NCBI RefSeq assembly: GCF_015352955.1
Contig: NZ_JACYOX010000003.1
Location: forward strand, 248,001 to 312,000
Length of the DNA: 64,000 bases
Origin: Noviherbaspirillum soli
Lineage (GTDB): Bacteria > Pseudomonadota > Gammaproteobacteria > Burkholderiales > Burkholderiaceae_D
Direction: 5' to 3'
Below, piece by piece: positions 1 to 64,000 of this stretch; the first letter of the stretch is position 1, and every line of letters starts with the position of its first letter. A program made the translations under genes and the position numbers. The notes beneath the pieces are model-generated. The model had not been told where the DNA came from. It did no database searches and saw only the letters and a list, made by a program, of their open reading frames with translations.

Positions 1-177
1 CTGTCCTACCGTTCCATGCGCCAGCGCGAACGCTATCCCGAGCATTGCCGGCAGCACCTGCACCTGCTGGACCTGCTGGAACAGCGGCGCAATGCCGAGG
101 CAGCGGCCTTCCTGCGCGAACACCTGGACCATACGATGCAGTCGCTGTCGCGCATCGAGAACATCCTGCAACCCTGA
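1..177 (+). CDS. GntR-family regulator, C-terminal end (partial)
   Basis: The reading frame is open from base 1 and stops with TGA at 175-177, giving 58 residues of a protein that begins outside the window. The peptide has the pattern of the last helices of an FCD (FadR C-terminal) ligand-binding domain: an R-x-R-Y-P-E-H stretch, then HLHLLDLLEQRRNAEAA, then REHLDHT. This corresponds to the EH...L..AL...D...A....H repeat of GntR/FadR repressors, whose histidines often bind metal. It lies 24 bp upstream of a solute-binding protein on the same strand and may regulate it. Assignment rests on a short fragment; the DNA-binding half is not visible. Confidence 0.6.
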   Translation: MSYRSMRQRERYPEHCRQHLHLLDLLEQRRNAEAAAFLREHLDHTMQSLSRIENILQP

Positions 178-201
178 ACCCACCAACAAGAGGCTACGTC
201 C

Positions 202-939
202 ATGAACCTGACTCCCGCCATCCGCGCCGCCTTCACGCCCACCGGCAAGCTGCGCGCCTCGATCAACCTGGGCAATCCCATCCTCGCCAATACCGATGCC
301 GGCGGCCAGCCCGGCGGCGTCTCGGTCGACCTGGCCAGGGAACTGGCCACGGCGCTGGGCGTGGAACTGGAACTGGTGGTGTTCGACGCGGCCGGCAAGT
401 CGGTGCAGGCGGTGGCCGCCGAGCAGGCCGACATCGGCTTCTTCGCCATCGACCCGCTGCGCGGCGCCGAGATCGCGTTCACCGGGCCCTATGTGCTGAT
501 CGAAGGCTATTACCTGGTGAAGGCTGATTCCCCGCTCTTCACCAACGACGAAGTCGACCGCGCCGGCCAGCGGGTGGTGGTCGGCAAGGGCAGCGCCTAT
601 GACCTGTACCTGAGCCGCACCCTGGCCCATGCGCAGATCCTGCGTGCGCCCACCTCGCCGGCCGTGGTCGAGACCTTTCTGCAGCAGGGCGCCGAGGTCG
701 CCGCCGGCGTCAGGCAGCAGCTGGAGGCCGATGCCGCGAAAGTTGGCGGCCTGCGGCTGCTGGACCAGCGCTTCATGGTGATCCGCCAGGCGATGGGCCT
801 GCCGAAAAGCCGCGGTGCGGAGGCGGCGGACTTCCTGCGCGCCTTCGTCGAAGAAAAGAAGGCTAGCGGCTTCGTGTCGGAGGCGCTGCAGCGGCATGGC
901 ATACAGGGCGCCTCGGTGGCGCCGGCCGGCTCGGAATAA
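202..939 (+). CDS. Family-3 solute-binding-protein-like protein without signal peptide
   Basis: A 245-residue protein with the bilobed amino-acid-binding fold signature of ABC transporter substrate-binding proteins (SBP_bac_3). Visible are GKLRASINLGNP near the start, VSVDLARELATALGVELELV (residues about 39-58), ADIGFFAIDPLR, then FTGPYVLIEGYYLV. An AAGAGG Shine-Dalgarno lies 8 bases before the ATG. The N-terminus is MNLTPAIRAAFTPTGKL, with no hydrophobic signal sequence, so as written it would stay in the cytoplasm; no upstream in-frame start adds one. No permease or ATPase gene adjoins it. It may be a solitary binding-protein-like enzyme or sensor; the ligand is unknown. Confidence 0.7.
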   Translation: MNLTPAIRAAFTPTGKLRASINLGNPILANTDAGGQPGGVSVDLARELATALGVELELVVFDAAGKSVQAVAAEQADIGFFAIDPLRGAEIAFTGPYVLIEGYYLVKADSPLFTNDEVDRAGQRVVVGKGSAYDLYLSRTLAHAQILRAPTSPAVVETFLQQGAEVAAGVRQQLEADAAKVGGLRLLDQRFMVIRQAMGLPKSRGAEAADFLRAFVEEKKASGFVSEALQRHGIQGASVAPAGSE

Positions 940-1240
940 TGTTGTAAAAAGAAAACAAGTCGACACTAGTGTTTTAGTGCGCGACGTTCGTTTAACGGCT
1001 GGCAAGCCAGCCATAAGCTATGCTGGGTGCCATCGTCCGGCCATGACGTCATGCTGAAAGGCTGACGAAACCGCCGGCCAGAAAGGGCCGGATATCCGCG
1101 GGCGCAGGCTTGCATGGATCGCCGGCCGCGATAGGGCAGTTCAACCGGGCAGTGCTGTCAGTCCGTGCCTGGCTGCCCGGTCCATCCTTCATTAAAAATC
1201 CGCACCGCAAAAACCAGGTGCTTTCAAGAGGAGATGTTGC
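940..1240 (+). other. Intergenic region upstream of tctC
   Basis: No supportable gene is seen in these 301 bases. They contain a 10-bp palindrome ACACTAGTGT at 963-972 and a short hairpin at 997-1012 (GGCTGGC, two bases, GCCAGCC). The hairpin lacks a clear U-tract, so it is only a weak terminator candidate for the preceding gene. The end holds an AAGAGGAG ribosome-binding site for the transporter receptor gene. Promoter elements for the tct operon must lie here, but I cannot place them with confidence. Confidence 0.5.
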
Positions 1241-2221
1241 ATGTACAAGATCAATCACCTGTTTGCCCATGCCGGCCGCGCCGTGGCAATCGCCGCCGCG
1301 TTCGCCGCCGCCGCGCCCGTGATGGCGCAGGCGCCGATGGAACTGAAGATCATCGCGCCGGCCGCGCCGGGTGGCGGCTGGGACGGCGCGTCGCGCTCGC
1401 TGCAGCAGGCCATGGTCGCGGCCGGCGCCGCCAAGAGCGTGCAGGTGGTCAATGTGCCCGGCGCCGGCGGCACCGTCGGCCTGGCCCAGTTCGCCAATGG
1501 CGCCAAGGGCGACGGCAACCAGATGATGGTGATGGGCATCACCATGCTGGGCGCGGTGCTGACCAACAAGTCGCCCGTGGGCCTGGACAGCGTCACGCCG
1601 ATCGCCCGCCTGACCGCCGACCCGCTGGTGGTGGTGGTGCCGGCGAGTTCGCCGCACAAGAGCATCAAGGACCTGGCCGCGGCCATCAAGGCCGATACGT
1701 CCAAGGTGGTCTGGGCCGGCGGTTCGGCCGGCGGCGCCGACCATATCCTGGCCGGCCTGGTGGCCAAGGCCGCCGGCGGCGACGCCGGCAAGCTCAACTA
1801 CGTGCCGTTCTCGGGTGGCGGCGAAGCCCTGGCCGAAATGCTGGGCGGACGCGTGGCGGCCGGCGTGTCCGGCTACGGCGAATTCGAAAGCATGATCAAG
1901 TCGGGCAAGCTGCGCGCGCTGGCCATTGCCTCCGGCAAGCGCATTCCCGGCGTGGAAGTGCCGACGCTGAAGGAACAGGGCCTGGATGTCGAGCTGGTCA
2001 ACTGGCGCGGCATCGTGGCGGCGCCCGGCATCACGCCCGAGCAGCGCAAGGCCCTGTCGGCGGCGGTGGAAAAGACGGTCAAGTCGCCGGAGTGGACCAA
2101 GATCCTGAAGGCGCGCGGCTGGGACGATGCCTACCTGCCGCCTGAGCAGTTCGCCGACTTCATGAAGGCCGACCAGGCTCGCGTAAAGGACATCCTGACC
2201 TCGATCGGCCTGGTGAAATGA
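1241..2221 (+). CDS. tctC: Tripartite tricarboxylate transporter receptor (TctC/Bug family)
   Basis: A 326-residue periplasmic solute receptor of the TctC/Bug family, which delivers carboxylates to a TctA/TctB membrane complex. The first about 30 residues form a signal peptide (hydrophobic AVAIAAAFAAAAP, cleavage near VMAQA). The mature part opens with LKIIAPAAPGGGWDGASR, the family's ligand-loop motif, and contains VNVPGAGGTVG and VKSPEWTKILKARGW near the end. Its length is normal for the family. A strong AAGAGGAG site precedes the ATG. The stop overlaps the start of tctB as ATGA, so translation is probably coupled and all three transporter genes form one operon. The substrate is not predictable. 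Confidence 0.9.
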   Translation: MYKINHLFAHAGRAVAIAAAFAAAAPVMAQAPMELKIIAPAAPGGGWDGASRSLQQAMVAAGAAKSVQVVNVPGAGGTVGLAQFANGAKGDGNQMMVMGITMLGAVLTNKSPVGLDSVTPIARLTADPLVVVVPASSPHKSIKDLAAAIKADTSKVVWAGGSAGGADHILAGLVAKAAGGDAGKLNYVPFSGGGEALAEMLGGRVAAGVSGYGEFESMIKSGKLRALAIASGKRIPGVEVPTLKEQGLDVELVNWRGIVAAPGITPEQRKALSAAVEKTVKSPEWTKILKARGWDDAYLPPEQFADFMKADQARVKDILTSIGLVK

Positions 2222-2715
2222 GCCTCGGCAAGGATGGCTCGGTGCCCGCCGGACGGGCGCCGCTGGTGGTCGGCGTGATCCTGCTCGGCCTGGCCGGGCT
2301 GACCCTGTTCGATTCCTTTGGCGTGGCGTCCGGCATGGGGCCGAACGTGGGCCCGTCGGCGGCGATGAAGCTGGTCGCGCTGCTGCTGGCCGGCCTGGGC
2401 GTGGCGCACCTGGTGCAGGCGCTGCGCCTGGCCGGGCAGCGGCAGGCACAGGACCCGGAAGACAAGGTCAATCCGGGTTCGCTGGCCTGGGTGTTCGCCG
2501 GGCTGGTGCTGCAGATCGTCGCGCTGTCGATCGGCGCCGGCTTCATCGTGTCGTCGGCCATCCTGTTCGCCTTCACCGCCTGCGGCTTCGGCCGCTCGCT
2601 CAGGTCGCTCGGGCCGGTCTACGGCCTGGTGCTGAGCACGGCGGTGTACCTGTTCTTCACCAAGGCGCTCGGGCTGTCGCTGCCGATGGGTCCGCTAGAG
2701 CGGCTGCTGGGATAA
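2218..2715 (+). CDS. tctB: Tripartite tricarboxylate transporter small membrane subunit (TctB)
   Basis: A 165-residue protein with four hydrophobic segments (about residues 16-36, 47-66, 82-118 as a pair, 128-145), as expected for TctB, the poorly conserved small subunit of tripartite tricarboxylate transporters. The N-terminal LVVGVILLGLAGLTLFDSFG and the central glycine-rich helix pair fit the family. It starts inside the tctC stop codon and is followed 9 bases later by tctA, with GGAG as ribosome-binding site for the latter. Identification depends as much on position as on sequence, because TctB proteins diverge widely. Confidence 0.82.
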   Translation: MSLGKDGSVPAGRAPLVVGVILLGLAGLTLFDSFGVASGMGPNVGPSAAMKLVALLLAGLGVAHLVQALRLAGQRQAQDPEDKVNPGSLAWVFAGLVLQIVALSIGAGFIVSSAILFAFTACGFGRSLRSLGPVYGLVLSTAVYLFFTKALGLSLPMGPLERLLG

Positions 2716-2724
2716 GGAGCCGAC

Positions 2725-4224
2725 ATGGAATCGCTTTCACTTCTGGCCGACGGCATCTGGATCGCGCTGCAGCCCGGCAACCTGCTCTTTGCCGGCATCG
2801 GCGTGCTGCTTGGCACACTGGTCGGCATCCTGCCCGGCATCAGCCCGTCGCTGACGGTGGCGCTGCTGCTGCCGGTAACCTTCAGGCTCGACCCGACCGG
2901 CTCGATCATCATGTTCGCCGGCATCTACTTCGGCGGCATGTACGGCAGCTCCACCACCGCCATCCTGATCAATACGCCCGGCGAGGCGGCCTCGATCGCC
3001 ACCGCGATCGAAGGCTACAAGATGGCGCTGTCCGGCCGCGCCGGCCCGGCGCTGGCCACCGCGGCCATCGGCTCCTTCGTCGCCGGCACCATTGCCACCT
3101 TCCTGCTGGCGCTGCTGGCGCCGACCATCGTCGACCTGGCGGTGCAGTTCGGCCCCTGGGACTACTTCGCGCTGATGGTGGTGGCCTTCGTCACCGTGTC
3201 GGCCACCTTCGGCACCTCGGTGCTGCGCGGCCTGACCAGCCTGGCGCTGGGCTTGTTCCTCGGCCTGGTCGGCATCGACAAGCTGACCGGGCAGGCGCGC
3301 CTGGCATTCGGCGTGCCGTCGCTGATGGACGGCATCTCGATCACCACGCTGGCGGTCGGCCTGTTTGCGATGGGCGAAGCGCTGTATGTCGCTTCCCGCT
3401 TCAAGAACGTGACAGAACGGGTAGAGCCGGTCAGCGGCTCGCTGTGGATGACCAGGGCCGACTGGAAAGCCTCATGGAAAGCCTGGCTGCGCGGCACCGC
3501 CCTCGGATTTCCGATCGGCGCGCTGCCCGCCGGCGGCGCCGAAGTGCCGACGCTGCTGTCCTACACCCTTGAGCGCAGGCTGACGAAAAACCCCGAGCAG
3601 TTCGGCCGCGGCGCCATCGAGGGCGTGGCCGGCCCGGAGGCGGCCAACAATGCATCGGCCACCGGCACCCTGGTGCCGCTGCTGGCGCTGGGTTTGCCGA
3701 CATCGGCCACCGCGGCCATGATGCTGGCCGGCTTCCAGCAGTACGGCCTGGTGCCCGGACCGCTGCTCTTCACCACCAACCCCGAGATGGTCTGGGGCCT
3801 GATCGCCAGTTTCCTGGTCGGCAACCTGATGCTCCTGGTGCTGAACCTGCCGCTGGTGGGCCTGTGGGTCAAGCTGCTGGCCATTCCGCAGGCCTGGCTG
3901 TATGCCGGCATCCTGGTGTTTGCGGCCATGGGCACGCTGGCGGCCAATCCTTCGGTGGTGGAACTGACGATGCTGGTGGTGTTCGGCGTCACCGGCTACC
4001 TGATGCGCTGCTGGGACTATCCGGTGGCGCCGATGATCGTCGGGCTGATCTTGGGACCCATGGCGGAAAGCCAGTTCCGCCGGGCGCTGCAGGTCAGCCT
4101 GGGCGACTACCTGGTGTTCTTCAAGCACCCGGTGTCGGCGACCCTGCTCGCAATTGCAGTGATCGCCCTGCTGGCGCCGCTGTTGTTCAAGGGCCTGCGC
4201 CGCTTCAAGGGCGGCGACGAGTAG
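2725..4224 (+). CDS. tctA: Tripartite tricarboxylate transporter large permease (TctA)
   Basis: A 499-residue, very hydrophobic permease of the TctA family with about 11-12 membrane segments. Diagnostic stretches are [21 protein letters not shown] near residue 30, [21 protein letters not shown] near residue 72 and the second half repeat [22 protein letters not shown] near residue 305; together these line the carboxylate pathway in this ion-gradient-driven transporter. It ends the tctCBA operon, which here is complete, unlike the orphan Bug receptor at 24.1 kb. A ribosome-binding AAGGAG lies 6 bases before ATG. Downstream lies one kilobase of repeat DNA with no gene. Confidence 0.93.
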
Positions 4225-4420
4225 GGGTGCTGGAACCTGTTCAGGCTGGCCGGTTTCAGGTTGCGGCAGCATCGCATCCTGGCGGCGTTGGCGCGGCGTC
4301 GGTGGGATAACACGGAGGGGCGTTCCACTGAAACGCTGATGAAGGATCAGGCGTCAAGTCTCTTCGGGGGGAGATGGCGGAGTAGTCTGATCCGGTTGGC
4401 GGATCTGGTCCTGGGAGGCA

Positions 4421-4692
4421 GTTGCGGGTGCGGTTGCGGGTGCGGTTGCGGTTGCCTCTGCCGTTGCCGTTGTTTTTGAAGTTGCCGTTGCAGTGAAATC
4501 CCGTTGAGCGCGCCGTGTCAGCGGTGCCCGGAGCGGGAAAAGGTGCGGCGTCTGTCTGAGCCAAGCGCAGCTTGGCGAGTTTAGCCGCGCCCCGCTCCGG
4601 GTACCGCTGGCACGGGGACCCCGCGCAGCGGGGCGCGATCACCGGGTCGCCTTTTTTTGGTTACTTTTTTTTGGCGAAGCAAAAAAAGTGAC
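4421..4692 (-). repeat. Intergenic repeat copy 1 (inverted partner of copy 2)
   Basis: This element begins with a degenerate GTTGCG/GTTGCC tract (4421-4492), followed by a GC-rich hairpin segment (about 4525-4600) and a T-rich segment ending near 4692. Read on the minus strand it matches the order of the copy at 4921-5220: T/A-rich hairpin, GC-rich hairpin, GCAAC-type hexanucleotide tract. Bases 4611-4655 are identical to 9621-9665 over 45 positions. No open frame in it looks like a gene. The GC-rich hairpin core resembles intergenic repeats I have seen in many Burkholderiales genomes, but I cannot name a family. Confidence 0.75.
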
Positions 4693-4920
4693 CCGGCTGC
4701 CGGGACGGATTCCCGGCTTGTCTCCACGGCAGTGCAACCGTCTTGCGTCACCCGGCAAGGCACGGTCAGCACTGTCGGTGTTGTTGTTCAAAGGGTTTTG
4801 AACGTTAAACCTTTAACTTCAAAAGCCAACTGCTGCTTCGCAGTGACGTCTTTCCGCCTGGTGAAACAAGCCGACTGCACTGTCGTCATGACCAGGCCGG
4901 GTGTTCGCCCCGGCGGGCGA

Positions 4921-5220
<300 letters not shown>

Positions 5221-5268
5221 CTGTGGCTCCGCGCCACAAATCCAGCAATTAAAACCGAACCCACCCTT

Positions 5269-6480
5269 TCACCGCCTGGCTGCGCGCGCCCTGCGCCGGT
5301 ACAGCAGGCCGACGATGGCCGAAGCAATGCCGGATGCGGCGCCCACGCCGAGCGCCCAGCGCGGGCCGAAGGTGTCGGCCACCCAGCCCACCGCCGGCGC
5401 GCCGAGCGGCGTGGCGCCCATCAGGATCGCCAGCAGGATGGCCATCACCCGGCCGCGCATGGCCGGCTCGGTCGACAGCTGCACCACGCTGTTGGTCGAG
5501 GTGGTGAAGGTCTGCGCCGAAATCCCCACCAGCACCAGCATCGCGCCGAAGGTCTGGTAGCTCGGCATCAGCGCGGCCAGCGCGCAGCCCAGGCCGAACA
5601 GCGCCGAGGAATTGACCAGCCGCGCAATGTGAGGCTGGGCGCGTGACGCGGTAAACAGCGCGCCGGCCACCGATCCCACCGCCATCGCCGAACTCAGCAC
5701 GCCGTAATGGCCGGCGCCGGCATGATAGGCGCCCACCGCCATGGTCGAGATGAAGATCGGGAAGTTCAGGCCGAACGTCCCCAGCAGGAACAGCATGAAC
5801 AGCACGGTCTTCAGGTCGGGCCGGTCCCACACATAGCGCAGGCCCGCCAGCAGCCCGCCCTCGGCGCGCGGCGCCCGCCCGCGCCAGTGCAGCTCGGCCA
5901 CGCGCAGCATGGCCAGCGAACCCAGCACCGCGATATACGACAGCGCATTGATCACGAACACCCAGCCGGTGCCGACCGAGGCGATCAAAAGGCCCGCCAC
6001 CGCCGGGCCTATCATGCGGGCGGCGTTGAAGGAGGTGGAGTTCAGAGCGACCGCATTGGTCAGGTGCTGCTCGCCCACCAATTCGGAGACGAAGGTCTGG
6101 CGCGCCGGGGCATCGAAGGCGCTGACGCAGCCGAGCAGGAAGGCGAACAGGTAAACCTGCCACAGCTGCGCCACGCCCAGCAGCGTCAGGAGGCCCAGGC
6201 CCAGCGCCAGCAGGGCCATGGCGCTCTGGGTCGCCAGCAGCACGCGGCGCCGATCGTAGCGGTCGGCGACATAGCCGGTCAGGGGCAGCAGCAGCAGCGA
6301 CGGCCCGAACTGCAGCGACATCACGATGCCGACCGCGGTGGCGCTGTTGTTGGTCAGCTCGGTCAGCACCAGCCAGTCCTGGGCGGTGCGCTGCATCCAG
6401 GTGCCGACGTTGGACACCAGCGCGCCGCCGGCCCATAGCCGGTAGTTGTAGCTGGCCAGCGAGCGGAAGGTGCTGATCAT
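5269..6480 (-). CDS. MFS exporter of the DHA3/EntS-like (TMS5) type
   Basis: A 403-residue major facilitator with 12 predicted membrane segments, resembling EntS-type exporters. Visible are FRSLASYNYRLWAGG at the N-terminus, GTWMQRTAQDWLVLTEL near residue 25, GYVADRYDRRRVLL (the loop 2-3 MFS motif G-x-x-x-D-R-x-x-R-R) near residue 65, and FDAPARQTFVSELV near residue 121. I chose the ATG at 6480 because MISTFRSLASYN matches where family members start; an extension to 6549 adds a basic stretch without a convincing role. No siderophore or drug-resistance gene is adjacent, so the substrate is unknown. The gene ends next to the hexanucleotide repeat. Confidence 0.85.
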   Translation of the reverse strand: MISTFRSLASYNYRLWAGGALVSNVGTWMQRTAQDWLVLTELTNNSATAVGIVMSLQFGPSLLLLPLTGYVADRYDRRRVLLATQSAMALLALGLGLLTLLGVAQLWQVYLFAFLLGCVSAFDAPARQTFVSELVGEQHLTNAVALNSTSFNAARMIGPAVAGLLIASVGTGWVFVINALSYIAVLGSLAMLRVAELHWRGRAPRAEGGLLAGLRYVWDRPDLKTVLFMLFLLGTFGLNFPIFISTMAVGAYHAGAGHYGVLSSAMAVGSVAGALFTASRAQPHIARLVNSSALFGLGCALAALMPSYQTFGAMLVLVGISAQTFTTSTNSVVQLSTEPAMRGRVMAILLAILMGATPLGAPAVGWVADTFGPRWALGVGAASGIASAIVGLLYRRRARAARR

Positions 6481-6746
6481 CCAGCCCGCCGCTGTGGCGC
6501 GATGCGCGCGGGCCGTGGGCGCAGGAAGAAAACGACAGGCAACATGCAATGGCTTTCAGGAGCGCCGGGAATGGGCGGAAGGCCTTCATTATCCGGATTT
6601 CGCCGCCGGGCCTGTTGACCGCAAACGGTCGTGTCGCCTGGTGCGCCGGGGCAGCCGGCCTTGATCCGACGCAGGATGCGCTGCGACCGGCATGCTTTAA
6701 TCGCTGTTCAGTTAAAGTTGTTTTATCGGCAACGGAGTACTGCAAC
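6481..6746. other. Divergent intergenic region between MFS and glycosyltransferase genes
   Basis: These 266 bases separate the divergently transcribed MFS gene (minus) and membrane glycosyltransferase gene (plus). I find no convincing gene. A GGAG ribosome-binding site for the plus-strand gene lies at about 6734-6737. Promoters in both directions are expected, but none stands out. Confidence 0.4.
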
Positions 6747-8294
6747 ATGCATATCAAGCAGCAGCACCAACGGCGGCATCCCGGGTTCCTGGCACTGGCA
6801 TTGCTTCCCGCTTTTCTGGCGCTGTACGCCACCCAGCCGCCGGGACTGGCGCTCTCGCCCGACTCGGTCGACTATCTGGCTGCCGCCCGCAATCTCGGGC
6901 TGGGGCGTGGCTTCGTCGGCTTTACCGGCGAGCGGATGACGTCCTGGCCGCCGCTGTTCCCCACGCTCCTGGCGCTGTTCGAGCAGATGGGCTTTTCCGT
7001 GCTCGGCGCCGCCCGGGTGCTCAATGCGCTGTTGTGGAGCGGCACCACGCTGCTGGCGGCGCTGTGGATCGCGTCGGTGACGCGCTCGACCGTGCTGGCG
7101 CTGCTGGCCGCGCTGTGGGTCGCGCTGTCGCCGATGCTGCTGTACTACGCCAGCATGCTCTGGTCCGAGCCGCTGTTCGTGGCGCTGGTGGTGGCCGCGC
7201 TGTATGCGCTGACACGCTGCCTGGCCGTGCCGAGCTGGACCAACGTGATCCTGGCGGCGGTGCTGGCAGGCGCGGCGACGCAGCAGCGCTATGCGGGCGG
7301 CATCACGGTCATCGTCGGCACCTTCAGCCTGATGTTCCTGCGCCGGGACACCGGCTTGTTGCGCCGCATTCCGGCCGCCTTCGCCTATGGACTGATCGCC
7401 AGCGTGCCAACCGCGATCTGGCTTGCGCGCAACCTGCGGATTTCCGGCACGCTGACCGGCGAGCGCCTGCCTTCCATCTTCGGCCCCCGCGAGATCATCG
7501 CGCAGTCGCTGTCGTCGATCGGCGAAACCGTGCTGCCCAGCCGGCTGCAGGCCCTGAACGAGGCGGCCGGCGCCATCATCCTGCTTGTCGTGGTGGCGGC
7601 GCCGCTGCTGGTCTGGCTGCGCCGGCGCAACGACCGGCCCCTGCTGGTCTCCTCCATCGTGCTGTCGCTGTTCGTGCTGGTCTATACCGTCTTCATCATG
7701 GTCGTGGCCGAGCGCTCCAACACCTGCTGCGTCGACCGCTTCCTGGGCGTGAACACGCCGCTTCTGGCGATACAGGGCGCCTTCATCGTGCATGCTCTGC
7801 TGGGCCTGCGCGCGCTGTACCTGAAACGGGCGCTGGCGCTGGCCTTCCTGCTGGCGCTGTCCATCCCGGCCACCCGCACGGTGGTCGCCACGGTCAAGCA
7901 TGCGACGATCTATCGCGGCTATCACGTCGGCGACCTGCGGGCATTCAGGGACCATCGCTTGCCGGCGGATGCGCTGGTGTACTCGAACCGGCCGGAGGTG
8001 GCCTGGGTGGAGGCGGGCGTGGATTACGTGCAGTACTCGCCGATGCTGGGCCGGTATTCATCGACAGTGGTGTCCAGCACGATGCCGGCCTTCCGCGAAG
8101 AGATCGCGCGCAATCCGGGCAGGCCGGCGTTCCTGGTCTGGTTCATGGATAAAGGGCGGGATTATTTGCATACGCTGGAGGAGATCCGGCGGGAGGCGGT
8201 GCTGGAGCCATTGGGCGAGCGGGAGGGAGTGATGATCTTCCGGATCGCCGGGCTGCGCGGGCCCGCAGGGGAGGGACAGGCGAACGCGCGCTAG
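6747..8294 (+). CDS. Membrane glycosyltransferase, GT39/ArnT-like (GT-C fold)
   Basis: A 515-residue protein with about 11-12 membrane segments and a soluble C-terminal part of about 120 residues, the layout of GT-C glycosyltransferases that use polyprenyl-phosphate sugars. The first periplasmic loop carries LSPDSVDYLAAARNL, with the acidic residue expected at the catalytic site, followed by MTSWPPLFPTLLALFEQ. I take ATG 6747 (GGAG eight bases upstream, then MHIKQQ and a membrane helix); the open frame extends to 6549, overlapping the divergent gene, and that part looks spurious. No lipid A or glycan gene adjoins it, so the acceptor is unknown. Confidence 0.75.
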   Translation: MHIKQQHQRRHPGFLALALLPAFLALYATQPPGLALSPDSVDYLAAARNLGLGRGFVGFTGERMTSWPPLFPTLLALFEQMGFSVLGAARVLNALLWSGTTLLAALWIASVTRSTVLALLAALWVALSPMLLYYASMLWSEPLFVALVVAALYALTRCLAVPSWTNVILAAVLAGAATQQRYAGGITVIVGTFSLMFLRRDTGLLRRIPAAFAYGLIASVPTAIWLARNLRISGTLTGERLPSIFGPREIIAQSLSSIGETVLPSRLQALNEAAGAIILLVVVAAPLLVWLRRRNDRPLLVSSIVLSLFVLVYTVFIMVVAERSNTCCVDRFLGVNTPLLAIQGAFIVHALLGLRALYLKRALALAFLLALSIPATRTVVATVKHATIYRGYHVGDLRAFRDHRLPADALVYSNRPEVAWVEAGVDYVQYSPMLGRYSSTVVSSTMPAFREEIARNPGRPAFLVWFMDKGRDYLHTLEEIRREAVLEPLGEREGVMIFRIAGLRGPAGEGQANAR

Positions 8295-8304
8295 CCCGTA
8301 GCCC

Positions 8305-8471
8305 GTAGCCTGGGTGGAGCGCAGCGCTACCCGGGCGATTCGTCGCCGAAGCCAGCGACCGTGCCAGCCATACGGAAAAGGCAGGGTTTGACAATTGGCC
8401 AGTGAAGACCGGGATGCGTTTCTTGCGCGACGCGCGCAATCCCGGGTTGCGCTGCGCTCCACCCAGGCTAC
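8305..8471. repeat. Inverted repeat with 31-bp arms
   Basis: The left arm at 8305-8335 (GTAGCCTGGGTGGAGCGCAG...) and right arm at 8441-8471 are complementary with one mismatch, separated by 105 bases. The arms contain the GGGTGGAGCGCAGCGC core that I recognise from dispersed intergenic repeats of Betaproteobacteria. The element lies between a glycosyltransferase gene and a crotonase gene, both on the plus strand, and starts about 10 bases after the stop codon. It could fold in RNA and limit read-through. No gene is seen inside it. Confidence 0.85.
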
Positions 8472-8552
8472 ACTTGCTGCGCATTGCGCTTGCCGTCCGC
8501 AACGGGCGGCAGGCCGCACAACGATAACAATGCCCGACGGAGCCGACACGAC

Positions 8553-9353
8553 ATGAACGACAGAATCAATCTACGCATAGCGGATGGCATCGCCACACTG
8601 CTTCTCAACCGCCCGGCCAAGCTCAATGCGCTCGACCCGGCCATGTTCGCCGCCCTGCTGGAAGCGGGCGAGACCCTGGCCGGCGATGCCTCGCTGCGCG
8701 CGGTGGTCATCAGCGGCGAAGGCCGCGCCTTCTGCGCCGGCCTCGACATGCAATCCTTCCAGCGCATGGGAGACAGCCAGCAGGGCGCCGGCGCGCTGGA
8801 CCAGCCGCTGACCACGCGCAGCCACGGTATCGCCAACGCGCCGCAGCGCATCGCCACCGTATGGCGCGACGTGCCGGTGCCGGTGATTGCGGCGGTGCAC
8901 GGCGCGGCCTTCGGCGGCGGCCTGCAGCTGGCGCTGGGCGCGGACATCCGCATCGTCGCGCCCGACGCCAGGATGTCGGTGATGGAAATCAAGTGGGGCC
9001 TGGTGCCGGACATGGCCGGCATCGTGCTCATGCGCGAGCTGGCAAGGCCGGACGTGGTGCGCGAGCTGACCTTCACCGGCCGCCAGTTCTCCGGCGAGGA
9101 GGCGCTGCAGATCGGTTTCGCCACCCAGCTCAGCCCCGATCCGCGCGAGGAAGCGCTGGCCCTTGCCCGCATAATCGCCCGCCAGAGTCCAGACGCGATC
9201 CGCGCCGCCAAGCGCCTGCTCAACCTGCCCATGCATGATCCGGCCGCGGTGCTGATGGCTGAATCGGTCGAACAGCAGGAACTGATCGGCAGCCCGAACC
9301 AGATCGAGGCGGTCAGGGCCAACCTGGAAAACCGGCTGCCGGCTTTCCGCTAG
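8553..9353 (+). CDS. Enoyl-CoA hydratase/isomerase family protein (crotonase)
   Basis: A 266-residue crotonase-fold enzyme acting on a CoA thioester. Oxyanion-hole motifs are clear: VVISGEGRAFCAGLDM (about residues 50-65) and VHGAAFGGGLQLALGADIRI (about 115-134). It also has MSVMEIKWGLVPDMAG, where catalytic acids are found in this superfamily, and a C-terminal SPDAIRAAKRLLN helix. The sequence resembles the many crotonase paralogues annotated as enoyl-CoA hydratase in Burkholderiales; hydratase versus isomerase cannot be told apart here. I start at ATG 8553; the longer frame from 8484 adds 23 residues of low coding character. It stands alone, with no beta-oxidation partner adjacent. Confidence 0.88.
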   Translation: MNDRINLRIADGIATLLLNRPAKLNALDPAMFAALLEAGETLAGDASLRAVVISGEGRAFCAGLDMQSFQRMGDSQQGAGALDQPLTTRSHGIANAPQRIATVWRDVPVPVIAAVHGAAFGGGLQLALGADIRIVAPDARMSVMEIKWGLVPDMAGIVLMRELARPDVVRELTFTGRQFSGEEALQIGFATQLSPDPREEALALARIIARQSPDAIRAAKRLLNLPMHDPAAVLMAESVEQQELIGSPNQIEAVRANLENRLPAFR

Positions 9354-9431
9354 GCGACTGCGCGGCGAAAGGCTTCGACACAAAGCGCGAAGCAGCTTCA
9401 TCGTTTCGAGCAAACGGGCATTTGTGCTTTC

Positions 9432-9467
9432 GCCCGGTGCAATGTGCTGCGGGGCATTGCACCGGGC
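9432..9467. terminator. Strong hairpin, possible bidirectional terminator
   Basis: Arms GCCCGGTGCAATG (9432-9444) and its exact complement (9455-9467) enclose a 10-base loop. The hairpin lies 79 bases after the crotonase stop. No run of T follows directly, so factor-independent termination is uncertain. Confidence 0.45.
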
Positions 9468-9537
9468 CGTTGATCAGGCAGCGGTTTTGCCTGGGACCAT
9501 CGTGCAGCACCGGCGGTGGCATGCCTTTCGGGTATCA

Positions 9538-9680
9538 CACATCAAGATTGCGATTGCGGTTCGCACAGCGACAGTTCCCTGTTGTCTTCGAAGTGGCCGT
9601 TGCCGTTCAAGTCCCGCCGACACGGGGACCCCGCGCAGCGGGGCGCGATCACCGGGTCGCCTTTTCTGATTTACTTTTTT
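9538..9680 (-). repeat. Intergenic repeat copy 3 (partial)
   Basis: Bases 9621-9665 are identical to 4611-4655 (45 of 45). The preceding part, read on the minus strand, contains AACGGCAACGGCCACTT and then GAAGACAAC. The same words occur at about 58085-58125 on the plus strand, and a similar segment lies near 4455-4495. This copy lacks the long GC-rich hairpin and the pure hexanucleotide tract of the copy at 5 kb. Confidence 0.75.
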
Positions 9681-9906
9681 TGCCGGGCCTTATCCATTTA
9701 GGCAGCGTAACCAAGCATATCGCTCAGGCGCAGAAACAAAGCCGTCGGGATTTCCATCATGCCAGGTGGCTTTTCGCAGATCATGAATGGTCCACGTGCC
9801 ACCGCATTGCTCGCCACAATGGCAATGGCAAACGCAAACAGCGCCGCACGCGGGTGCGTCAGGCCTTGCGGCTCGCAATGGTCCGTGATGAACAGAGGCC
9901 TTATTG

Positions 9907-10749
9907 TCAGACGCCCATCTTCAGCCCCTCTATCGTGTGCAGCTGCACGATAGGTTCGAGCTGGTCCACCACCCGGCAGGTCATGTGCTCCCTGACCTGC
10001 GGCGGCAGGGTGTCCCAGTAGGCGCGCGTCGCCTGCAGGTCATGGCGCGCCGCATTGCCGGCGTCGGGCGCATCCACGCCCAGCACCAGGATGGGACGCG
10101 ACAGGTTCGAGCGGTTGGCGGTGCCGCGATGGATGGTCAGCGCCGATCGTGCCGAGATGTCGCCCATGGCCGGCATCTTGCGCTGCATGCGGGCTTCATA
10201 ACGCGGATACAGCGCCTGGTCGGGAAACATGCCGCTGGCGTCGCTGCGCCCGGTCAGGTCGTCCCACTGGGTGCCTGGCGCTATCTCCAGCGGCCCCATC
10301 TCTTCGGTTACGTCCACCAGGGTCATGTTGAAGGCCAGCGAATTGAGCCGACGGCCGCGCAAAGTGGCTTCCGGCGTGGGGAAGTCGCGATGCCAGGGCT
10401 GGTTGGCCGCGCCCGGTCCCGGCACGTCGAAGCCGATTTCCACGATGCGGTAGTCCGGGCCGAGCACTGCTTCGCACACCGCGACGATCCATGGATGGCT
10501 TGCGATATCGACAAAGCCGCGCAGCCGTTCCGGATGCACCTCGACGTAGTAGCGGTTCGGGCCGCGGTTGAGCGCGCCGCCCGGCCGCTGCAGCGCCTCG
10601 GCAAACAGCATATCCACATCCTCGCGCAGGCGCTGCACCCAGGCCCGCTCGAATCCGCCCCTGCAGGCGATGATGCCGGCGCCGTACAGTCCGCCAAGGA
10701 TTTCCGCGGTATCGAACTGGCTGGAATTGGCTTGCGGCTGGGCGTTCAT
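9907..10749 (-). CDS. Phytanoyl-CoA dioxygenase (PhyH) family protein
   Basis: A 280-residue non-haem iron(II)/2-oxoglutarate dioxygenase of the PhyH type. The iron-binding triad is visible as H-x-D in QPWHRDFPTP (about residue 118) and the distal histidine in SALTIHRGTANRS (about residue 208), followed by R in NLSRPILVLG that can hold 2-oxoglutarate. The N-terminal ILGGLYGAGIIACRGGF matches the start of PhyH domains. A GGAG site precedes the ATG. It is divergent from a nitronate monooxygenase-like gene and its substrate is unknown; PhyH members hydroxylate lipids, secondary metabolites or small acids. Confidence 0.85.
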   Translation of the reverse strand: MNAQPQANSSQFDTAEILGGLYGAGIIACRGGFERAWVQRLREDVDMLFAEALQRPGGALNRGPNRYYVEVHPERLRGFVDIASHPWIVAVCEAVLGPDYRIVEIGFDVPGPGAANQPWHRDFPTPEATLRGRRLNSLAFNMTLVDVTEEMGPLEIAPGTQWDDLTGRSDASGMFPDQALYPRYEARMQRKMPAMGDISARSALTIHRGTANRSNLSRPILVLGVDAPDAGNAARHDLQATRAYWDTLPPQVREHMTCRVVDQLEPIVQLHTIEGLKMGV

Positions 10750-11021
10750 GAGGTCTCCGATGATCCTGTCGAATCTGTCTGCTTGCAGGTGTTAGGCCTC
10801 GGACCGGAGCGATGGCAAAAAGTGCCGGGCGGAACAGGAAATATTTGCAGCCGCATGCGCCGGCCTTGCTTTCCATGCATTGCCGACAATTTCCTTATGG
10901 TGTCGCCTGGCCGCGCTGCCAACCTTGAAAAACACTGCAGCGCGCAAAGCCTCTATCATCGGCGTTCGCGGTCGGCTGCGGCCACCAGCGAACCACATTG
11001 ACCAACAGGGGAAGAGAGACC

Positions 11022-11996
11022 ATGAAAACGAGAATCACCGAATTGTTCGGCATCGAGCGGCCCATCATTCAGGGCGGCATGCATTATGTCGGCTTTGCCG
11101 AACTCGCCGCGGCGGTGTCCAATGCCGGCGGCCTGGGCATCATCACCGGCCTGACCCAGCCCAGCGGCAAGCACCTGGCCGACGAGATCCGGCGCGCCCA
11201 GGCAATGACGGACAAGCCCATCGGCGTCAATCTCACTTTCCTTCCGGCGGTCACGCCGCCGGACTATCCCGGCTATATCGACGCCATCATCGATGCCGGC
11301 GTGAAGGTGGTCGAAACGGCGGGCAACAATCCGGCCAAATGGCTGCCGCGCCTGCAGGATGCCGGCATCAAGGTGATCCACAAATGCACCTCGGTCCGGC
11401 ATGCGCTGAAGGCCGAATCGATAGGCTGCGACGCGGTCAGCGTCGACGGCTTCGAATGCGGCGGCCATCCGGGCGAGGACGACGTGCCCAACATGATCCT
11501 GCTGCCGCGCGCCGCCGACGAGCTGAAGATTCCCTTCGTCGCCTCGGGCGGCATGGCCGACGGCCGGTCCCTGGTGGCGGCGCTGGCCATGGGCGCCGAC
11601 GGCATGAACATGGGCACCCGCTTCATCGCGACCCAGGAAGCGCCGGTGCATCCGAATGTGAAACAGGCCATCCTGAATGCCAGCGAGCTCGATACCCGCC
11701 TGGTGATGCGCCCGCTGCGCAACACCGAGCGGGTGCTGGTGAATGCGGGCGTGGAGCGCCTGCTCGAAAAGGAACGCGCACTGGGCGAGAAGATCGAGTT
11801 CAAGGACATCCTGCCCGAGGTGGCCGGTGTGTATCCCAGGATCATGCGCGAAGGCCAGATGGATGCGGGCGCATGGAGCTGCGGCATGGTGGCCGGCCTG
11901 ATCGACGATATTCCCACGGTGCAGGCACTGCTCGACCGGATCATGGCGCAGGCCGAAGCCATCATCCGCCAGCGCCTGGCCGGCATGCTGGACTGA
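11022..11996 (+). CDS. Nitronate monooxygenase-like FMN enzyme (2-nitropropane dioxygenase family)
   Basis: A 324-residue TIM-barrel FMN protein of the nitronate monooxygenase/NPD family. Motifs are ERPIIQGGMHYVGFAELAAA at the N-terminus, GGLGIITG, SVDGFECGGHPGEDD near residue 150 (phosphate/FMN loop; H is the family's base position) and VASGGMADGRSLVAALAMGADG near residue 180. The start at 11022 follows AGGGGAAGAG; an in-frame ATG-like codon at 10998 adds only eight residues. Many family members are of unproven function (nitronate oxidation, or enoyl reductases in fatty-acid systems), so the reaction is not assigned. A possible hairpin (CCTTGCCG/CGGCAAGG, 12012-12033) follows the stop. Confidence 0.82.
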   Translation: MKTRITELFGIERPIIQGGMHYVGFAELAAAVSNAGGLGIITGLTQPSGKHLADEIRRAQAMTDKPIGVNLTFLPAVTPPDYPGYIDAIIDAGVKVVETAGNNPAKWLPRLQDAGIKVIHKCTSVRHALKAESIGCDAVSVDGFECGGHPGEDDVPNMILLPRAADELKIPFVASGGMADGRSLVAALAMGADGMNMGTRFIATQEAPVHPNVKQAILNASELDTRLVMRPLRNTERVLVNAGVERLLEKERALGEKIEFKDILPEVAGVYPRIMREGQMDAGAWSCGMVAGLIDDIPTVQALLDRIMAQAEAIIRQRLAGMLD

Positions 11997-12169
11997 GCGC
12001 GACGCATGGCGCCTTGCCGCGTGCACGGCAAGGGCGCTCACCCTGTCAACGCAGCGAGTCCGGGCCTGATCCATCCGGCAAGAGCCATTGCATGAAGGCA
12101 GGCCAGGCCAGTGAGTCGCATCGCCGCGCCGGCTGCAGCCACGCTGCCGCGGGCAACGTTCCCGACCGC

Positions 12170-12200
12170 TTGACCTTACCATCGCGGTAAGGTTTATCCT
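12170..12200 (+). promoter_or_regulatory. CueR-type promoter of copA
   Basis: TTGACC (-35, 12170-12175) and TATCCT (-10, 12195-12200) are separated by 19 bases. The spacer carries the dyad ACCTTACC-5 bases-GGTAAGGT (12173-12193). A 19-bp spacer with a central dyad is the hallmark of promoters activated by MerR-family regulators, and the ACCTT...AAGGT half-sites match copper-responsive CueR operators. The nearest cueR is in the same operon. Transcription should begin near 12207. Confidence 0.88.
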
Positions 12201-12224
12201 GCAGGCATGAAACTGGAGAATGCC

Positions 12225-14651
12225 ATGGACGCTGCCGTCAAATCCGCCGTCGAGCCGCTCGACCTGAGCTTCAAGGTCGAAGGCATGACATGCGCTTCCT
12301 GCGTTGCCCGCGTCGAGAAGGCCCTGAAGGCCGTCCCGGGCGTGGAGAGCGCCTCCGTCAACCTGGCCACTGAAAAGGCCACTGTCCGCGCCAACCCCGC
12401 GCTCCCGGTCGATGCGCTTTCGGCCGCGGTGGAAAAGGCGGGCTACGACATCGCCAGCGATACGGTGACCCTCGCAATTTCCGGGATGACCTGCGCTTCC
12501 TGTGTCGGCCGTGTCGAAAAGGCATTGAAGAAGGTGCCCGGCGTGACCGCGGCTTCGGTCAACCTGGCCACCGAAAAGGCCCAGGTAAGCTCGGTCGGCG
12601 TACCGATCGGGAAGCTGCTTGCCGCCGTCGAGAAAGCCGGCTACGAGGCTGCGCCAGTGCCCGAAGGCGGCGTTTCGACAACGAAGGCGGAAGCCGGCCT
12701 GCCTGGCTGGTGGCCGGTTGCGGTGGCTGCACTGCTCAGCGCGCCGCTGGTGGCGCCGATGCTGGCCATGCCATTCGGCCTGCACTGGGCCTTGCCGGGA
12801 TGGCTGCAGCTTGCGCTGGCAACGCCGGTGCAGTTCTGGCTCGGCGCCCGTTTCTACAAGGCGGGCTGGAAAGCCGTGCTTGCCCGCTCCGGGAACATGG
12901 ACCTGCTGGTCGCGCTCGGCACCAGCGCCGCCTATGCGCTTTCGCTGTATCTGCTCCTCGGGCACGGCGACCACGCCGGCATGGACCATCTCTATTTCGA
13001 ATCGTCGGCGGTGGTCATCACGCTGGTGCTGCTTGGCAAATGGCTGGAGGCGCGGGCGAAGCATCAGACGGTGGCCGCGCTGCATGCGCTGGAATCGCTG
13101 CGGGCCACCACGGCCATCGTCCGGCGCAATGGCCGGGAAGACGAAGTGCCGGTATCCCAGGTTCGCGTCGGCGACATGATCGTCGTGCGTCCTGGCGACC
13201 GGGTGCCGGTGGATGGCGAGGTGATGGAAGGCAGCAGCCACCTGGATGAATCCCTGCTGACCGGCGAAAGCCTGCCGGTGACCAAGGGCGCGGGCGACAC
13301 CGTCACGGGCGGCGCAGTCAATGCGGACGGCATGCTGGTGGTGAAGGCAACCGCGGTCGGCGGCGACACCATGCTGTCCCACATCATCAAGCTGGTGGAG
13401 GATGCGCAGGCGGTGAAGGCGCCGATCCAGCGCCTGGTCGACAAGGTCAGCGCCGTCTTCGTGCCGGTGGTGCTGCTGATTTCCCTGGTCACCCTGGTCG
13501 GATGGGGATGGATGACCGGCGACTGGCAGCAGGCGCTGCTCAATGCCGTGGCGGTGCAGGTGATTGCCTGCCCTTGCGCGCTCGGCCTGGCCACGCCCAC
13601 CTCCATCATGGCGGGCACCGGCGTGGCGGCGCGGTACGGCATCCTGATCAAGGATGCCGAGGCGCTGGAGACCGCGCATGCAGTCAATGTGGTTGCCTTC
13701 GACAAGACCGGCACGCTGACCGAGGGCAGGCCGGCAGTGGTCGCGGTCGAAGCGGCCTCGCTTACCGAGCGCGAACTGCTGGAGATGGCCAGGGCCGTGC
13801 AGCAGTACAGCGACCATCCGCTGGCCAAGGCAGTCCAGGCGGAGGCAGAAAGGCAGGGCATCGTCCTGCGGGCCGCCACCGCCGCCCAGGCGCTTGCCGG
13901 CCGTGGCGTGCGCGCCGACGTCGATGGCGCGTCCGTCTATCTCGGCAACAAGCGCCTGATGCAGGAAATCGGCCTGGCGACCGCCGGCATGGAAGAGGCC
14001 GCCGCAAGGCACGAGAGCGCCGGGCGTACCGTGTCGTGGCTGGCCATACAGGGCAATGGCGCGACCGAGCTGGCTGGCCTGCTGGCATTCGGCGACACCC
14101 TGAAGCCGTCGGCCAGGGCCGCGGTGCAGCGGCTGCAGGCAATCGGCGTGGCGTCCGTGATGCTGACCGGCGACAACCCCGGCAGCGCCCGCGCCGTGGC
14201 CTCGGCCGTCGGCATCAGCGACTTCCGGGCCGAGGTGCTGCCCGGCGACAAGGCGGAGGTGGTCGCCGCCCTGAAGAAGGACGGCAGGACAGTGGCCATG
14301 GTCGGCGACGGCATCAACGACGCGCCCGCGCTGGCCGCGGCCGATGTCGGGATTGCCATGTCGACCGGGACCGACGTGGCCATGCATACGGCCGGCATCA
14401 CCCTGATGCGCGGCGAGCCGACCCTGGTGGCGGAAGCGATCGACATCTCGAAGAAGACCTATCGCAAGATCCAGCAGAACCTGGGCTGGGCCTTCATCTA
14501 CAACATCGTAGGCATTCCGCTGGCTGCATTTGGCTACCTGAACCCGGTGATCGCTGGCGCCGCAATGGCCTTTTCCAGCGTTTCCGTGGTGTCGAACGCA
14601 CTCTTGCTCAGGCGCTGGAAGCCGGCATTCACCGAAGGAGGAAAGCAATGA
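12225..14651 (+). CDS. copA: Copper-exporting P1B-type ATPase
   Basis: An 808-residue Cu(I)-exporting ATPase of the inner membrane. Two N-terminal heavy-metal domains each have GMTCASC (Cys23/26 and Cys90/93). The membrane metal site is CPC at residues 449-451 in [15 protein letters not shown]. The phosphorylated aspartate is D493 in [12 protein letters not shown], and the hinge [16 protein letters not shown] is present. I prefer ATG 12225 to ATG 12207, because CTGGAG lies 6-11 bases before it while 12207 is about the expected transcription start; the longer form adds MKLENA. The cueR start overlaps the stop, so the two are co-translated under the copper-responsive promoter just upstream. Confidence 0.95.
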
Positions 14652-15052
14652 ATATCGGGCAGGCGGCGGAAGCCTCTGGCGTCACCGCAAAGATGATTCG
14701 GTATTACGAGAGCATCGGCCTGATATCGGCCGCAAGCAGGACCGATTCCGGCTACCGGCAATACAGCGACAGGGACGTGCAGACGCTGCGCTTCATCAGG
14801 CGCTCGCGCGACCTCGGCTTTTCGATCGAGCGCATCAGGACCCTGCTCGGCCTGTGGGAAGACCGTGGCCGCAAGAGCGCCGATGTGAAGAAACTGGCGC
14901 GCCAGTACATTGCCGAGCTGGACCGGGACATCGAGAAGCTGCAGACCATACGCAATGAACTGCAGAACCTGGCGGACAGCTGCCATGGCGACCAGCGTCC
15001 GGACTGCCCGATTCTGGACGAGCTGGCCACCGCGCAGCAAGCCTGCCATTGA
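14648..15052 (+). CDS. cueR: Copper-responsive MerR-family activator
   Basis: A 134-residue MerR-type regulator. The winged helix reads [21 protein letters not shown] and [21 protein letters not shown] long dimerisation helix follows, and the metal loop has two cysteines in [11 protein letters not shown] (C-x7-C), the spacing typical of Cu(I)-sensing CueR. ATG overlaps the copA stop as ATGA. It probably activates the four 19-bp-spacer promoters of this region, including its own operon. Known CueR proteins bind copper with zeptomolar affinity and twist the promoter DNA; here that role is inferred from sequence and context. Confidence 0.93.
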
Positions 15053-15141
15053 TCCCGCGGCATGATGCGGTTGACCTGCATCGGAATTTTCCGGAATCCG
15101 AACGGCGGGCGGCATGCACCGGCCACGCCGCCCTTGCGCTC

Positions 15142-15348
15142 TTATACCGCCGCGCTTGCCGTCACCGGATAACCGGCTTCACTGATGGCTGACTTCACCG
15201 CATCCAGGCTGGCCTGGCTATCGATGCGCACCTTCTTCGCGGCCAGGTCGACATCGACTCGTGCATTGCTGTCGACCGATTGCACGGACCGGGTCACGCT
15301 CCTGGCGCAGCCGCCGCAGGTCATGCCTTCCACTTGCAGTTCATACAT
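15142..15348 (-). CDS. copZ: Copper chaperone with one HMA domain
   Basis: A 68-residue cytoplasmic copper chaperone of the CopZ/Atx1 type. MYELQVEGMTCGGCARSV contains the M-T-C-x-x-C metal motif, followed by the usual beta-alpha-beta-beta-alpha-beta pattern ending SEAGYPV. It should carry Cu(I) to CopA. I start at 15348, which has GGAGAT upstream; the frame continues 11 codons further but those codons overlap the promoter. It has its own CueR-type promoter and is convergent with cueR, 89 bases away. Confidence 0.92.
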   Translation of the reverse strand: MYELQVEGMTCGGCARSVTRSVQSVDSNARVDVDLAAKKVRIDSQASLDAVKSAISEAGYPVTASAAV

Positions 15349-15379
15349 GGTGTGATCTCCTTTATCAAGATAGAAGTTC

Positions 15380-15410
15380 AATGTAGACCTTCCTGCTATG
15401 GGAAGGTCAA
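15380..15410 (-). promoter_or_regulatory. CueR-type promoter of copZ
   Basis: On the minus strand TTGACC (15410-15405) and TACATT (15385-15380) are 19 bases apart. The dyad ACCTTCC-7 bases-GGAAGGT (15407-15387) fills the spacer. Spacing and half-sites match the copA promoter. Confidence 0.87.
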
Positions 15411-15514
15411 GCGCGGCGTGAAAAAAGGCCGGGTGCGAGGCTGGTCCGTGCGAACCGCCTGCCCAGACGGCCCGGCATCATCGTGCCCGCGCGCCCGGCT
15501 TGAGCCTCCCCGGC

Positions 15515-15838
15515 TTACTGCTGCTTCTCCAGCCGGATGACGGTAAGTTGGCCGTTCGGCTCTTCAGCCACGAAGTTGATCTTGTCGCCGACTTTCACCT
15601 GGTCCAGCATCGCCTTGTCGCTGACGCGGAACACCATCGTCATCGCATCCATCCCGAGATTGGCGAGGGGACCATGCTTGATCGTCATTTTTCCCGTGCT
15701 CCTGTCTATCTTCCTCACTTCGCCGGTCGACATCGCATCGGCCGCGCCTGCGGTCGCTTGCGTTGACTGGGCAAGGGCGGCCGGCATGGGAGACAGTGCC
15801 AGCGCGGCGAGTAATGCTGCTGCAGCAAACGTTTTCAT
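15515..15838 (-). CDS. CusF-like periplasmic copper-binding protein
   Basis: A 107-residue secreted protein with a signal peptide (KTFAAAALLAALALSPMPAALA) and a small OB-fold CusF domain. TGEVRKIDRSTGKMTIKHG places the copper-ligand histidine, and LGMDAMTMVF the methionines. In E. coli CusF a tryptophan stacks on Cu(I) in the W-x-x-M-T-M motif; here the tryptophan position is occupied by methionine (G-M-D-A-M-T-M), which could change the site to a more Met-rich one. ATG 15838 has AAGGA upstream. No CusA or CusB is near, so it may serve the periplasmic oxidase and CopC/CopD instead. Confidence 0.88.
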   Translation of the reverse strand: MKTFAAAALLAALALSPMPAALAQSTQATAGAADAMSTGEVRKIDRSTGKMTIKHGPLANLGMDAMTMVFRVSDKAMLDQVKVGDKINFVAEEPNGQLTVIRLEKQQ

Positions 15839-15885
15839 GGTGAATTCCTTTTTCAGTTTTACGAGTTTATTGAAGAGTTCCTGGA

Positions 15886-16809
15886 TCATTGCGCGGGCGG
15901 GGCACTGCCGGCCAGGACAGCAGCAGCAATCAAGACGAGCAGGAGCGCAATGGATTCAATCCGCAGCACGGCAATCACCTTGCGCAGGCCGGCCTGCGAA
16001 GCTTCTGCGGCCGGCAAGCCGACCAGCTTGTTGAAGCCGCCGAGCGCCATGGCGACCAGGACAAGGGCAATCTTGAACAACAGGACGTTCCCGTAATCCA
16101 CGTCAACCAGGTCACGCGGGCTGGTCAGGACGCGATAGGCGTTATAGGCGCCGCTTGCCAGGATTGCCGCCAGCGCCGCAGCGGCCCAGTTCGACATCGA
16201 TGTCAGGTAAGCGGAACGCTCCCCGGAGGGCGCGGCCTCGTTGGCCAGCACATGGGGAAGCACCAGCCAGCCAGCGACGAAGACGATGCCCGCCCATACC
16301 GCCATCAGCAGCAGGTGCAGCCATTCCACCGCGACGGCGACTCTGAACGGCCCGTGTTCAAAGGCATGGCCGATGGTGACGCGTGCTGCGGCCACCAGCA
16401 GCAGCAATGCGGCGATGCTTGCCATATAGACCATGCCGGCGTCGGGCCGGTCCAGCATCCGGTGCGCCACCATGGTGGCGACAAGCAGCACAAGGGCTGC
16501 GACGCCGGCATGGCCATAGTGCGTGGTGGCCATCATCCGGGCACAGGCGGGCCAGGCATCCAGCCATGCGACGTCGCCCATCACCGATGACTCTGTCCAG
16601 AGCGACAGGAAGATGCTAGCGGCGCAGACAATCAGCCCGGCCGACATGGCTGACGACAGTCGCTTCGCGGCCGACCGCTGCCAGGCCGTGGCCGGATTCA
16701 CTAACCAGAACCTCGACGCCAGCACGCCGACAATCCAGGCAAAGCTGGCGTTGACCAGCGCCGTTGCCGCAACCTGCGGAAGCGTCGACTCCATGACGCC
16801 ATCGCTCAC
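15886..16809 (-). CDS. copD: CopD-family inner-membrane copper protein
   Basis: A 307-residue membrane protein with about eight hydrophobic segments, matching CopD, which with CopC is implicated in copper import or periplasmic handling. Conserved pieces are MATTHYGHAGVAALV, ARVTIGHAFEHGPFRVAVAVEWLHLLLMA (split here by helices; the histidines are likely ligands) and SMSNWAAAALAAILASG. The annotated start is GTG at 16809, overlapping the copC stop as GTGA; an ATG five codons inside (16794) is an alternative. Gene order copC-copD and the downstream CusF-like gene suggest one operon. Confidence 0.88.
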   Translation of the reverse strand: MSDGVMESTLPQVAATALVNASFAWIVGVLASRFWLVNPATAWQRSAAKRLSSAMSAGLIVCAASIFLSLWTESSVMGDVAWLDAWPACARMMATTHYGHAGVAALVLLVATMVAHRMLDRPDAGMVYMASIAALLLLVAAARVTIGHAFEHGPFRVAVAVEWLHLLLMAVWAGIVFVAGWLVLPHVLANEAAPSGERSAYLTSMSNWAAAALAAILASGAYNAYRVLTSPRDLVDVDYGNVLLFKIALVLVAMALGGFNKLVGLPAAEASQAGLRKVIAVLRIESIALLLVLIAAAVLAGSAPPAQ

Positions 16810-17201
16810 TTCACGGTGAAGGCATAGTCGCCCTTGCGCCGGTGGCCGTCGTGCCCTACGCCGACATACTCGACCTTGTACCTGCCCGGCGCGAGAGCCG
16901 GCACGGCCAGTTTCATCACGGACGGGTCGGCGCCATCCAGGGTCGCCTTGCCGGCGCTGACTTCCTTGCCGGTGCTGTCGACCAGCCTGGCGTTGCTGAA
17001 GGCAGCTTCGAGCTTCTCATTGAACTGGAGGGAGATTTCCCTGGGCGCCGTGGCGACTTCCGCATCCCTTGCTGGCGAAGCACTTTTAAGGGTGGCATGC
17101 GCCCACGCGGATGAATGGCCTGCCATTGCGGCGGCGGCAAAGAGTACGGAAGAAACAAACTGTTTGAATGGCTTCATCTGGGATTTCTGGCTGTTGGTCA
17201 T
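16806..17201 (-). CDS. copC: CopC-family periplasmic copper-binding protein
   Basis: A 131-residue CopC/YobA-type protein. After the signal peptide (MKPFKQFVSSVLFAAAAMAG region, cleavage after WA or AWA) the mature chain begins HATLKSASPARDAEV, with the N-terminal His expected to bind Cu(II). The C-terminal GVGHDGHRRKGDYAFTV carries the Asp/His of the same site. ATG 17201 lies three bases after the oxidase stop codon; ATG 17177 (MKPFKQ) is the more usual signal-peptide start and cannot be excluded. It is followed by copD with overlapping codons. Confidence 0.9.
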   Translation of the reverse strand: MTNSQKSQMKPFKQFVSSVLFAAAAMAGHSSAWAHATLKSASPARDAEVATAPREISLQFNEKLEAAFSNARLVDSTGKEVSAGKATLDGADPSVMKLAVPALAPGRYKVEYVGVGHDGHRRKGDYAFTVK

Positions 17202-17204
17202 GGA

Positions 17205-18572
17205 TTAGTGATTATGGCCTTGCGGTTTCCTGACGTTGAGCTCCACGCCGGGAGCCGGCGTCTTTGCCTGCGGCGCTTGCGGCGCCGCTGGCATGTCGCC
17301 AGTCCATTCATAGGCGACGGTGCCCTTGGGATGCTGGTACCAGCCCGGGTCGCTGTAATCGCCGGGCTTCTGGTTTTTCCGGATTTTCACGGTGGTGAAC
17401 ATGCCGCCCATTTCGATGTTCCCGAAAGGACCTTCGCCGGTCATCATCGGCAGGGTATTGTCCGGCAGCGGCATCTCCATGCTGCCCATCGACCCGCCGC
17501 GTTCGCCCATGGCCATGTAGTCAGGCACCAGCCTGTTGATTTTCTCGGCGACGCCCCTCTGGTCGACGCCGATCATCGTTGGCACGTTATGTCCCATCGC
17601 GTTCATGGTGTGATGCGATTTGTGGCAATGGAAAGGCCAGTCGCCCGGCTCGTCGGCGATGAATTCGATGGCCTTCATCTGGCCGACGCCAAGATCCGTG
17701 GTGACCTCGGGCCAGCGGCCCTCCGGCCGTATCCAGCCGCCATCGGTTCCGGTCGTGACGAATTCATGGCCGTGCAGATGGAAGGGGTGATTGGTCATGG
17801 TCAGGTTGCCGATGCGGATGCGTACCCGGTCGCCCTGGCGCACGTTCATCGAGTCGATGCCCGGGAACACCCGGGTGTTGATGGTCCACAGGTTGAAGTC
17901 GAGCATGGTGGATGTCTTGGGCGTATAGCTGCCGGGTTCGATGTCGTAATTACCGAGCAGGAAAACGAAATCCCGGTCGGCGCGCATGAAGTCCGGGTTC
18001 TTCGGATGCGTGACCCAGAAGCCCATCAGGCCCATCGCCATCTGCACCATTTCGTCGGCGTGCGGGTGATACATGAAGGTTCCCGGCCGCTTGGCGATGA
18101 ATTCATAGACGAAGGTCTTGCCGGGCGGGATGGCGGGCTGGGTCAGGCCGGCGACGCCATCCATGCCATTCGGCAGGCGTTGCCCGTGCCAGTGGATGCT
18201 GTGCGCCTCGGGCAGCTTGTTGGTCACGAAGATGCGCACCCGGTCGCCTTCGACGACTTCAATCGTCGGGCCCGGCGACTGGCCGTTGTACCCCCACAGG
18301 TTGGCCTTCATGCCGGGAGCGAATTCCCGCACCACCGGTTCGGCGACCAGGTGGAATTCCTTCACGCCGCCGTTCATTCGCCACGGCAGGGACCAGCCGT
18401 TCAGCGTGACGACAGGGTTATACGGCCGGCCGTTGGGCGGCGCCAGCGGCGCCTGGGTGGATGCGCTGGTCATGATTGCCGCTTCCGGCAGGGAGGCCGC
18501 GCCGACACGGCTGACGACGCCGGCCCCGACCACGGTGGCGGCGCTGGCCAGGAAATTTCTACGTGAAACCAT
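17205..18572 (-). CDS. Periplasmic multicopper oxidase (copper resistance, Tat-exported)
   Basis: A 455-residue multicopper oxidase. The N-terminus SRRNFLASAA is a twin-arginine signal. All four copper motifs are present: HSIHWHG, MYHPHADEM, HPFHLHGHEF and HCHKSHHTMNAMGH. A Met-rich tail (SMGSMEMPLPDN...MMTGEGPFG...MGGMFTT) resembles the copper-binding inserts of resistance oxidases. It probably oxidises Cu(I) to the less toxic Cu(II) in the periplasm. AAGGA precedes the ATG. It sits between a TolC-type gene and copC in the operon driven from the promoter near 20.96 kb. Its size is smaller than Pseudomonas-type CopA (about 600 residues), closer to three-domain CumA-like enzymes. Confidence 0.9.
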   Translation of the reverse strand: MVSRRNFLASAATVVGAGVVSRVGAASLPEAAIMTSASTQAPLAPPNGRPYNPVVTLNGWSLPWRMNGGVKEFHLVAEPVVREFAPGMKANLWGYNGQSPGPTIEVVEGDRVRIFVTNKLPEAHSIHWHGQRLPNGMDGVAGLTQPAIPPGKTFVYEFIAKRPGTFMYHPHADEMVQMAMGLMGFWVTHPKNPDFMRADRDFVFLLGNYDIEPGSYTPKTSTMLDFNLWTINTRVFPGIDSMNVRQGDRVRIRIGNLTMTNHPFHLHGHEFVTTGTDGGWIRPEGRWPEVTTDLGVGQMKAIEFIADEPGDWPFHCHKSHHTMNAMGHNVPTMIGVDQRGVAEKINRLVPDYMAMGERGGSMGSMEMPLPDNTLPMMTGEGPFGNIEMGGMFTTVKIRKNQKPGDYSDPGWYQHPKGTVAYEWTGDMPAAPQAPQAKTPAPGVELNVRKPQGHNH

Positions 18573-18586
18573 CGCTGTTCCTTTTA

Positions 18587-20005
18587 TTAATGTTGAGGCT
18601 GGGCTTCTGTGGAAGCCTGGCCGCGTATCTCGGTGGAGCCGGCGCTGCCATTGCCGTTGATGGCGGCCTGCAGGTTGGTTTCGGCGATCCAGAAGTCCCG
18701 CTGCGCTTCGATGGCCGCATTCACGCTGCTCACCTGGGCGCGCGAGTCGGTCAGCAGTTCGAATACGCTGGCAAGCATGCCGTTGTAGCGCAGCAGCACC
18801 TCGTCCGAAATTCGCTTGCGCAGAGGCACCACTTCATCACGGTAATGCCTTGCGATGTCATACCTGGTGCGGTATGCGGAATAGGCCTCCCGCACTTCCG
18901 AGCGTGCCCGGATAGCGGTATCGGCAGTCTGCTGGACTGCCTGCATGTAAATCGCCTCTGCGCGGGCGCGGCGCGCCGTGCCCCAGTCGAACAGGGGAAG
19001 CGCGAGTTCGATTTCATAACCGTTCTGTCGTGGCGCGCCAGTCTGGCTCTTGTTCGCGTATCCGAGTTCGAACACATTGATGAAGCCGGTTGCGCGGGTC
19101 AGCCCCAGCGCGGCCGCTGTCGCCGATGCGCCCTGCCTGGCGATTTGCACATCGAGCCGCTGCTGCATGGCGCGTGCCTCGGCATCGGTCGCTTCATTGG
19201 GCGCCCTGGGCAGGTCCGGCAGCCGGTCCGGGATCTTGTAGTCGATCGCAGCGCCCCACAAGCCGAGCAGGCGGGTCAGCCGTTCCCTGGCCGCCGTGGC
19301 GTTATGGCGGGTTCTGGCCAGCTGCGTCGTCGCATCCGCATAGAAGGCTTGCTCGCGGGCCTGGTCGAGCTTGCTCCAGTTGCCGACCCTGCTCATGCGC
19401 TGTGCGAGCTCGGCACTGGCTTCCGCGGCATTGACGACCTGCTCGGCGTATTGCACCGACTGCTGGGCGCCGACGGCGTTGAAGTAGGCCCGCCTGGTAT
19501 CCGCCGCCAGCTGAACCGCCTGCGCAGCGGTCTGCAGCTTGGCCTGTTCGAAGCGGCGGCTCTCTATGCCGGTGCGCAATGGAAGCGTCAGCAAGCCAAC
19601 GAAGTCGAACAGGATGCTTCTGTCGATTTCGACTTCGTCGCCGCCGCGCATGCGCCCAAACGAAAAGCCGGGATTGCGAAGGCGGCCCGCCTGGACAAGG
19701 TTGGCTTCGGCGATGCCCAGCCCGGCAAAGGCAGCCTGCAGGCCCTTGTTGTTGGTCAGGGCAATCCGGACGGCGGCGTCGGGCGTCAGCGGCTGTGCCA
19801 GGAGCTGCCTGACAGCCGCCTCGCTTGCCGCGCTATCGTCGGCGGACTTGTCGCGCTGCACACCCAGGCCGGTACGCTCCCTGGTCATTGCAGAGACGGA
19901 GTCCAGTCCGCCGTCCCTGGAAAAAGTTGCGCAGCCTGCCACGAGCAGGGCCGACAATGCGATGGCAAGCGGCTTCAGGCCCGCTGCATTTCGGTGTAGG
20001 GGCAT
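18587..20005 (-). CDS. TolC-family outer-membrane lipoprotein
   Basis: A 472-residue outer-membrane factor with a lipobox LVAGC at about residues 21-25, then the paired OEP repeats: AVRIALTNNKGLQAAFAGLGIAEANLVQ in the first and AEAIYMQAVQQTADTAIRARSEVREAYSAYR in the second, with coiled-coil stretches between. It resembles CusC/CzcC-like channels, but there is no CusA/CusB pump or membrane-fusion gene in the window. It is translated from ATG 20005 with AAGGA, and is followed 14 bases later by the oxidase gene. Its partner may be encoded elsewhere or it may work with the periplasmic proteins of this operon. Confidence 0.87.
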   Translation of the reverse strand: MPLHRNAAGLKPLAIALSALLVAGCATFSRDGGLDSVSAMTRERTGLGVQRDKSADDSAASEAAVRQLLAQPLTPDAAVRIALTNNKGLQAAFAGLGIAEANLVQAGRLRNPGFSFGRMRGGDEVEIDRSILFDFVGLLTLPLRTGIESRRFEQAKLQTAAQAVQLAADTRRAYFNAVGAQQSVQYAEQVVNAAEASAELAQRMSRVGNWSKLDQAREQAFYADATTQLARTRHNATAARERLTRLLGLWGAAIDYKIPDRLPDLPRAPNEATDAEARAMQQRLDVQIARQGASATAAALGLTRATGFINVFELGYANKSQTGAPRQNGYEIELALPLFDWGTARRARAEAIYMQAVQQTADTAIRARSEVREAYSAYRTRYDIARHYRDEVVPLRKRISDEVLLRYNGMLASVFELLTDSRAQVSSVNAAIEAQRDFWIAETNLQAAINGNGSAGSTEIRGQASTEAQPQH

Positions 20006-20016
20006 GCTTGTTTTCC

Positions 20017-20358
20017 TTAATGATGATGACTGCCGTGGCCAGCGTGCGGGTCAGCCGGCGCAGGCGCGGCGAGGGGTGACGCCGCAGGGGCGACGGCCTG
20101 GGACGCCGTGTGCGGCGCCGCCATGTGCCCGGCATGCGGGTCCTGGTTTGCAACCGCCTGATTGGCTGCGCGCCAGGTCTCGTCCGGGGAGCCCTGCCCG
20201 TCGGCCACGGCGCGGTAGTCCCTGAACGCTGAGACATACTGCGATGCCGGAACGGATGCGTTCGGGTCGGCAGGGCCGGCTTGCTGTGCCTGCTGTGCCA
20301 TCGCGGCGAGCGGCAGGAGCGCCAGCGCGGCCACCTTGGGCCAATATGAAAACGACAT
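20017..20358 (-). CDS. Small exported His-rich protein (HAGH motifs)
   Basis: A 113-residue protein with a signal peptide (KVAALALLPLAAMAQQ), a short conserved-looking centre (VSAFRDYRAVADGQGSPDE, ETWRAANQAVANQDPHAGH) and a His-rich tail ending DPHAGHGSHHH. Repeated H-A-G-H clusters separated by Ala/Pro-rich linkers suggest a periplasmic metal sponge. I do not recognise a named domain. It lies between the CopL-like gene and the TolC-type gene in the copper operon, 11 bases from the latter, so a copper role is inferred from context. Confidence 0.72.
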   Translation of the reverse strand: MSFSYWPKVAALALLPLAAMAQQAQQAGPADPNASVPASQYVSAFRDYRAVADGQGSPDETWRAANQAVANQDPHAGHMAAPHTASQAVAPAASPLAAPAPADPHAGHGSHHH

Positions 20359-20462
20359 GATTACCTCGGAATCGATAGGGTAGGCGCGCCAGGGCGCGCA
20401 AACCGCACCGAGACGCAGGTCGCTGGACGAGCGTTGCCCAGCGTACCCGGCTCAGTACGCGA

Positions 20463-20885
20463 TCAAGCGGTAATGCGTTTGGGAGGACGTTCCAGGCCGC
20501 CCGGCACCACGCTGGCAAGCAGGGGCGGCGGGGAAGTGACGACAGGCAGGGAACCGCTGCAGGAAGAAATCGCATCCGATGCAAACGGCGGGGCGACAGC
20601 CCCCACGCAGCAGCTTGCGCAAGCACTGCAGGCTGTATGGGTATGTTTCGCGTCGGATGGTGCGTCAGGCGACGGCTTTACTGCTGTGTCGTCTGCAGCC
20701 GCAGCATGCGCCGCATGCATGCTTTCGTCATCGTGATGATGATGGGATTGCATGGAGACTGCCACGCCGGTTGAACCGTCCAGTTCCATCGGGCCGCAGG
20801 CGGTCTTCACGACGGCAGCTATCCCCTGGAAGGGCAGTGCGGCCAACAGCAGCCAGAGCAGAAGGGTCTTAAGGAAACGGTTCAT
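20463..20885 (-). CDS. CopL/DUF2946-like His- and Cys-rich exported protein
   Basis: A 140-residue protein with a signal-like helix (FLKTLLLWLLLAALPFQGIAA), a histidine cluster SHHHHDDESMHAAHAAA, and HTHTACSACASCCVGA near the C-terminus. This pattern (signal, His cluster, C-x-x-C-x-x-C-C) resembles CopL-like proteins of copper operons and the DUF2946 family. It is the first gene after the CueR-type promoter at 20936-20966. CopL in xanthomonads is needed for copper-responsive expression; whether this protein regulates or binds copper cannot be decided. A canonical ribosome-binding site is not evident. Confidence 0.72.
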   Translation of the reverse strand: MNRFLKTLLLWLLLAALPFQGIAAVVKTACGPMELDGSTGVAVSMQSHHHHDDESMHAAHAAAADDTAVKPSPDAPSDAKHTHTACSACASCCVGAVAPPFASDAISSCSGSLPVVTSPPPLLASVVPGGLERPPKRITA

Positions 20886-20935
20886 TTATTCACTTTACTA
20901 TTCCGTGCGGCATTCCTTCCACCGCACCGGCTCGC

Positions 20936-20966
20936 ATTCTAAGCTTTCCCATGAAGGGAAGGTCAA
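20936..20966 (-). promoter_or_regulatory. CueR-type promoter of the cop operon
   Basis: On the minus strand TTGACC (20966-20961) is 19 bases from TAGAAT (20941-20936). The spacer holds a somewhat imperfect dyad, CCTTCCC...GGGAAAG. It faces the His/Cys-rich gene and probably drives the whole minus-strand set down to the CusF-like gene. Confidence 0.85.
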
Positions 20967-21023
20967 GCGATTTTTCGACTAATAAGGCTGGACGGGGTTC
21001 CCAAATGCATCACCGGCAGACAT

Positions 21024-21072
21024 TGACGGTTACTGTGCGTTGTTTGTGCAAAGCAAGGCACAGTAACCGTCA
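21024..21072. repeat. Perfect inverted repeat between divergent copper promoters
   Basis: Arms TGACGGTTACTGTGC (21024-21038) and its exact complement (21058-21072) enclose 19 bases. It sits between two divergent CueR-type promoters (about 58 and 47 bases away). It is not itself a CueR dyad. It could be a second operator, a terminator-like roadblock, or the trace of a small mobile element; I cannot assign it. Confidence 0.7.
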
Positions 21073-21118
21073 TCTGGAATGTAAGCTCGGAGGGTGCAGG
21101 CGTTTCACCTCGATCCGC

Positions 21119-21149
21119 TTGACCTTCCCACTGTAGGAAGGCGTAAGGT
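21119..21149 (+). promoter_or_regulatory. CueR-type promoter of the DUF411 gene
   Basis: TTGACC (21119-21124) and TAAGGT (21144-21149) are 19 bases apart with the dyad CCTTCC-7 bases-GGAAGG between. The -10 hexamer is weak, as is common for regulator-dependent promoters. Confidence 0.82.
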
Positions 21150-21189
21150 ATCAGCAACTTTTAGAAGCCAGGTCTACAACGGAGCAAAA

Positions 21190-21606
21190 ATGAAGAAGTT
21201 ATTTATAGCAAGCCTGTTGGCTGTCGCCTCAACGCTTGCCCACGCCGCGGGCGAAGCCATCACGGTCTACAAGGACCCGAACTGCGGTTGCTGCAGCGCG
21301 TGGATCGAGCATCTGCGGGAAGCCGGCTACAAGGTCAGGGCAATCGATTCGGACGATATGGCCGCCGTGAAGAAACGCCTTGGCGTGCCCGAGAATCTGG
21401 AGTCCTGCCACACCGGCGTGGTGGATGCGTCGGGCCAGGTCGTGGAAGGGCATGTGCCCGCCACCGCGCTGGCGAAACTGATTGCCGCGCCCGCAGTGAA
21501 AGGCGTCGCAGTGCCGGGGATGCCGGCAAACTCGCCCGGCATGGGCAAGATGAATGGCAAGCTGGTCACCGTTGACTTCGCGGGCAAGCAATTCTCGAAG
21601 GATTGA
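21190..21606 (+). CDS. DUF411 exported metal-binding protein
   Basis: A 138-residue protein with signal peptide MKKLFIASLLAVASTLAHA and a DUF411 domain. AITVYKDPNCGCCSAWIEHL shows the C-x-C-C cluster, with a further Cys/His in LESCHTGVV and H in GHVPATAL. The C-terminal tail GMPANSPGMGKMNGK is Met-rich. DUF411 proteins are frequent in copper and silver resistance loci; their biochemical role is not established. GGAGC precedes the ATG, and a CueR-type promoter lies 41 bases upstream, so copper induction is likely. Confidence 0.88.
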   Translation: MKKLFIASLLAVASTLAHAAGEAITVYKDPNCGCCSAWIEHLREAGYKVRAIDSDDMAAVKKRLGVPENLESCHTGVVDASGQVVEGHVPATALAKLIAAPAVKGVAVPGMPANSPGMGKMNGKLVTVDFAGKQFSKD

Positions 21607-21792
21607 GGTAGCCCGGGCAGTCATGATCGATTCCTCCGGCCCCCTTTGCCTGGTTACGAAGCGCTCTGGTCATTCATAAGCAATTCTTTTGAATTGATAT
21701 GAAATATGCATTTTCCCAATGTGACGGGTTGATGTCTAATGGCGCTTTTCCGGCATTGCTGTTGAACGCCGGCGCGGACAAAAGGAATCGGC

Positions 21793-23055
21793 ATGAACCC
21801 TCATCAATACGACGTTGCCATCATCGGCGCCGGCATTGGCGGCCTGACACTGGCGCTTAGCCTGCATCAGCAGGGCATTTCCTGCCGAGTGTTCGAGGCG
21901 GCGCGGGAAATCCGGCCGCTGGGCGCTGGCGTCAACCTGTTGCCGCATGCAGTGCGGGTGATGGATGAACTGGGCCTGGCCGGCCGCTTGGCCGAGGTGG
22001 CGGTCACGACGAAGGAATCCATCTTCTTCAACAAGTTCGGCCAGTTCGTCTACAGCGAGCCGGCTGGCCGGGACGCCGGTTATGCCTGGCCGCAGTTCTC
22101 GATCCACCGCGGCGACCTGCAGATGGTGCTGCTTGATGCAGTGCATGAGCAGCTGGGCAGGGAGGCGGTGCAGCTCGGCTGGCGCTGCCTGGGCGTCGAG
22201 CAGGACGATGCCGGCGTCATCGTGCGTTTCGATGACGGCGACGGACATGAACGCGAGCCCGCCCGCGCCGCGCTGGCGGTGGCCTGCGACGGCATCCACT
22301 CGGCGGTGCGCAAGCAGCTGTATCCCGACGAGGGCGCGCCGCGCTATTCCGGCGTGAACATGTGGCGCGGCACCACGGCGCTGCCGCCTTTCCTGTCGGG
22401 AGCCAGCATGGTGCGCGCCGGCTGGCTGTCGGTGGGCAAGATGGTGATCTACCCGATCCGCAACAATGTCGATGGCCAGGGCAGGCAGCTGGTCAACTGG
22501 GTGGCCGAGATCGAGGCGCCGCAGCCAGCGCGCCGCGACTGGAACCGGGGCGGCCGGCTGGAAGACTTCTTCTGCGCCTTCGCCGACTGGCATTTCGACT
22601 GGCTGGACGTGGCCGCCATGCTGCAGGCCACCGAGACCATCTTGGAATATCCGATGGTGGACCAGGACCCCTTGCCGAAGTGGAGCTTCGGCCGCGTGAC
22701 GCTGCTCGGCGACGCTGCCCATCCGATGGTGCCGCGCGGCTCCAACGGCGCCGGCCAGGCCATCCTCGACGGCCCCAGCCTGGCGCAGCAGATACGCACC
22801 TTCGGCGCGACCGCGAAGGCGCTGGAGGAATATGAGCGCATCCGCCTGAAGGCGACCGGCGAAGTGGTGCTGATGAACCGGGTGGCGCCGCCGGATGCCA
22901 TCCTGCAGACCGTGCACGAACTGACCGGCGGCAAGCCGTTCACCCGCATCGAGGACGTGATCAGCCGCGAAGAACTGCAGGCGATGTCGAACCGCTACAA
23001 GCAGGTTGCCGGCTTCAGCGTGAACGCATTGTCCCAGCCCGCGCCGGCTCGCTGA
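21793..23055 (+). CDS. FAD-dependent aromatic-ring monooxygenase-like protein
   Basis: A 420-residue class A flavoprotein monooxygenase. The Rossmann motif IIGAGIGGLTLAL lies at residues 10-22, the DG motif in ACDGIHSAVRKQLYPDE near residue 165, and the GD motif in LLGDAAHPMVPRGSNGAGQA near residue 309. These bind FAD and NAD(P)H, as in salicylate and p-hydroxybenzoate hydroxylases. The second half (WHFDWLDVAAMLQATETILEYP split by the substrate region) is typical of FAD-dependent oxidoreductases often found beside LysR and Bug genes. The next gene is a LysR regulator on the same strand 22 bases away; the substrate is unknown. Confidence 0.88.
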   Translation: MNPHQYDVAIIGAGIGGLTLALSLHQQGISCRVFEAAREIRPLGAGVNLLPHAVRVMDELGLAGRLAEVAVTTKESIFFNKFGQFVYSEPAGRDAGYAWPQFSIHRGDLQMVLLDAVHEQLGREAVQLGWRCLGVEQDDAGVIVRFDDGDGHEREPARAALAVACDGIHSAVRKQLYPDEGAPRYSGVNMWRGTTALPPFLSGASMVRAGWLSVGKMVIYPIRNNVDGQGRQLVNWVAEIEAPQPARRDWNRGGRLEDFFCAFADWHFDWLDVAAMLQATETILEYPMVDQDPLPKWSFGRVTLLGDAAHPMVPRGSNGAGQAILDGPSLAQQIRTFGATAKALEEYERIRLKATGEVVLMNRVAPPDAILQTVHELTGGKPFTRIEDVISREELQAMSNRYKQVAGFSVNALSQPAPAR

Positions 23056-23077
23056 TGCAGGCTGCTGCGGTGCCGGC

Positions 23078-24046
23078 ATGAACATATCGACGCGCCAGCT
23101 CAAGGCCTTCCTGCTGATTGCGCAACTGAAGAACTTCACTCGCGCGGCGGAGCGCCTGCACATCACCCAGGCCGGCCTCTCCGTGATGATGCGCGAGCTG
23201 GAAGTCCAGCTTGCCAGCAGGCTGTTCGACCGGACCACGCGCTCGGTGACGCTGACGCCGGCCGGCGAGAAGCTGCTGCCGATAGCGCAGGCTGCGGTGG
23301 AAGGGCTGGAGCAGGTGGCGGCGCAACTGGATGACATGTCGGACAGGGCGCGCTACCTGCTGCGGGTGGCCGCCACGCCGCTGGTGTCCTCGACCCTGTT
23401 GCCGCTGGTGATCAGCCGCTTCCGGCAGCAGTATCCCGATGTCACGGTACGGGTGGTCGATACCGATCTGAAGCAGGTGCAGGCACTGGTGGAAGGCGGC
23501 GCCGCCGACTTTGGCCTGGGCTTCTTCTTCGAAGGCAGCAAGAGCATCGAGCGCAGGCTGCTGTACGACTTCCCGCTGGTGCTGGTCGGCCCGCTGCAGG
23601 CGCAAGCCGACGATGCCGGCCTGCCCGCGCCGGCCATGCCGGTGCCATGGGACAGCCTGCGTGAACAGACTTTGATCGGGCTGCCGCCCGACAACCCGAT
23701 CCAGCAGCTGGTCGACCGGCAGCTTGCCAGGACAGGCCATGCCGATGCCGAGCGCGCGTCGTTCAACCATTTCGACACCCTGATCGCCATGGTGGCCATC
23801 GGCCTCGGATCGGCGGTGATACCGTCCTTTGCGATGCCCGCCTGCCGGCGCCATCGGGTCAGCGCCGCACCGCTTGTCCAGCCCCAGGTCACCGCCGGCT
23901 TCCACCAGATTTCGCGCAAGGGCCGCGGCAAGCCGTTCTATATGGCCGAGTTCACCGACATGCTGATCGGGATGCTGCCGCAGATGGCGGCGGGAGACAG
24001 GCAGCCACCCTGGCGCCCCGATGCGGGAACACCGGAGAGCGGCTGA
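23078..24046 (+). CDS. LysR-family transcriptional regulator
   Basis: A 322-residue LysR regulator. The winged helix-turn-helix is at residues 1-60 (STRQLKAFLLIAQLKNFTRA, AERLHITQAGLSVMMRELE), followed by an effector domain with LLRVAATPLVSSTLLPLVI and a glycine-rich GLGSAVIPSFAMP near residue 247. It is encoded just after the flavin monooxygenase on the same strand instead of divergently, so it may be co-transcribed with it and control that gene and the following Bug receptor. No effector can be predicted. Confidence 0.9.
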   Translation: MNISTRQLKAFLLIAQLKNFTRAAERLHITQAGLSVMMRELEVQLASRLFDRTTRSVTLTPAGEKLLPIAQAAVEGLEQVAAQLDDMSDRARYLLRVAATPLVSSTLLPLVISRFRQQYPDVTVRVVDTDLKQVQALVEGGAADFGLGFFFEGSKSIERRLLYDFPLVLVGPLQAQADDAGLPAPAMPVPWDSLREQTLIGLPPDNPIQQLVDRQLARTGHADAERASFNHFDTLIAMVAIGLGSAVIPSFAMPACRRHRVSAAPLVQPQVTAGFHQISRKGRGKPFYMAEFTDMLIGMLPQMAAGDRQPPWRPDAGTPESG

Positions 24047-24121
24047 TCGTTCACAATGACGCGCTGCGCTTGCAGCGCAGGGCTATGCATAAAAATGGAT
24101 AACAATCTCAAGGAGACCGTG

Positions 24122-25129
24122 ATGTCACAAAACACCCCTTTCATCTCGCAGCGCCGCGGGCGCCGCCAGTTCATGCTGCTGGCAGGCGCGATCGCCGCGC
24201 TGGCCTTGCCCGGCGCCGGCATGGCGCAGGAAGCCTGGCCATCGAAGCCGATCACGATCGTCGTGCCATTCACGCCCGGCACCGGCATCGATGTGCTGGC
24301 GCGCACACTGGGCCAGAAGCTGTCGCAGCGGGTCGGACAGCCCGTCATCGTGGAGAACAAGGCCGGGGCTTCCGGCAACATCGGCACCGAGGCGGTTGCC
24401 CGTGCCGTGCCGGACGGCTACACGCTGCTGATGACGGTCAACACCTTCGTGATGAACGCCAGCCTGTACAAGAGCGTTCCCTACGACCCCGTGAAGAGCT
24501 TCGTGCCGGTCGCGCCCACCGCCCAGGGCGCGCTGACCTTCGCCGTCAATCCATCGGTTCCGGCAAAGACGCTGACGGAAGCCATCAAGCTGTTCAAGGA
24601 CAATCCGGGCAAGTATAGCTATGCCTCGCCCGGCAACGGCACGCCGCAGCATCTGGCGATGGAACTGCTGAAGCTCAACACCGGCGCCGACCTGCTGCAT
24701 GTGCCATACAAGGGCTCTGCCGGCGCCATTACCGACCTGCTGGGCGGCCAGGTGCAGGCAATGATCCTGCCGGTGCATTCGGCGCTGGCACATGCCAAGG
24801 CCGGCAAGCTGCGCATGCTCGCAGTGGCGCAGGACAAGCGGGTGCCAAGCGCGCCGGAAGTGCCGACCTTTGCCGAGCAGGGCGTGGCCAATTCCAATGT
24901 CGACCTCTGGTACGGCCTGCTGGCGCCGGCGGGCACGCCGGCGCCGGTGGTGGCTCGCCTGAACAGCGAGATCAACCAGATCCTGGCGATGCCGGAGGTC
25001 AGCGAAGCGCTGGACAAGCAGGGCATGGTGCCGACGCCCGGCAAGGCCGAAACCCTGGGCATGATGGTGAAGAACGACCTGGCGCGCTGGGCCGATGTGA
25101 TCAAGCGCGCCAGGATCAGCGCCGACTGA
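24122..25129 (+). CDS. Bug-family tripartite transporter receptor (orphan)
   Basis: A 335-residue Bug/TctC-type receptor. The signal region RRGRRQFMLLAGAIAALALPGAG has a twin-arginine look, with cleavage near GMAQEA. The mature protein begins WPSKPITIVVPFTPGTGIDVLAR, and has VENKAGASGNIGTEAVA and YASPGNGTPQHLAMELL, all family marks. ATG 24122 has AAGGAG at a good distance; an ATG at 24095 in the same frame is less likely. No TctA or TctB is adjacent, as for most Bug proteins of Burkholderiales. The ligand may be the substrate of the neighbouring monooxygenase, but this is only inferred. Confidence 0.9.
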   Translation: MSQNTPFISQRRGRRQFMLLAGAIAALALPGAGMAQEAWPSKPITIVVPFTPGTGIDVLARTLGQKLSQRVGQPVIVENKAGASGNIGTEAVARAVPDGYTLLMTVNTFVMNASLYKSVPYDPVKSFVPVAPTAQGALTFAVNPSVPAKTLTEAIKLFKDNPGKYSYASPGNGTPQHLAMELLKLNTGADLLHVPYKGSAGAITDLLGGQVQAMILPVHSALAHAKAGKLRMLAVAQDKRVPSAPEVPTFAEQGVANSNVDLWYGLLAPAGTPAPVVARLNSEINQILAMPEVSEALDKQGMVPTPGKAETLGMMVKNDLARWADVIKRARISAD

Positions 25130-25166
25130 TGCGCCAGTCCCGCATCAGCCCGCGCTGAAAACGATA

Positions 25167-25210
25167 AAGGCCTGCCTGCCCGCCATGTACATGGCGGGCA
25201 GGCAGGCCTT
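25167..25210. terminator. Perfect 44-bp palindrome between convergent genes
   Basis: Bases 25167-25188 are the exact complement of 25189-25210; the left arm starts AAGGCCTGCCTGCCCGCCAT. As RNA it gives a stem of about 20 bp with a minimal loop on either strand. It lies between the convergent Bug receptor gene and a small exported-protein gene, so it suits a bidirectional terminator. The flanking A-run and T-run are short. Confidence 0.7.
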
Positions 25211-25234
25211 GGCCCGCAAGATGCAGCGGCTGGA

Positions 25235-25501
25235 TTACTTCGACATGGTGCCGGTCGTGCTGCCCGCACCTTCCTTCTTCGGCATCGTGCTGCTGGTCTC
25301 GTTCTGGCCGGTCGGGCTCATCTTGCCGTCGCGGTTCGCCTGGGTCTTGCCGGTGGCGTCCTTGCTGGCATTTTCCTTTGCGGCCTCGGCCTTCTTTTCA
25401 GCCTTGGTGGTCGGGGCCGAAGGGGCTGCGGTGTGGGCAGCGGCGAAGGCGCCGCCGGCGATCAGGGCGGCGCAGGCGCCGACGATCAGGGTCTTCAACA
25501 T
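25235..25501 (-). CDS. Small exported Lys/Ala-rich protein of unknown function
   Basis: An 88-residue protein with a clear signal peptide (MLKTLIVGACAALIAGGAFA) and a hydrophilic, low-complexity remainder rich in Lys, Ala, Thr and Ser (KAEKKAEAAKENASKDATGK). I recognise no domain. It has GGAGACAACC before the ATG. The neighbouring genes (a Bug receptor, a Cys-rich protein) give no clear clue. Similar small alanine/lysine-rich periplasmic proteins are common in Burkholderiales genomes. Confidence 0.65.
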   Translation of the reverse strand: MLKTLIVGACAALIAGGAFAAAHTAAPSAPTTKAEKKAEAAKENASKDATGKTQANRDGKMSPTGQNETSSTMPKKEGAGSTTGTMSK

Positions 25502-25739
25502 GGTTGTCTCCGTTCAGGTTGGAATTCGCGATTGCAACAGGTCCGCAAGGACAGCGGACACCGGCGCACGGACGACTATACCCACGATTCGCCGCAAGGT
25601 ATTGATAGCATCTGTGTAAATCCACTATTTCCGGGTACGGCGTTGTTGTCTGCGCGAAGCGACAGGCACTGGCGAATATTGCCCGCACTCCATTGAGCGG
25701 AGGCAAGGCCATGCAGGAGCGGCCTCGTTTTCCCGGAAA

Positions 25740-26072
25740 TCAGGCGGTTGCCATGCGGCGGCATTCATCCGCGCAGCGGCGGCAGGCCTGGGCGCATTCC
25801 TGGCAATGCTGGGCCTGATGCTTGCCGCATTCGTCGCCGCATGCCTGGCATACGTCCGCGCATGCCTTGCAGATGGCTGCCGCGAACTCGCTGCCGCGGC
25901 TCATGTAGGCGGCAGCCATGCGGCAGATCTGGGCACAGTCCATATCGAGGGCTATGCAGCGCGCCATCATTTTGACATCCTGCTCCTGCAGGCATGAAGC
26001 GGCGCAGTGGTCGCAGGCGACCGCGCAGGCATGGCAGGCATCGATGCAGGCTTGAAACTGTTGATGTGGCAT
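25740..26072 (-). CDS. Csp/DUF326-like four-helix copper-storage protein (cytosolic type)
   Basis: A 110-residue protein with 13 or more cysteines spaced on four predicted helices: CIDACHACAVACDHCAASC, then MDCAQICRMAAAYM, AICKACADVCQACGDECGKH and HCQECAQACRRCADEC. This C-x3-C/C-x2-C pattern is that of DUF326/Csp copper-storage proteins, in which Cys point into the bundle core and bind many Cu(I). There is no signal peptide, which fits the cytosolic Csp3 group. GGAG precedes the ATG. It lies 4.1 kb beyond the copper island and lacks an obvious CueR-type promoter. Confidence 0.9.
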   Translation of the reverse strand: MPHQQFQACIDACHACAVACDHCAASCLQEQDVKMMARCIALDMDCAQICRMAAAYMSRGSEFAAAICKACADVCQACGDECGKHQAQHCQECAQACRRCADECRRMATA

Positions 26073-26271
26073 GTTGCTCTCCTCGAAAATGAATTAACCA
26101 TCAGGAACTAATCAGGCAACGGACAAGACCGGCGCGAAGCGGAGCGACCAGCCCAGCGCATGAATGATCCATTCCCGCTGCCGCCAGTTCGAGAGTGCGC
26201 AGTTTAAATTTGTTCAAATATATTTTCGTCCTCTTGATTCTCATCATCGGATCGCCTTGCGGCAGTGCGGC

Positions 26272-27789
26272 CTACTTGGCAACGATGTTGCGCATGCGCC
26301 GCCGCAGTTCGCGCTCGCGCCGCTCTTCTTCCTTCTGGTCTTCGCGCAGCGCACGCCACAGCGCTATGACCATCAGTATGATCACCAGGGCAAACGGAAG
26401 GGCGAACACGATCGTCGCTGTCTGCACGGCCTTGATGCCGCCCGCCAGGAGCAGGCTGATGGCGATGCCCGATACCAGGACGCCCCAGATGATCTTGACG
26501 CGGGCAGACGGCTCCGGATTGCCGCCAGTGCTCATCATGCCCAGCACCAGCACAGCCGAATCGCCTGAGGTGACGAAAAAGATCAGCACCAGCAGCGTTG
26601 CCACGCCCGACATCAGCCCGCCCAGCGGCATGGCGTCGAACATGGTGAACAGCGCAGTGGAGACATCGGCCTTGACAGCTGCCGCGATCGGCACATGCTG
26701 CCAGATCTCCATGGTCAGGGCGGTGCCGCCAAATACCGAAAACCACAGAAAGGCAGCCAGAGACGGCGCCAGTACGGTGCCGACAATGAATTCGCGCACA
26801 GTCCGGCCGCGCGACACGCGGGCAATGAACAGGCCGACGAACGGGGACCAGGAAATCCACCAGGCCCAGTAAAAAATGGTCCAGTCGCCAACCCAATTGC
26901 TGTCGCGGAACGGCGTCGCCCGCAAGCTCATGCGCACGATCTCGCTCAGATAGCTGCCCAGCGTATTGGTCAGTGTGTCAATGATGGCAATGGTGGGGCC
27001 GAGGAGGAACACTGCCAGCATCAGCAGCGCGGCCACCACCATGTTGAAGTTCGACAGGTATTTGATGCCCTTGTCGACCCCCGTGGTCGCCGAAGTGATG
27101 AAGATGACGGCGGTGACGATGATGATCGCCACCTGCGCGACGTTGCTGACCGGCAGCCCGAACACCGCCTTCAGGCCGCTGTTGATCTGCAATGCCCCCA
27201 TTCCGAGGGAGGCGGCAACTCCAAAGGCGGTGGCGATGACGGCCAGCGCATTGAACAGGCCCGATAGCCGGCGCACCGCTGCCCAAGGCAAGGCGCTGGT
27301 CGCCGAACTGATCAGCGCCTGCGACTGGCGGCGGTACTGGAAGAATGCAATCGCCAGCGCGACGATGCTGTAGACCGCCCACGGGTGCAGGCCCCAATGG
27401 AAAAACGCATAGCGCATCGCGGCATTGGCCGCTTCAGGCGTGCCGGGTGCGATGCCCGGAGGCGGTGCGTTGTAATGCGACAGGGGTTCGGCCACTCCCC
27501 AGAACACCAGGCCAATGCCCATGCCGGCTGCAAACAGCATCGCGAACCAGCTGGCCACCGAGAACTCGGGTTCCTCGTCCTCGCTGCCCAGCTTCAGGTT
27601 GCCGTAACGGCTCATCGCGAGAAACAGCGCGAACAGCACCAGCCCCAGCACGATCCACAAATACAGCCAGCCGAAATTGCGGATGCTTGCCGCCAACACC
27701 GTGTCGAATACGGCAGCCATGGAGGCTGGCGAAAGGATGCCCCATAGCACCACGATAAAAATGAGGCCTGCCGGAAATATGAGCTGCAT
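26272..27789 (-). CDS. BCCT-family betaine/choline/carnitine-type transporter
   Basis: A 505-residue permease with about 12 membrane segments of the BCCT family, which import quaternary ammonium compounds such as glycine betaine. The substrate-box pattern WAWWISWSPFVGLFIARVSRG lies near residue 305 (split by a helix), and MGIGLVFWGVAEPLSHY near residue 90 is characteristic. I start at ATG 27789 with GGAG upstream; an 18-codon extension is unlikely. The C-terminal tail is charged (EDQKEEERRERELRRRMR), as in osmotically regulated BCCT carriers such as BetP. The neighbouring porin, ClC, MscS and GT20 genes support an osmoadaptation role. Substrate choice is not predictable. Confidence 0.92.
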   Translation of the reverse strand: MQLIFPAGLIFIVVLWGILSPASMAAVFDTVLAASIRNFGWLYLWIVLGLVLFALFLAMSRYGNLKLGSEDEEPEFSVASWFAMLFAAGMGIGLVFWGVAEPLSHYNAPPPGIAPGTPEAANAAMRYAFFHWGLHPWAVYSIVALAIAFFQYRRQSQALISSATSALPWAAVRRLSGLFNALAVIATAFGVAASLGMGALQINSGLKAVFGLPVSNVAQVAIIIVTAVIFITSATTGVDKGIKYLSNFNMVVAALLMLAVFLLGPTIAIIDTLTNTLGSYLSEIVRMSLRATPFRDSNWVGDWTIFYWAWWISWSPFVGLFIARVSRGRTVREFIVGTVLAPSLAAFLWFSVFGGTALTMEIWQHVPIAAAVKADVSTALFTMFDAMPLGGLMSGVATLLVLIFFVTSGDSAVLVLGMMSTGGNPEPSARVKIIWGVLVSGIAISLLLAGGIKAVQTATIVFALPFALVIILMVIALWRALREDQKEEERRERELRRRMRNIVAK

Positions 27790-27851
27790 GACGTCTCCTG
27801 ACGAAAGGTCGGCGCCGCAAATGCCGGTGCCCCGGCCTGCCATGCGGCTTT

Positions 27852-28811
27852 TTAGAAAGTGTGGCTGATTCCCAGCGCGGCGCCCACCGCGCTGCCAAAG
27901 TCCGGCTCGCGGTCGCGGTAGAGGTCAGCATAGATATTGGTGCGCACGGACAAGGCATGGATGTAGCCCATGCTGAGCTTGCTGCTGTGCCGGTCAGCAT
28001 TGCGACCGTATCCCGCGCGCACCGTATCCTTGCCGAGTTTGTACGTGCCGGCCAGCATGACGGCTTTCTCCGTATCGCCCTGGTTGAGGTGCACGCGGGC
28101 ATGCGATGCCATCAGCGTGAGCTTGTCGAGGCGCCATGATGCCGCGATCAACATGATACGGTCGCGAATCCGGTTGCTCTCGTAGGACGCCATTGCCTCC
28201 ACCGCCCCCCGCGCATAATTGAGCGAAACGCCAGACGTGCGCTTGGCAGCGCCGGCGAGCCGTTCCGTTTCGCCGGCCGCATCCAGGCTCCAGCCCCCAA
28301 ACGTCGGGCTCTCGTAAAAGAGGCCGTTGCTGATGCGCGAGAAATTGGCGTAATCCGTAGCCGTGTCCTTCAGCCCGTCGCTGCTGTAGCTGCCGGTCTG
28401 GAATGCGGCCAGCGAGCCATTGAAGCCGCTGTTGAGCCATGGCTCGAAGCGCCACACATTGTTCCAGAGCGGCGTCAGCGCCCGGCCCAGGCGCAGCGTG
28501 CCATGCGTCTCGCTCGCCATCCCCACGGTCGACTCGCCCTGCCAGAAGGTGCTGTTGCGCTCCAGGCTGCCTGTATCCGGATTGAAACGCGTCTGCAGAT
28601 GGAAGGTGGCGGACAGGCCGCCGCCAAGCGCCTCGCTGCCCTTGATGCCCAACCAGTTGTTGTACCCGCGCTCGAGCGCAAGGGGATTGCCGCTGCGCTT
28701 GCTGATGCCAAGGTCGATGTTGCCGTACAGGACAACGCTGGACTGCGCCTCAGCCCATGGCGCTGCACAGGCGAGCCAGAACAGAAGTTGGTGTCGGACG
28801 GCAATATGCAT
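27852..28811 (-). CDS. Gram-negative porin (trimeric, Burkholderiales type)
   Basis: A 319-residue general porin. The signal peptide is MHIAVRHQLLFWLACAAPW, cleaved near AEAQSS, and the mature barrel starts SSVVLYGNIDLGISKRSGN, a hallmark of Burkholderiales OmpC-like porins. The family's FFG-type turn, LGIKGSEALGGGLSATFHL, follows, and the protein ends GISHTF with the terminal Phe needed for outer-membrane insertion. I use ATG 28811; the frame is open to 28910 but that stretch does not look like a signal. It lies 62 bases before the BCCT gene on the same strand. Confidence 0.9.
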   Translation of the reverse strand: MHIAVRHQLLFWLACAAPWAEAQSSVVLYGNIDLGISKRSGNPLALERGYNNWLGIKGSEALGGGLSATFHLQTRFNPDTGSLERNSTFWQGESTVGMASETHGTLRLGRALTPLWNNVWRFEPWLNSGFNGSLAAFQTGSYSSDGLKDTATDYANFSRISNGLFYESPTFGGWSLDAAGETERLAGAAKRTSGVSLNYARGAVEAMASYESNRIRDRIMLIAASWRLDKLTLMASHARVHLNQGDTEKAVMLAGTYKLGKDTVRAGYGRNADRHSSKLSMGYIHALSVRTNIYADLYRDREPDFGSAVGAALGISHTF

Positions 28812-29018
28812 TTGGCAGAATATAAAAAAGCTCGGCAGTATAGCCGCCGATTCTCCTTCAAACAACCATTCGTGCCAAGCCAGCATCGTGCGCGAAACCC
28901 TATGGAGCAAGGGCTTGCGCGAAATTAAGAGTTCTTAAAAAATAAGGCGGGCGGTAGAGTCGCAGGCAGCGGCGGGCCGGGCAGGGAAGGGCCTGCGCCG
29001 GATTGTCCGGCGCCGGCG

Positions 29019-30344
29019 TCAGTGCCGCCCCGGCGTTCCCGCGCTCGCCGCGGGCAGCATGCGTTCGGCCAGCGTGTGGTAGAGCGGCGTCCTGCACACC
29101 AGCTTGGAGGCAGCGCTGGCGATGAGTGCGGTGGCCATCAGCGGCATCAGCATGTGATGGCTGTCGGTCATTTCCATCATGATGATGAAGGAGGTCAGCG
29201 GCGCGCGGGTCACGCCCGCCAGATAGGCGGCCATCACCAGCAGAACCATTGCGCTGTGCGGCGCCAGCGCCGGCAGCAGCGCCGCCACGTTGTCGCCGAT
29301 GCCGGCCCCGACGGCCAGCGAAGGCGCAAAGATGCCGCCGGGAATGCCCGCGGCCGAGGACATCAGCGTGGCCAGGAACTTTGCTGCGCCAAAGTACCAG
29401 GGCAGGGCGCCGCTCTGTTCCAGCGTCATGCGGGTCGGTTCATAGCCGGTGCCGAACACCAGGCCATCGGTAACAACGCCAAGCAGGGCCACGCCCAGGC
29501 CGCAAGAGGCCGCCCAGGCATACGGCCGGGAGCGGGCAAAGCGGCCGGCGCGGCCTGGCAGGCCGGCGCTGCTGCGTATCATCAGGCGGCTGAACAGCCC
29601 GCCGCCCAGGCCGCCGGCAATGCCGCACACCACAATGGCGAGCGCGCCGCTGCGCCAGTCCAGTGTGGTGGCCGTGGTGCCAAAGTAGGTGTAGTTGCCG
29701 AGGAGGGAAAGCGACACCAGGCCGGACAGAACGACCGTGATCAGCGTGGAGCTGTTTGCCTTGAAGACATGCTGGCTGCTGAGTTCCTCGATGGCAAACA
29801 TGATGCCGGCCAGCGGCGTGTTGAACGCTGCGGCGATGCCGGCGGCGCCGCCGGCGAGGATCAGGGTGCGGCGCTGCTGCTCGCCATTCAGCGGGCCGCG
29901 GCCGCGAAAGGCGTGCATGATCGATGCGCCGATCTGCACGGTCGGCCCCTCGCGGCCGATCGATGCGCCGGCGGCGAGGCCGCCTATCGTCAGCAGCACC
30001 TTGCCGAATGCGATGCGCAGCGACAGCAGCGAGCTCGGCTGGATACGGTCATGCACTTCCATGGCGGCGATGGCCTGCGGTATCCCGCTGCCCTGGGCGC
30101 CGGGAAACCAGTTGCGGCAGACCCATGCCAGTGCGGCGAACGCCGCCGGCATCAGCAGCAGCGGCAGATATGGATAAGCGCTCCAGAGCGCGCGGTTGAG
30201 CCGCGTGGCCTCTTCACTGCCTTGGGCGAGCCCGACCGCCACCAGGCCTACCAGCAGGGGGCCGATCAGCCAGGCCCAGCCCTTGTGCCAATATGTCACC
30301 GCGCCGTTTCGCAGTCTGGTCCGCCGCGAGCCTGGATTTTCCAT
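29019..30344 (-). CDS. ClC-family chloride channel/transporter
   Basis: A 441-residue ClC protein. The anion-pathway motifs are all seen: GAQGSGIPQ (GSGIP) near residue 80, AAGASIGREGPTVQIGA (GREGP, with the gating Glu) near residue 120, and AGIPGGIFAPSLAVGAG (GxFxP) near residue 335. Two antiparallel halves of hydrophobic helices match the length of bacterial CLC proteins without CBS domains. ATG 30344 has AGGAAGG upstream. It is divergent from the MarR gene. ClC proteins can serve acid resistance or ion balance; here the osmotic neighbours suggest ion homeostasis. Confidence 0.92.
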   Translation of the reverse strand: MENPGSRRTRLRNGAVTYWHKGWAWLIGPLLVGLVAVGLAQGSEEATRLNRALWSAYPYLPLLLMPAAFAALAWVCRNWFPGAQGSGIPQAIAAMEVHDRIQPSSLLSLRIAFGKVLLTIGGLAAGASIGREGPTVQIGASIMHAFRGRGPLNGEQQRRTLILAGGAAGIAAAFNTPLAGIMFAIEELSSQHVFKANSSTLITVVLSGLVSLSLLGNYTYFGTTATTLDWRSGALAIVVCGIAGGLGGGLFSRLMIRSSAGLPGRAGRFARSRPYAWAASCGLGVALLGVVTDGLVFGTGYEPTRMTLEQSGALPWYFGAAKFLATLMSSAAGIPGGIFAPSLAVGAGIGDNVAALLPALAPHSAMVLLVMAAYLAGVTRAPLTSFIIMMEMTDSHHMLMPLMATALIASAASKLVCRTPLYHTLAERMLPAASAGTPGRH

Positions 30345-30439
30345 TGCCTTCCTGATCAATAGCCTTGTTTTTTACATTCTAGCAAATATAATTCGCAGCG
30401 CTCCCGAGGCGCAGGATGATGAGATTGAGGTTGCGAAAC

Positions 30440-30455
30440 ACATTGTAACGAATGT
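30440..30455. promoter_or_regulatory. Candidate MarR operator
   Basis: ACATT-6 bases-AATGT at 30440-30455 forms a dyad in the 149-bp gap between the divergent ClC and MarR genes, within an AT-rich stretch with imperfect outer arms (TTGC...GCAA). Position and size suit autoregulation by the MarR protein. It covers an alternative ATG at 30452, which favours the start at 30494. Confidence 0.4.
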
Positions 30456-30493
30456 ATATTTGCAAAAAAGATACTGATCTGAACGGTAAATAT

Positions 30494-30988
30494 ATGGCTG
30501 CTTCCCGCTCCGGCGCTGCAAAAACGAACGATCCGCTGGTCATTCTCGGGAAGTTCCGCATTTTGATTCGTGCCGCGCAGCGGCATTCCACAGCGATACA
30601 GAAGCAGTGCGGCGTCAGCGGCGCACAGCTCTGGATGTTGCAGGAACTGCGCGACGCGCCTGGCCTGCGGGTGGGCGAACTGGCTGCCCGCATGGCCATT
30701 CACCAGACGACCACAAGCAACCTGCTCGACTCGCTGGAAAAAAGCGGTTACGTGCTCAAGTCGCGCGACGAAAGCGACCAGCGCGTGGTCAACCTGTCGC
30801 TCACCCCCAGCGGCGTGAAGGTATTGCGCAAGGCGCCGCAACCGGCGCGCGGCCTGCTTCCGGAAGCGCTGGCCAGGGTCAGCGCCGCTGACCGGGCCAA
30901 GCTCAATGCCGGACTGCAGGCATTGCTCGACGTGGTCGAGGACGCCGACAAGGACGCCGGCGACAAGCCGCTGTCATTCAATCTGTAG
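30494..30988 (+). CDS. MarR-family transcriptional regulator
   Basis: A 164-residue MarR regulator. Helices around GVSGAQLWMLQELRDAPGL lead into the winged helix VGELAARMAIHQTTTSNLLD and SRDESDQRVVNLSLTPSG, including the D-x-R wing that contacts the minor groove. The C-terminal helix ends DKPLSFNL. ATG 30494 is chosen; the frame also opens at 30452, inside a probable operator, and neither has a strong ribosome-binding site. It heads the MscS and GT20 genes on the same strand and is divergent from ClC, so it probably controls one or both. The signal is unknown. Confidence 0.88.
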   Translation: MAASRSGAAKTNDPLVILGKFRILIRAAQRHSTAIQKQCGVSGAQLWMLQELRDAPGLRVGELAARMAIHQTTTSNLLDSLEKSGYVLKSRDESDQRVVNLSLTPSGVKVLRKAPQPARGLLPEALARVSAADRAKLNAGLQALLDVVEDADKDAGDKPLSFNL

Positions 30989-31112
30989 TCCTGGTGAAGG
31001 GCGCCGCCGCGCCCCGTCCCAGCCGCACCGCTCCGGCTTCGCCGCGCGCGATTCCCGGCGCCGCCCCGTGTCTGCTTCGGGCCGGTGAGGTGCGTTTCAA
31101 AATGGAGAAGAT

Positions 31113-32201
31113 ATGGACCTGATGCCGATGCCATCATACGACGTCATGCTTGCCGCAGTCGTTTTCATCGCCGTACTTGCCGGCCTGCTCGCAGGCAAGG
31201 CCCTGTTGACGCGCCAGTTGCGCCGGCTGGCCGAAGCCTCCCGCTTCAATGTGCTTGGCTATGTGGCCCAGGTGCTTGGCGCCACGCGGTTGCCCTTCCT
31301 GTGCTGGGTCGCGCTGCTGGCCGGCGTCAGCCAGCTGACCCTGAACCCGCGCCAGGAAAAGTGGCTCAACTATGCCTGGATCATCATCCTGGTGTCGCAG
31401 ATAGCGCTGTGGGCCAACCGCATCGTCACCGTTGCCGTGGAGCGCGCCTTCGAGCGCCAGCGCACGAGCAATCCGGCGTCCGCCACGCACCTGATGCTGG
31501 CCGGGCTGGTGGCGCGCATCGTGCTGTGGTCGGTCGCCGTGCTGGTAACCCTGGACAACCTGGGCTTCAACATCACGACGCTCATGGCCAGCCTGGGCAT
31601 AGGCGGCATTGCGGTCGCGCTGGCGGTGCAGAACATCCTCGGCGATATCTTTTCATCGGTGTCGATCGCGCTCGACAAGCCGTTCGTGATCGGCGATTTC
31701 ATCGTCGTCGACTCCTACATGGGCACCGTCGAGTACGTGGGCATGAAGACGACGCGCCTGCGCAGCCTGGGCGGCGAGCAGATCATCTTCTCCAACAACG
31801 AATTGCTGAAAAACCGCATCCGCAATTACAAGCGCATGCAGGAGCGGCGCGTGCTGTTCGAGTTCGGCATCGCCCGTGAAACGCCGATCGAGCAGGTGCG
31901 GGCGCTGCCCGGCATCGTGCGGGAAATCATTTCCTCCGAACTGCAGACCCGTTTCGACCGTGCCCATTTCAAGGGCTATGGCGACAGCGCCCTGCTTTTC
32001 GAAGTGGTGTACTTCGTGCTGGATCCCGACTTCAACAAGTACATGGATATTCAGCAGGCCATCAACCTGGCGCTGCTTGAGGCGCTCAATGCGCGTGAAA
32101 TCTCCCTCGCCTATCCGGTGAGCCTGTTGCGCCTGGCGCCCGAGCAAATGCAGGCTGCCGCCAGCCACCTGGCAGCTATCCCCGCCGCCAGGGCTGCCTG
32201 A
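31113..32201 (+). CDS. MscS-family mechanosensitive channel
   Basis: A 362-residue small-conductance mechanosensitive channel. Four hydrophobic helices precede the pore helix GFNITTLMASLGIGGIAVALA (split at its kink; Gly/Ala-packed), then AVQNILGDIFSSVSIALDKP, and the beta domain begins FVIGDFIVVDSYMGTVEYVG. The cytoplasmic vestibule contains NELLKNRIRNYKRM and a C-terminal helix. Such channels release solutes upon hypo-osmotic shock. GGAG lies before ATG 31113. The next gene, a GT20 enzyme, begins 9 bases after the stop, so compatible-solute release and synthesis appear co-expressed. Confidence 0.93.
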   Translation: MDLMPMPSYDVMLAAVVFIAVLAGLLAGKALLTRQLRRLAEASRFNVLGYVAQVLGATRLPFLCWVALLAGVSQLTLNPRQEKWLNYAWIIILVSQIALWANRIVTVAVERAFERQRTSNPASATHLMLAGLVARIVLWSVAVLVTLDNLGFNITTLMASLGIGGIAVALAVQNILGDIFSSVSIALDKPFVIGDFIVVDSYMGTVEYVGMKTTRLRSLGGEQIIFSNNELLKNRIRNYKRMQERRVLFEFGIARETPIEQVRALPGIVREIISSELQTRFDRAHFKGYGDSALLFEVVYFVLDPDFNKYMDIQQAINLALLEALNAREISLAYPVSLLRLAPEQMQAAASHLAAIPAARAA

Positions 32202-32210
32202 GGAGACGCC

Positions 32211-34469
32211 ATGCCGTCCCAGTCGCTTCGTCTCTCGCTGCGTTTCCTGCTGCCGCTGGCGCTCGTGCTCGTGCTGTTCGCCTACGCGGCCGTGCCCCTC
32301 ACCGAAAAACTGACAGTGCGCTGGTTCGTGCGCGACCTCGACATCCGGTCGCAACTGCTGGCCAGCGCGCTGGAAGAGCCCTTGCTGGGCTATCTGCCGC
32401 AAAAGGCGCGCAGGCAGATCAACCAGCTGTTCGACCGCGCCATCCGCGATGAACGGCTTTATGCGCTGGGGCTGTGCGACGCCGCCGGCAGCCTGCTGTA
32501 CAAGACGGCAACCTTTCCCGCATCGATTCCCTGCAGCCGTCCGGCCCAGGGCAAGGCCGGCAGTGAAAACAGGGCGATGCTGCGCCTGCCGCAGGGCGCC
32601 GTCCATGTATCCGGGAGCGACCTGATGCAGGACGGCGTGCTCGTGGGCAGGCTGCTGCTGGTGCATGACATGAGCTTTATCGAGCGGCGCAGCGCCGATA
32701 CCCGCAAATACGTCTTCACCATGTTCGCGCTGCTCGCCCTGGTGATTGCGGTGCTGACGGTGGTCATCGCCCAGTTGAGCTGGCGCGGCTGGGTCAATGG
32801 CGTGCGCAGCCTCTTGCGCGGCGAGTTGCTGCTGCGCGCGCCCGCCGCTGGCGCGCCGGCGGAAATGCAGCCGCTCATTGGCGACCTGCGCAACCTGCTG
32901 CACGAGTACCAGCGCGACCGCCAGCAGGATGGCGGCGCCCAGGTGTCGGCGCCGGACAAGCTGCGCGCCTTGCTGCAGAATGAACTGGCCGGCGACGAGG
33001 TGCTGGTGGTGTCCAACCGCGAGCCGTACATCCATGTCGACACGCCTGAAGGCGTCGAGGTGCGGCGGCCGGCGAGCGGCCTGGTGACCGCGGTGGAAGC
33101 GGTGATGCGGGCCTGTTCGGGCACCTGGATCGCGCATGGCGCCGGCAGCGCCGACCGCCAGACCGTGGACAAGCACGACCGGGTGCAGGTGCCGCCGGGT
33201 GATCCGAGCTACACCCTGCGGCGGGTCTGGCTGAGCAAGGAGGAGGAGCAGGGCTATTACTACGGCTTCGCCAACGAGGGGCTGTGGCCGCTGTGCCATA
33301 TCGCCCATGTGCGGCCGGTGTTCCGTTTCACCGACTGGGAACAGTATGTGGCCGTGAACCGGCGCTTTGCCGACGCGGTGGTGAAGGAGGCGCGCACCAG
33401 CAATCCGGTGGTGCTGGTGCAGGACTATCATTTCGCGCTGCTGCCGCGGCTGGTGAGGGAACGGCTGCCGGAGGCAACCATCATCACTTTCTGGCACATA
33501 CCCTGGCCCAACGCCGAGTCCTTCGGCATCTGCCCTTGGCGCACCCAGATCCTCGAAGGCATGCTGGGCAGCACCATCCTCGGTTTTCACACGCCGCTGC
33601 ATCGCAAGAATTTCCTGGACACGGTGGACCGCTACCTGGAAGCCCGGATCGAGAACGAGGCGTCCACGGTGTCTTATGGCGGCAAGCTGACCCAGGTGGA
33701 GAATTACCCGATCTCGATTGCCTGGCCGGACCAGCCCGGGCCGGACGGACAGGACGTGGCGCAATGCCGCGCCTCGATACGCCATGCGCTTGGCCTGTCG
33801 CCGGGACATCTTCTGGGCATAGGCGTGGACCGGCTGGATTACACCAAGGGCATACCGGAGCGTTTCCAGGCGGTGGAGCGCATGCTTGAACTGCATCCGG
33901 AAATGGTGGGGAGGGTTACGCTGGTCCAGATCGCCGCGCCGAGCCGTTCCAGCCTGGACGAGTACCAGAATTTCGAGGCCAGGGTGCGGCAGCTGACGCA
34001 GCGCATCAACCAGCGTTTCGGCAGCGGCAGCTACCAGCCCATCATCCTCAAGGCCGAGCATCATGAACAGCACGAGGTCAACCGCTATTACCGCGCCGCC
34101 GATGTCTGCATGGTGACCAGCCTGCACGACGGCATGAACCTGGTCGCCAAGGAATACATCGCGGCGCGCGATGATGAACAGGGTGCGCTGATCCTGAGCC
34201 AATTCACCGGCGCGGCAATGGAACTGCATGCGGCGCTGATCGTCAATCCCTACCACATCGAACAAAGTGCCGGGGCCCTGCACCAGGCGCTGACGATGCC
34301 GGCGGCCGAGCAGAAGGCGCGCATGCGCAGCATGCGCACGCTGGTGCGCGACTTCAATGTCTATCGCTGGGCCGGCCGCATGCTGCTCGATGCCGCCCGC
34401 CTGCGCCAGCGCCAGCGGGTCATGTCCAGCATTCACGCCCACGGCGGCCGGTCCGCGCGCATCGACTGA
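32211..34469 (+). CDS. Membrane-anchored GT20 (trehalose-6-phosphate synthase-like) with sensor-like N-terminus
   Basis: A 752-residue protein. Residues about 10-32 and 167-192 are membrane helices ([34 protein letters not shown]) enclosing a periplasmic region of about 135 residues, then a HAMP-like/linker segment (193-255). The rest is a GT20 domain: [78 protein letters not shown] and [11 protein letters not shown]. OtsA uses UDP- or GDP-glucose and glucose-6-phosphate. Some positions differ from OtsA (VQDYHF for VHDYHL; SLHDGMN for PLRDGMN), so the product may not be trehalose phosphate. No otsB-like phosphatase is adjacent. It follows mscS with GGAG at its start. Confidence 0.85.
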
Positions 34470-34470
34470 T

Positions 34471-34923
34471 TCAGGGCGGCGCATTCGCCGCCGGCTCCCG
34501 CGGGCAGCGGGAAAAACGCAGCATGCTGCCTTGCCGCGCCGGCCGGTTGTTCTGCCGCAGATAGCGGTTCTGCACGTCGTAGGCCTGCTCCTCGCTTTGC
34601 AGCACCGCGGTGCAGGAAGTAAAGCCGGCGCTGCCGGTCTGCTTGAACTGCAGCACATGGACCATTTCATGCACGAGGAAGGAAGCGTCCACCGGATCGT
34701 CGAAGTCGAGCTTGTCGTCGGCGACGATGCGGTAGCGCTGGGTGTCGAAGGCCGCGATCAGCCCGGCGCAGCGCACCGGCGCGCTGCTGCAGACGGTCTT
34801 GTTGAGTTCGGCGCGCGGCAGCAGCACCACCGGCGGCAGTTCGCTGACATGGATGCCAGGCAGCCCGGACAGCTGTATTGCCACGCTGAGAAGCTGGGTC
34901 AGGAGTTGCTGGGTGGGATCCAT
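34471..34923 (-). CDS. Putative HExxH zinc-metallopeptidase-like protein
   Basis: A 150-residue protein with a zincin-like motif FLVHEMVHVLQFKQTG near residue 91, in which H-E-x-x-H would bind zinc. Two cysteines flank it. The N-terminal half (QLLSVAIQLSGLPGIHVSEL) is amphipathic. ATG 34923 is used; an ATG at 34938 and a longer frame to 35067 exist but cross an intergenic segment. The gene is convergent with the GT20 gene, one base apart. It resembles short, uncharacterised bacterial proteins with an HExxH core, and proteolysis is unproven. Confidence 0.62.
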   Translation of the reverse strand: MDPTQQLLTQLLSVAIQLSGLPGIHVSELPPVVLLPRAELNKTVCSSAPVRCAGLIAAFDTQRYRIVADDKLDFDDPVDASFLVHEMVHVLQFKQTGSAGFTSCTAVLQSEEQAYDVQNRYLRQNNRPARQGSMLRFSRCPREPAANAPP

Positions 34924-35113
34924 GGCTGTTCCCGGCATGAGGGGAGGGTCCATGCAATGTAGACCAGAAACGCGGTTTTCACACGCACCGCAGCGATGGC
35001 ATGATGGTCCAGTCAAGCCTGCATGCCGCGGCAGCCGGCCGCCGCAAGGATGGCGCGGACCTTGCATGGTATTTCGCGCCGGCCGTCATGCCGGCATTCC
35101 AGGGGGAAAATGC

Positions 35114-35482
35114 ATGAAGGCACTCATCTTCGCTGTCACCACAATGACCGCATCGCTGATCCCTGCGCCGCCGGCCCAGGCTCAATCCGGCGAGCCGACC
35201 GAGTCCGACATCCTGGCGCTGGCCGAGCGCGACGTGGCCCGCGCCAACTTGCCCATCGTCGAATACCACCAGCGCCTTGGCAAGGGAGATGTGCCGCCGG
35301 ACATGCTGGTGAAGCTGCATGCGGCGCGCAAGAAGGGCTGCCAGCCAGCCACCGAAGCGCAGGCATGGGAATGCACGGTGCAGATGGAAATGACCGTGCC
35401 CAACGGCGGCTTCCGGTCCAGCACGGTGCTGCTGCGCATCGCCAGGAAGGGCGATGGCTGGGCGGCTAGCCGCTTGCGCTGA
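35114..35482 (+). CDS. Small exported protein of unknown function
   Basis: A 122-residue protein with signal peptide MKALIFAVTTMTASLIPAPP, cleavage near AQAQS. The mature part holds ESDILALAERDVARANLPIV, then VKLHAARKKGCQPATEAQAW and ECTVQMEMTVPNGGF, with two cysteines that could form a disulfide, and ends in a beta-rich segment (STVLLRIARKGDGW). An AGGGGG site precedes ATG 35114. The last 17 bases overlap the end of cbbZ on the other strand. I do not recognise the family. Confidence 0.7.
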   Translation: MKALIFAVTTMTASLIPAPPAQAQSGEPTESDILALAERDVARANLPIVEYHQRLGKGDVPPDMLVKLHAARKKGCQPATEAQAWECTVQMEMTVPNGGFRSSTVLLRIARKGDGWAASRLR

Positions 35483-36167
35483 CCGCGGCCCCAGCCTGTC
35501 CCAGCAAGGCTGGCAATTCGTCGAGCGCGTCGATGTAGCCGTTGCAGGGCGCCGCATCCGGCGCGGCGGCATTGCGATAGCCGTAGCGCACCAGGTACAC
35601 CGGCATGCCGGCCCGGTCCGCCGCGCTGGCGTCGACGCCCGAGTCGCCCACCATCACGCATTGCGCGGGCTGCACGCCGAGACGACTGCAGGCAGCCAGC
35701 AACAGCGCCGGGTGAGGCTTGAGCGGCAGCGCAGGCTCGCCGCAGGCTACCGTGTCGAAGCAGGGCGACAGGCCCAGCGCATCGAGCAGCGGCTCGGTGT
35801 AGGGGCGCGGCTTGTTGGTCACGCAGGCCAGCGCATAGCCCAGCCCGCGCAGCATGGCCAGGCCTTGCTGCACGCCAGCAAAAACGGTGCTGTGGCGGCC
35901 GTTGCAATCGATGTAGTGACGCTCGAAGATGGCAAGGGCGCCGGCTTCATCCGCTGGCCCGACGCCCGGCGCATGGGCCAGCACCTGGCGCACCAGATGG
36001 GCCACGCCCCAGCCAATGAAGCTGCGCACCGTCTGCAGCGGCAACGGCGGCGCGCCCAGCTGCGCCAGCATCCGGTTTGCTGCCGCAGCGATATCGGGCA
36101 CGCTGTCCACCATGGTGCCGTCCAGATCGACCAGCACGGCCCGCGGCCGCTTCGCGGTGGCAACCAT
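35466..36167 (-). CDS. cbbZ: Phosphoglycolate phosphatase, last gene of the cbb operon
   Basis: A 233-residue HAD hydrolase that removes 2-phosphoglycolate formed by the oxygenase activity of RuBisCO. Motif I is VLVDLDGTMVDSVPD (nucleophile Asp in D-x-D-G-T), motif II CVTNKPRPYTEPLL, motif III K in PLKPHPALLLAA and motif IV MVGDSGVDASAADRAGM. ATG 36167 lies one base after the cbbT stop. The operon ends here: the G, K and A genes that follow cbbZ in Cupriavidus necator are absent, and a plus-strand gene overlaps its 3' end by 17 bases. Confidence 0.92.
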   Translation of the reverse strand: MVATAKRPRAVLVDLDGTMVDSVPDIAAAANRMLAQLGAPPLPLQTVRSFIGWGVAHLVRQVLAHAPGVGPADEAGALAIFERHYIDCNGRHSTVFAGVQQGLAMLRGLGYALACVTNKPRPYTEPLLDALGLSPCFDTVACGEPALPLKPHPALLLAACSRLGVQPAQCVMVGDSGVDASAADRAGMPVYLVRYGYRNAAAPDAAPCNGYIDALDELPALLGQAGAAVSASG

Positions 36168-36168
36168 C

Positions 36169-38172
36169 TCAGGCTTCCAGCAGGGCCTGGGCGCTGGCGG
36201 CTATGTCGGCCGGCGTCAGCTTGAAATAGCCGTACAACTCGCCGGCCGGCGCCGATTCGCCGAAACGGTCGATGCCCAGCGCCAGGCCGCTGTCGCCCAC
36301 CACGGAGCGCCAGAGCCAGGTGACGCCGGCCTCGACGCTCAGCCGCGGCACGCCGGGCGGCAGCACGCCATCGCGCCAGTCGGCCGGCTGCGCAAGGAAC
36401 AGTTCGACGCAGGGCATGGACACCAGGCGCACCCGATGGCCCTTGTCCCGCAGCTGCGCCGCGGCCTCGGCGGCGATCCCGACTTCCGAGCCGGTGGCGA
36501 TCAGCACCAGTTGCGGCCTGTCGCAGTCCTGCAGCACGTAGCCGCCACGCGCGATGCCGGCGATCTGTGCCTCGTCGCGGGCAAAGGGCTGCAGCGCCTG
36601 CCGTGACAGGGCCAGGCAGGTCGGTCCATCATCGCGCCGGATCGCGGCTCGCCAGGCGGCAGCCGTCTCGACGCCGTCGCACGGTCGCCAGACGCGGTTG
36701 CCCGGGATCAGGCGCAGCGTGGCCAGATGCTCGACCGGCTGATGGGTCGGGCCGTCCTCGCCCAGGCCGATCGAGTCATGGGTCAGCACATGGATCACCC
36801 GCTGCTTCATCAGCGCCGCCATGCGAATCGCATTGCGCGAGTAGTCCGAGAAGGTCAGGAAGGTGCCGCCGTAGGGGATGAATCCGCGGTACAGCGCCAT
36901 GCCGTTCATCATCGCCGCCATGCCGAATTCCCGCACGCCATAGCTCAGGTAATTGCCCGCGCCGTGATCGTTGACCCTGACCGACGCCGGCACATTGGTC
37001 AGGTTGGAGCCGGTCAGGTCGGCCGAGCCGCCGAACAGTTCCGGCAGCAGCGGGCTGATGGCTTCCAGCACCAGCTGGGAAGCCTTGCGGGTTGCAAGCT
37101 TCTTTCCCAGTTCGGCGTTGTTGGCCAGCAGCGCATCGAAGCAATCGTCGATGCCTTCAGGCAGTTCGCCACGGAGGCGCCGCAGCAGTTCGGCCGCCAG
37201 CGCGCCATGCTGCGCCTGGTAAGCCGCGAACCGTTCATTCCACTGCGCTTCCAGCGCGGCGCCGCGGGCGCGGCCATCCCAGGCGTCGGCCAGTTCCTGC
37301 GGAATGGCGAAGGGCGGATGCGGCCAGCCGCCAAAATCGCGCATTGCCCGGATTTCCTGCGGCCCGAGCGGCGCGCCATGCACATCGTGGCCGCCGGCCT
37401 TGCCCGGCGCGCCGTGGCCTATCGTGGTCTTGCAGCAGATCAGCGTTGGCGCGTCCCGCTGCGCCCTGGCCGCATGCAGCGCGGCATCGATGGCCGCGGC
37501 ATCATGGCCGTCGACATCCGCGATCACATGCCAGCCATAGGCGCGAAACCGCTGCGGCGTGTCGTCGGTGAACCAGCCGGCCACGTCGCCGTCGATGGAA
37601 ATGCCGTTGTCGTCATACAGCGCGATCAGCTTGTGCAGCTTCAGCGTGCCGGCCAGCGAGCAGGCTTCATGGCTGATGCCTTCCATCAGGCAGCCGTCGC
37701 CCAGGAACACATAGGTATGGTTGTCGATCAGCTCGAAGCCCGGCCGGTTGAACTGCGCGGCCAGCATTTTTTCCGCCAGCGCCATGCCGACCGCATTGGC
37801 CAGGCCCTGGCCGAGCGGCCCGGTGGTGGTCTCCACGCCGGGCGTGACGCCGTGCTCCGGATGGCCGGGCGTTCTTGAATGCATCTGGCGGAAGCGCCTG
37901 ATCTCCTGCATCGGCAGGTCATAGCCGGACAGGTGCAGCAGCGCATACAGCAGCATCGATGCATGGCCGTTGGAGAGCAAGAAGCGATCGCGTCCCGGCC
38001 AATGCGGATTGGCCGGGTTGTGCCGCAGGTGGCGGCGCCACAGCACTTCGGCGATGTCGGCCATGCCCAGTGGCGCGCCGGGATGGCCCGAGGCTGCCTG
38101 TTCAACCGCGTCGGCGGCCAGGAAGCGGATGGCGTCGGCCGCGTTGGCGGCCACTTTGTCGGGTGCGTTCAT
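36169..38172 (-). CDS. cbbT: Transketolase
   Basis: A 667-residue transketolase moving two-carbon ketol units in the regenerative phase of the Calvin cycle. Visible features: [18 protein letters not shown] at the N-terminus, [18 protein letters not shown], the thiamine-diphosphate motif [13 protein letters not shown] then [12 protein letters not shown] near residue 155-190, and [20 protein letters not shown] in the pyrimidine domain. Length is normal for bacterial transketolases. It lies between cbbP (9 bases upstream) and cbbZ. Confidence 0.95.
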
Positions 38173-38181
38173 TGCGGTCTC

Positions 38182-39066
38182 CTAGAGCTGGCTCATCGCG
38201 CGCTTCTTGCGTTCCATCATGCGCCAGATGAAGGGGGTGAAGATCAGCTGCATCGCCAGTTCCATCTTCCCGCCCGGCACCACGATGGTGTTGGCCCGCG
38301 ACATGAAGGAATCCCTGACCATGTTGAGCAGGTACTGGAAATCGATGCCCTTGGGATTGGCGAATCGGATCACCACGAAGCTCTCGTCCGGCGCCGGGAT
38401 GTCGCGCGCAATGAATGGGTTGGAGGTGTCCACGCACGGCACCCGCTGGAAGTTCACATGGGTATGCGTGAATTGCGGGCAGATGTAATTCACATAGTCC
38501 GGCATGCGGCGCAGGATGGTGTCGGTTACCGCTTCGGTCGAGTAGCCGCGCTTGGACTTGTCGCGCCACAGCTTCTGTATCCATTCGAGGTTGATCACCG
38601 GCACCACGCCGATCAGCAGGTCCGGATGCCTGGCGATGTCGATATCCCCATGCACCACCGCGCCGTGCAGGCCTTCATAGAACAGCAGGTCGGTGCCGCG
38701 CTCGATGTCTTCCCAGGGCGTGAAGGTGCCGGGCTTCTGCTCGTAGGGCGCAGCCTCCCCGGCGTCATGCAGGTATTTGCGGCGGCGGCCGGTGCCGCTT
38801 TCACCGTAGCTGCGGAACAGGCCCTCGAGTTCGGCGAACAGGTTGGTGTCCGGTCCGAAATGGCTGAAGTTGCGGTCGCCGCTTCTTTCCGCCTCGATCT
38901 GCCTTTCCTTCATCTCCTCGCGGTTGTAGCGGTGGAAGCTGTCGCCCTCGATGATGGCGGCGCTGAGGTTCTCGCGCCGGAAGATGTTCTCGAAGGTGCG
39001 GGTCACCGAAGTGGTGCCGGCGCCGGAGGAGCCGGTGATGGCAATGATGGGATAGCGTTCTGACAT
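38182..39066 (-). CDS. cbbP: Phosphoribulokinase
   Basis: A 294-residue class I (proteobacterial, octameric) phosphoribulokinase that makes ribulose-1,5-bisphosphate. The N-terminus MSERYPIIAITGSSGAGTTS carries the P-loop, and DSFHRYNREEMKERQ supplies catalytic residues. LFYEGLHGAVVHGDID and VPGGKMELAMQLIFTPF agree with the family. Its length, about 290, distinguishes it from the longer cyanobacterial/plant form. Translation begins at ATG 39066, 17 bases downstream of cbbF. Confidence 0.96.
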   Translation of the reverse strand: MSERYPIIAITGSSGAGTTSVTRTFENIFRRENLSAAIIEGDSFHRYNREEMKERQIEAERSGDRNFSHFGPDTNLFAELEGLFRSYGESGTGRRRKYLHDAGEAAPYEQKPGTFTPWEDIERGTDLLFYEGLHGAVVHGDIDIARHPDLLIGVVPVINLEWIQKLWRDKSKRGYSTEAVTDTILRRMPDYVNYICPQFTHTHVNFQRVPCVDTSNPFIARDIPAPDESFVVIRFANPKGIDFQYLLNMVRDSFMSRANTIVVPGGKMELAMQLIFTPFIWRMMERKKRAMSQL

Positions 39067-39083
39067 GATGCCTCCGGGTGGTC

Positions 39084-40157
39084 TCAGGCGGGGGTGCGGA
39101 ACAGGCTGCGCTCGCAGAACAGCGGCTCGGGCAGCTCCATTGGCGGCGGCGCGTTGTGATAGCGCTCGATCAGCTCGACCTCGTGGCGCGAGCCGAAGAT
39201 CAGGCCGACCCGCTGGTGCAGCGAGGAGGGCGCCACATCCATCACCGGCTGGCGGCCGGTGCTGGCGCGGCCGCCAGCCTGCTCGATCACGAAGCCGATC
39301 GGATTGGCTTCATACAGCAGCCGCAGCCGGCCGGGCATGCGGCTGTCCTTGCTGTCGCGCGGATAGAGGAAGACGCCGCCGCGCATCAGGATGCGGTGCG
39401 CCTCGGCCACCATGGAGGCGATCCAGCGCATGTTGAAGTCGCGGCCGCGGCTGCCGGTCCGTCCGGCCATGCATTCATTCACATAGCGCTTCACCGGCTC
39501 TTCCCAGAAACGGCTGTTGGAGGCGTTGATCGCGAATTCGCTGGTGTCGGCCGGCACGCACAGGCGCGGATGGGTCAGCATGAACTCGCCCAGCTGCGGG
39601 CAGAGCGTGAAGCCGTTCACGCCATTGCCCACGGTCAGCACCAGCATCGTGGTCGGGCCGTAGATCGCATAGCCGGCCGCCACCTGCCGGGCGCCGGGCT
39701 GGAGGAAGTCGCGCTCTGTCACGGGCTGTTCCGTTTCCGGCGCACGCAGCACCGAAAATATGCTCCCGACCGATACATTCACGTCAATGTTCGACGAGCC
39801 GTCCAGCGGGTCGAACAGCAGCAGATAGCGGCCCTTCGGGTAGCAGTCCGGAATCTGGTAGGGCTCGTCCATTTCCTCGGATGCCATGCCGGCCAGGTAG
39901 CCGCCCCAGTTGTTGCCTTCGATGAACAGGGCGTTGCTGATCAGGTCCAGCTTCTGCTGGGACTCGCCCTGCACATTGACCGCGCCGGCGCCGCCGAGCA
40001 CGCCGCCCAGCGCGCCGGCGGCGACCTTGCGGGCGATGCGCTTGCAGCACAGCGCGACATTGAGCAGCAGGCTGTTGAAGTCGCCGCTGGCGCCGGGAAA
40101 GCGGCGCCGTTCCTCGATCAGGAACTGGGTCAGGGTGATGCGCATGTCCGGGTTCAT
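39084..40157 (-). CDS. cbbF: Fructose-1,6-bisphosphatase, class I
   Basis: A 357-residue class I fructose-1,6-bisphosphatase; in cbb operons this enzyme usually also hydrolyses sedoheptulose-1,7-bisphosphate. The metal and phosphate motif [19 protein letters not shown] is at about residues 118-136, [17 protein letters not shown] and [12 protein letters not shown] (near residue 278) are also typical. I start at ATG 40157 ([13 protein letters not shown]) with AGGAGACAG upstream. The open frame extends to 40214, but those 19 codons lie in the cbbE scar. The ATG overlaps the TGA ending that scar (ATGA). Confidence 0.94.
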
Positions 40158-40396
40158 CGTCTGTCTCCTGTTGTCGTTTTCTGTCGGGCAAGCGCCTGCC
40201 GCCATAACCGCCATCCTCGTCCGGCGCGGCAGCCGTATTCACGAACCATGCCCAGTGTCCGGCCCACATGCCGGCTGGCTTCCGGATGGAAGGTGATGAC
40301 GTCGGCCCCGGCCGCCTCGATGGCCCGCACTTCCTTGCCCGGACGGGCGAAGTCGGCCGGCAGGGTGGAGGACGCAATGCGCATCGCGGCGCCCAT
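40154..40396 (-). pseudogene. cbbE: Ribulose-phosphate 3-epimerase remnant with internal deletion
   Basis: Eighty codons between cbbY and cbbF, where cbbE lies in Cupriavidus-type operons. The start reads MGAAMRIASSTLPADFARPG, the degenerate N-terminus of the epimerase (normally ...IAPSILSADFARLGEE), up to EAAGADVI. The frame then runs directly into [20 protein letters not shown] and GCRAG, a segment that in intact enzymes lies about 60 residues further on. The metal-binding H-F-D-V-M-D centre is missing, and after GCRAG an unrelated 21-residue tail leads to the TGA overlapping cbbF. Less than half the enzyme remains, and the TIM barrel cannot form. The frame is nevertheless open, with TGA-G-ATG and ATGA junctions on either side. 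Confidence 0.88.
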
Positions 40397-40397
40397 C

Positions 40398-41159
40398 TCA
40401 GCTGGCCTCGAACAGGGTGCCTTCATGCCAGCGCGTCAGCGCCGCCAGGTCGACCCAGCGATGCTCGGCGCCGGGGATGCGCCGTTCCAGCGGATGCGCC
40501 GGATCGCCGAGATGCGGCAGCACCAGCAGCGCGTCGCTGAAGGAATGCAGCACGGTGCAGGCGGTGGGCGTGATGATGGCCGGGATGCCGGCTGCGCTGG
40601 CGGCGGCGAGGCCGTTCGCGGAATCCTCGAAGGCAATGCAGGCATAGCCCGGCAGGCGCAGCGCATGCAGCGCGGCGAGATACACGTCCGGCGCGGGTTT
40701 TTTGCGCTGCGTGGTGCCGGCATCGCAAACCGCGGCAAACAGACGGCGCCAGTTGCGGCCCAGCGGCTCGCGCAGCAGCGCGTCCACATTGGACGGCGTG
40801 GTGGTGGTGGCGATCGCCATCGGCAGGCCGGCCTCGGCCGCCTCGGTGATCAGGCGCTCGATGCCGGGACGCAGCGGCAGCCTCCCGCCGCTGACCTGCG
40901 CTTCATAGATCCGGGTCTTGATGGCGTGGATGCGGTTGATCGTCTCGCCGCTTTTCGCGGCGTGCAGCGGGTCCACGCTGCGCCAGTAATGCGCGATGCG
41001 CTCCTTGCCGCCGGCCACGTCGAGCAGCCTGGTGTACAGCGTTTCCGACCAGTTCCAGTCCAGGCCGGCCTCGGCAAACGCGGCATTGAAGGCGGCGCGG
41101 TGCGCGCTTTCGGTGTCGGCGAGCGTGCCGTCCACGTCGAAGATCAGGGCTTGCAGCAT
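40398..41159 (-). CDS. cbbY: HAD-family sugar phosphatase, CbbY (xylulose-1,5-bisphosphate phosphatase)
   Basis: A 253-residue HAD protein with [20 protein letters not shown] (nucleophile D8, acid D10), [30 protein letters not shown] (motif III Lys) and [16 protein letters not shown] (motif IV). CbbY removes xylulose-1,5-bisphosphate, a RuBisCO inhibitor. The ATG at 41159 has AGGAG and overlaps the end of cbbX by 16 bases. The stop is one base before the first codon of the cbbE remnant. Confidence 0.92.
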
Positions 41160-42109
41160 GATGGCTCCTGTGCGCTTTGCGGCGACTCGGGGTTGTCTGC
41201 AAACACCCGGCTGGCCAGCAGGTCGGGCGCGGTGATGGTGACGAGCGCCTCGTCGTCGACGTCGCCGCCTGCGGCCAGCAGGCGCGATGCATGGCGCAGC
41301 CTGGCGCGGTCCAGCGCATTGCGCACGCTGCGGGCGTTGGCGAAATGCGGCATCGTCATGCGCCGCTCTAGGTACTGGCGGAACACTTCCCCGGCCCGGT
41401 CGTCGAAGCGGTACTGCATGTCCTTCAACATCAGCTGCGCGATGCGCTCCAGTTCGCCGGCGCCGTAGTCCGGGAAGTCGATGTGGTGGGCAATGCGCGA
41501 GGACATGCCGGGGTTGGACTCGAAGAAACGGTCCATCCTGTCCTTGTAGCCGGCCAGGATCACCACCAGGTCGTCGCGCTGGTTCTCCATGATCTGCAGC
41601 AGGATCTCGATCGCTTCCTGGCCATAGTCGCGCTCGTTTTCCGGCCGGTACAGGTAATACGCCTCGTCGATGAACAGCACGCCGCCCATGGCCTTCTTCA
41701 GCACCTCGCGGGTCTTGGGCGCGGTGTGGCCGATGTACTGTCCCACCAGGTCGTCGCGGGTGACCGCCACCAGGTGGCCGCGCCGCACATAGCCGAGCCG
41801 GTGCAGGATCTGCGCCATGCGCATGGCCACCGTGGTCTTGCCGGTGCCGGGATTGCCGGTGAAGCACATGTGCAGGCTGGGCGGCGAAGCCGACAGGCCG
41901 CGGTCCTGGCGCAGCCGGTCCACCAGCAGCAGCGCGGCGATATCGCGGATGCGCGACTTCACCGGCGCCAGTCCCACCAGCTCGCGTTCCAGCTGGGCCA
42001 GCAGGTCGGCGATGCCGGAAGCGGCCAGCGCCGATTTCAGGGAGCCGGCGCCGGCGACATGCGCCTGTGCCGGCTTGTGATGCTCCAGGGGCGTGTCGAT
42101 CACGGTCAT
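41144..42109 (-). CDS. cbbX: Red-type RuBisCO activase
   Basis: A 321-residue AAA+ protein. Walker A is [17 protein letters not shown] near residue 85 and Walker [22 protein letters not shown] near residue 145 (split by the strand turn). The pore-loop area is [18 protein letters not shown]. CbbX remodels red-type RuBisCO to remove inhibitory sugar phosphates, pulling on the extended C-terminus of CbbL. It fits the form IC enzyme encoded upstream. ATG 42109 is used ([12 protein letters not shown]); the open frame to 42196 overlaps cbbS and is discounted. Confidence 0.95.
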
Positions 42110-42122
42110 GATGCCTCCCGGC

Positions 42123-42545
42123 CTATTGATAGCGCATGCCTTCCGGCTGCGACTGGGTGGCATAGCTCTCGATGCTGTAGCGCATCGAGCGACCATTGAT
42201 CTCCTGCCGCACCAGCCGGAAGCCGGGCTCCTGCGGCGGCCGCTGGACGATAAAGGACAGCACCACGCTTTCCACCGTATGGGTGGAGTCGAAGGCGGTG
42301 ACGCGGATGTAATGAGCGGGATAGGTCTTGCGGCAGCTGTTCAACTCCAGCATGATGCCGGCCGCGTCCCGCAGGTCGAACATCGGGTTGCCGAACATTT
42401 CCCAATAGACGTTGCGCGGATGCGGGTCGTCGGTGTACTCGATGCCGACCGCCCAGCCCTTGTCCAGGCAATAGTCGAGCTGCTTGATGATCTGCTCGTC
42501 GGATAGATCGGGCAGGAAGGAGAAGGTGCCTTGAGTGATGCGCAT
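42123..42545 (-). CDS. cbbS: RuBisCO small subunit, form I red type
   Basis: A 140-residue small subunit. [20 protein letters not shown] begins the family pattern, followed by [19 protein letters not shown] and [20 protein letters not shown]. Its extended C-terminus ([20 protein letters not shown]) is the beta-hairpin extension characteristic of red-type (form IC/ID) small subunits. It lies 44 bases downstream of cbbL and 13 bases before cbbX. Confidence 0.95.
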
Positions 42546-42589
42546 GATGTCCTCTTTCGTTGGGTTGCTGGCGCTGTGCAGTGCGTGGT

Positions 42590-44188
<1,599 letters not shown>

Positions 44189-44212
44189 CTAATCAGCAAT
44201 GATGGGCAAAGC

Positions 44213-44228
44213 ATCAGGAAAAACTGAT
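44213..44228. promoter_or_regulatory. Candidate CbbR operator in the cbbR-cbbL gap
   Basis: ATCAG-6 bases-CTGAT is a dyad just before the cbbR start, in the 180-bp divergent region that must carry the cbbL promoter. LysR regulators bind such interrupted dyads, often overlapping their own promoter. It matches only the general form, not a proven CbbR consensus. Confidence 0.35.
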
Positions 44229-44233
44229 ACATC

Positions 44234-45145
44234 ATGCGCCGCTATACCCTGAGACAACTCGACACCTTCATGGAAGTCGCCCGCAGCGAATCGGTCTCGC
44301 GCGCTGCCGACCGCCTGCATGTGACGCAGCCGGCGGTATCGATGCAGTTGCGCCAGCTTGAGGAAAGCCTGGGCCTGCCCTTGCTGGAAGTCATCGGCCG
44401 CCGGGTGCGGCTGACCGATGCCGGGCGCGAGGTGGAGCGCTGCGCGGCTGCCGCCCTGGCGCGCCTGAAGGAGCTGGACGATCTGGTGGCCGCCCAGCGC
44501 GGCTTAAAGCATGGCAAGGTCGATCTTGCGGTGGTCAGCACCACCAAGTACTTCATGCCGATGCTGCTGATGCGGTTTCGCAAGCAGTTTCCCGACATCG
44601 CGATCACGCTGCAGATTCATAACCGGGAAAGCATGATGAAGCTGCTGGCGCGCAATGAAATCGACCTGGTGATCATGGGACGGGCGCCGCAGGGGCTGGA
44701 CTGCTGCTCCACCGAGTTCGCCACGAATCCGATGGGCGTGGTGTGCGCGCCCGACCATCCGCTGTCGCGCCGGCGCGGCGCATCAATGTCGGCGCTTGAC
44801 GGCCAGGACTTCGTGGTTCGGGAGCAGGGGTCGGGCACCCGCAGCACGATGGAAGCGGTTTTTGCCGAGCATGGCGTCACGCCGCGGGTGGTGATGGAGA
44901 TGCCCAGCAATGAGACCATCAAGCAGGCGGTGATGGCCGGCATGGGCATGGCATTCCTGTCGCTGCGCACGGTGCGTCATGAGCTGGCATCGGGTCACCT
45001 GGTTTTGCTCGACATCGCCGGGCTGCCGGTGATAAGGCAGTGGTATGTGACCCACCTTGGCGCACGGCGGCTGTCGCCTGCGGCCGAGGCGCTGAAGAAT
45101 TTTCTGATGGAGGAGGCGGCGGCGCTGGTGAAGGTCTGGGCATGA
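44234..45145 (+). CDS. cbbR: LysR-type activator of the cbb operon
   Basis: A 303-residue LysR regulator encoded divergently from cbbL, as CbbR is in other autotrophic proteobacteria. The helix-turn-helix is TLRQLDTFMEVARSESVSRA, then AADRLHVTQPAVSMQLRQLE (residues about 5-44). The effector domain has KVDLAVVSTTKYFMPMLLMR and VREQGSGTRSTMEAVFAEHG, which in CbbR forms the metabolite pocket. Known CbbR proteins respond to NADPH, RuBP or phosphoenolpyruvate; which applies here is not visible. Confidence 0.93.
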   Translation: MRRYTLRQLDTFMEVARSESVSRAADRLHVTQPAVSMQLRQLEESLGLPLLEVIGRRVRLTDAGREVERCAAAALARLKELDDLVAAQRGLKHGKVDLAVVSTTKYFMPMLLMRFRKQFPDIAITLQIHNRESMMKLLARNEIDLVIMGRAPQGLDCCSTEFATNPMGVVCAPDHPLSRRRGASMSALDGQDFVVREQGSGTRSTMEAVFAEHGVTPRVVMEMPSNETIKQAVMAGMGMAFLSLRTVRHELASGHLVLLDIAGLPVIRQWYVTHLGARRLSPAAEALKNFLMEEAAALVKVWA

Positions 45146-45363
45146 CATCGGGGGAGCCTTACTTGGCGAATCGGCGGCCTCGCGGAAGGCCGATTTCGCA
45201 AGGAGCAATATGCCGCGAGAGCATTCCAGCCGGCTCCCGATAAAGAATATTGTGCAAGTACCAGTTTTTGCCGTCCAGGATTGAACGGCAACTTCACAAG
45301 CAGCGGCAGGAGCAAACGGCAATGGCAGCGCCAACCGCCGCCGCCGGTCAGGCTGACCCCGCC

Positions 45364-47343
<1,980 letters not shown>

Positions 47344-47413
47344 GTCTCGTCTCCATGAGCTGTCCTTGTGGACGCCCTGTTTTTTTGCCTCCCTGGTCGC
47401 GTCCGTGCTCTGA

Positions 47414-47429
47414 TGGCTCGGTTTTTGCT
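47414..47429 (+). promoter_or_regulatory. Sigma54 (-24/-12) promoter candidate for the formaldehyde operon
   Basis: TGGCTCG, four bases, TTGCT at 47414-47429 matches TGGCACG-N4-TTGCW at all but one position, with GG and GC ten bases apart as required. Transcription would start near 47440, giving a leader of about 240 bases before adhC. A sigma54-dependent activator is encoded divergently next to it, which makes chance less likely. Confidence 0.68.
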
Positions 47430-47532
47430 GATGGTGCCGACAAGGCCCCTGCAACGGCGCTTGATACGGGCTGTAAGGCTGTGCTGAGCTTAGATGAACT
47501 GGCGTCTTTGTGCAAACAGCTAATTTGCTTTT

Positions 47533-47545
47533 TTGAACTGTTCAA
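47533..47545. promoter_or_regulatory. Palindrome in the adhC leader
   Basis: TTGAAC-T-GTTCAA is a perfect 13-base dyad in an AT-rich stretch between the sigma54 promoter and the adhC start. It could bind the divergent activator or another regulator. Activator sites usually lie upstream of the promoter, so its role is uncertain. Confidence 0.35.
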
Positions 47546-47677
47546 TAAACAAGACAGGAAGGCGGCAGATGTCTCGAATTCAGCTCAGTCAGGCCGCGTT
47601 CGCCCAGCCTTGCAGTCGAGTTTATGCCCGTTTTTTGGCTGGCTGTTTTTTCCAAATCAATCCTCAAGGAGTTTTAC

Positions 47678-48787
<1,110 letters not shown>

Positions 48788-48898
48788 AACGGGCTTGCGA
48801 GCGGCAATCCGGCCGCGCGGCCGGAGCTCCTGAATGGCTGGCAGGGCTGTGCCGCGGCCCGGCGCCGGCGCCGGTTCATCAACAATGAGGAGACCAAT

Positions 48899-49477
48899 AT
48901 GAGCAGTGAAGTGAAAATTCATCCAGCGGTCGACAACGGCATCCAGCCGGCATCGCCCTCGTTCTCCGGCGGCAAGCTGATGTGCCACTGCGCGCAGGAC
49001 AAGGTGGAGGTCGAGATCGGCAGCCAGACCGCCCACAACCATGTCTGCGGCTGCACCAAGTGCTGGAAGCCGGAAGGCGTGCTGTTCTCGCAGGTAGCGG
49101 TGGTGTCGCGCGACAAGGTGAAGGTGGTGGCCCACGAGGAGAAGCTGCAGGTGGTCGACCCCAGCGCCACCATCCAGCGTTATGCCTGCAAGGAATGCGG
49201 CGTGCACATGTTCGGCCGCATTGAAAACAAGGCGCACCCCTTCTATGGCCTGGACTTCGTGCACACCGAGCTGTCGCCGGACAAGGGCTGGGCGGCGCCC
49301 GAGTTTGCCGCCTTCGTGTCGTCCATCATCGAAGCCGGCGCGGATCCGGCCAACATGGGCGCGGTCAGGGCGCGGTTGAAGGAGCTGGGCCTGGAGCCGT
49401 ATGACGCGCTGTCGCCGCCGCTGATGGATGCGATCGCCACGCATATCGCCAAGGCTTCGGGTAAGCTCGCGGCCTGA
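48899..49477 (+). CDS. gfa: S-(hydroxymethyl)glutathione synthase (glutathione-dependent formaldehyde-activating enzyme)
   Basis: A 192-residue protein of the Gfa family, which promotes the addition of formaldehyde to glutathione. Zinc-cysteine motifs are visible in [29 protein letters not shown] and [16 protein letters not shown]. Length is as in Paracoccus Gfa. GAGGAGACC precedes the ATG. It lies 111 bases after frmA; a GC palindrome (CCGGCCGCGCGGCCGG at 48809-48824) lies in that gap. Confidence 0.94.
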
Positions 49478-49485
49478 GCCGAGCC

Positions 49486-49511
49486 GGCCGGGCCGCTTCG
49501 GCGGCCCGGCC
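49486..49511 (+). terminator. GC-rich hairpin with TTCG loop after gfa
   Basis: GGCCGGGCCGC (49486-49496), TTCG, and the exact complement (49501-49511) form an 11-bp stem with a very stable tetraloop, nine bases after the gfa stop and 75 bases before fghA. No T-run follows, so it may stabilise the upstream mRNA or attenuate fghA instead of ending transcription. Confidence 0.5.
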
Positions 49512-49586
49512 ATCCAGGCTGTCGGCCTGCATCGGCGCCAATCAGCATCAATCAGCACCAACCAGCGAGAGAGACAGAGACCATCC

Positions 49587-50429
49587 ATGAGCATCAAGAC
49601 CATTTCGGAAAACAAGTGCTTCGACGGCATGCAGACCGTATTCAGCCATGACTCGGCGGTAACCAGCTGCCCGATGCGCGTGGCGATCTATCTGCCGCCG
49701 CAGGCGCAGCAGGGCAAGGTGCCGGTGCTGTTCTGGCTTTCCGGGCTGACCTGCACCGAGGAAAACTTCACGGTGAAGGCCGGCGCGCAGCGGGTGGCGG
49801 CGCAACTGGGCATGGCCATCGTCGCGCCCGACACCAGCCCGCGCGGCGTGCGCTTTCCGGGTGACGATGCCAGCTATGACTTCGGCCTGGGCGCCGGCTT
49901 CTATGTCGATGCCACCGAGGCGCCGTGGTCGGCCAATTACCGCATGTATTCCTATGTTGCTCGGGAACTGCCGGACCTGGTAGGCGCGCACTTTGCGCTT
50001 GATCTGTCGCGCGCCGGCATCGCCGGTCATTCCATGGGCGGCCATGGCGCGCTGACCATCGGGCTGAAGCATCCGGAGCGCTTCCGCTCGATTTCCGCCT
50101 TCGCGCCGATCTCCTCGCCGATGCGCTGCCCATGGGGCGAGAAGGCCCTGACCGGCTACCTCGGCGCGGACCGCGCCGCATGGGCCGACTACGACGCCAC
50201 CGCGCTGGTGCAGAGCCGGGGCTGGAAGGGCGGGCCCATTCTGGTCGACCAGGGCAGCAGCGACCAGTTCCTGGCCTCGCAGCTCAAGCCCGAACTGCTC
50301 AGCGTTGCCTGCGAAGAAGCCGACGTGCCGCTGCACCTGCGCATGCAGCCGGGTTATGACCACAGCTATTACTTCATCGCCACCTTCATCGAGGACCACT
50401 TGCGGCACCATGCCGCGCAACTGGCTTGA
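49587..50429 (+). CDS. fghA: S-formylglutathione hydrolase
   Basis: A 280-residue alpha/beta hydrolase of the esterase D family that releases formate and glutathione from S-formylglutathione. It has the nucleophile elbow GIAGHSMGGHGALTIGLKHP (Ser in G-H-S-M-G), FWLSGLTCTEENFTVKAGAQ near the oxyanion hole, the catalytic Asp region ILVDQGSSDQFL and His in GYDHSYYFI. ATG 49587 follows GAGAGACAGAGA. It completes the glutathione-dependent formaldehyde pathway with frmA and gfa. An 11-bp tandem repeat starts 28 bases after its stop. Confidence 0.95.
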   Translation: MSIKTISENKCFDGMQTVFSHDSAVTSCPMRVAIYLPPQAQQGKVPVLFWLSGLTCTEENFTVKAGAQRVAAQLGMAIVAPDTSPRGVRFPGDDASYDFGLGAGFYVDATEAPWSANYRMYSYVARELPDLVGAHFALDLSRAGIAGHSMGGHGALTIGLKHPERFRSISAFAPISSPMRCPWGEKALTGYLGADRAAWADYDATALVQSRGWKGGPILVDQGSSDQFLASQLKPELLSVACEEADVPLHLRMQPGYDHSYYFIATFIEDHLRHHAAQLA

Positions 50430-50456
50430 CCGGCGCCGCAGGCACTGCTGCGATAA

Positions 50457-50588
50457 CAGGAACCTCGCAGGAACCTCGCAGGAACCTCGCAGGAACCTCG
50501 CAGGAACCTCGCAGGAACCTCGCAGGAACCTCGCAGGAACCTCGCAGGAACCTCGCAGGAACCTCGCAGGAACCTCGCAGGAACTTCG
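50457..50588 (+). repeat. 11-bp tandem repeat, 11 exact CAGGAACCTCG units plus one variant
   Basis: Eleven identical CAGGAACCTCG units run from 50457 to 50577, followed by CAGGAACTTCG at 50578-50588. Because 11 is not a multiple of three and no start precedes it, it is not coding. It lies between fghA and the next plus-strand gene, ending about 45 bases before that gene. The AGGAAC motif recurs about once per helical turn, so the units face one side of the DNA. Confidence 0.97.
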
Positions 50589-50633
50589 GCCCCCGGTCCG
50601 TATCGAATTTTCATTCCTTATCGGGAGCGCATC

Positions 50634-51056
50634 ATGAAGCCAACCTTAACCCGTATCGGCCTGGCGCTTGCATGCGCCGCGGCCCTTGGCATCGGCGCCA
50701 GCGTGCAGGCACAGGACAGCACGGGCGGCAATGCTTCGACTACCTCGCCGTCGGGCAAGCAGTCCAAGTCCAAGGCCAATGCCGCCAGCAGTGCCGACCG
50801 CTCGGTGACCAATGGCGCCGACCGGCCTTCCACCTCGGGTTCCGGCTCGGTCGGCACCGCGACCTCGGGCGCGCCAGGCGTGGGCGCCATGCCTGGCGGC
50901 ACCGGCGCCAGCGGCACTGCAGGCGCCACCGGCACGGGCACCACATCGTCCGGCACCTCGGGCAATGCGCCCAAGACCGGCGCCTCGGGCGGACCGGGCG
51001 TATCGGGCTCGCCGGAAACCGGCGTTCCGGGCACCGGCGCCGGCAGCAGCAAGTAG
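50634..51056 (+). CDS. Exported Gly/Ser/Thr-rich low-complexity protein
   Basis: A 140-residue protein with a signal peptide (RIGLALACAAALGIGASVQA, cleavage near AQDST). The rest is low-complexity, rich in Gly, Ser, Thr, Ala and Pro with short repeats such as GASGTAGATGTGTTSSGT and GASGGPGVSGSPETGVPG. No cysteine, and no known domain, is visible. GGGAGC precedes the ATG. The tandem repeat lies just upstream and could affect its expression. Similar short periplasmic proteins of unknown role occur in Burkholderiales. Confidence 0.68.
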   Translation: MKPTLTRIGLALACAAALGIGASVQAQDSTGGNASTTSPSGKQSKSKANAASSADRSVTNGADRPSTSGSGSVGTATSGAPGVGAMPGGTGASGTAGATGTGTTSSGTSGNAPKTGASGGPGVSGSPETGVPGTGAGSSK

Positions 51057-51081
51057 ATCCGCCGCAGGCCCGGCGGCGCTT

Positions 51082-52239
51082 TCAGCAAATGCCGGGAATG
51101 AAGCGGTAAGGCACCTGCGCCATGTAGGCGCGGTAATCCGCATGCCTGGACAGGTGCCGCTCCTCGCAGAGTGCGCGCAGCAGGTAGATGGCGCTCCAGC
51201 CGCCGATGCACAACAGCGTCCAGAAGAATTGCCTGGGCGAGGTGTGCAGCAGGCCGGCCAGCAGCGGCAGCGCGCCGGTCCACCACGCCAGGTTCTTGAA
51301 CAGATAGGCCGGATGCCTGATGCGCCGGTAGAGACCGGTGCGCACCACGCCGCGATGCATCAGGTTGCAGCTCTTGAAGCCCAGCGACACGCTGGCTGAT
51401 GCGTAGCAGGCGAACAGCGCCAGCAGCAGGCCATTGAGCGCCAGGTGCGTGGCCTGGGAAAACGCCGGGTAGGCCGGCGCGAGTTCCACCACCTGCCATG
51501 GCAGCAATGCCACCATCGCGACATTGAAGGGCGGATAGCAGGCCAGGCAGGCCGCCCAGCCGCGCAGGCTGGGGTCGACGCTGACCACCTCGTTGTCCAG
51601 GCAGCGCGCCTGCACCAGGTAGCCCACCACGAAGGGAAAGAAGTCCGCAAGGAAGATCAGGTTCAGGATGAAGTAATGGAGGTGGCTGTTGTACAGCGCG
51701 AACCATCCCGGCTTGCTTCCTTGGCGGAACACGGCCACGAGGTCGAGCAGCTGGTCATTGGTGTAAGCCAGATAGGCGAGCAGGCCGTGTATGCAGAAGG
51801 GCATGAAGATCCACTTCAGCAGCAGGCACAGCATGGCCTGCCGCTCGCTTTCGGAAGCGGGGTCGGCTGCGCCCGCGTTGCGCCGGGCCTTCCAGCGGCG
51901 GTGCAGATAGCCCGTCATCGTGGCCGCATTGCTCCAGCGGCCTCGTCGCAGCGCGTAATAGGGCAGCAGCGCGATCGCGTACGCCGCGCCGCAGGACCAC
52001 AGTGCCAGCTTCAGGTCGATGGTCACCGGCGATACATGGCCGGCCAGCATGGGCCGCCAGCCGAGACGGTATAGCCAGAGGTAATAGGGACTGAGGGTTG
52101 TGTAGAAATACAGGCCGGCCAGGATGACCGCGATGCTGGCCGCATAGCTGCCCAGGATGCGCCTGGACTCCGGCACAGGCGAGGGCAGTCCGGCCCGCTG
52201 CGCCGGCGCGGCAGTCAGCAGTTCAGGCTGCGCGTCCAT
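51082..52239 (-). CDS. Polytopic membrane protein with ICMT/PEMT-like methyltransferase end
   Basis: A 385-residue protein with about eight hydrophobic segments. The last third reads RTGLYRRIRHPAYLFKNLAW near residue 310 and RALCEERHLSRHADYRAYMA near 355, matching the R-H-P and E-E motifs of the isoprenylcysteine carboxyl methyltransferase/phospholipid methyltransferase fold, in which they bind S-adenosylmethionine. The N-terminal two thirds, with a possible sensor or transport role, I do not recognise. ATG 52239 is chosen over 52281, whose extra 14 residues are basic. The substrate is unknown, and no partner gene is adjacent. Confidence 0.68.
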   Translation of the reverse strand: MDAQPELLTAAPAQRAGLPSPVPESRRILGSYAASIAVILAGLYFYTTLSPYYLWLYRLGWRPMLAGHVSPVTIDLKLALWSCGAAYAIALLPYYALRRGRWSNAATMTGYLHRRWKARRNAGAADPASESERQAMLCLLLKWIFMPFCIHGLLAYLAYTNDQLLDLVAVFRQGSKPGWFALYNSHLHYFILNLIFLADFFPFVVGYLVQARCLDNEVVSVDPSLRGWAACLACYPPFNVAMVALLPWQVVELAPAYPAFSQATHLALNGLLLALFACYASASVSLGFKSCNLMHRGVVRTGLYRRIRHPAYLFKNLAWWTGALPLLAGLLHTSPRQFFWTLLCIGGWSAIYLLRALCEERHLSRHADYRAYMAQVPYRFIPGIC

Positions 52240-52415
52240 TCCCGCTTGCCTGCGCGATCGCTGCCAACTCTGGCATGTCACCTCCGTCTCGGCAGGAAGC
52301 CGGGATGGCGCCTGCTGCAGACTAGGGTAACGGCCGGCGCCGGGCTGTCAAGCGCGGCGGCATGGACATCAGCGGTAAAGCAATGCGCGGCGCGATGGCC
52401 TTGCCGGCGCGGGGA

Positions 52416-52721
52416 TCAATAGGTGAATGCGTCGGCCTGGCTGCAGCCGCGGCTGGCCATGTCGGCGCGCACGGTCCACACATCATTGGCGATGGTATGC
52501 AGCGCGGTGTCGCGCTTGCTGACGCCGCGGTGGAAGTCGGCAGGCGTGGCCTTGACGGACTGGACCGGGTTGCGGCCGTCGGCATTGACCTTGACGAACT
52601 CGACGGTCTTTTTCTGCAGCTGCCGGGACAGCGCGGCGCAGGTGCTGGTGCTGGCGGCCATGGCTGGCGCGGCAAGCAGGACGGTGCCCAGCAGGGCAAG
52701 GGAGGATACGAAGCGTTTCAT
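52416..52721 (-). CDS. Small exported protein with two cysteines
   Basis: A 101-residue protein with signal peptide MKRFVSSLALLGTVLLAAP, cleaved after AMA. The mature part contains STCAALSRQLQKKTVEFVKV and a second cysteine in ASRGCSQADAF, which may form a disulfide, and ends ...DAFTY. ATG 52721 is preferred; the frame is open to 52871 but that region has no ribosome-binding site and odd composition. I recognise no family. It lies alone between the methyltransferase-like gene and a large gene-free region. Confidence 0.7.
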   Translation of the reverse strand: MKRFVSSLALLGTVLLAAPAMAASTSTCAALSRQLQKKTVEFVKVNADGRNPVQSVKATPADFHRGVSKRDTALHTIANDVWTVRADMASRGCSQADAFTY

Positions 52722-53351
52722 GGATTTTCCTTTTTGAACCGGCAATGTTCCTGTCGGACAGCCTGCCGGAAGCGTAAATTTGTTGATGCGAAGAACTTTA
52801 TTGTTGCGGTGCAGTATAAACCGGGAAAGTTGAATCCGGGCATTTCCATCCGCAATGACGGCCATATGCATGCTGAATGGATGGGCGCGCGACGCTCCAG
52901 CCGCTGCTGGTGCTTTTCAGGATCTACGGCGTTGTTGAAGCAGGACTCGGTCAACACCGGCCTTGGCCATTGAGCGGGCGACTTTCCCCGGAATGCTGAA
53001 ATAAACGGCAAAAGTTACGCACAAAATCCGTGGGTAAGCTTGTGGATATCTTGGGTGGATAACTCTTAGTTTATTGATTTAAAAAGAAAATATTGGCGTG
53101 CTCAAAAATCGTCGAAGACGACTTGTCCACAGCCATTTCCTCCAGGCCATCCACAACAAATGAATACGGGTAATGCACAGGATCTGCACACATCCATCCA
53201 CTTCCGGCCGGCAGTTTCGTCCTTGGCCGGGATTGAGCCGGATCAAGGCAGGGGCTGCGAGGCGTCCTAGTCTGGATGCGCTTCATGCGGCAACGGGGAA
53301 AGGGCGTGGCGCGGCCGAGCAGGCAGTTCGACAGGGCAGATGGGAGGGGCA
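52722..53351. other. Gene-free region with DnaA-box-like 9-mers
   Basis: No frame in these 630 bases looks coding. Four 9-mers near the DnaA-box consensus TTATCCACA lie at 53041-53049 (ATATCCACA on minus), 53054-53062 (TTATCCACC on minus), 53123-53131 (TTGTCCACA) and 53147-53155 (CCATCCACA), around an AT-rich stretch at 53063-53100 that is unusual for this genome. The first three differ by one base, the last by two. The final 40 bases carry the GGGAGGGG ribosome-binding site of the next gene. Confidence 0.45.
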
Positions 53352-54383
53352 ATGGAAAACGCGGGCCGGGATTCACCGAAAATGCTTGCGATGATGCTTC
53401 ATCGCCCCGGCGAGCCGCTGCGGCGCGAGTGGCGGGAGTTGCCCGCGCCAGGGCCGGGACAGGTGCTGCTGCGGGTTGGCGCCTGCGGCGTCTGCCGTAC
53501 CGACCTGCACATCGTCGACGGTGAACTGCCGCCGCATAAACTGCCGCTGGTGCCCGGCCATGAGGTCGCGGGCATGGTTGTGCAAGTCGGCGACGGCGTC
53601 GATGCCTCGCTGGCCGGCCGGCGCGTCGGCGTACCCTGGCTGGGCCATACCTGCGGCGTCTGCGACTTTTGCCGCATGCACCGGGAAAACCTGTGCGACC
53701 ATGGCCGCTTCACCGGCTACGACATCGATGGCGGCTATGCCCAATACACGGTCGCCGATGCCGCCTATTGCATTCCACTGCCCGATACCTATGACGACAT
53801 CGAGGCCGCGCCGCTGCTGTGCGCCGGCCTGATCGGCTTCCGCGCCTATTCGATGGTGCAGGAGGAAGCGGCGCGCATCGGCATTTACGGATTCGGCGCG
53901 GCCGCCCACATCCTGACCCAGCTTGCCCGTCAGGATGGCCGCGAGGTCTTTGCCTTCACCCGTCCCGGCGACAGCCGCAGCCAGCAGTTTGCGCGCTCGC
54001 TGGGCGCGGCATGGGCCGGCGATGCGCTGCATCCGCCACCGGCGCCGCTGGACGCCGCCCTGCTGTTCGCCCCCGACGGCGCGCTGGTGCCTGCCGCACT
54101 GTCCCATGTGCGCAAGGGCGGCGACGTGGTCTGTGCCGGCATCCACATGTCCGACATCCCCTCGTTTCCCTATGCCCTGCTATGGGGAGAGCGTCAGCTG
54201 CGCTCGGTTGCCAATCTGACCCGGCATGATGGGGAAGCGTTTTTCCAGCGCCTTGCCCGGCACCGCGTCCAGACCAGCTCTGTGCCGTTTCCATTGGAAC
54301 AGGCCAACCAGGCGCTCCATGCCCTGCGTGCCGGCGCCTTCGATGGCGCGGCCGTGCTGGTGCCATCGGCAGGGCAGCGTTAA
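53352..54383 (+). CDS. Zinc-dependent alcohol dehydrogenase family protein
   Basis: A 343-residue medium-chain dehydrogenase. Catalytic zinc ligands are in GACGVCRTDLHIVDG and LVPGHEVAGMVVQVGDG, structural zinc cysteines in GHTCGVCDFCRMHRENLCDH, and the nucleotide fold is RIGIYGFGAAAHILTQLARQ (G-x-G-x-x-A instead of the common G-x-G-x-x-G). AAGGGGDV-type loops are absent, but GGDVVCAGIHMSDIP is typical. It resembles propanol-preferring or AdhP-like enzymes. ATG 53352 follows GGGAGGGG; later Met codons are possible starts. It is not close to the class III enzyme at 47.7 kb. A LysR gene follows on the same strand. Confidence 0.88.
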   Translation: MENAGRDSPKMLAMMLHRPGEPLRREWRELPAPGPGQVLLRVGACGVCRTDLHIVDGELPPHKLPLVPGHEVAGMVVQVGDGVDASLAGRRVGVPWLGHTCGVCDFCRMHRENLCDHGRFTGYDIDGGYAQYTVADAAYCIPLPDTYDDIEAAPLLCAGLIGFRAYSMVQEEAARIGIYGFGAAAHILTQLARQDGREVFAFTRPGDSRSQQFARSLGAAWAGDALHPPPAPLDAALLFAPDGALVPAALSHVRKGGDVVCAGIHMSDIPSFPYALLWGERQLRSVANLTRHDGEAFFQRLARHRVQTSSVPFPLEQANQALHALRAGAFDGAAVLVPSAGQR

Positions 54384-54626
54384 GGCATGGGCGAGGCGCC
54401 AGCTTGTCGACAGCGTCGGCAATTGCATCAAAGGAAACAAGGGGCAGGTTTTTTCCTTGGTTTCTTCGTTAACGCGGCCTTTTATTGATCGATTCGCCCG
54501 TTCTCATACGTTAGGGCGTGTTTTATGCTGCACTGCAGTATATTAAAGCCGTAAATCGAAATGGACATTGCGTGGTACTGTTCCGTTTCCGCACGGCCAA
54601 CATTGTTACGCAGTTCACAGCACACC

Positions 54627-55643
54627 ATGAGTTTCCTTAATCTTGATCTGAATCTTCTACGGGTATTCGACGCGGTGATGACCGAGTTGAACCTCACCCG
54701 CGCAGCCGACCGGCTCGCCACCACGCAGCCGGCGGTTTCCAATGCGATCAAGCGCTTGCGCGCCGTGGTGGATGATGAACTGTTCGTGCGGACCGCCCAT
54801 GGCGTCAAGCCGACGGCCCGCGCCGAGGATTTGCGGCCAGCGGTCCGGCTGGCGCTGGCGACACTGGAAGCCGCGCTCGGCTCCGAGCCCAAGGACCTGT
54901 CGAATATTCAGAAAACCCTGCGGCTGTGCATGGCCGACTCGACTGCTTCGCTGGTCCTGCCGCCGCTGATCAGGCTGGTCAAGGAAGTCGCGCCCAAGCT
55001 CACGCTGCAGACCCTGCCGCTGTTGAGCCGCGACCCGCGTCCCGCGCTGCTACGTGGCGAAATCGACCTTGCCGTCGGTTCCTTTCCCGGCATCGTGGCC
55101 CAGCTGACCACCGACCAGGAAGTGGAGTCTGGCATCTGCCATGCCGCGCTGTACAGCAGCGAATATGTCTGCATCATGCGCAGGGGACATCCGCTCGCGG
55201 AGCGGGAACTGACCCTGGACGAGTACTGCGCAGCCGACCATGTGCTGGTCAACTTCTCGGGGCGGCTGCAGGGGCAGGCGGACAAGATCCTTGCGGAAAT
55301 GGGGCGCGAGCGGCGTGTGATGCTGACCGTCAACCAGTTCGCCACCGCGGGCCAGATCGTCGGCTCCTCGGACCTGCTCTCCATCATGCCGATCCACCTG
55401 ATCGACCTTTGCAGAATGGAGTCGGTGCTGGTCTCCAAGCCGCTGCCATTCGCCCTGCCGGGCCTGAAGATCGACATGCTGTGGCATGAACGCGATGCGC
55501 GCGACCCTGCGCTGAAATGGGTTCGCTCCACCCTGCAGGCAGTGACCTCCCCGGATGCCAGGCTGACCACGGAGCAAGCCGGAACGGAACCCGCGCCGCG
55601 ACACCAAGCGCAGCCCGAGACCGCGGACGCCGCCATCCAGTAG
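54627..55643 (+). CDS. LysR-family regulator (NahR/NodD-like group)
   Basis: A 338-residue LysR regulator. The N-terminus FLNLDLNLLRVFDAVMTELN and AADRLATTQPAVSNAIKRLR is the winged helix of the group that opens with L-x-L-N-L-L, as in NahR and NodD. Effector-domain pieces are LRLCMADSTASLVLPPLIRL and GSSDLLSIMPIHLIDL. The last 30 residues (PAPRHQAQPETADAAIQ) are a disordered tail. ATG 54627 is taken; 22 further codons upstream do not resemble the family. Targets may include the preceding alcohol dehydrogenase, but there is no direct sign. Confidence 0.88.
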   Translation: MSFLNLDLNLLRVFDAVMTELNLTRAADRLATTQPAVSNAIKRLRAVVDDELFVRTAHGVKPTARAEDLRPAVRLALATLEAALGSEPKDLSNIQKTLRLCMADSTASLVLPPLIRLVKEVAPKLTLQTLPLLSRDPRPALLRGEIDLAVGSFPGIVAQLTTDQEVESGICHAALYSSEYVCIMRRGHPLAERELTLDEYCAADHVLVNFSGRLQGQADKILAEMGRERRVMLTVNQFATAGQIVGSSDLLSIMPIHLIDLCRMESVLVSKPLPFALPGLKIDMLWHERDARDPALKWVRSTLQAVTSPDARLTTEQAGTEPAPRHQAQPETADAAIQ

Positions 55644-56005
55644 GGCAGGCGGCGCCGACGCGCCTCTCGGGGCTGTCGCATGGAAGCTGTGTTTGTCCAT
55701 GCGCACGGCCGCGCCGAGGCGCAAGGCAGGCGGGAAAGCGGGGTCGGCTCCACGGAGCCGCAGCAGTACTTCCGAGGCAGGACAGGCCGGCTGCGTTTTT
55801 CTGTAGCCGGCAACAGGCGTTGGCCGGGCGGAATCCGGCATCCATCGGAACCGTGATGGCTTTCCTTCGCGTTCAATCCGCCCAGGCTAATGAGGCAGGT
55901 CAACAGCAGGACATGATGGCCCATCTCGGGGCCGGCGCCACGTTATCCTTGGCAGCAGGAACAGACCAGCCGCATTCCAGAACCCGCTGACCAGATCAAC
56001 CGCCC
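55644..56005. other. Intergenic region, no feature recognised
   Basis: These 362 bases between the LysR gene and the membrane glycosyltransferase gene show no believable gene, repeat or hairpin that I can support. Frames that open here run against normal codon use for this genome or overlap their neighbours. Confidence 0.4.
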
Positions 56006-57217
56006 ATGACCGGCATGAGCCATGTATCGACGGGAAACATGCAATGGCGTACAGCCCGCTGGCTGCTGCCCATGCTGCCAGGCGCCTTCCTCTACTGGAT
56101 GCTGCTCACGCAGGAATCGCGTGACATGCATTTCTTCCTGGAGCCGTGGTTTGACGTCATCGTACGGAATGGCTTCCCGGCAATGGCGGGCGACTATGCC
56201 AACTATTCCCCGCCTTATCTGTATCTTCTCGGCCTGGCATCGGCTTTCCATGGCCTGGCGCCGCCGATCGTCCTGATCAAGGCAGTCAGCATCGTCTTCA
56301 ACCTTGTCGCCGCCGTGGTATTCGGCCTGATCGTGCTGGAAATCGGCGCCAGCAGCCAGAAGGCGTTCACCTGCGCCTGCCTGTTTCCGCTGATTCCCAC
56401 GGTGGCCGTCAATGCAGCATGGTGGGGCCAGTGCGACGTGATCTATGCCACCTTTCTGCTGTGCGCCTTCCTGGCCAGCCTGAAGCGCATGCCCCTGCGG
56501 GTCATGCTGTTCTTCTCCATCGGCTTTGCCTTCAAGGCGCAGGCGATATTCTTCGCGCCTTACCTGCTGTATCTGCTGCTGAAGAAGGAGATGCCCTGGG
56601 CCTATGTGGCGCTGGTGCCGCTGGTGTATGCCGCGATGATGGCGCCGGCCTGGCTGGCCGGACGGCCCGCGCGGGCACTGGCCGCCATTTACCTGGACCA
56701 GGGCAGCTATTACCGCCTGCTTGCCGCCAATGCGCCGAATCCATGGGCTTTCATCGAGAAATACCATTTGCTGCCTTACTGGCCGGCAGTGTTCGCGGGC
56801 CTGGTGCTGGCGGCGGCCGTCAATCTGGGCCTGGTGGTGAAGGCGCTGCGCTCGGGGCGCGATACCCCTGAGACCAGGCTGCTGCTGCTGGCCTCCACCA
56901 CGCTGGCCAGCCCTTACCTGCTGCCCAAGATGCATGACCGCTACTTCTTCCTGGCTGACATCTTCACCATTCTGCTGGCCGTCGTGGCGCCGCGGTACCG
57001 CCTGGCTGCGCTCGCCATGCAGGCTGCTTCGCTGGCGGTGTACCTGGCCTTCCTGGAAGGACCGTTCCATCATGCAGACAAGGTTGCGCTGCTTGCCGCC
57101 CTGCTGACGAGCTTTGCGCTGGCCTGCCTGCTGTACTCGCAAGGGACGATCGGCAGGTGGGCGGGCTGGCGGAATCGCCCGGCCGCGGCACGCCTTCACG
57201 CTAACGGTGGGCCGTGA
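56006..57217 (+). CDS. Membrane glycosyltransferase, GT87/mannosyltransferase-like (GT-C fold)
   Basis: A 403-residue protein with about 9-11 hydrophobic segments, resembling DUF2029/GT87 polyprenyl-sugar-dependent transferases. The first loop has FDVIVRNGFPAMAGDYANYS and PPYLYLLGLASAFHGL, a pattern found in this group (acidic residues before Y-x-P-P). Later NAAWWGQCDVIYATFLLCAF and LPKMHDRYFFLADIFTILLA also match. ATG 56006 has no strong ribosome-binding site; ATG at 56015 or 56039 is possible. Its last 17 bases overlap the endonuclease III gene on the other strand. Substrate and acceptor are unknown. Confidence 0.75.
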   Translation: MTGMSHVSTGNMQWRTARWLLPMLPGAFLYWMLLTQESRDMHFFLEPWFDVIVRNGFPAMAGDYANYSPPYLYLLGLASAFHGLAPPIVLIKAVSIVFNLVAAVVFGLIVLEIGASSQKAFTCACLFPLIPTVAVNAAWWGQCDVIYATFLLCAFLASLKRMPLRVMLFFSIGFAFKAQAIFFAPYLLYLLLKKEMPWAYVALVPLVYAAMMAPAWLAGRPARALAAIYLDQGSYYRLLAANAPNPWAFIEKYHLLPYWPAVFAGLVLAAAVNLGLVVKALRSGRDTPETRLLLLASTTLASPYLLPKMHDRYFFLADIFTILLAVVAPRYRLAALAMQAASLAVYLAFLEGPFHHADKVALLAALLTSFALACLLYSQGTIGRWAGWRNRPAAARLHANGGP

Positions 57218-57866
57218 CGCCGGCCTGCCGGCACATGTCGCGCACCGGGCAGGTGGAACAATGCGGCAGCTTGCCGGTGCAGACGTGCTTGCCGAATGGC
57301 ACCAGCAATTCATTGATTTCAATCCAGTGCTGCCGCGGCAGTGTCGCTTCCAGCGCCGGCAGGGCCTTCTCCGGGGTCGCCGCGCTGATATAGCCCCAGC
57401 GCGTGGTGACCCGATGCACATGGACATCGACGCTGATAAAGGGCGTGCCGCAGGCGATGCCCAGCACGAGATTGGCGCACTTCGGACCAACGCCCGCGAA
57501 GGACAGCAGCACCGTGCGGTCGCCCGGAAGGACGCCGCCGAATTCCTCTTCCACCTGCCGCGCGATGGCCAGCATCTGGCCTGCCTTGCGTTCATGGAAG
57601 GTGGACGGGCTGATCAGTGCATCGAGTTCAGCGTAGCCAAGCCGGGCGACATCGTGCGGCGTGCGGGCGCGCTCGAACAGCTTGCGCGAGACGGGAAGGG
57701 TCACCTCATCGTAGGTGCGTATCGAAATGATGCAGGCGAGAAGCTGCTCGAATGTGGAACGGTATCCTTCGTCAGCCAGCTGGAACAGCGCCGCCTTGGG
57801 CCATGGGCGCACGGCGTCGCGGATGCGCTCCAGCGCAAGGCCGACATCGATGACTTTTTTCTCCAT
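57201..57866 (-). CDS. Endonuclease III-like DNA glycosylase/AP lyase
   Basis: A 221-residue HhH-GPD DNA repair enzyme. The helix-hairpin-helix reads LLSFAGVGPKCANLVLGIAC, with the catalytic Lys in G-x-G-P-K, and the catalytic Asp is in FISVDVHVHRVTTRWGY. The C-terminal [4Fe-4S] motif is CTGKLPHCSTCPVRDMC (C-x6-C-x2-C-x5-C). It is therefore likely active on oxidised pyrimidines. It differs from the canonical nth in details (PKCAN instead of RKTAN), suggesting a second paralogue; nth itself is usually elsewhere. Start ATG 57866 (MEKKVID). It is convergent with the glycosyltransferase gene. Confidence 0.9.
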   Translation of the reverse strand: MEKKVIDVGLALERIRDAVRPWPKAALFQLADEGYRSTFEQLLACIISIRTYDEVTLPVSRKLFERARTPHDVARLGYAELDALISPSTFHERKAGQMLAIARQVEEEFGGVLPGDRTVLLSFAGVGPKCANLVLGIACGTPFISVDVHVHRVTTRWGYISAATPEKALPALEATLPRQHWIEINELLVPFGKHVCTGKLPHCSTCPVRDMCRQAGVTAHR

Positions 57867-58237
57867 GCAGTTTCCACTTTGACGCGTTTCGACATATTCC
57901 GGCGGCAGGAACCGGATGCGGATGCCGCGCCGGCTCTGCCGGCCGCGGGGAAGGCACATGCCCTCCCGGTATGGCCGGCGCCGCCGATGCGAGCGTTACG
58001 CAGAAACACAGCAGAGCCCTTTTTGCCTTCGCCGGCTTGTTTTTTGCGCAAATCCGCAAAAACTGCACTTTGTCCATTCAAAAATAACGGCAACGGCCAC
58101 TTTCAAAGACAACGGCAACTGTCGCCGCCCTAACCGCTACCGCAGCCTGCGCTGCCTGACGCACGCCCCAGGAGCATGCCCCAGTGTCCATCCAATGCTC
58201 CCCGCCGTAACCCCAATCCGCCCGTCCATCCACCGGC
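57867..58237. other. Intergenic region with a short repeat copy
   Basis: No gene is supported in these 371 bases. At about 58077-58125 lies a short copy of the dispersed repeat, with AACGGCAACGGCCACTT, then AAAGACAACGGCAACTGTCG, matching the copies near 4.45 kb and 9.6 kb. The remainder up to 58237 has no clear signal. Confidence 0.5.
58077..58125 (+). repeat. Intergenic repeat copy 4 (short)
   Basis: Contains two GGCAAC-type words around a CACTTTCAAAGACAAC core. The same order is found, on the minus strand, at 9560-9612 and near 4455-4495. It lacks both the GC-rich hairpin and the pure hexanucleotide tract. Confidence 0.6.
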
Positions 58238-58564
58238 TCAGCTTGCCGAGGCGTCGACCCGATCCAGGATGTCCATCGCCTGCGCATGCCTGGCGTCGCT
58301 CTCGACCGCGACCGTCAGCTTGATGATGGCGCCCTGCCGCACGGTGCGAAAGCTCTCGCCGTAGTCGCCGCTGTCGCCGATGCCGGAATGGTCGGAGCGG
58401 TCGCTTCGGTCGCCGACGGTGAAGTTGCCCTGCACCGGCCCGGCCTCGCTGTTCATCGCTTCGATCTGCACCTGCTCGGTGCCATAGCCCGCGGCCAGCA
58501 GGGCGTCGCGTGCCAGCTCGGCGTGGGGAAGGGTGTCATACATGCGCAATACAAAGTCGCTCAT
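58238..58564 (-). CDS. Small protein resembling general stress protein 17M-type domain
   Basis: A 108-residue cytoplasmic protein. Its first part, FVLRMYDTLPHAELARDALL then AAGYGTEQVQIEAMNSEAGP, has the beta-alpha-beta look of small stress-type (GSP17M/DUF1269-like) domains, followed by an Asp/Ser/Gly-rich linker (GDRSDRSDHSGIGDSGDYGE) and a final AIIKLTVAVESDARHAQAMD half. So two half-domains flank a flexible loop. I prefer ATG 58564 (MSDFVLRMYD) with GGAG seven bases upstream over the frame start at 58591. The function is unknown. Confidence 0.68.
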   Translation of the reverse strand: MSDFVLRMYDTLPHAELARDALLAAGYGTEQVQIEAMNSEAGPVQGNFTVGDRSDRSDHSGIGDSGDYGESFRTVRQGAIIKLTVAVESDARHAQAMDILDRVDASAS

Positions 58565-58702
58565 CTGTTGCTCCATGGCGTTATCTATCAATGACTTTGT
58601 GACTGGCCGGACGCATGAAAGTGCCGGTGCGCCCCGGGAAAACCGTAGCCGGGTTGTCGGAACGCATCCCCGCGGAAGATTGTCGGCTACGACCGGCTTT
58701 CC

Positions 58703-60736
58703 TCAGTTCATGCGCTGCGGCCTGGTCTGGCGGTCGATATTGGCCCGCCTTTCGCTGAGGAATCGCCGCGAGGCATGGAATTTCATGCCTCCCCTGGCCG
58801 CCTGGTCCGTCGCTTGCGGCGCGATCCGGGTGAAGGTGGCCATCACGGTGCGCTTGTCATCATCGAAGTCGCCATGGTGGCGGGCGCCGGAAGCGTCGGG
58901 GTCGCCTTCGGCCTCGTCATTGGGCGCAATGATCAGCTCGGCTTTCCTGCCGCGGAACAGCGCCTCCATCTCGCTGTCCTGCGCAATGGATTTCTGCAGG
59001 CCGAGTAGCGGCACGCCATCGCGAAAGCCCGGAATGCGCGGCTTGTCCTCGAAGGCATTCGACACCAGGTAGAGCAGCGACTTGTTGTAGATGCGGGCGC
59101 AGTTGTCGTCCTGCTCGGCCTCGTCCGACAGCACGAAGCTGGTGAAGCGTTCCAGCCTGCCGCTTTCGATGGCCGGCAGGTAGGTCGCCTTGAACAGGTC
59201 GATGGTGCAGGCCGGCGCCCACAGGGTGCAGGAGGCGACCGTCAGCCCGAAGCCGGTTTCGCCCTGCAAGGGGCCGCTGGCGATCACGCCGTCGCTGGTG
59301 AGCAACTGCATCAGCGGCGCATGGAAGATCGCGCCGGCGCTATGGCCGACGACGTGGATTTCCAGCGCCGGATAAGCCTGCTTCAACTCCGCCACATGCT
59401 GCGCGATCAGGCGCGCGCCGCCGTCGGGGCCGCTGGCAAGCTCGGCGTTTTCCTTCATCTCGTCCCATGCGGCCTTGCCGGTGAGCTTGCGGGCGATCGG
59501 CTCAAGGGCATCGTCCAGGCGGTCCAGCATGAAATCCTTGGCGGAGTCCAGCAAGCCTTCCGGCCGGCGTCGCCGGATCGCGTCCTGCAGGATGTTGGTG
59601 ATGGTGGTCCAGTAATCGCTGTTCCAGACAAAGGCCAGCGGATACACGCCCGCCGCCAGCAGGCCGGGCCGGTACTCCGCCACCCTTTGCACCGCGGATT
59701 CCTCATCGGTCAGTCCGCCGTGGGCATACAGCAGCAGGCGCAGCGGCTTCGGCGGCTTGCCGCTGCCGGGTATCTGCAGCAGGCGCGGGAAGTCGGACTG
59801 GAAGATCTGCGCGATCTCTGCCGGCGTCGAACCGTAATTGCCGCCGGCCTTGAGCCTGCCGTCGTTCTCGATGCTGACGATGTGCGGCCGCAGTTCGACA
59901 TAGGAATAGGCATTGGACTTGGCCGCCGCCTCGGAATGGCTGGTGGCGACCGACTGCTCGCGCAGCAGCCTGACCGGCGCCCCCAGCCGCGCCACCCAGA
60001 CATCGGTCGCGTTTTCCAGCCAGTCATCGTAGCTGATGCGCGCCAGGCCGCCCTTGCCCCAGCGCTTGCCCCAGGAGTTCTGTATCCAGAAGCCGCTGTC
60101 GTCATAGGCGATGATGGCAAAGGCATGGCCGCCGGTGACCTGGTCCGAATAGGCGATGATGCCGTCCTTCTTCACCGCGTCCCAGCCGGCATGCACGGTC
60201 GCCGTCGCATACAGCACGCCGACTTCCGCGATCGCGCTGTGCATCGCGATCAGGTCCTTGTGGTTGACGCGGAAATAGGCGCCCAGCGGCCGCAGGTTGG
60301 CGTCGCTTGCGCGGGATGCGTTCAGGCCCTGCGGCTCGCCGGGCCCGAGCTGGTATTTCCACTCTTCCTCCGTGCAGATGCCGTGCTTGTGCCAGCCCTT
60401 CATTGCGCCGCGCGCGCTGGAGCCGGAATAGCTTTCGCCGGGCCATTCGTCGTAACGCCTGGCCAGTTCGTAGAACATGCGCGGACTGACGCGCACCGCT
60501 TCCGGCACCACCTTGCGCCGCCGCAGCAGGTAATTTGCCACCGTGGCCAGCCCAAAGCCGGTGCAGGCGCCTTCGCTGCCCTGGTCCAGCACCGGCACCC
60601 TGTAGTGCAGATAGTCCTCGATAGCGACCCTGACCGGCACTTCGATCAGCGTCGGAACAAACATCTGGTCTCGGAAATCCAGGGTGTCGCGGCGGACGTC
60701 GAGGATGCGCTTTACGGGTTCATTCTTCTTGACCAT
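58703..60736 (-). CDS. Papain-type (C1) protease fused to an alpha/beta-hydrolase domain
   Basis: A 677-residue protein with two enzyme domains. Residues about 20-255 form a papain-like domain: DQGSEGACTGFGLATVANY gives Cys58 at the nucleophile position, GGHAFAIIAYDDSG gives His204, and IQNSWGKRWGKGGLARI gives Asn220. From about 330 an alpha/beta-hydrolase follows: LRLLLYAHGGLTDEES (oxyanion HGG) and HVVGHSAGAIFHAPLMQLL (nucleophile Ser466). A long region with LIIAPNDEAEGDPDASG and a basic tail end it. There is no signal peptide or membrane helix, so it is probably cytoplasmic. ATG 60736 has AGGG upstream. The two neighbouring genes give no functional clue. Confidence 0.78.
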   Translation of the reverse strand: MVKKNEPVKRILDVRRDTLDFRDQMFVPTLIEVPVRVAIEDYLHYRVPVLDQGSEGACTGFGLATVANYLLRRRKVVPEAVRVSPRMFYELARRYDEWPGESYSGSSARGAMKGWHKHGICTEEEWKYQLGPGEPQGLNASRASDANLRPLGAYFRVNHKDLIAMHSAIAEVGVLYATATVHAGWDAVKKDGIIAYSDQVTGGHAFAIIAYDDSGFWIQNSWGKRWGKGGLARISYDDWLENATDVWVARLGAPVRLLREQSVATSHSEAAAKSNAYSYVELRPHIVSIENDGRLKAGGNYGSTPAEIAQIFQSDFPRLLQIPGSGKPPKPLRLLLYAHGGLTDEESAVQRVAEYRPGLLAAGVYPLAFVWNSDYWTTITNILQDAIRRRRPEGLLDSAKDFMLDRLDDALEPIARKLTGKAAWDEMKENAELASGPDGGARLIAQHVAELKQAYPALEIHVVGHSAGAIFHAPLMQLLTSDGVIASGPLQGETGFGLTVASCTLWAPACTIDLFKATYLPAIESGRLERFTSFVLSDEAEQDDNCARIYNKSLLYLVSNAFEDKPRIPGFRDGVPLLGLQKSIAQDSEMEALFRGRKAELIIAPNDEAEGDPDASGARHHGDFDDDKRTVMATFTRIAPQATDQAARGGMKFHASRRFLSERRANIDRQTRPQRMN

Positions 60737-61076
60737 GTCGATGCCCTGCGTGCAAAGGGAAGGGGTGGGCCTGTCGGGCGAACGCTGCGGGCTGCCAGGG
60801 GGCAGGCGCGGCAATGCGGTGGATACAGGGATTAAATTAATGCCCGACCGGCGTGCTTCCTTGAGCAATCACAAGATTGCAGGAATGAAGGAATGAAAAA
60901 TCGGGCCGGGAAGGTGGCGTTACAAAGCCGGGTAGCCGCGGCGGGCAGGCGCAAGCCGACGCGGGAACCGAGCAGGACAGCGAGCCTGCGGCAATGCAAT
61001 CACGGCGCAAGCCCGCGCGAGCGGTATCCAGGAAGCAGCGGCTGCCCGGTGCCAGGCTTGCCACCTGCATCGTCTC
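60737..61076. other. Intergenic region, no gene recognised
   Basis: In these 340 bases upstream of the C1-hydrolase gene I see only short frames with no family resemblance. The proximal part must carry the promoter of that gene. No repeat or strong hairpin is evident. Confidence 0.4.
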
Positions 61077-62888
61077 CTATTGCGTCGCCGCCAGGTAACT
61101 CCGCCAGCCGCCAAAGCCCGTGATGTCCTGCGCGCCTTCAGTCGCATACGCCTCGCAGACAAAACCCTGCACGCTGCCGCCATCGGCCAGCGTCACGCTG
61201 CCTATGCCCAGCGGCGCCGGGATGCCGGCCACGAAGCTGCCGAAGGCGGTCGCCGGCATTTCCCAGATTTCCATCGCAATGGCCGCGCCGCCCGCATCGG
61301 GGCCCACCCGCACCATGCCCGGCCGCTGCGGCGGGCCGCCGGGCAGCGCATAGAGCTTGTAGTCAGGTGCGCTGCTGGCTTCGCCGACCAGCCTTGCGCC
61401 GCGCTGCGTGAGCTGCCAGTTCAGCGGCAGGCCGGACAGATGCGCGCCGCAGACCGCCACCCGTACCTGGCCGGACGGGAAGGCCGGCATCGCTGCCGCC
61501 GGCGGCAGCGGCTGGCGGGTGGCGCCCATGGTCAGGCCCTCGCCGGCATGGAAGCGGGCCGCGAGTTTGAGCAGCGGCGCGTCCTGGAAGGCGGGCGCGA
61601 CCAGCGTGATGCCGAACGGCAGGCCGTTGCGGTGGAAGCCTGCCGGCACCGCCACGGCGGACAGGTCCAGCAGGTTCATGAAGTTGGTGTAGTAGCCGAG
61701 ATTCGAATTGAGCCGGATCGGGTCGGCCTCGACTTCGTCGATGCGGTAGTGGGTGCCGACAGTGGGCGTGACGAAGCAGTCCATGTCGCGCCAGGCGGCA
61801 CCGGCCGTGCCCTGCAGTGCCTTCAGGCGATACAGCGCGGCGAAGGCATCGGCCGCGTTGTACTTCGCGGCATTGCCGGTGATCTCGCGGGTGACCGGAT
61901 GCAGCGCATCGGCATGCGCATCGAAGAAGCCGCGGATGGCCTGGTAGCGCTCGGCCACCCACGGGCCTTCATACAGCAGGCGCGCGGTTTCCAGGAAGGG
62001 CGCGAAGTCGAACTCGACCGCGGTGCCGCCCAGGGCTTCCAGCCTGGCCACCGCAACGCGAAACAGCGGCAGGCCTTCCTCGTTGCCGAAGAAGGCGAGC
62101 TGGTCGGCACGCGGCACGCCGAAGCGGAAGGCGGCAGCGCTGCCGAAGTCGAAGCCATGCGGCTGCGGCGCCCGTGAATACGGATCGGCGGCGTCATGGC
62201 CCTGCGCCACCGCCAGCACCTGGGCCGCATTGTCGGCGGTCAGCGCGAAGATCGATATCGTGTCCAGCGTGCGGCAGGCCGGCACCAGGCCGCTGCCGGA
62301 CAGCGTGCCCAGCGTGGGCTTGACGCCAACCAGGTTGTTGAATGCGGCCGGCACCCGGCCCGAGCCGGCGGTGTCGGTGCCCAGCGAAAAGCTGGCCAGG
62401 CCCAGCGCCACCGACACCGCCGAGCCGGAGGAAGAGCCGCCGGACACATAGGCCGGGTCGAAGCTGTTGCGGCAGGCGCCATACGGCGAGCGCACGCCGA
62501 CCAGGCCGGTGGCGAACTGGTCGAGGTTGGCCTTGCCGACGGGGATTGCGCCGGCCTCGATCAGCCGTGCCACCACCGTCGCATGCTGATCCGGCGTATA
62601 GGCAAACTCCGGGCAGGCGGCCGTGGTCGGCACGCCGGCCAGGTCGATGTTGTCCTTGATGACGAAGGGAATGCCGTACAGCGGCAGGCTGGCGGGGTCG
62701 CGCCCTTGCAGCGGCTGCGCATGGGCCTGCATCTCCGCCAGCGTCAGGCGCCGTATCCAGATATTGTGGCCGCCGCCGGCCTCTTCCGCGGCCAGCATCG
62801 CGTCAAGCTGCGCCACCATCTCCAGCGGGCTCAGGCTGCGTTCCAGGTAGCGCTGGCGCAGCGCATGCATTTCCAGGTTCAGGCTCAT
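61077..62888 (-). CDS. atzF: Allophanate hydrolase
   Basis: A 603-residue amidase-signature enzyme that splits allophanate to ammonia and CO2, the second step of urea breakdown by urea carboxylase. The Ser-cisSer-Lys triad is visible: Lys in YGIPFVIKDNIDLAG, the serines in VSGGSSSGSAVSVALG, and DTAGSGRVPAAFNN. The C-terminal domain (residues about 470-603, including SGLPLNWQLTQRGARLVGEA) is the extra module specific to allophanate hydrolases. ATG 62888 (MSLNLEMHALRQRY) is six bases after GAGGA; another ATG two codons before is possible. It lies 49 bases downstream of the urea carboxylase gene on the same strand. Confidence 0.94.
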   Translation of the reverse strand: MSLNLEMHALRQRYLERSLSPLEMVAQLDAMLAAEEAGGGHNIWIRRLTLAEMQAHAQPLQGRDPASLPLYGIPFVIKDNIDLAGVPTTAACPEFAYTPDQHATVVARLIEAGAIPVGKANLDQFATGLVGVRSPYGACRNSFDPAYVSGGSSSGSAVSVALGLASFSLGTDTAGSGRVPAAFNNLVGVKPTLGTLSGSGLVPACRTLDTISIFALTADNAAQVLAVAQGHDAADPYSRAPQPHGFDFGSAAAFRFGVPRADQLAFFGNEEGLPLFRVAVARLEALGGTAVEFDFAPFLETARLLYEGPWVAERYQAIRGFFDAHADALHPVTREITGNAAKYNAADAFAALYRLKALQGTAGAAWRDMDCFVTPTVGTHYRIDEVEADPIRLNSNLGYYTNFMNLLDLSAVAVPAGFHRNGLPFGITLVAPAFQDAPLLKLAARFHAGEGLTMGATRQPLPPAAAMPAFPSGQVRVAVCGAHLSGLPLNWQLTQRGARLVGEASSAPDYKLYALPGGPPQRPGMVRVGPDAGGAAIAMEIWEMPATAFGSFVAGIPAPLGIGSVTLADGGSVQGFVCEAYATEGAQDITGFGGWRSYLAATQ

Positions 62889-62937
62889 CGTCATTCCTCG
62901 TTGCTTGTTGTCGGTATGTTTCAGGTGATAGTGGGAT

Positions 62938-64000
62938 TCAGCGCAGCACTGCCAGGGTCTGGCCCGCCGTCACGCCCTGGCCCTCGGCCACGGCGATGCG
63001 CACGATCTCGCCGTCGCGCGGCGCGGCGATCTGCATTTCCATCTTCATCGACTCCACGATCACCAGCGTGTCGCCGGCGCGCACCCGGTCGCCGGCCTGC
63101 ACCTGCACTTTCCAGATGCTGCCGGCCACCTGCGAGGTGACGGCGTCGCAGTCGGCGGCAATCTCTTCCTGCGGCGCGCTGGCGGGCCCAGCGCTGTCCT
63201 CGGTGACCGACAGCCCGGCCTGCGCCCAGCGCTCGCGCTCGGCATCGAACGCGGCCTGCTGGGTCTCCTTGAAGGCGGCGATGGAGGCGGCGTTGTCGGC
63301 CAGGAAGCGCTGGTAGTCGGCCAGCCGGAAGCGGCCTTCCTCGATCTTCAGCGACACCCGTCCGGCCAGGAAGTCCTTGCGGTACTGCAGCAGCGCGTCG
63401 GCTTCCATCGGATAGAAGCGGATCTGGTCGAAGAAGCGCAGCAGCCAGGGCTTGCCGTCGGTGAAGTCGGCGCTCTGCCGCCAGCGGTTCCACATCTGGA
63501 TGGTGCGGCCGACGAACTGGTAGCCGCCGGGACCTTCCATGCCGTACACGCACATGTAGGCGCCGCCTATGCCCACCGCATTCTCCGGCGTCCAGGTGCG
63601 GGCCGGGTTGTACTTGGTGGTGACCAGGCGATGGCGCGGGTCGACCGGCGTGGCCACCGGCGCGCCCAGGTAGACGTCGCCCAGGCCCAGCACCAGGTAG
63701 CTGGCGTCAAACACGATGCGCTTGACCGCGTCGATGTCGGCCAGGCCGTTGATGCGGCGGATGAATTCGATATTGCTGGGGCACCAGGGCGCATCGGCGC
63801 GCACCGACTGCATGTACTTCTCGATCGCCAGGCGGGTTGCGGCGTCGTCCCAGGACAGCGGCAGCCACACGGTGCGGGTCGGCACCTCGATGTCCTCCAC
63901 GCCGGGCAGCGCGGCTTCGGCCTTGAGCAGCGCATCCATCAGGCCCGACAGCGCCAGCCGGCTGCTGTCGTAATGGACCTGCAGCGAGCGGATGCCGGGC
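62938..64000 (-). CDS. uca: Urea carboxylase, C-terminal part (partial)
   Basis: The frame continues open to the window edge, giving the last 353 residues of a biotin-dependent urea carboxylase that makes allophanate from urea, ATP and bicarbonate. [20 protein letters not shown] at the edge and [14 protein letters not shown] belong to the KipI/AHS1-type carboxyltransferase domain. The C-terminus is a biotinyl domain with the lipoyl/biotin lysine in [19 protein letters not shown]. The N-terminal biotin-carboxylase half lies outside. It is encoded just upstream of atzF, and both probably form one nitrogen-assimilation operon. Confidence 0.95.

Follow-up and report, generated by a model that had tools for sequence, protein, structure and literature searches.

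Pseudogenes can form by deletion between short direct repeats through slipped mispairing. The locus described here, between cbbY and cbbF in a Calvin-cycle operon of Noviherbaspirillum soli, resembles pseudogenes of that origin in having a 12-bp repeat at its first lesion and microhomologies at two others, and does not differ from them in principle. Its closest counterparts are operons with an intact CbbE (PF00834), as in G002, a genome of the same genus, and in Massilia psychrophila JCM 30813 (L043). Position, start and retained pieces are common to the gene in these operons and to the remnant that we find. However, the remnant is a net 485 bp shorter, its catalytic motifs are gone, it is partly out of frame and its stop codon is lost. 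Other cbbY-cbbF operons (for example those of G003, Cupriavidus basilensis GW210010_S58, and Undibacterium and Comamonas MAGs) likewise have no working cbbE in this slot but, unlike the window (the whole stretch of 64,000 nucleotides that was analysed), they show no clear remnant there and have spacers of at most 117 bp.

The feature under study is an 80-codon open frame at 40154–40396 on the reverse strand, which Pfam, phmmer and an alignment with G002 identify as the readable remnant of a gene with 230 codons in that relative. It is, with high confidence, a cbbE pseudogene, formed by repeat-associated deletions and with its loss presumably permitted by a second epimerase gene. An intact ortholog occupies the same place in G002, and the lesions are disabling. 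We regard it as a well-explained case of routine gene decay, observed before the gene has fully gone. In the titles and abstract openings listed for cbb genes and on slipped misalignment (including PMC2942843, PMC8591527 and PMC9636797) we found no cbbE pseudogene, which does not imply that none is in print.

The 80-codon frame and its intact counterpart

The frame matches the Pfam family Ribul_P_3_epim (PF00834) in two stretches (1.5e-8; 34.7 bits against a cut-off of 21.1). Its best phmmer match among solved structures is the epimerase chain 5umf_A (1.3e-17), again in two pieces, with query residues 4–43 matching chain residues 11–50 and query residues 23–59 matching chain residues 85–121. 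Because the two pieces skip the stretch between them, ~55 residues are missing from the frame. Of the 16 structure sequences that this search listed with E values no higher than 1, four belong to other proteins (two PRDM9 chains, a designed barrel and a ribosomal protein); three of the four have no individually passing stretch and the fourth has one, and we take them for composition matches. The epimerase similarity on both sides of an internal junction that the initial annotation had described is thus borne out. Ahead of a frameshift, 56–58 of the 80 codons are in register with CbbE. At this length, the remnant is predicted to fall short of a full (beta/alpha)8 barrel of about 220–230 residues. 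Furthermore, five motifs of intact CbbE are all missing, and all of them fall in deleted parts. We presume the catalytic and metal-binding residues to be those of His-x-Asp, the His of VHLM and the Asp of VDGG, and the motifs around them are among these five. Judged from these features, the remnant is predicted not to be a working epimerase.

The genus is represented by four genomes in our collection: the source genome (G000), G001, G002 and G003. In G002, an intact cbbE of 230 codons lies between cbbY and cbbF and has its start in common with the window. The initial annotation had proposed aligning the junction with an intact cbbE of a relative, and this comparison resolved the lesions at base level. 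Against G002 DNA, the slot in the window shows deletions of 165, 290, 22 and 9 bp and one extra base, giving the net loss of 485 bp; each deletion end can be placed only to within the number of bases common to both sides. The 165-bp deletion is in-frame and falls on a 12-bp direct repeat of the G002 gene whose spacing is exactly 165 bp, as expected from the earlier proposal of recombination between short repeats. Its approximate junction (40305–40318, reverse strand) lies between the retained 5' end of cbbE (40316–40396, reverse strand; 27 codons, 11 of which depart from the G002 codon, with a changed residue in 7) and the retained middle (40225–40315, reverse strand; about 30 codons, ...HPEASRHV...GCR). 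In intact G002 cbbE, AGA-type motifs are present at both joined places, where the initial annotation had put motifs of A-G-A-D type. The 12-bp repeat is the longest among seven exact repeat pairs of at least 9 bp in that gene. The longest repeat reached at least 12 bp in 39 of 300 codon shuffles, so such a repeat alone is not rare; the telling point is that the 165-bp deletion coincides with the longest repeat, not the repeat length as such.

The retained 3' end of cbbE consists of two pieces (40184–40224, reverse strand), bounded upstream by the 290-bp deletion and interrupted near 40201/40202 by the 22-bp one. Microhomologies of 4 bp and 5 bp are found at the 290-bp and 22-bp deletions, respectively, and the ends of both are ambiguous by 4–5 bp. 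Combined, these two deletions restore the reading frame. The last lesion takes out the cbbE stop codon, and the frame continues via the former cbbE-cbbF spacer (40158–40183, reverse strand), which by eye contains a Shine-Dalgarno-like AGGAG also seen in G002, to a TGA in the first bases of cbbF. The tail of the frame, compared with G002 DNA, is the end of cbbE, ~7 codons out of frame and then in frame, followed by the spacer. The initial annotation had taken this tail for unrelated sequence; it is instead cbbE's own 3' end and spacer, because with the stop lost the frame reads through. A second deletion, which it had invoked to remove the C-terminal half, does exist in that half, but part of the C-terminal end survives.

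The surrounding operon and a second epimerase gene

The remnant lies in an operon of the Burkholderiales type, with cbbR divergent from cbbLSXY(E)FPTZ and the same order in G002. We named cbbF, R, L, S, X, P, T and Z by Pfam, and cbbY by similarity and position. On the reverse strand, cbbL (42590–44053), cbbS (42123–42548), cbbX (41144–42115; AAA+ family, presumably the Rubisco activase) and cbbY (40398–41159) precede the remnant, which is followed by cbbF (fructose-bisphosphatase; 39084–40157), whose own first bases, ATGA, overlap the TGA of the remnant, and by cbbP (phosphoribulokinase; 38182–39066), cbbT (transketolase; 36169–38172) and cbbZ (HAD family, which we take to be phosphoglycolate phosphatase; 35466–36167). 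The LysR-type regulator gene cbbR (44234–45145) is on the forward strand. All nine neighbours are intact: aligned to G002, eight are covered completely and cbbT in 665 of 667 codons (99–100% coverage), with dN/dS values of 0.048–0.213, in agreement with the earlier description of an otherwise intact operon. The neighbouring cbb genes are under purifying selection and are probably functional.

Beyond cbbZ, the window contains a 198-codon frame (34471–35067, reverse strand) with no Pfam match at 0.01. The product of 32211–34469 (forward strand) has a glycosyltransferase family 20 domain of the trehalose-phosphate synthase type at residues 263–727, preceded by an N-terminal extension of ~260 residues that has no Pfam match and, by eye, a hydrophobic stretch at its start.

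A search of the source genome found a single epimerase match, a full-length gene on another contig (G000:C33:3127–3717; 4.7e-92). By the same count, G002 has two epimerase matches, and G003 and G001 have one each. The protein encoded at G000:C33 belongs to the same family as intact G002 CbbE and is about 66% identical to it; in contrast to the remnant, it is full length, and it is the presumed supplier of epimerase activity. The rpe elsewhere in the genome that the initial annotation had called for is therefore present, and we infer that the cell relies on this Rpe and that it serves the Calvin cycle.

Signs of decay and rival explanations

Of the retained positions, 36 reach a conservation of 95% or above across a further 40 intact CbbE proteins. 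The window carries a different residue at six of these 36, and G002 at none (Fisher p 0.025). Over 56 codons, dN/dS against G002 is 0.44 in the remnant, compared with the lower range given above for the nine neighbouring genes (cbbR, L, S, X, Y, F, P, T and Z). A value below 1 is expected, because half of the path is the constrained branch of G002, but 0.44 does not prove neutrality. Base differences in residue-changing versus silent codons number 14:7 in the remnant versus 11:43 in cbbF (p 0.0003), whereas the difference from cbbY (40:48) is not significant (p 0.09). This pattern points to relaxed selection on the remnant, with the modest power that 56 codons allow.

We propose that cbbE was redundant with the rpe elsewhere in the genome, so that its loss would have been tolerated. 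The alignment shows the 165-bp in-frame deletion at the 12-bp direct repeat, the 290- and 22-bp deletions at the 4–5 bp microhomologies, a small lesion that took out the stop codon, and conserved residues replaced in the retained parts. The Rpe of the other locus would supply the Calvin cycle, and we take the readable 80-codon frame to be a by-product of the few stops in two frames of this sequence, not a selected product.

Nevertheless, no stop interrupts the frame between the former cbbE start and cbbF, an observation that might be read as constraint and so as counter to a pseudogene. The remnant might have been selected as a carrier frame whose translation delivers ribosomes to cbbF and averts polarity within the operon; its open frame and the overlap of its TGA with the cbbF ATG would fit such a role, and the initial annotation had likewise seen selection behind the TGA-G-ATG and ATGA junctions. 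However, among the matches listed, the cbbE stop lies 9–183 bp ahead of cbbF in every one of the 45 cbbE-bearing loci (41 distinct), measured to the projected start of the cbbF match and not to an annotated start, and cbbE and cbbF overlap in none of them. In G002, too, cbbF begins with ATGA, and because these bases belong to cbbF itself, any frame arriving in that phase stops there. The TGA-N-ATG at the end of cbbY is also found in G002 and is thus inherited, and cbbF retains the same AGGAG ahead of it. We also simulated deletions, with the G002 gene as the sole start and with lesion placement that ignores repeats. When the same lesions were placed randomly, 68% of 20,000 draws were open to cbbF; two random deletions of 50–300 bp left 49% open, with 24% ending on ATGA, and four of 5–300 bp left 70% open, with 15% ending on ATGA. 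One of the alternative frames of the G002 slot has a single stop and the other has ten. Because random deletions often leave an open frame (49–70% of draws), the one observed here is no sign of selection. Moreover, conserved positions drift in the remnant, and the 30 other cbbE-less operons among the matches listed manage with spacers of at most 117 bp and no detectable remnant. Selection for translational coupling is thus not supported by the junction comparison and the deletion simulation, and we consider a selected carrier improbable. We would give similarly little credence to the more general idea that decay inside operons passes via coupled carrier frames, which would protect cbbFPTZ from polarity before the clean spacers of the relatives are reached.

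Part of an intact cbbE could also have been cut out by a sequencing or assembly artefact, given that the genome is assembled to draft level, in 105 contigs, and that repeats can collapse. However, several separate lesions and conserved-site substitutions occur within 240 bp flanked by intact genes, and even on its shorter side the 321-kb contig extends about 33 kb past the slot, which makes an artefact very unlikely. Least credible of all, and barely plausible, is a small functional protein derived from CbbE. The open frame would suit it, but the remnant has no catalytic motif, retains the fold in parts only, has one piece out of frame and shows relaxed substitutions, and no second operon with such a remnant was found among the 31 spacers scanned.

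The cbbE slot among related operons

We classified 102 loci, comprising 22 of the 30 loci of the family search (L013–L034; the eight weaker cbbY matches, L035–L042, were left out) and 80 named loci, the best by CbbF similarity of a longer list. Among these matches listed, cbbY is followed by cbbF in 76 loci, 14 are without one of the genes and 12 have another order. In 45 of these 76 the two genes enclose cbbE, and in 31, among them the window, they do not, so that the initial annotation was right about its usual position for the larger group and not for the remainder. After removal of four duplicate loci, the CbbF tree has 72 rows (41 with cbbE and 31 without). On this tree, the presence of cbbE among the matches listed requires 13 changes, with 8 of them forced by starred branches and 11–14 over bootstrap trees, and the tree does not separate loss from gain. 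The window groups with G002 as its sister (100/96), and G003 branches next to them (100/94); in G001 we found no close cbbY (best match 4.8e-7).

Protein and DNA profiles of intact cbbE, run against the 31 cbbE-less spacers, exceeded the inclusion threshold only in the window, and we saw this scar in no other locus classified from the matches listed. In G003 (L015), cbbY is directly ahead of cbbF with a 51-bp spacer, and its first 13 bp, right after the cbbY stop, are identical to the EASR codons of G002 cbbE. Such an identity was reached by 6 of 5000 base shuffles, for one of 28 spacers longer than 10 bp that were compared. This suggests that the G003 spacer may be a deletion product as well. 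The intact gene of G002, the decaying one of the window and the short spacer of G003 form a small natural series of a gene leaving its operon. The remnant appears to represent a midway stage of a recurring change, in which the operon copy of an enzyme vanishes where a second copy exists and the pathway-specific genes stay, and operon cbbE is not a safe marker for the Calvin cycle in these bacteria. In the 25 named cbbE-less operons among the matches listed, no cbbE or rpe match that would indicate a moved gene was found in flanks reaching up to ~6 kb on either side; for the short unnamed loci, the flanks extend to 1.5 kb.

We also scored cbbT, omitting 15 contig-end rows and 14 short loci of the 72 tree rows. 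Among the 43 operons scored from the matches listed, cbbT lies behind cbbP in 23 of 23 with cbbE versus 8 of 20 without (Fisher 8e-6). However, a joint loss of cbbE and cbbT was not significant in a tree-aware test with 5 independent pairs on starred branches (median p 0.5). The cbbE-less operons that also have no cbbT behind cbbP (12 of the 20 scored) include that of G003 (L124; G003:C2:78000–92000). In the Rubrivivax loci L099, L102, L105, L106, L115 and L121, an rpe-like gene is flanked by cbbL and cbbX instead of by cbbY and cbbF.
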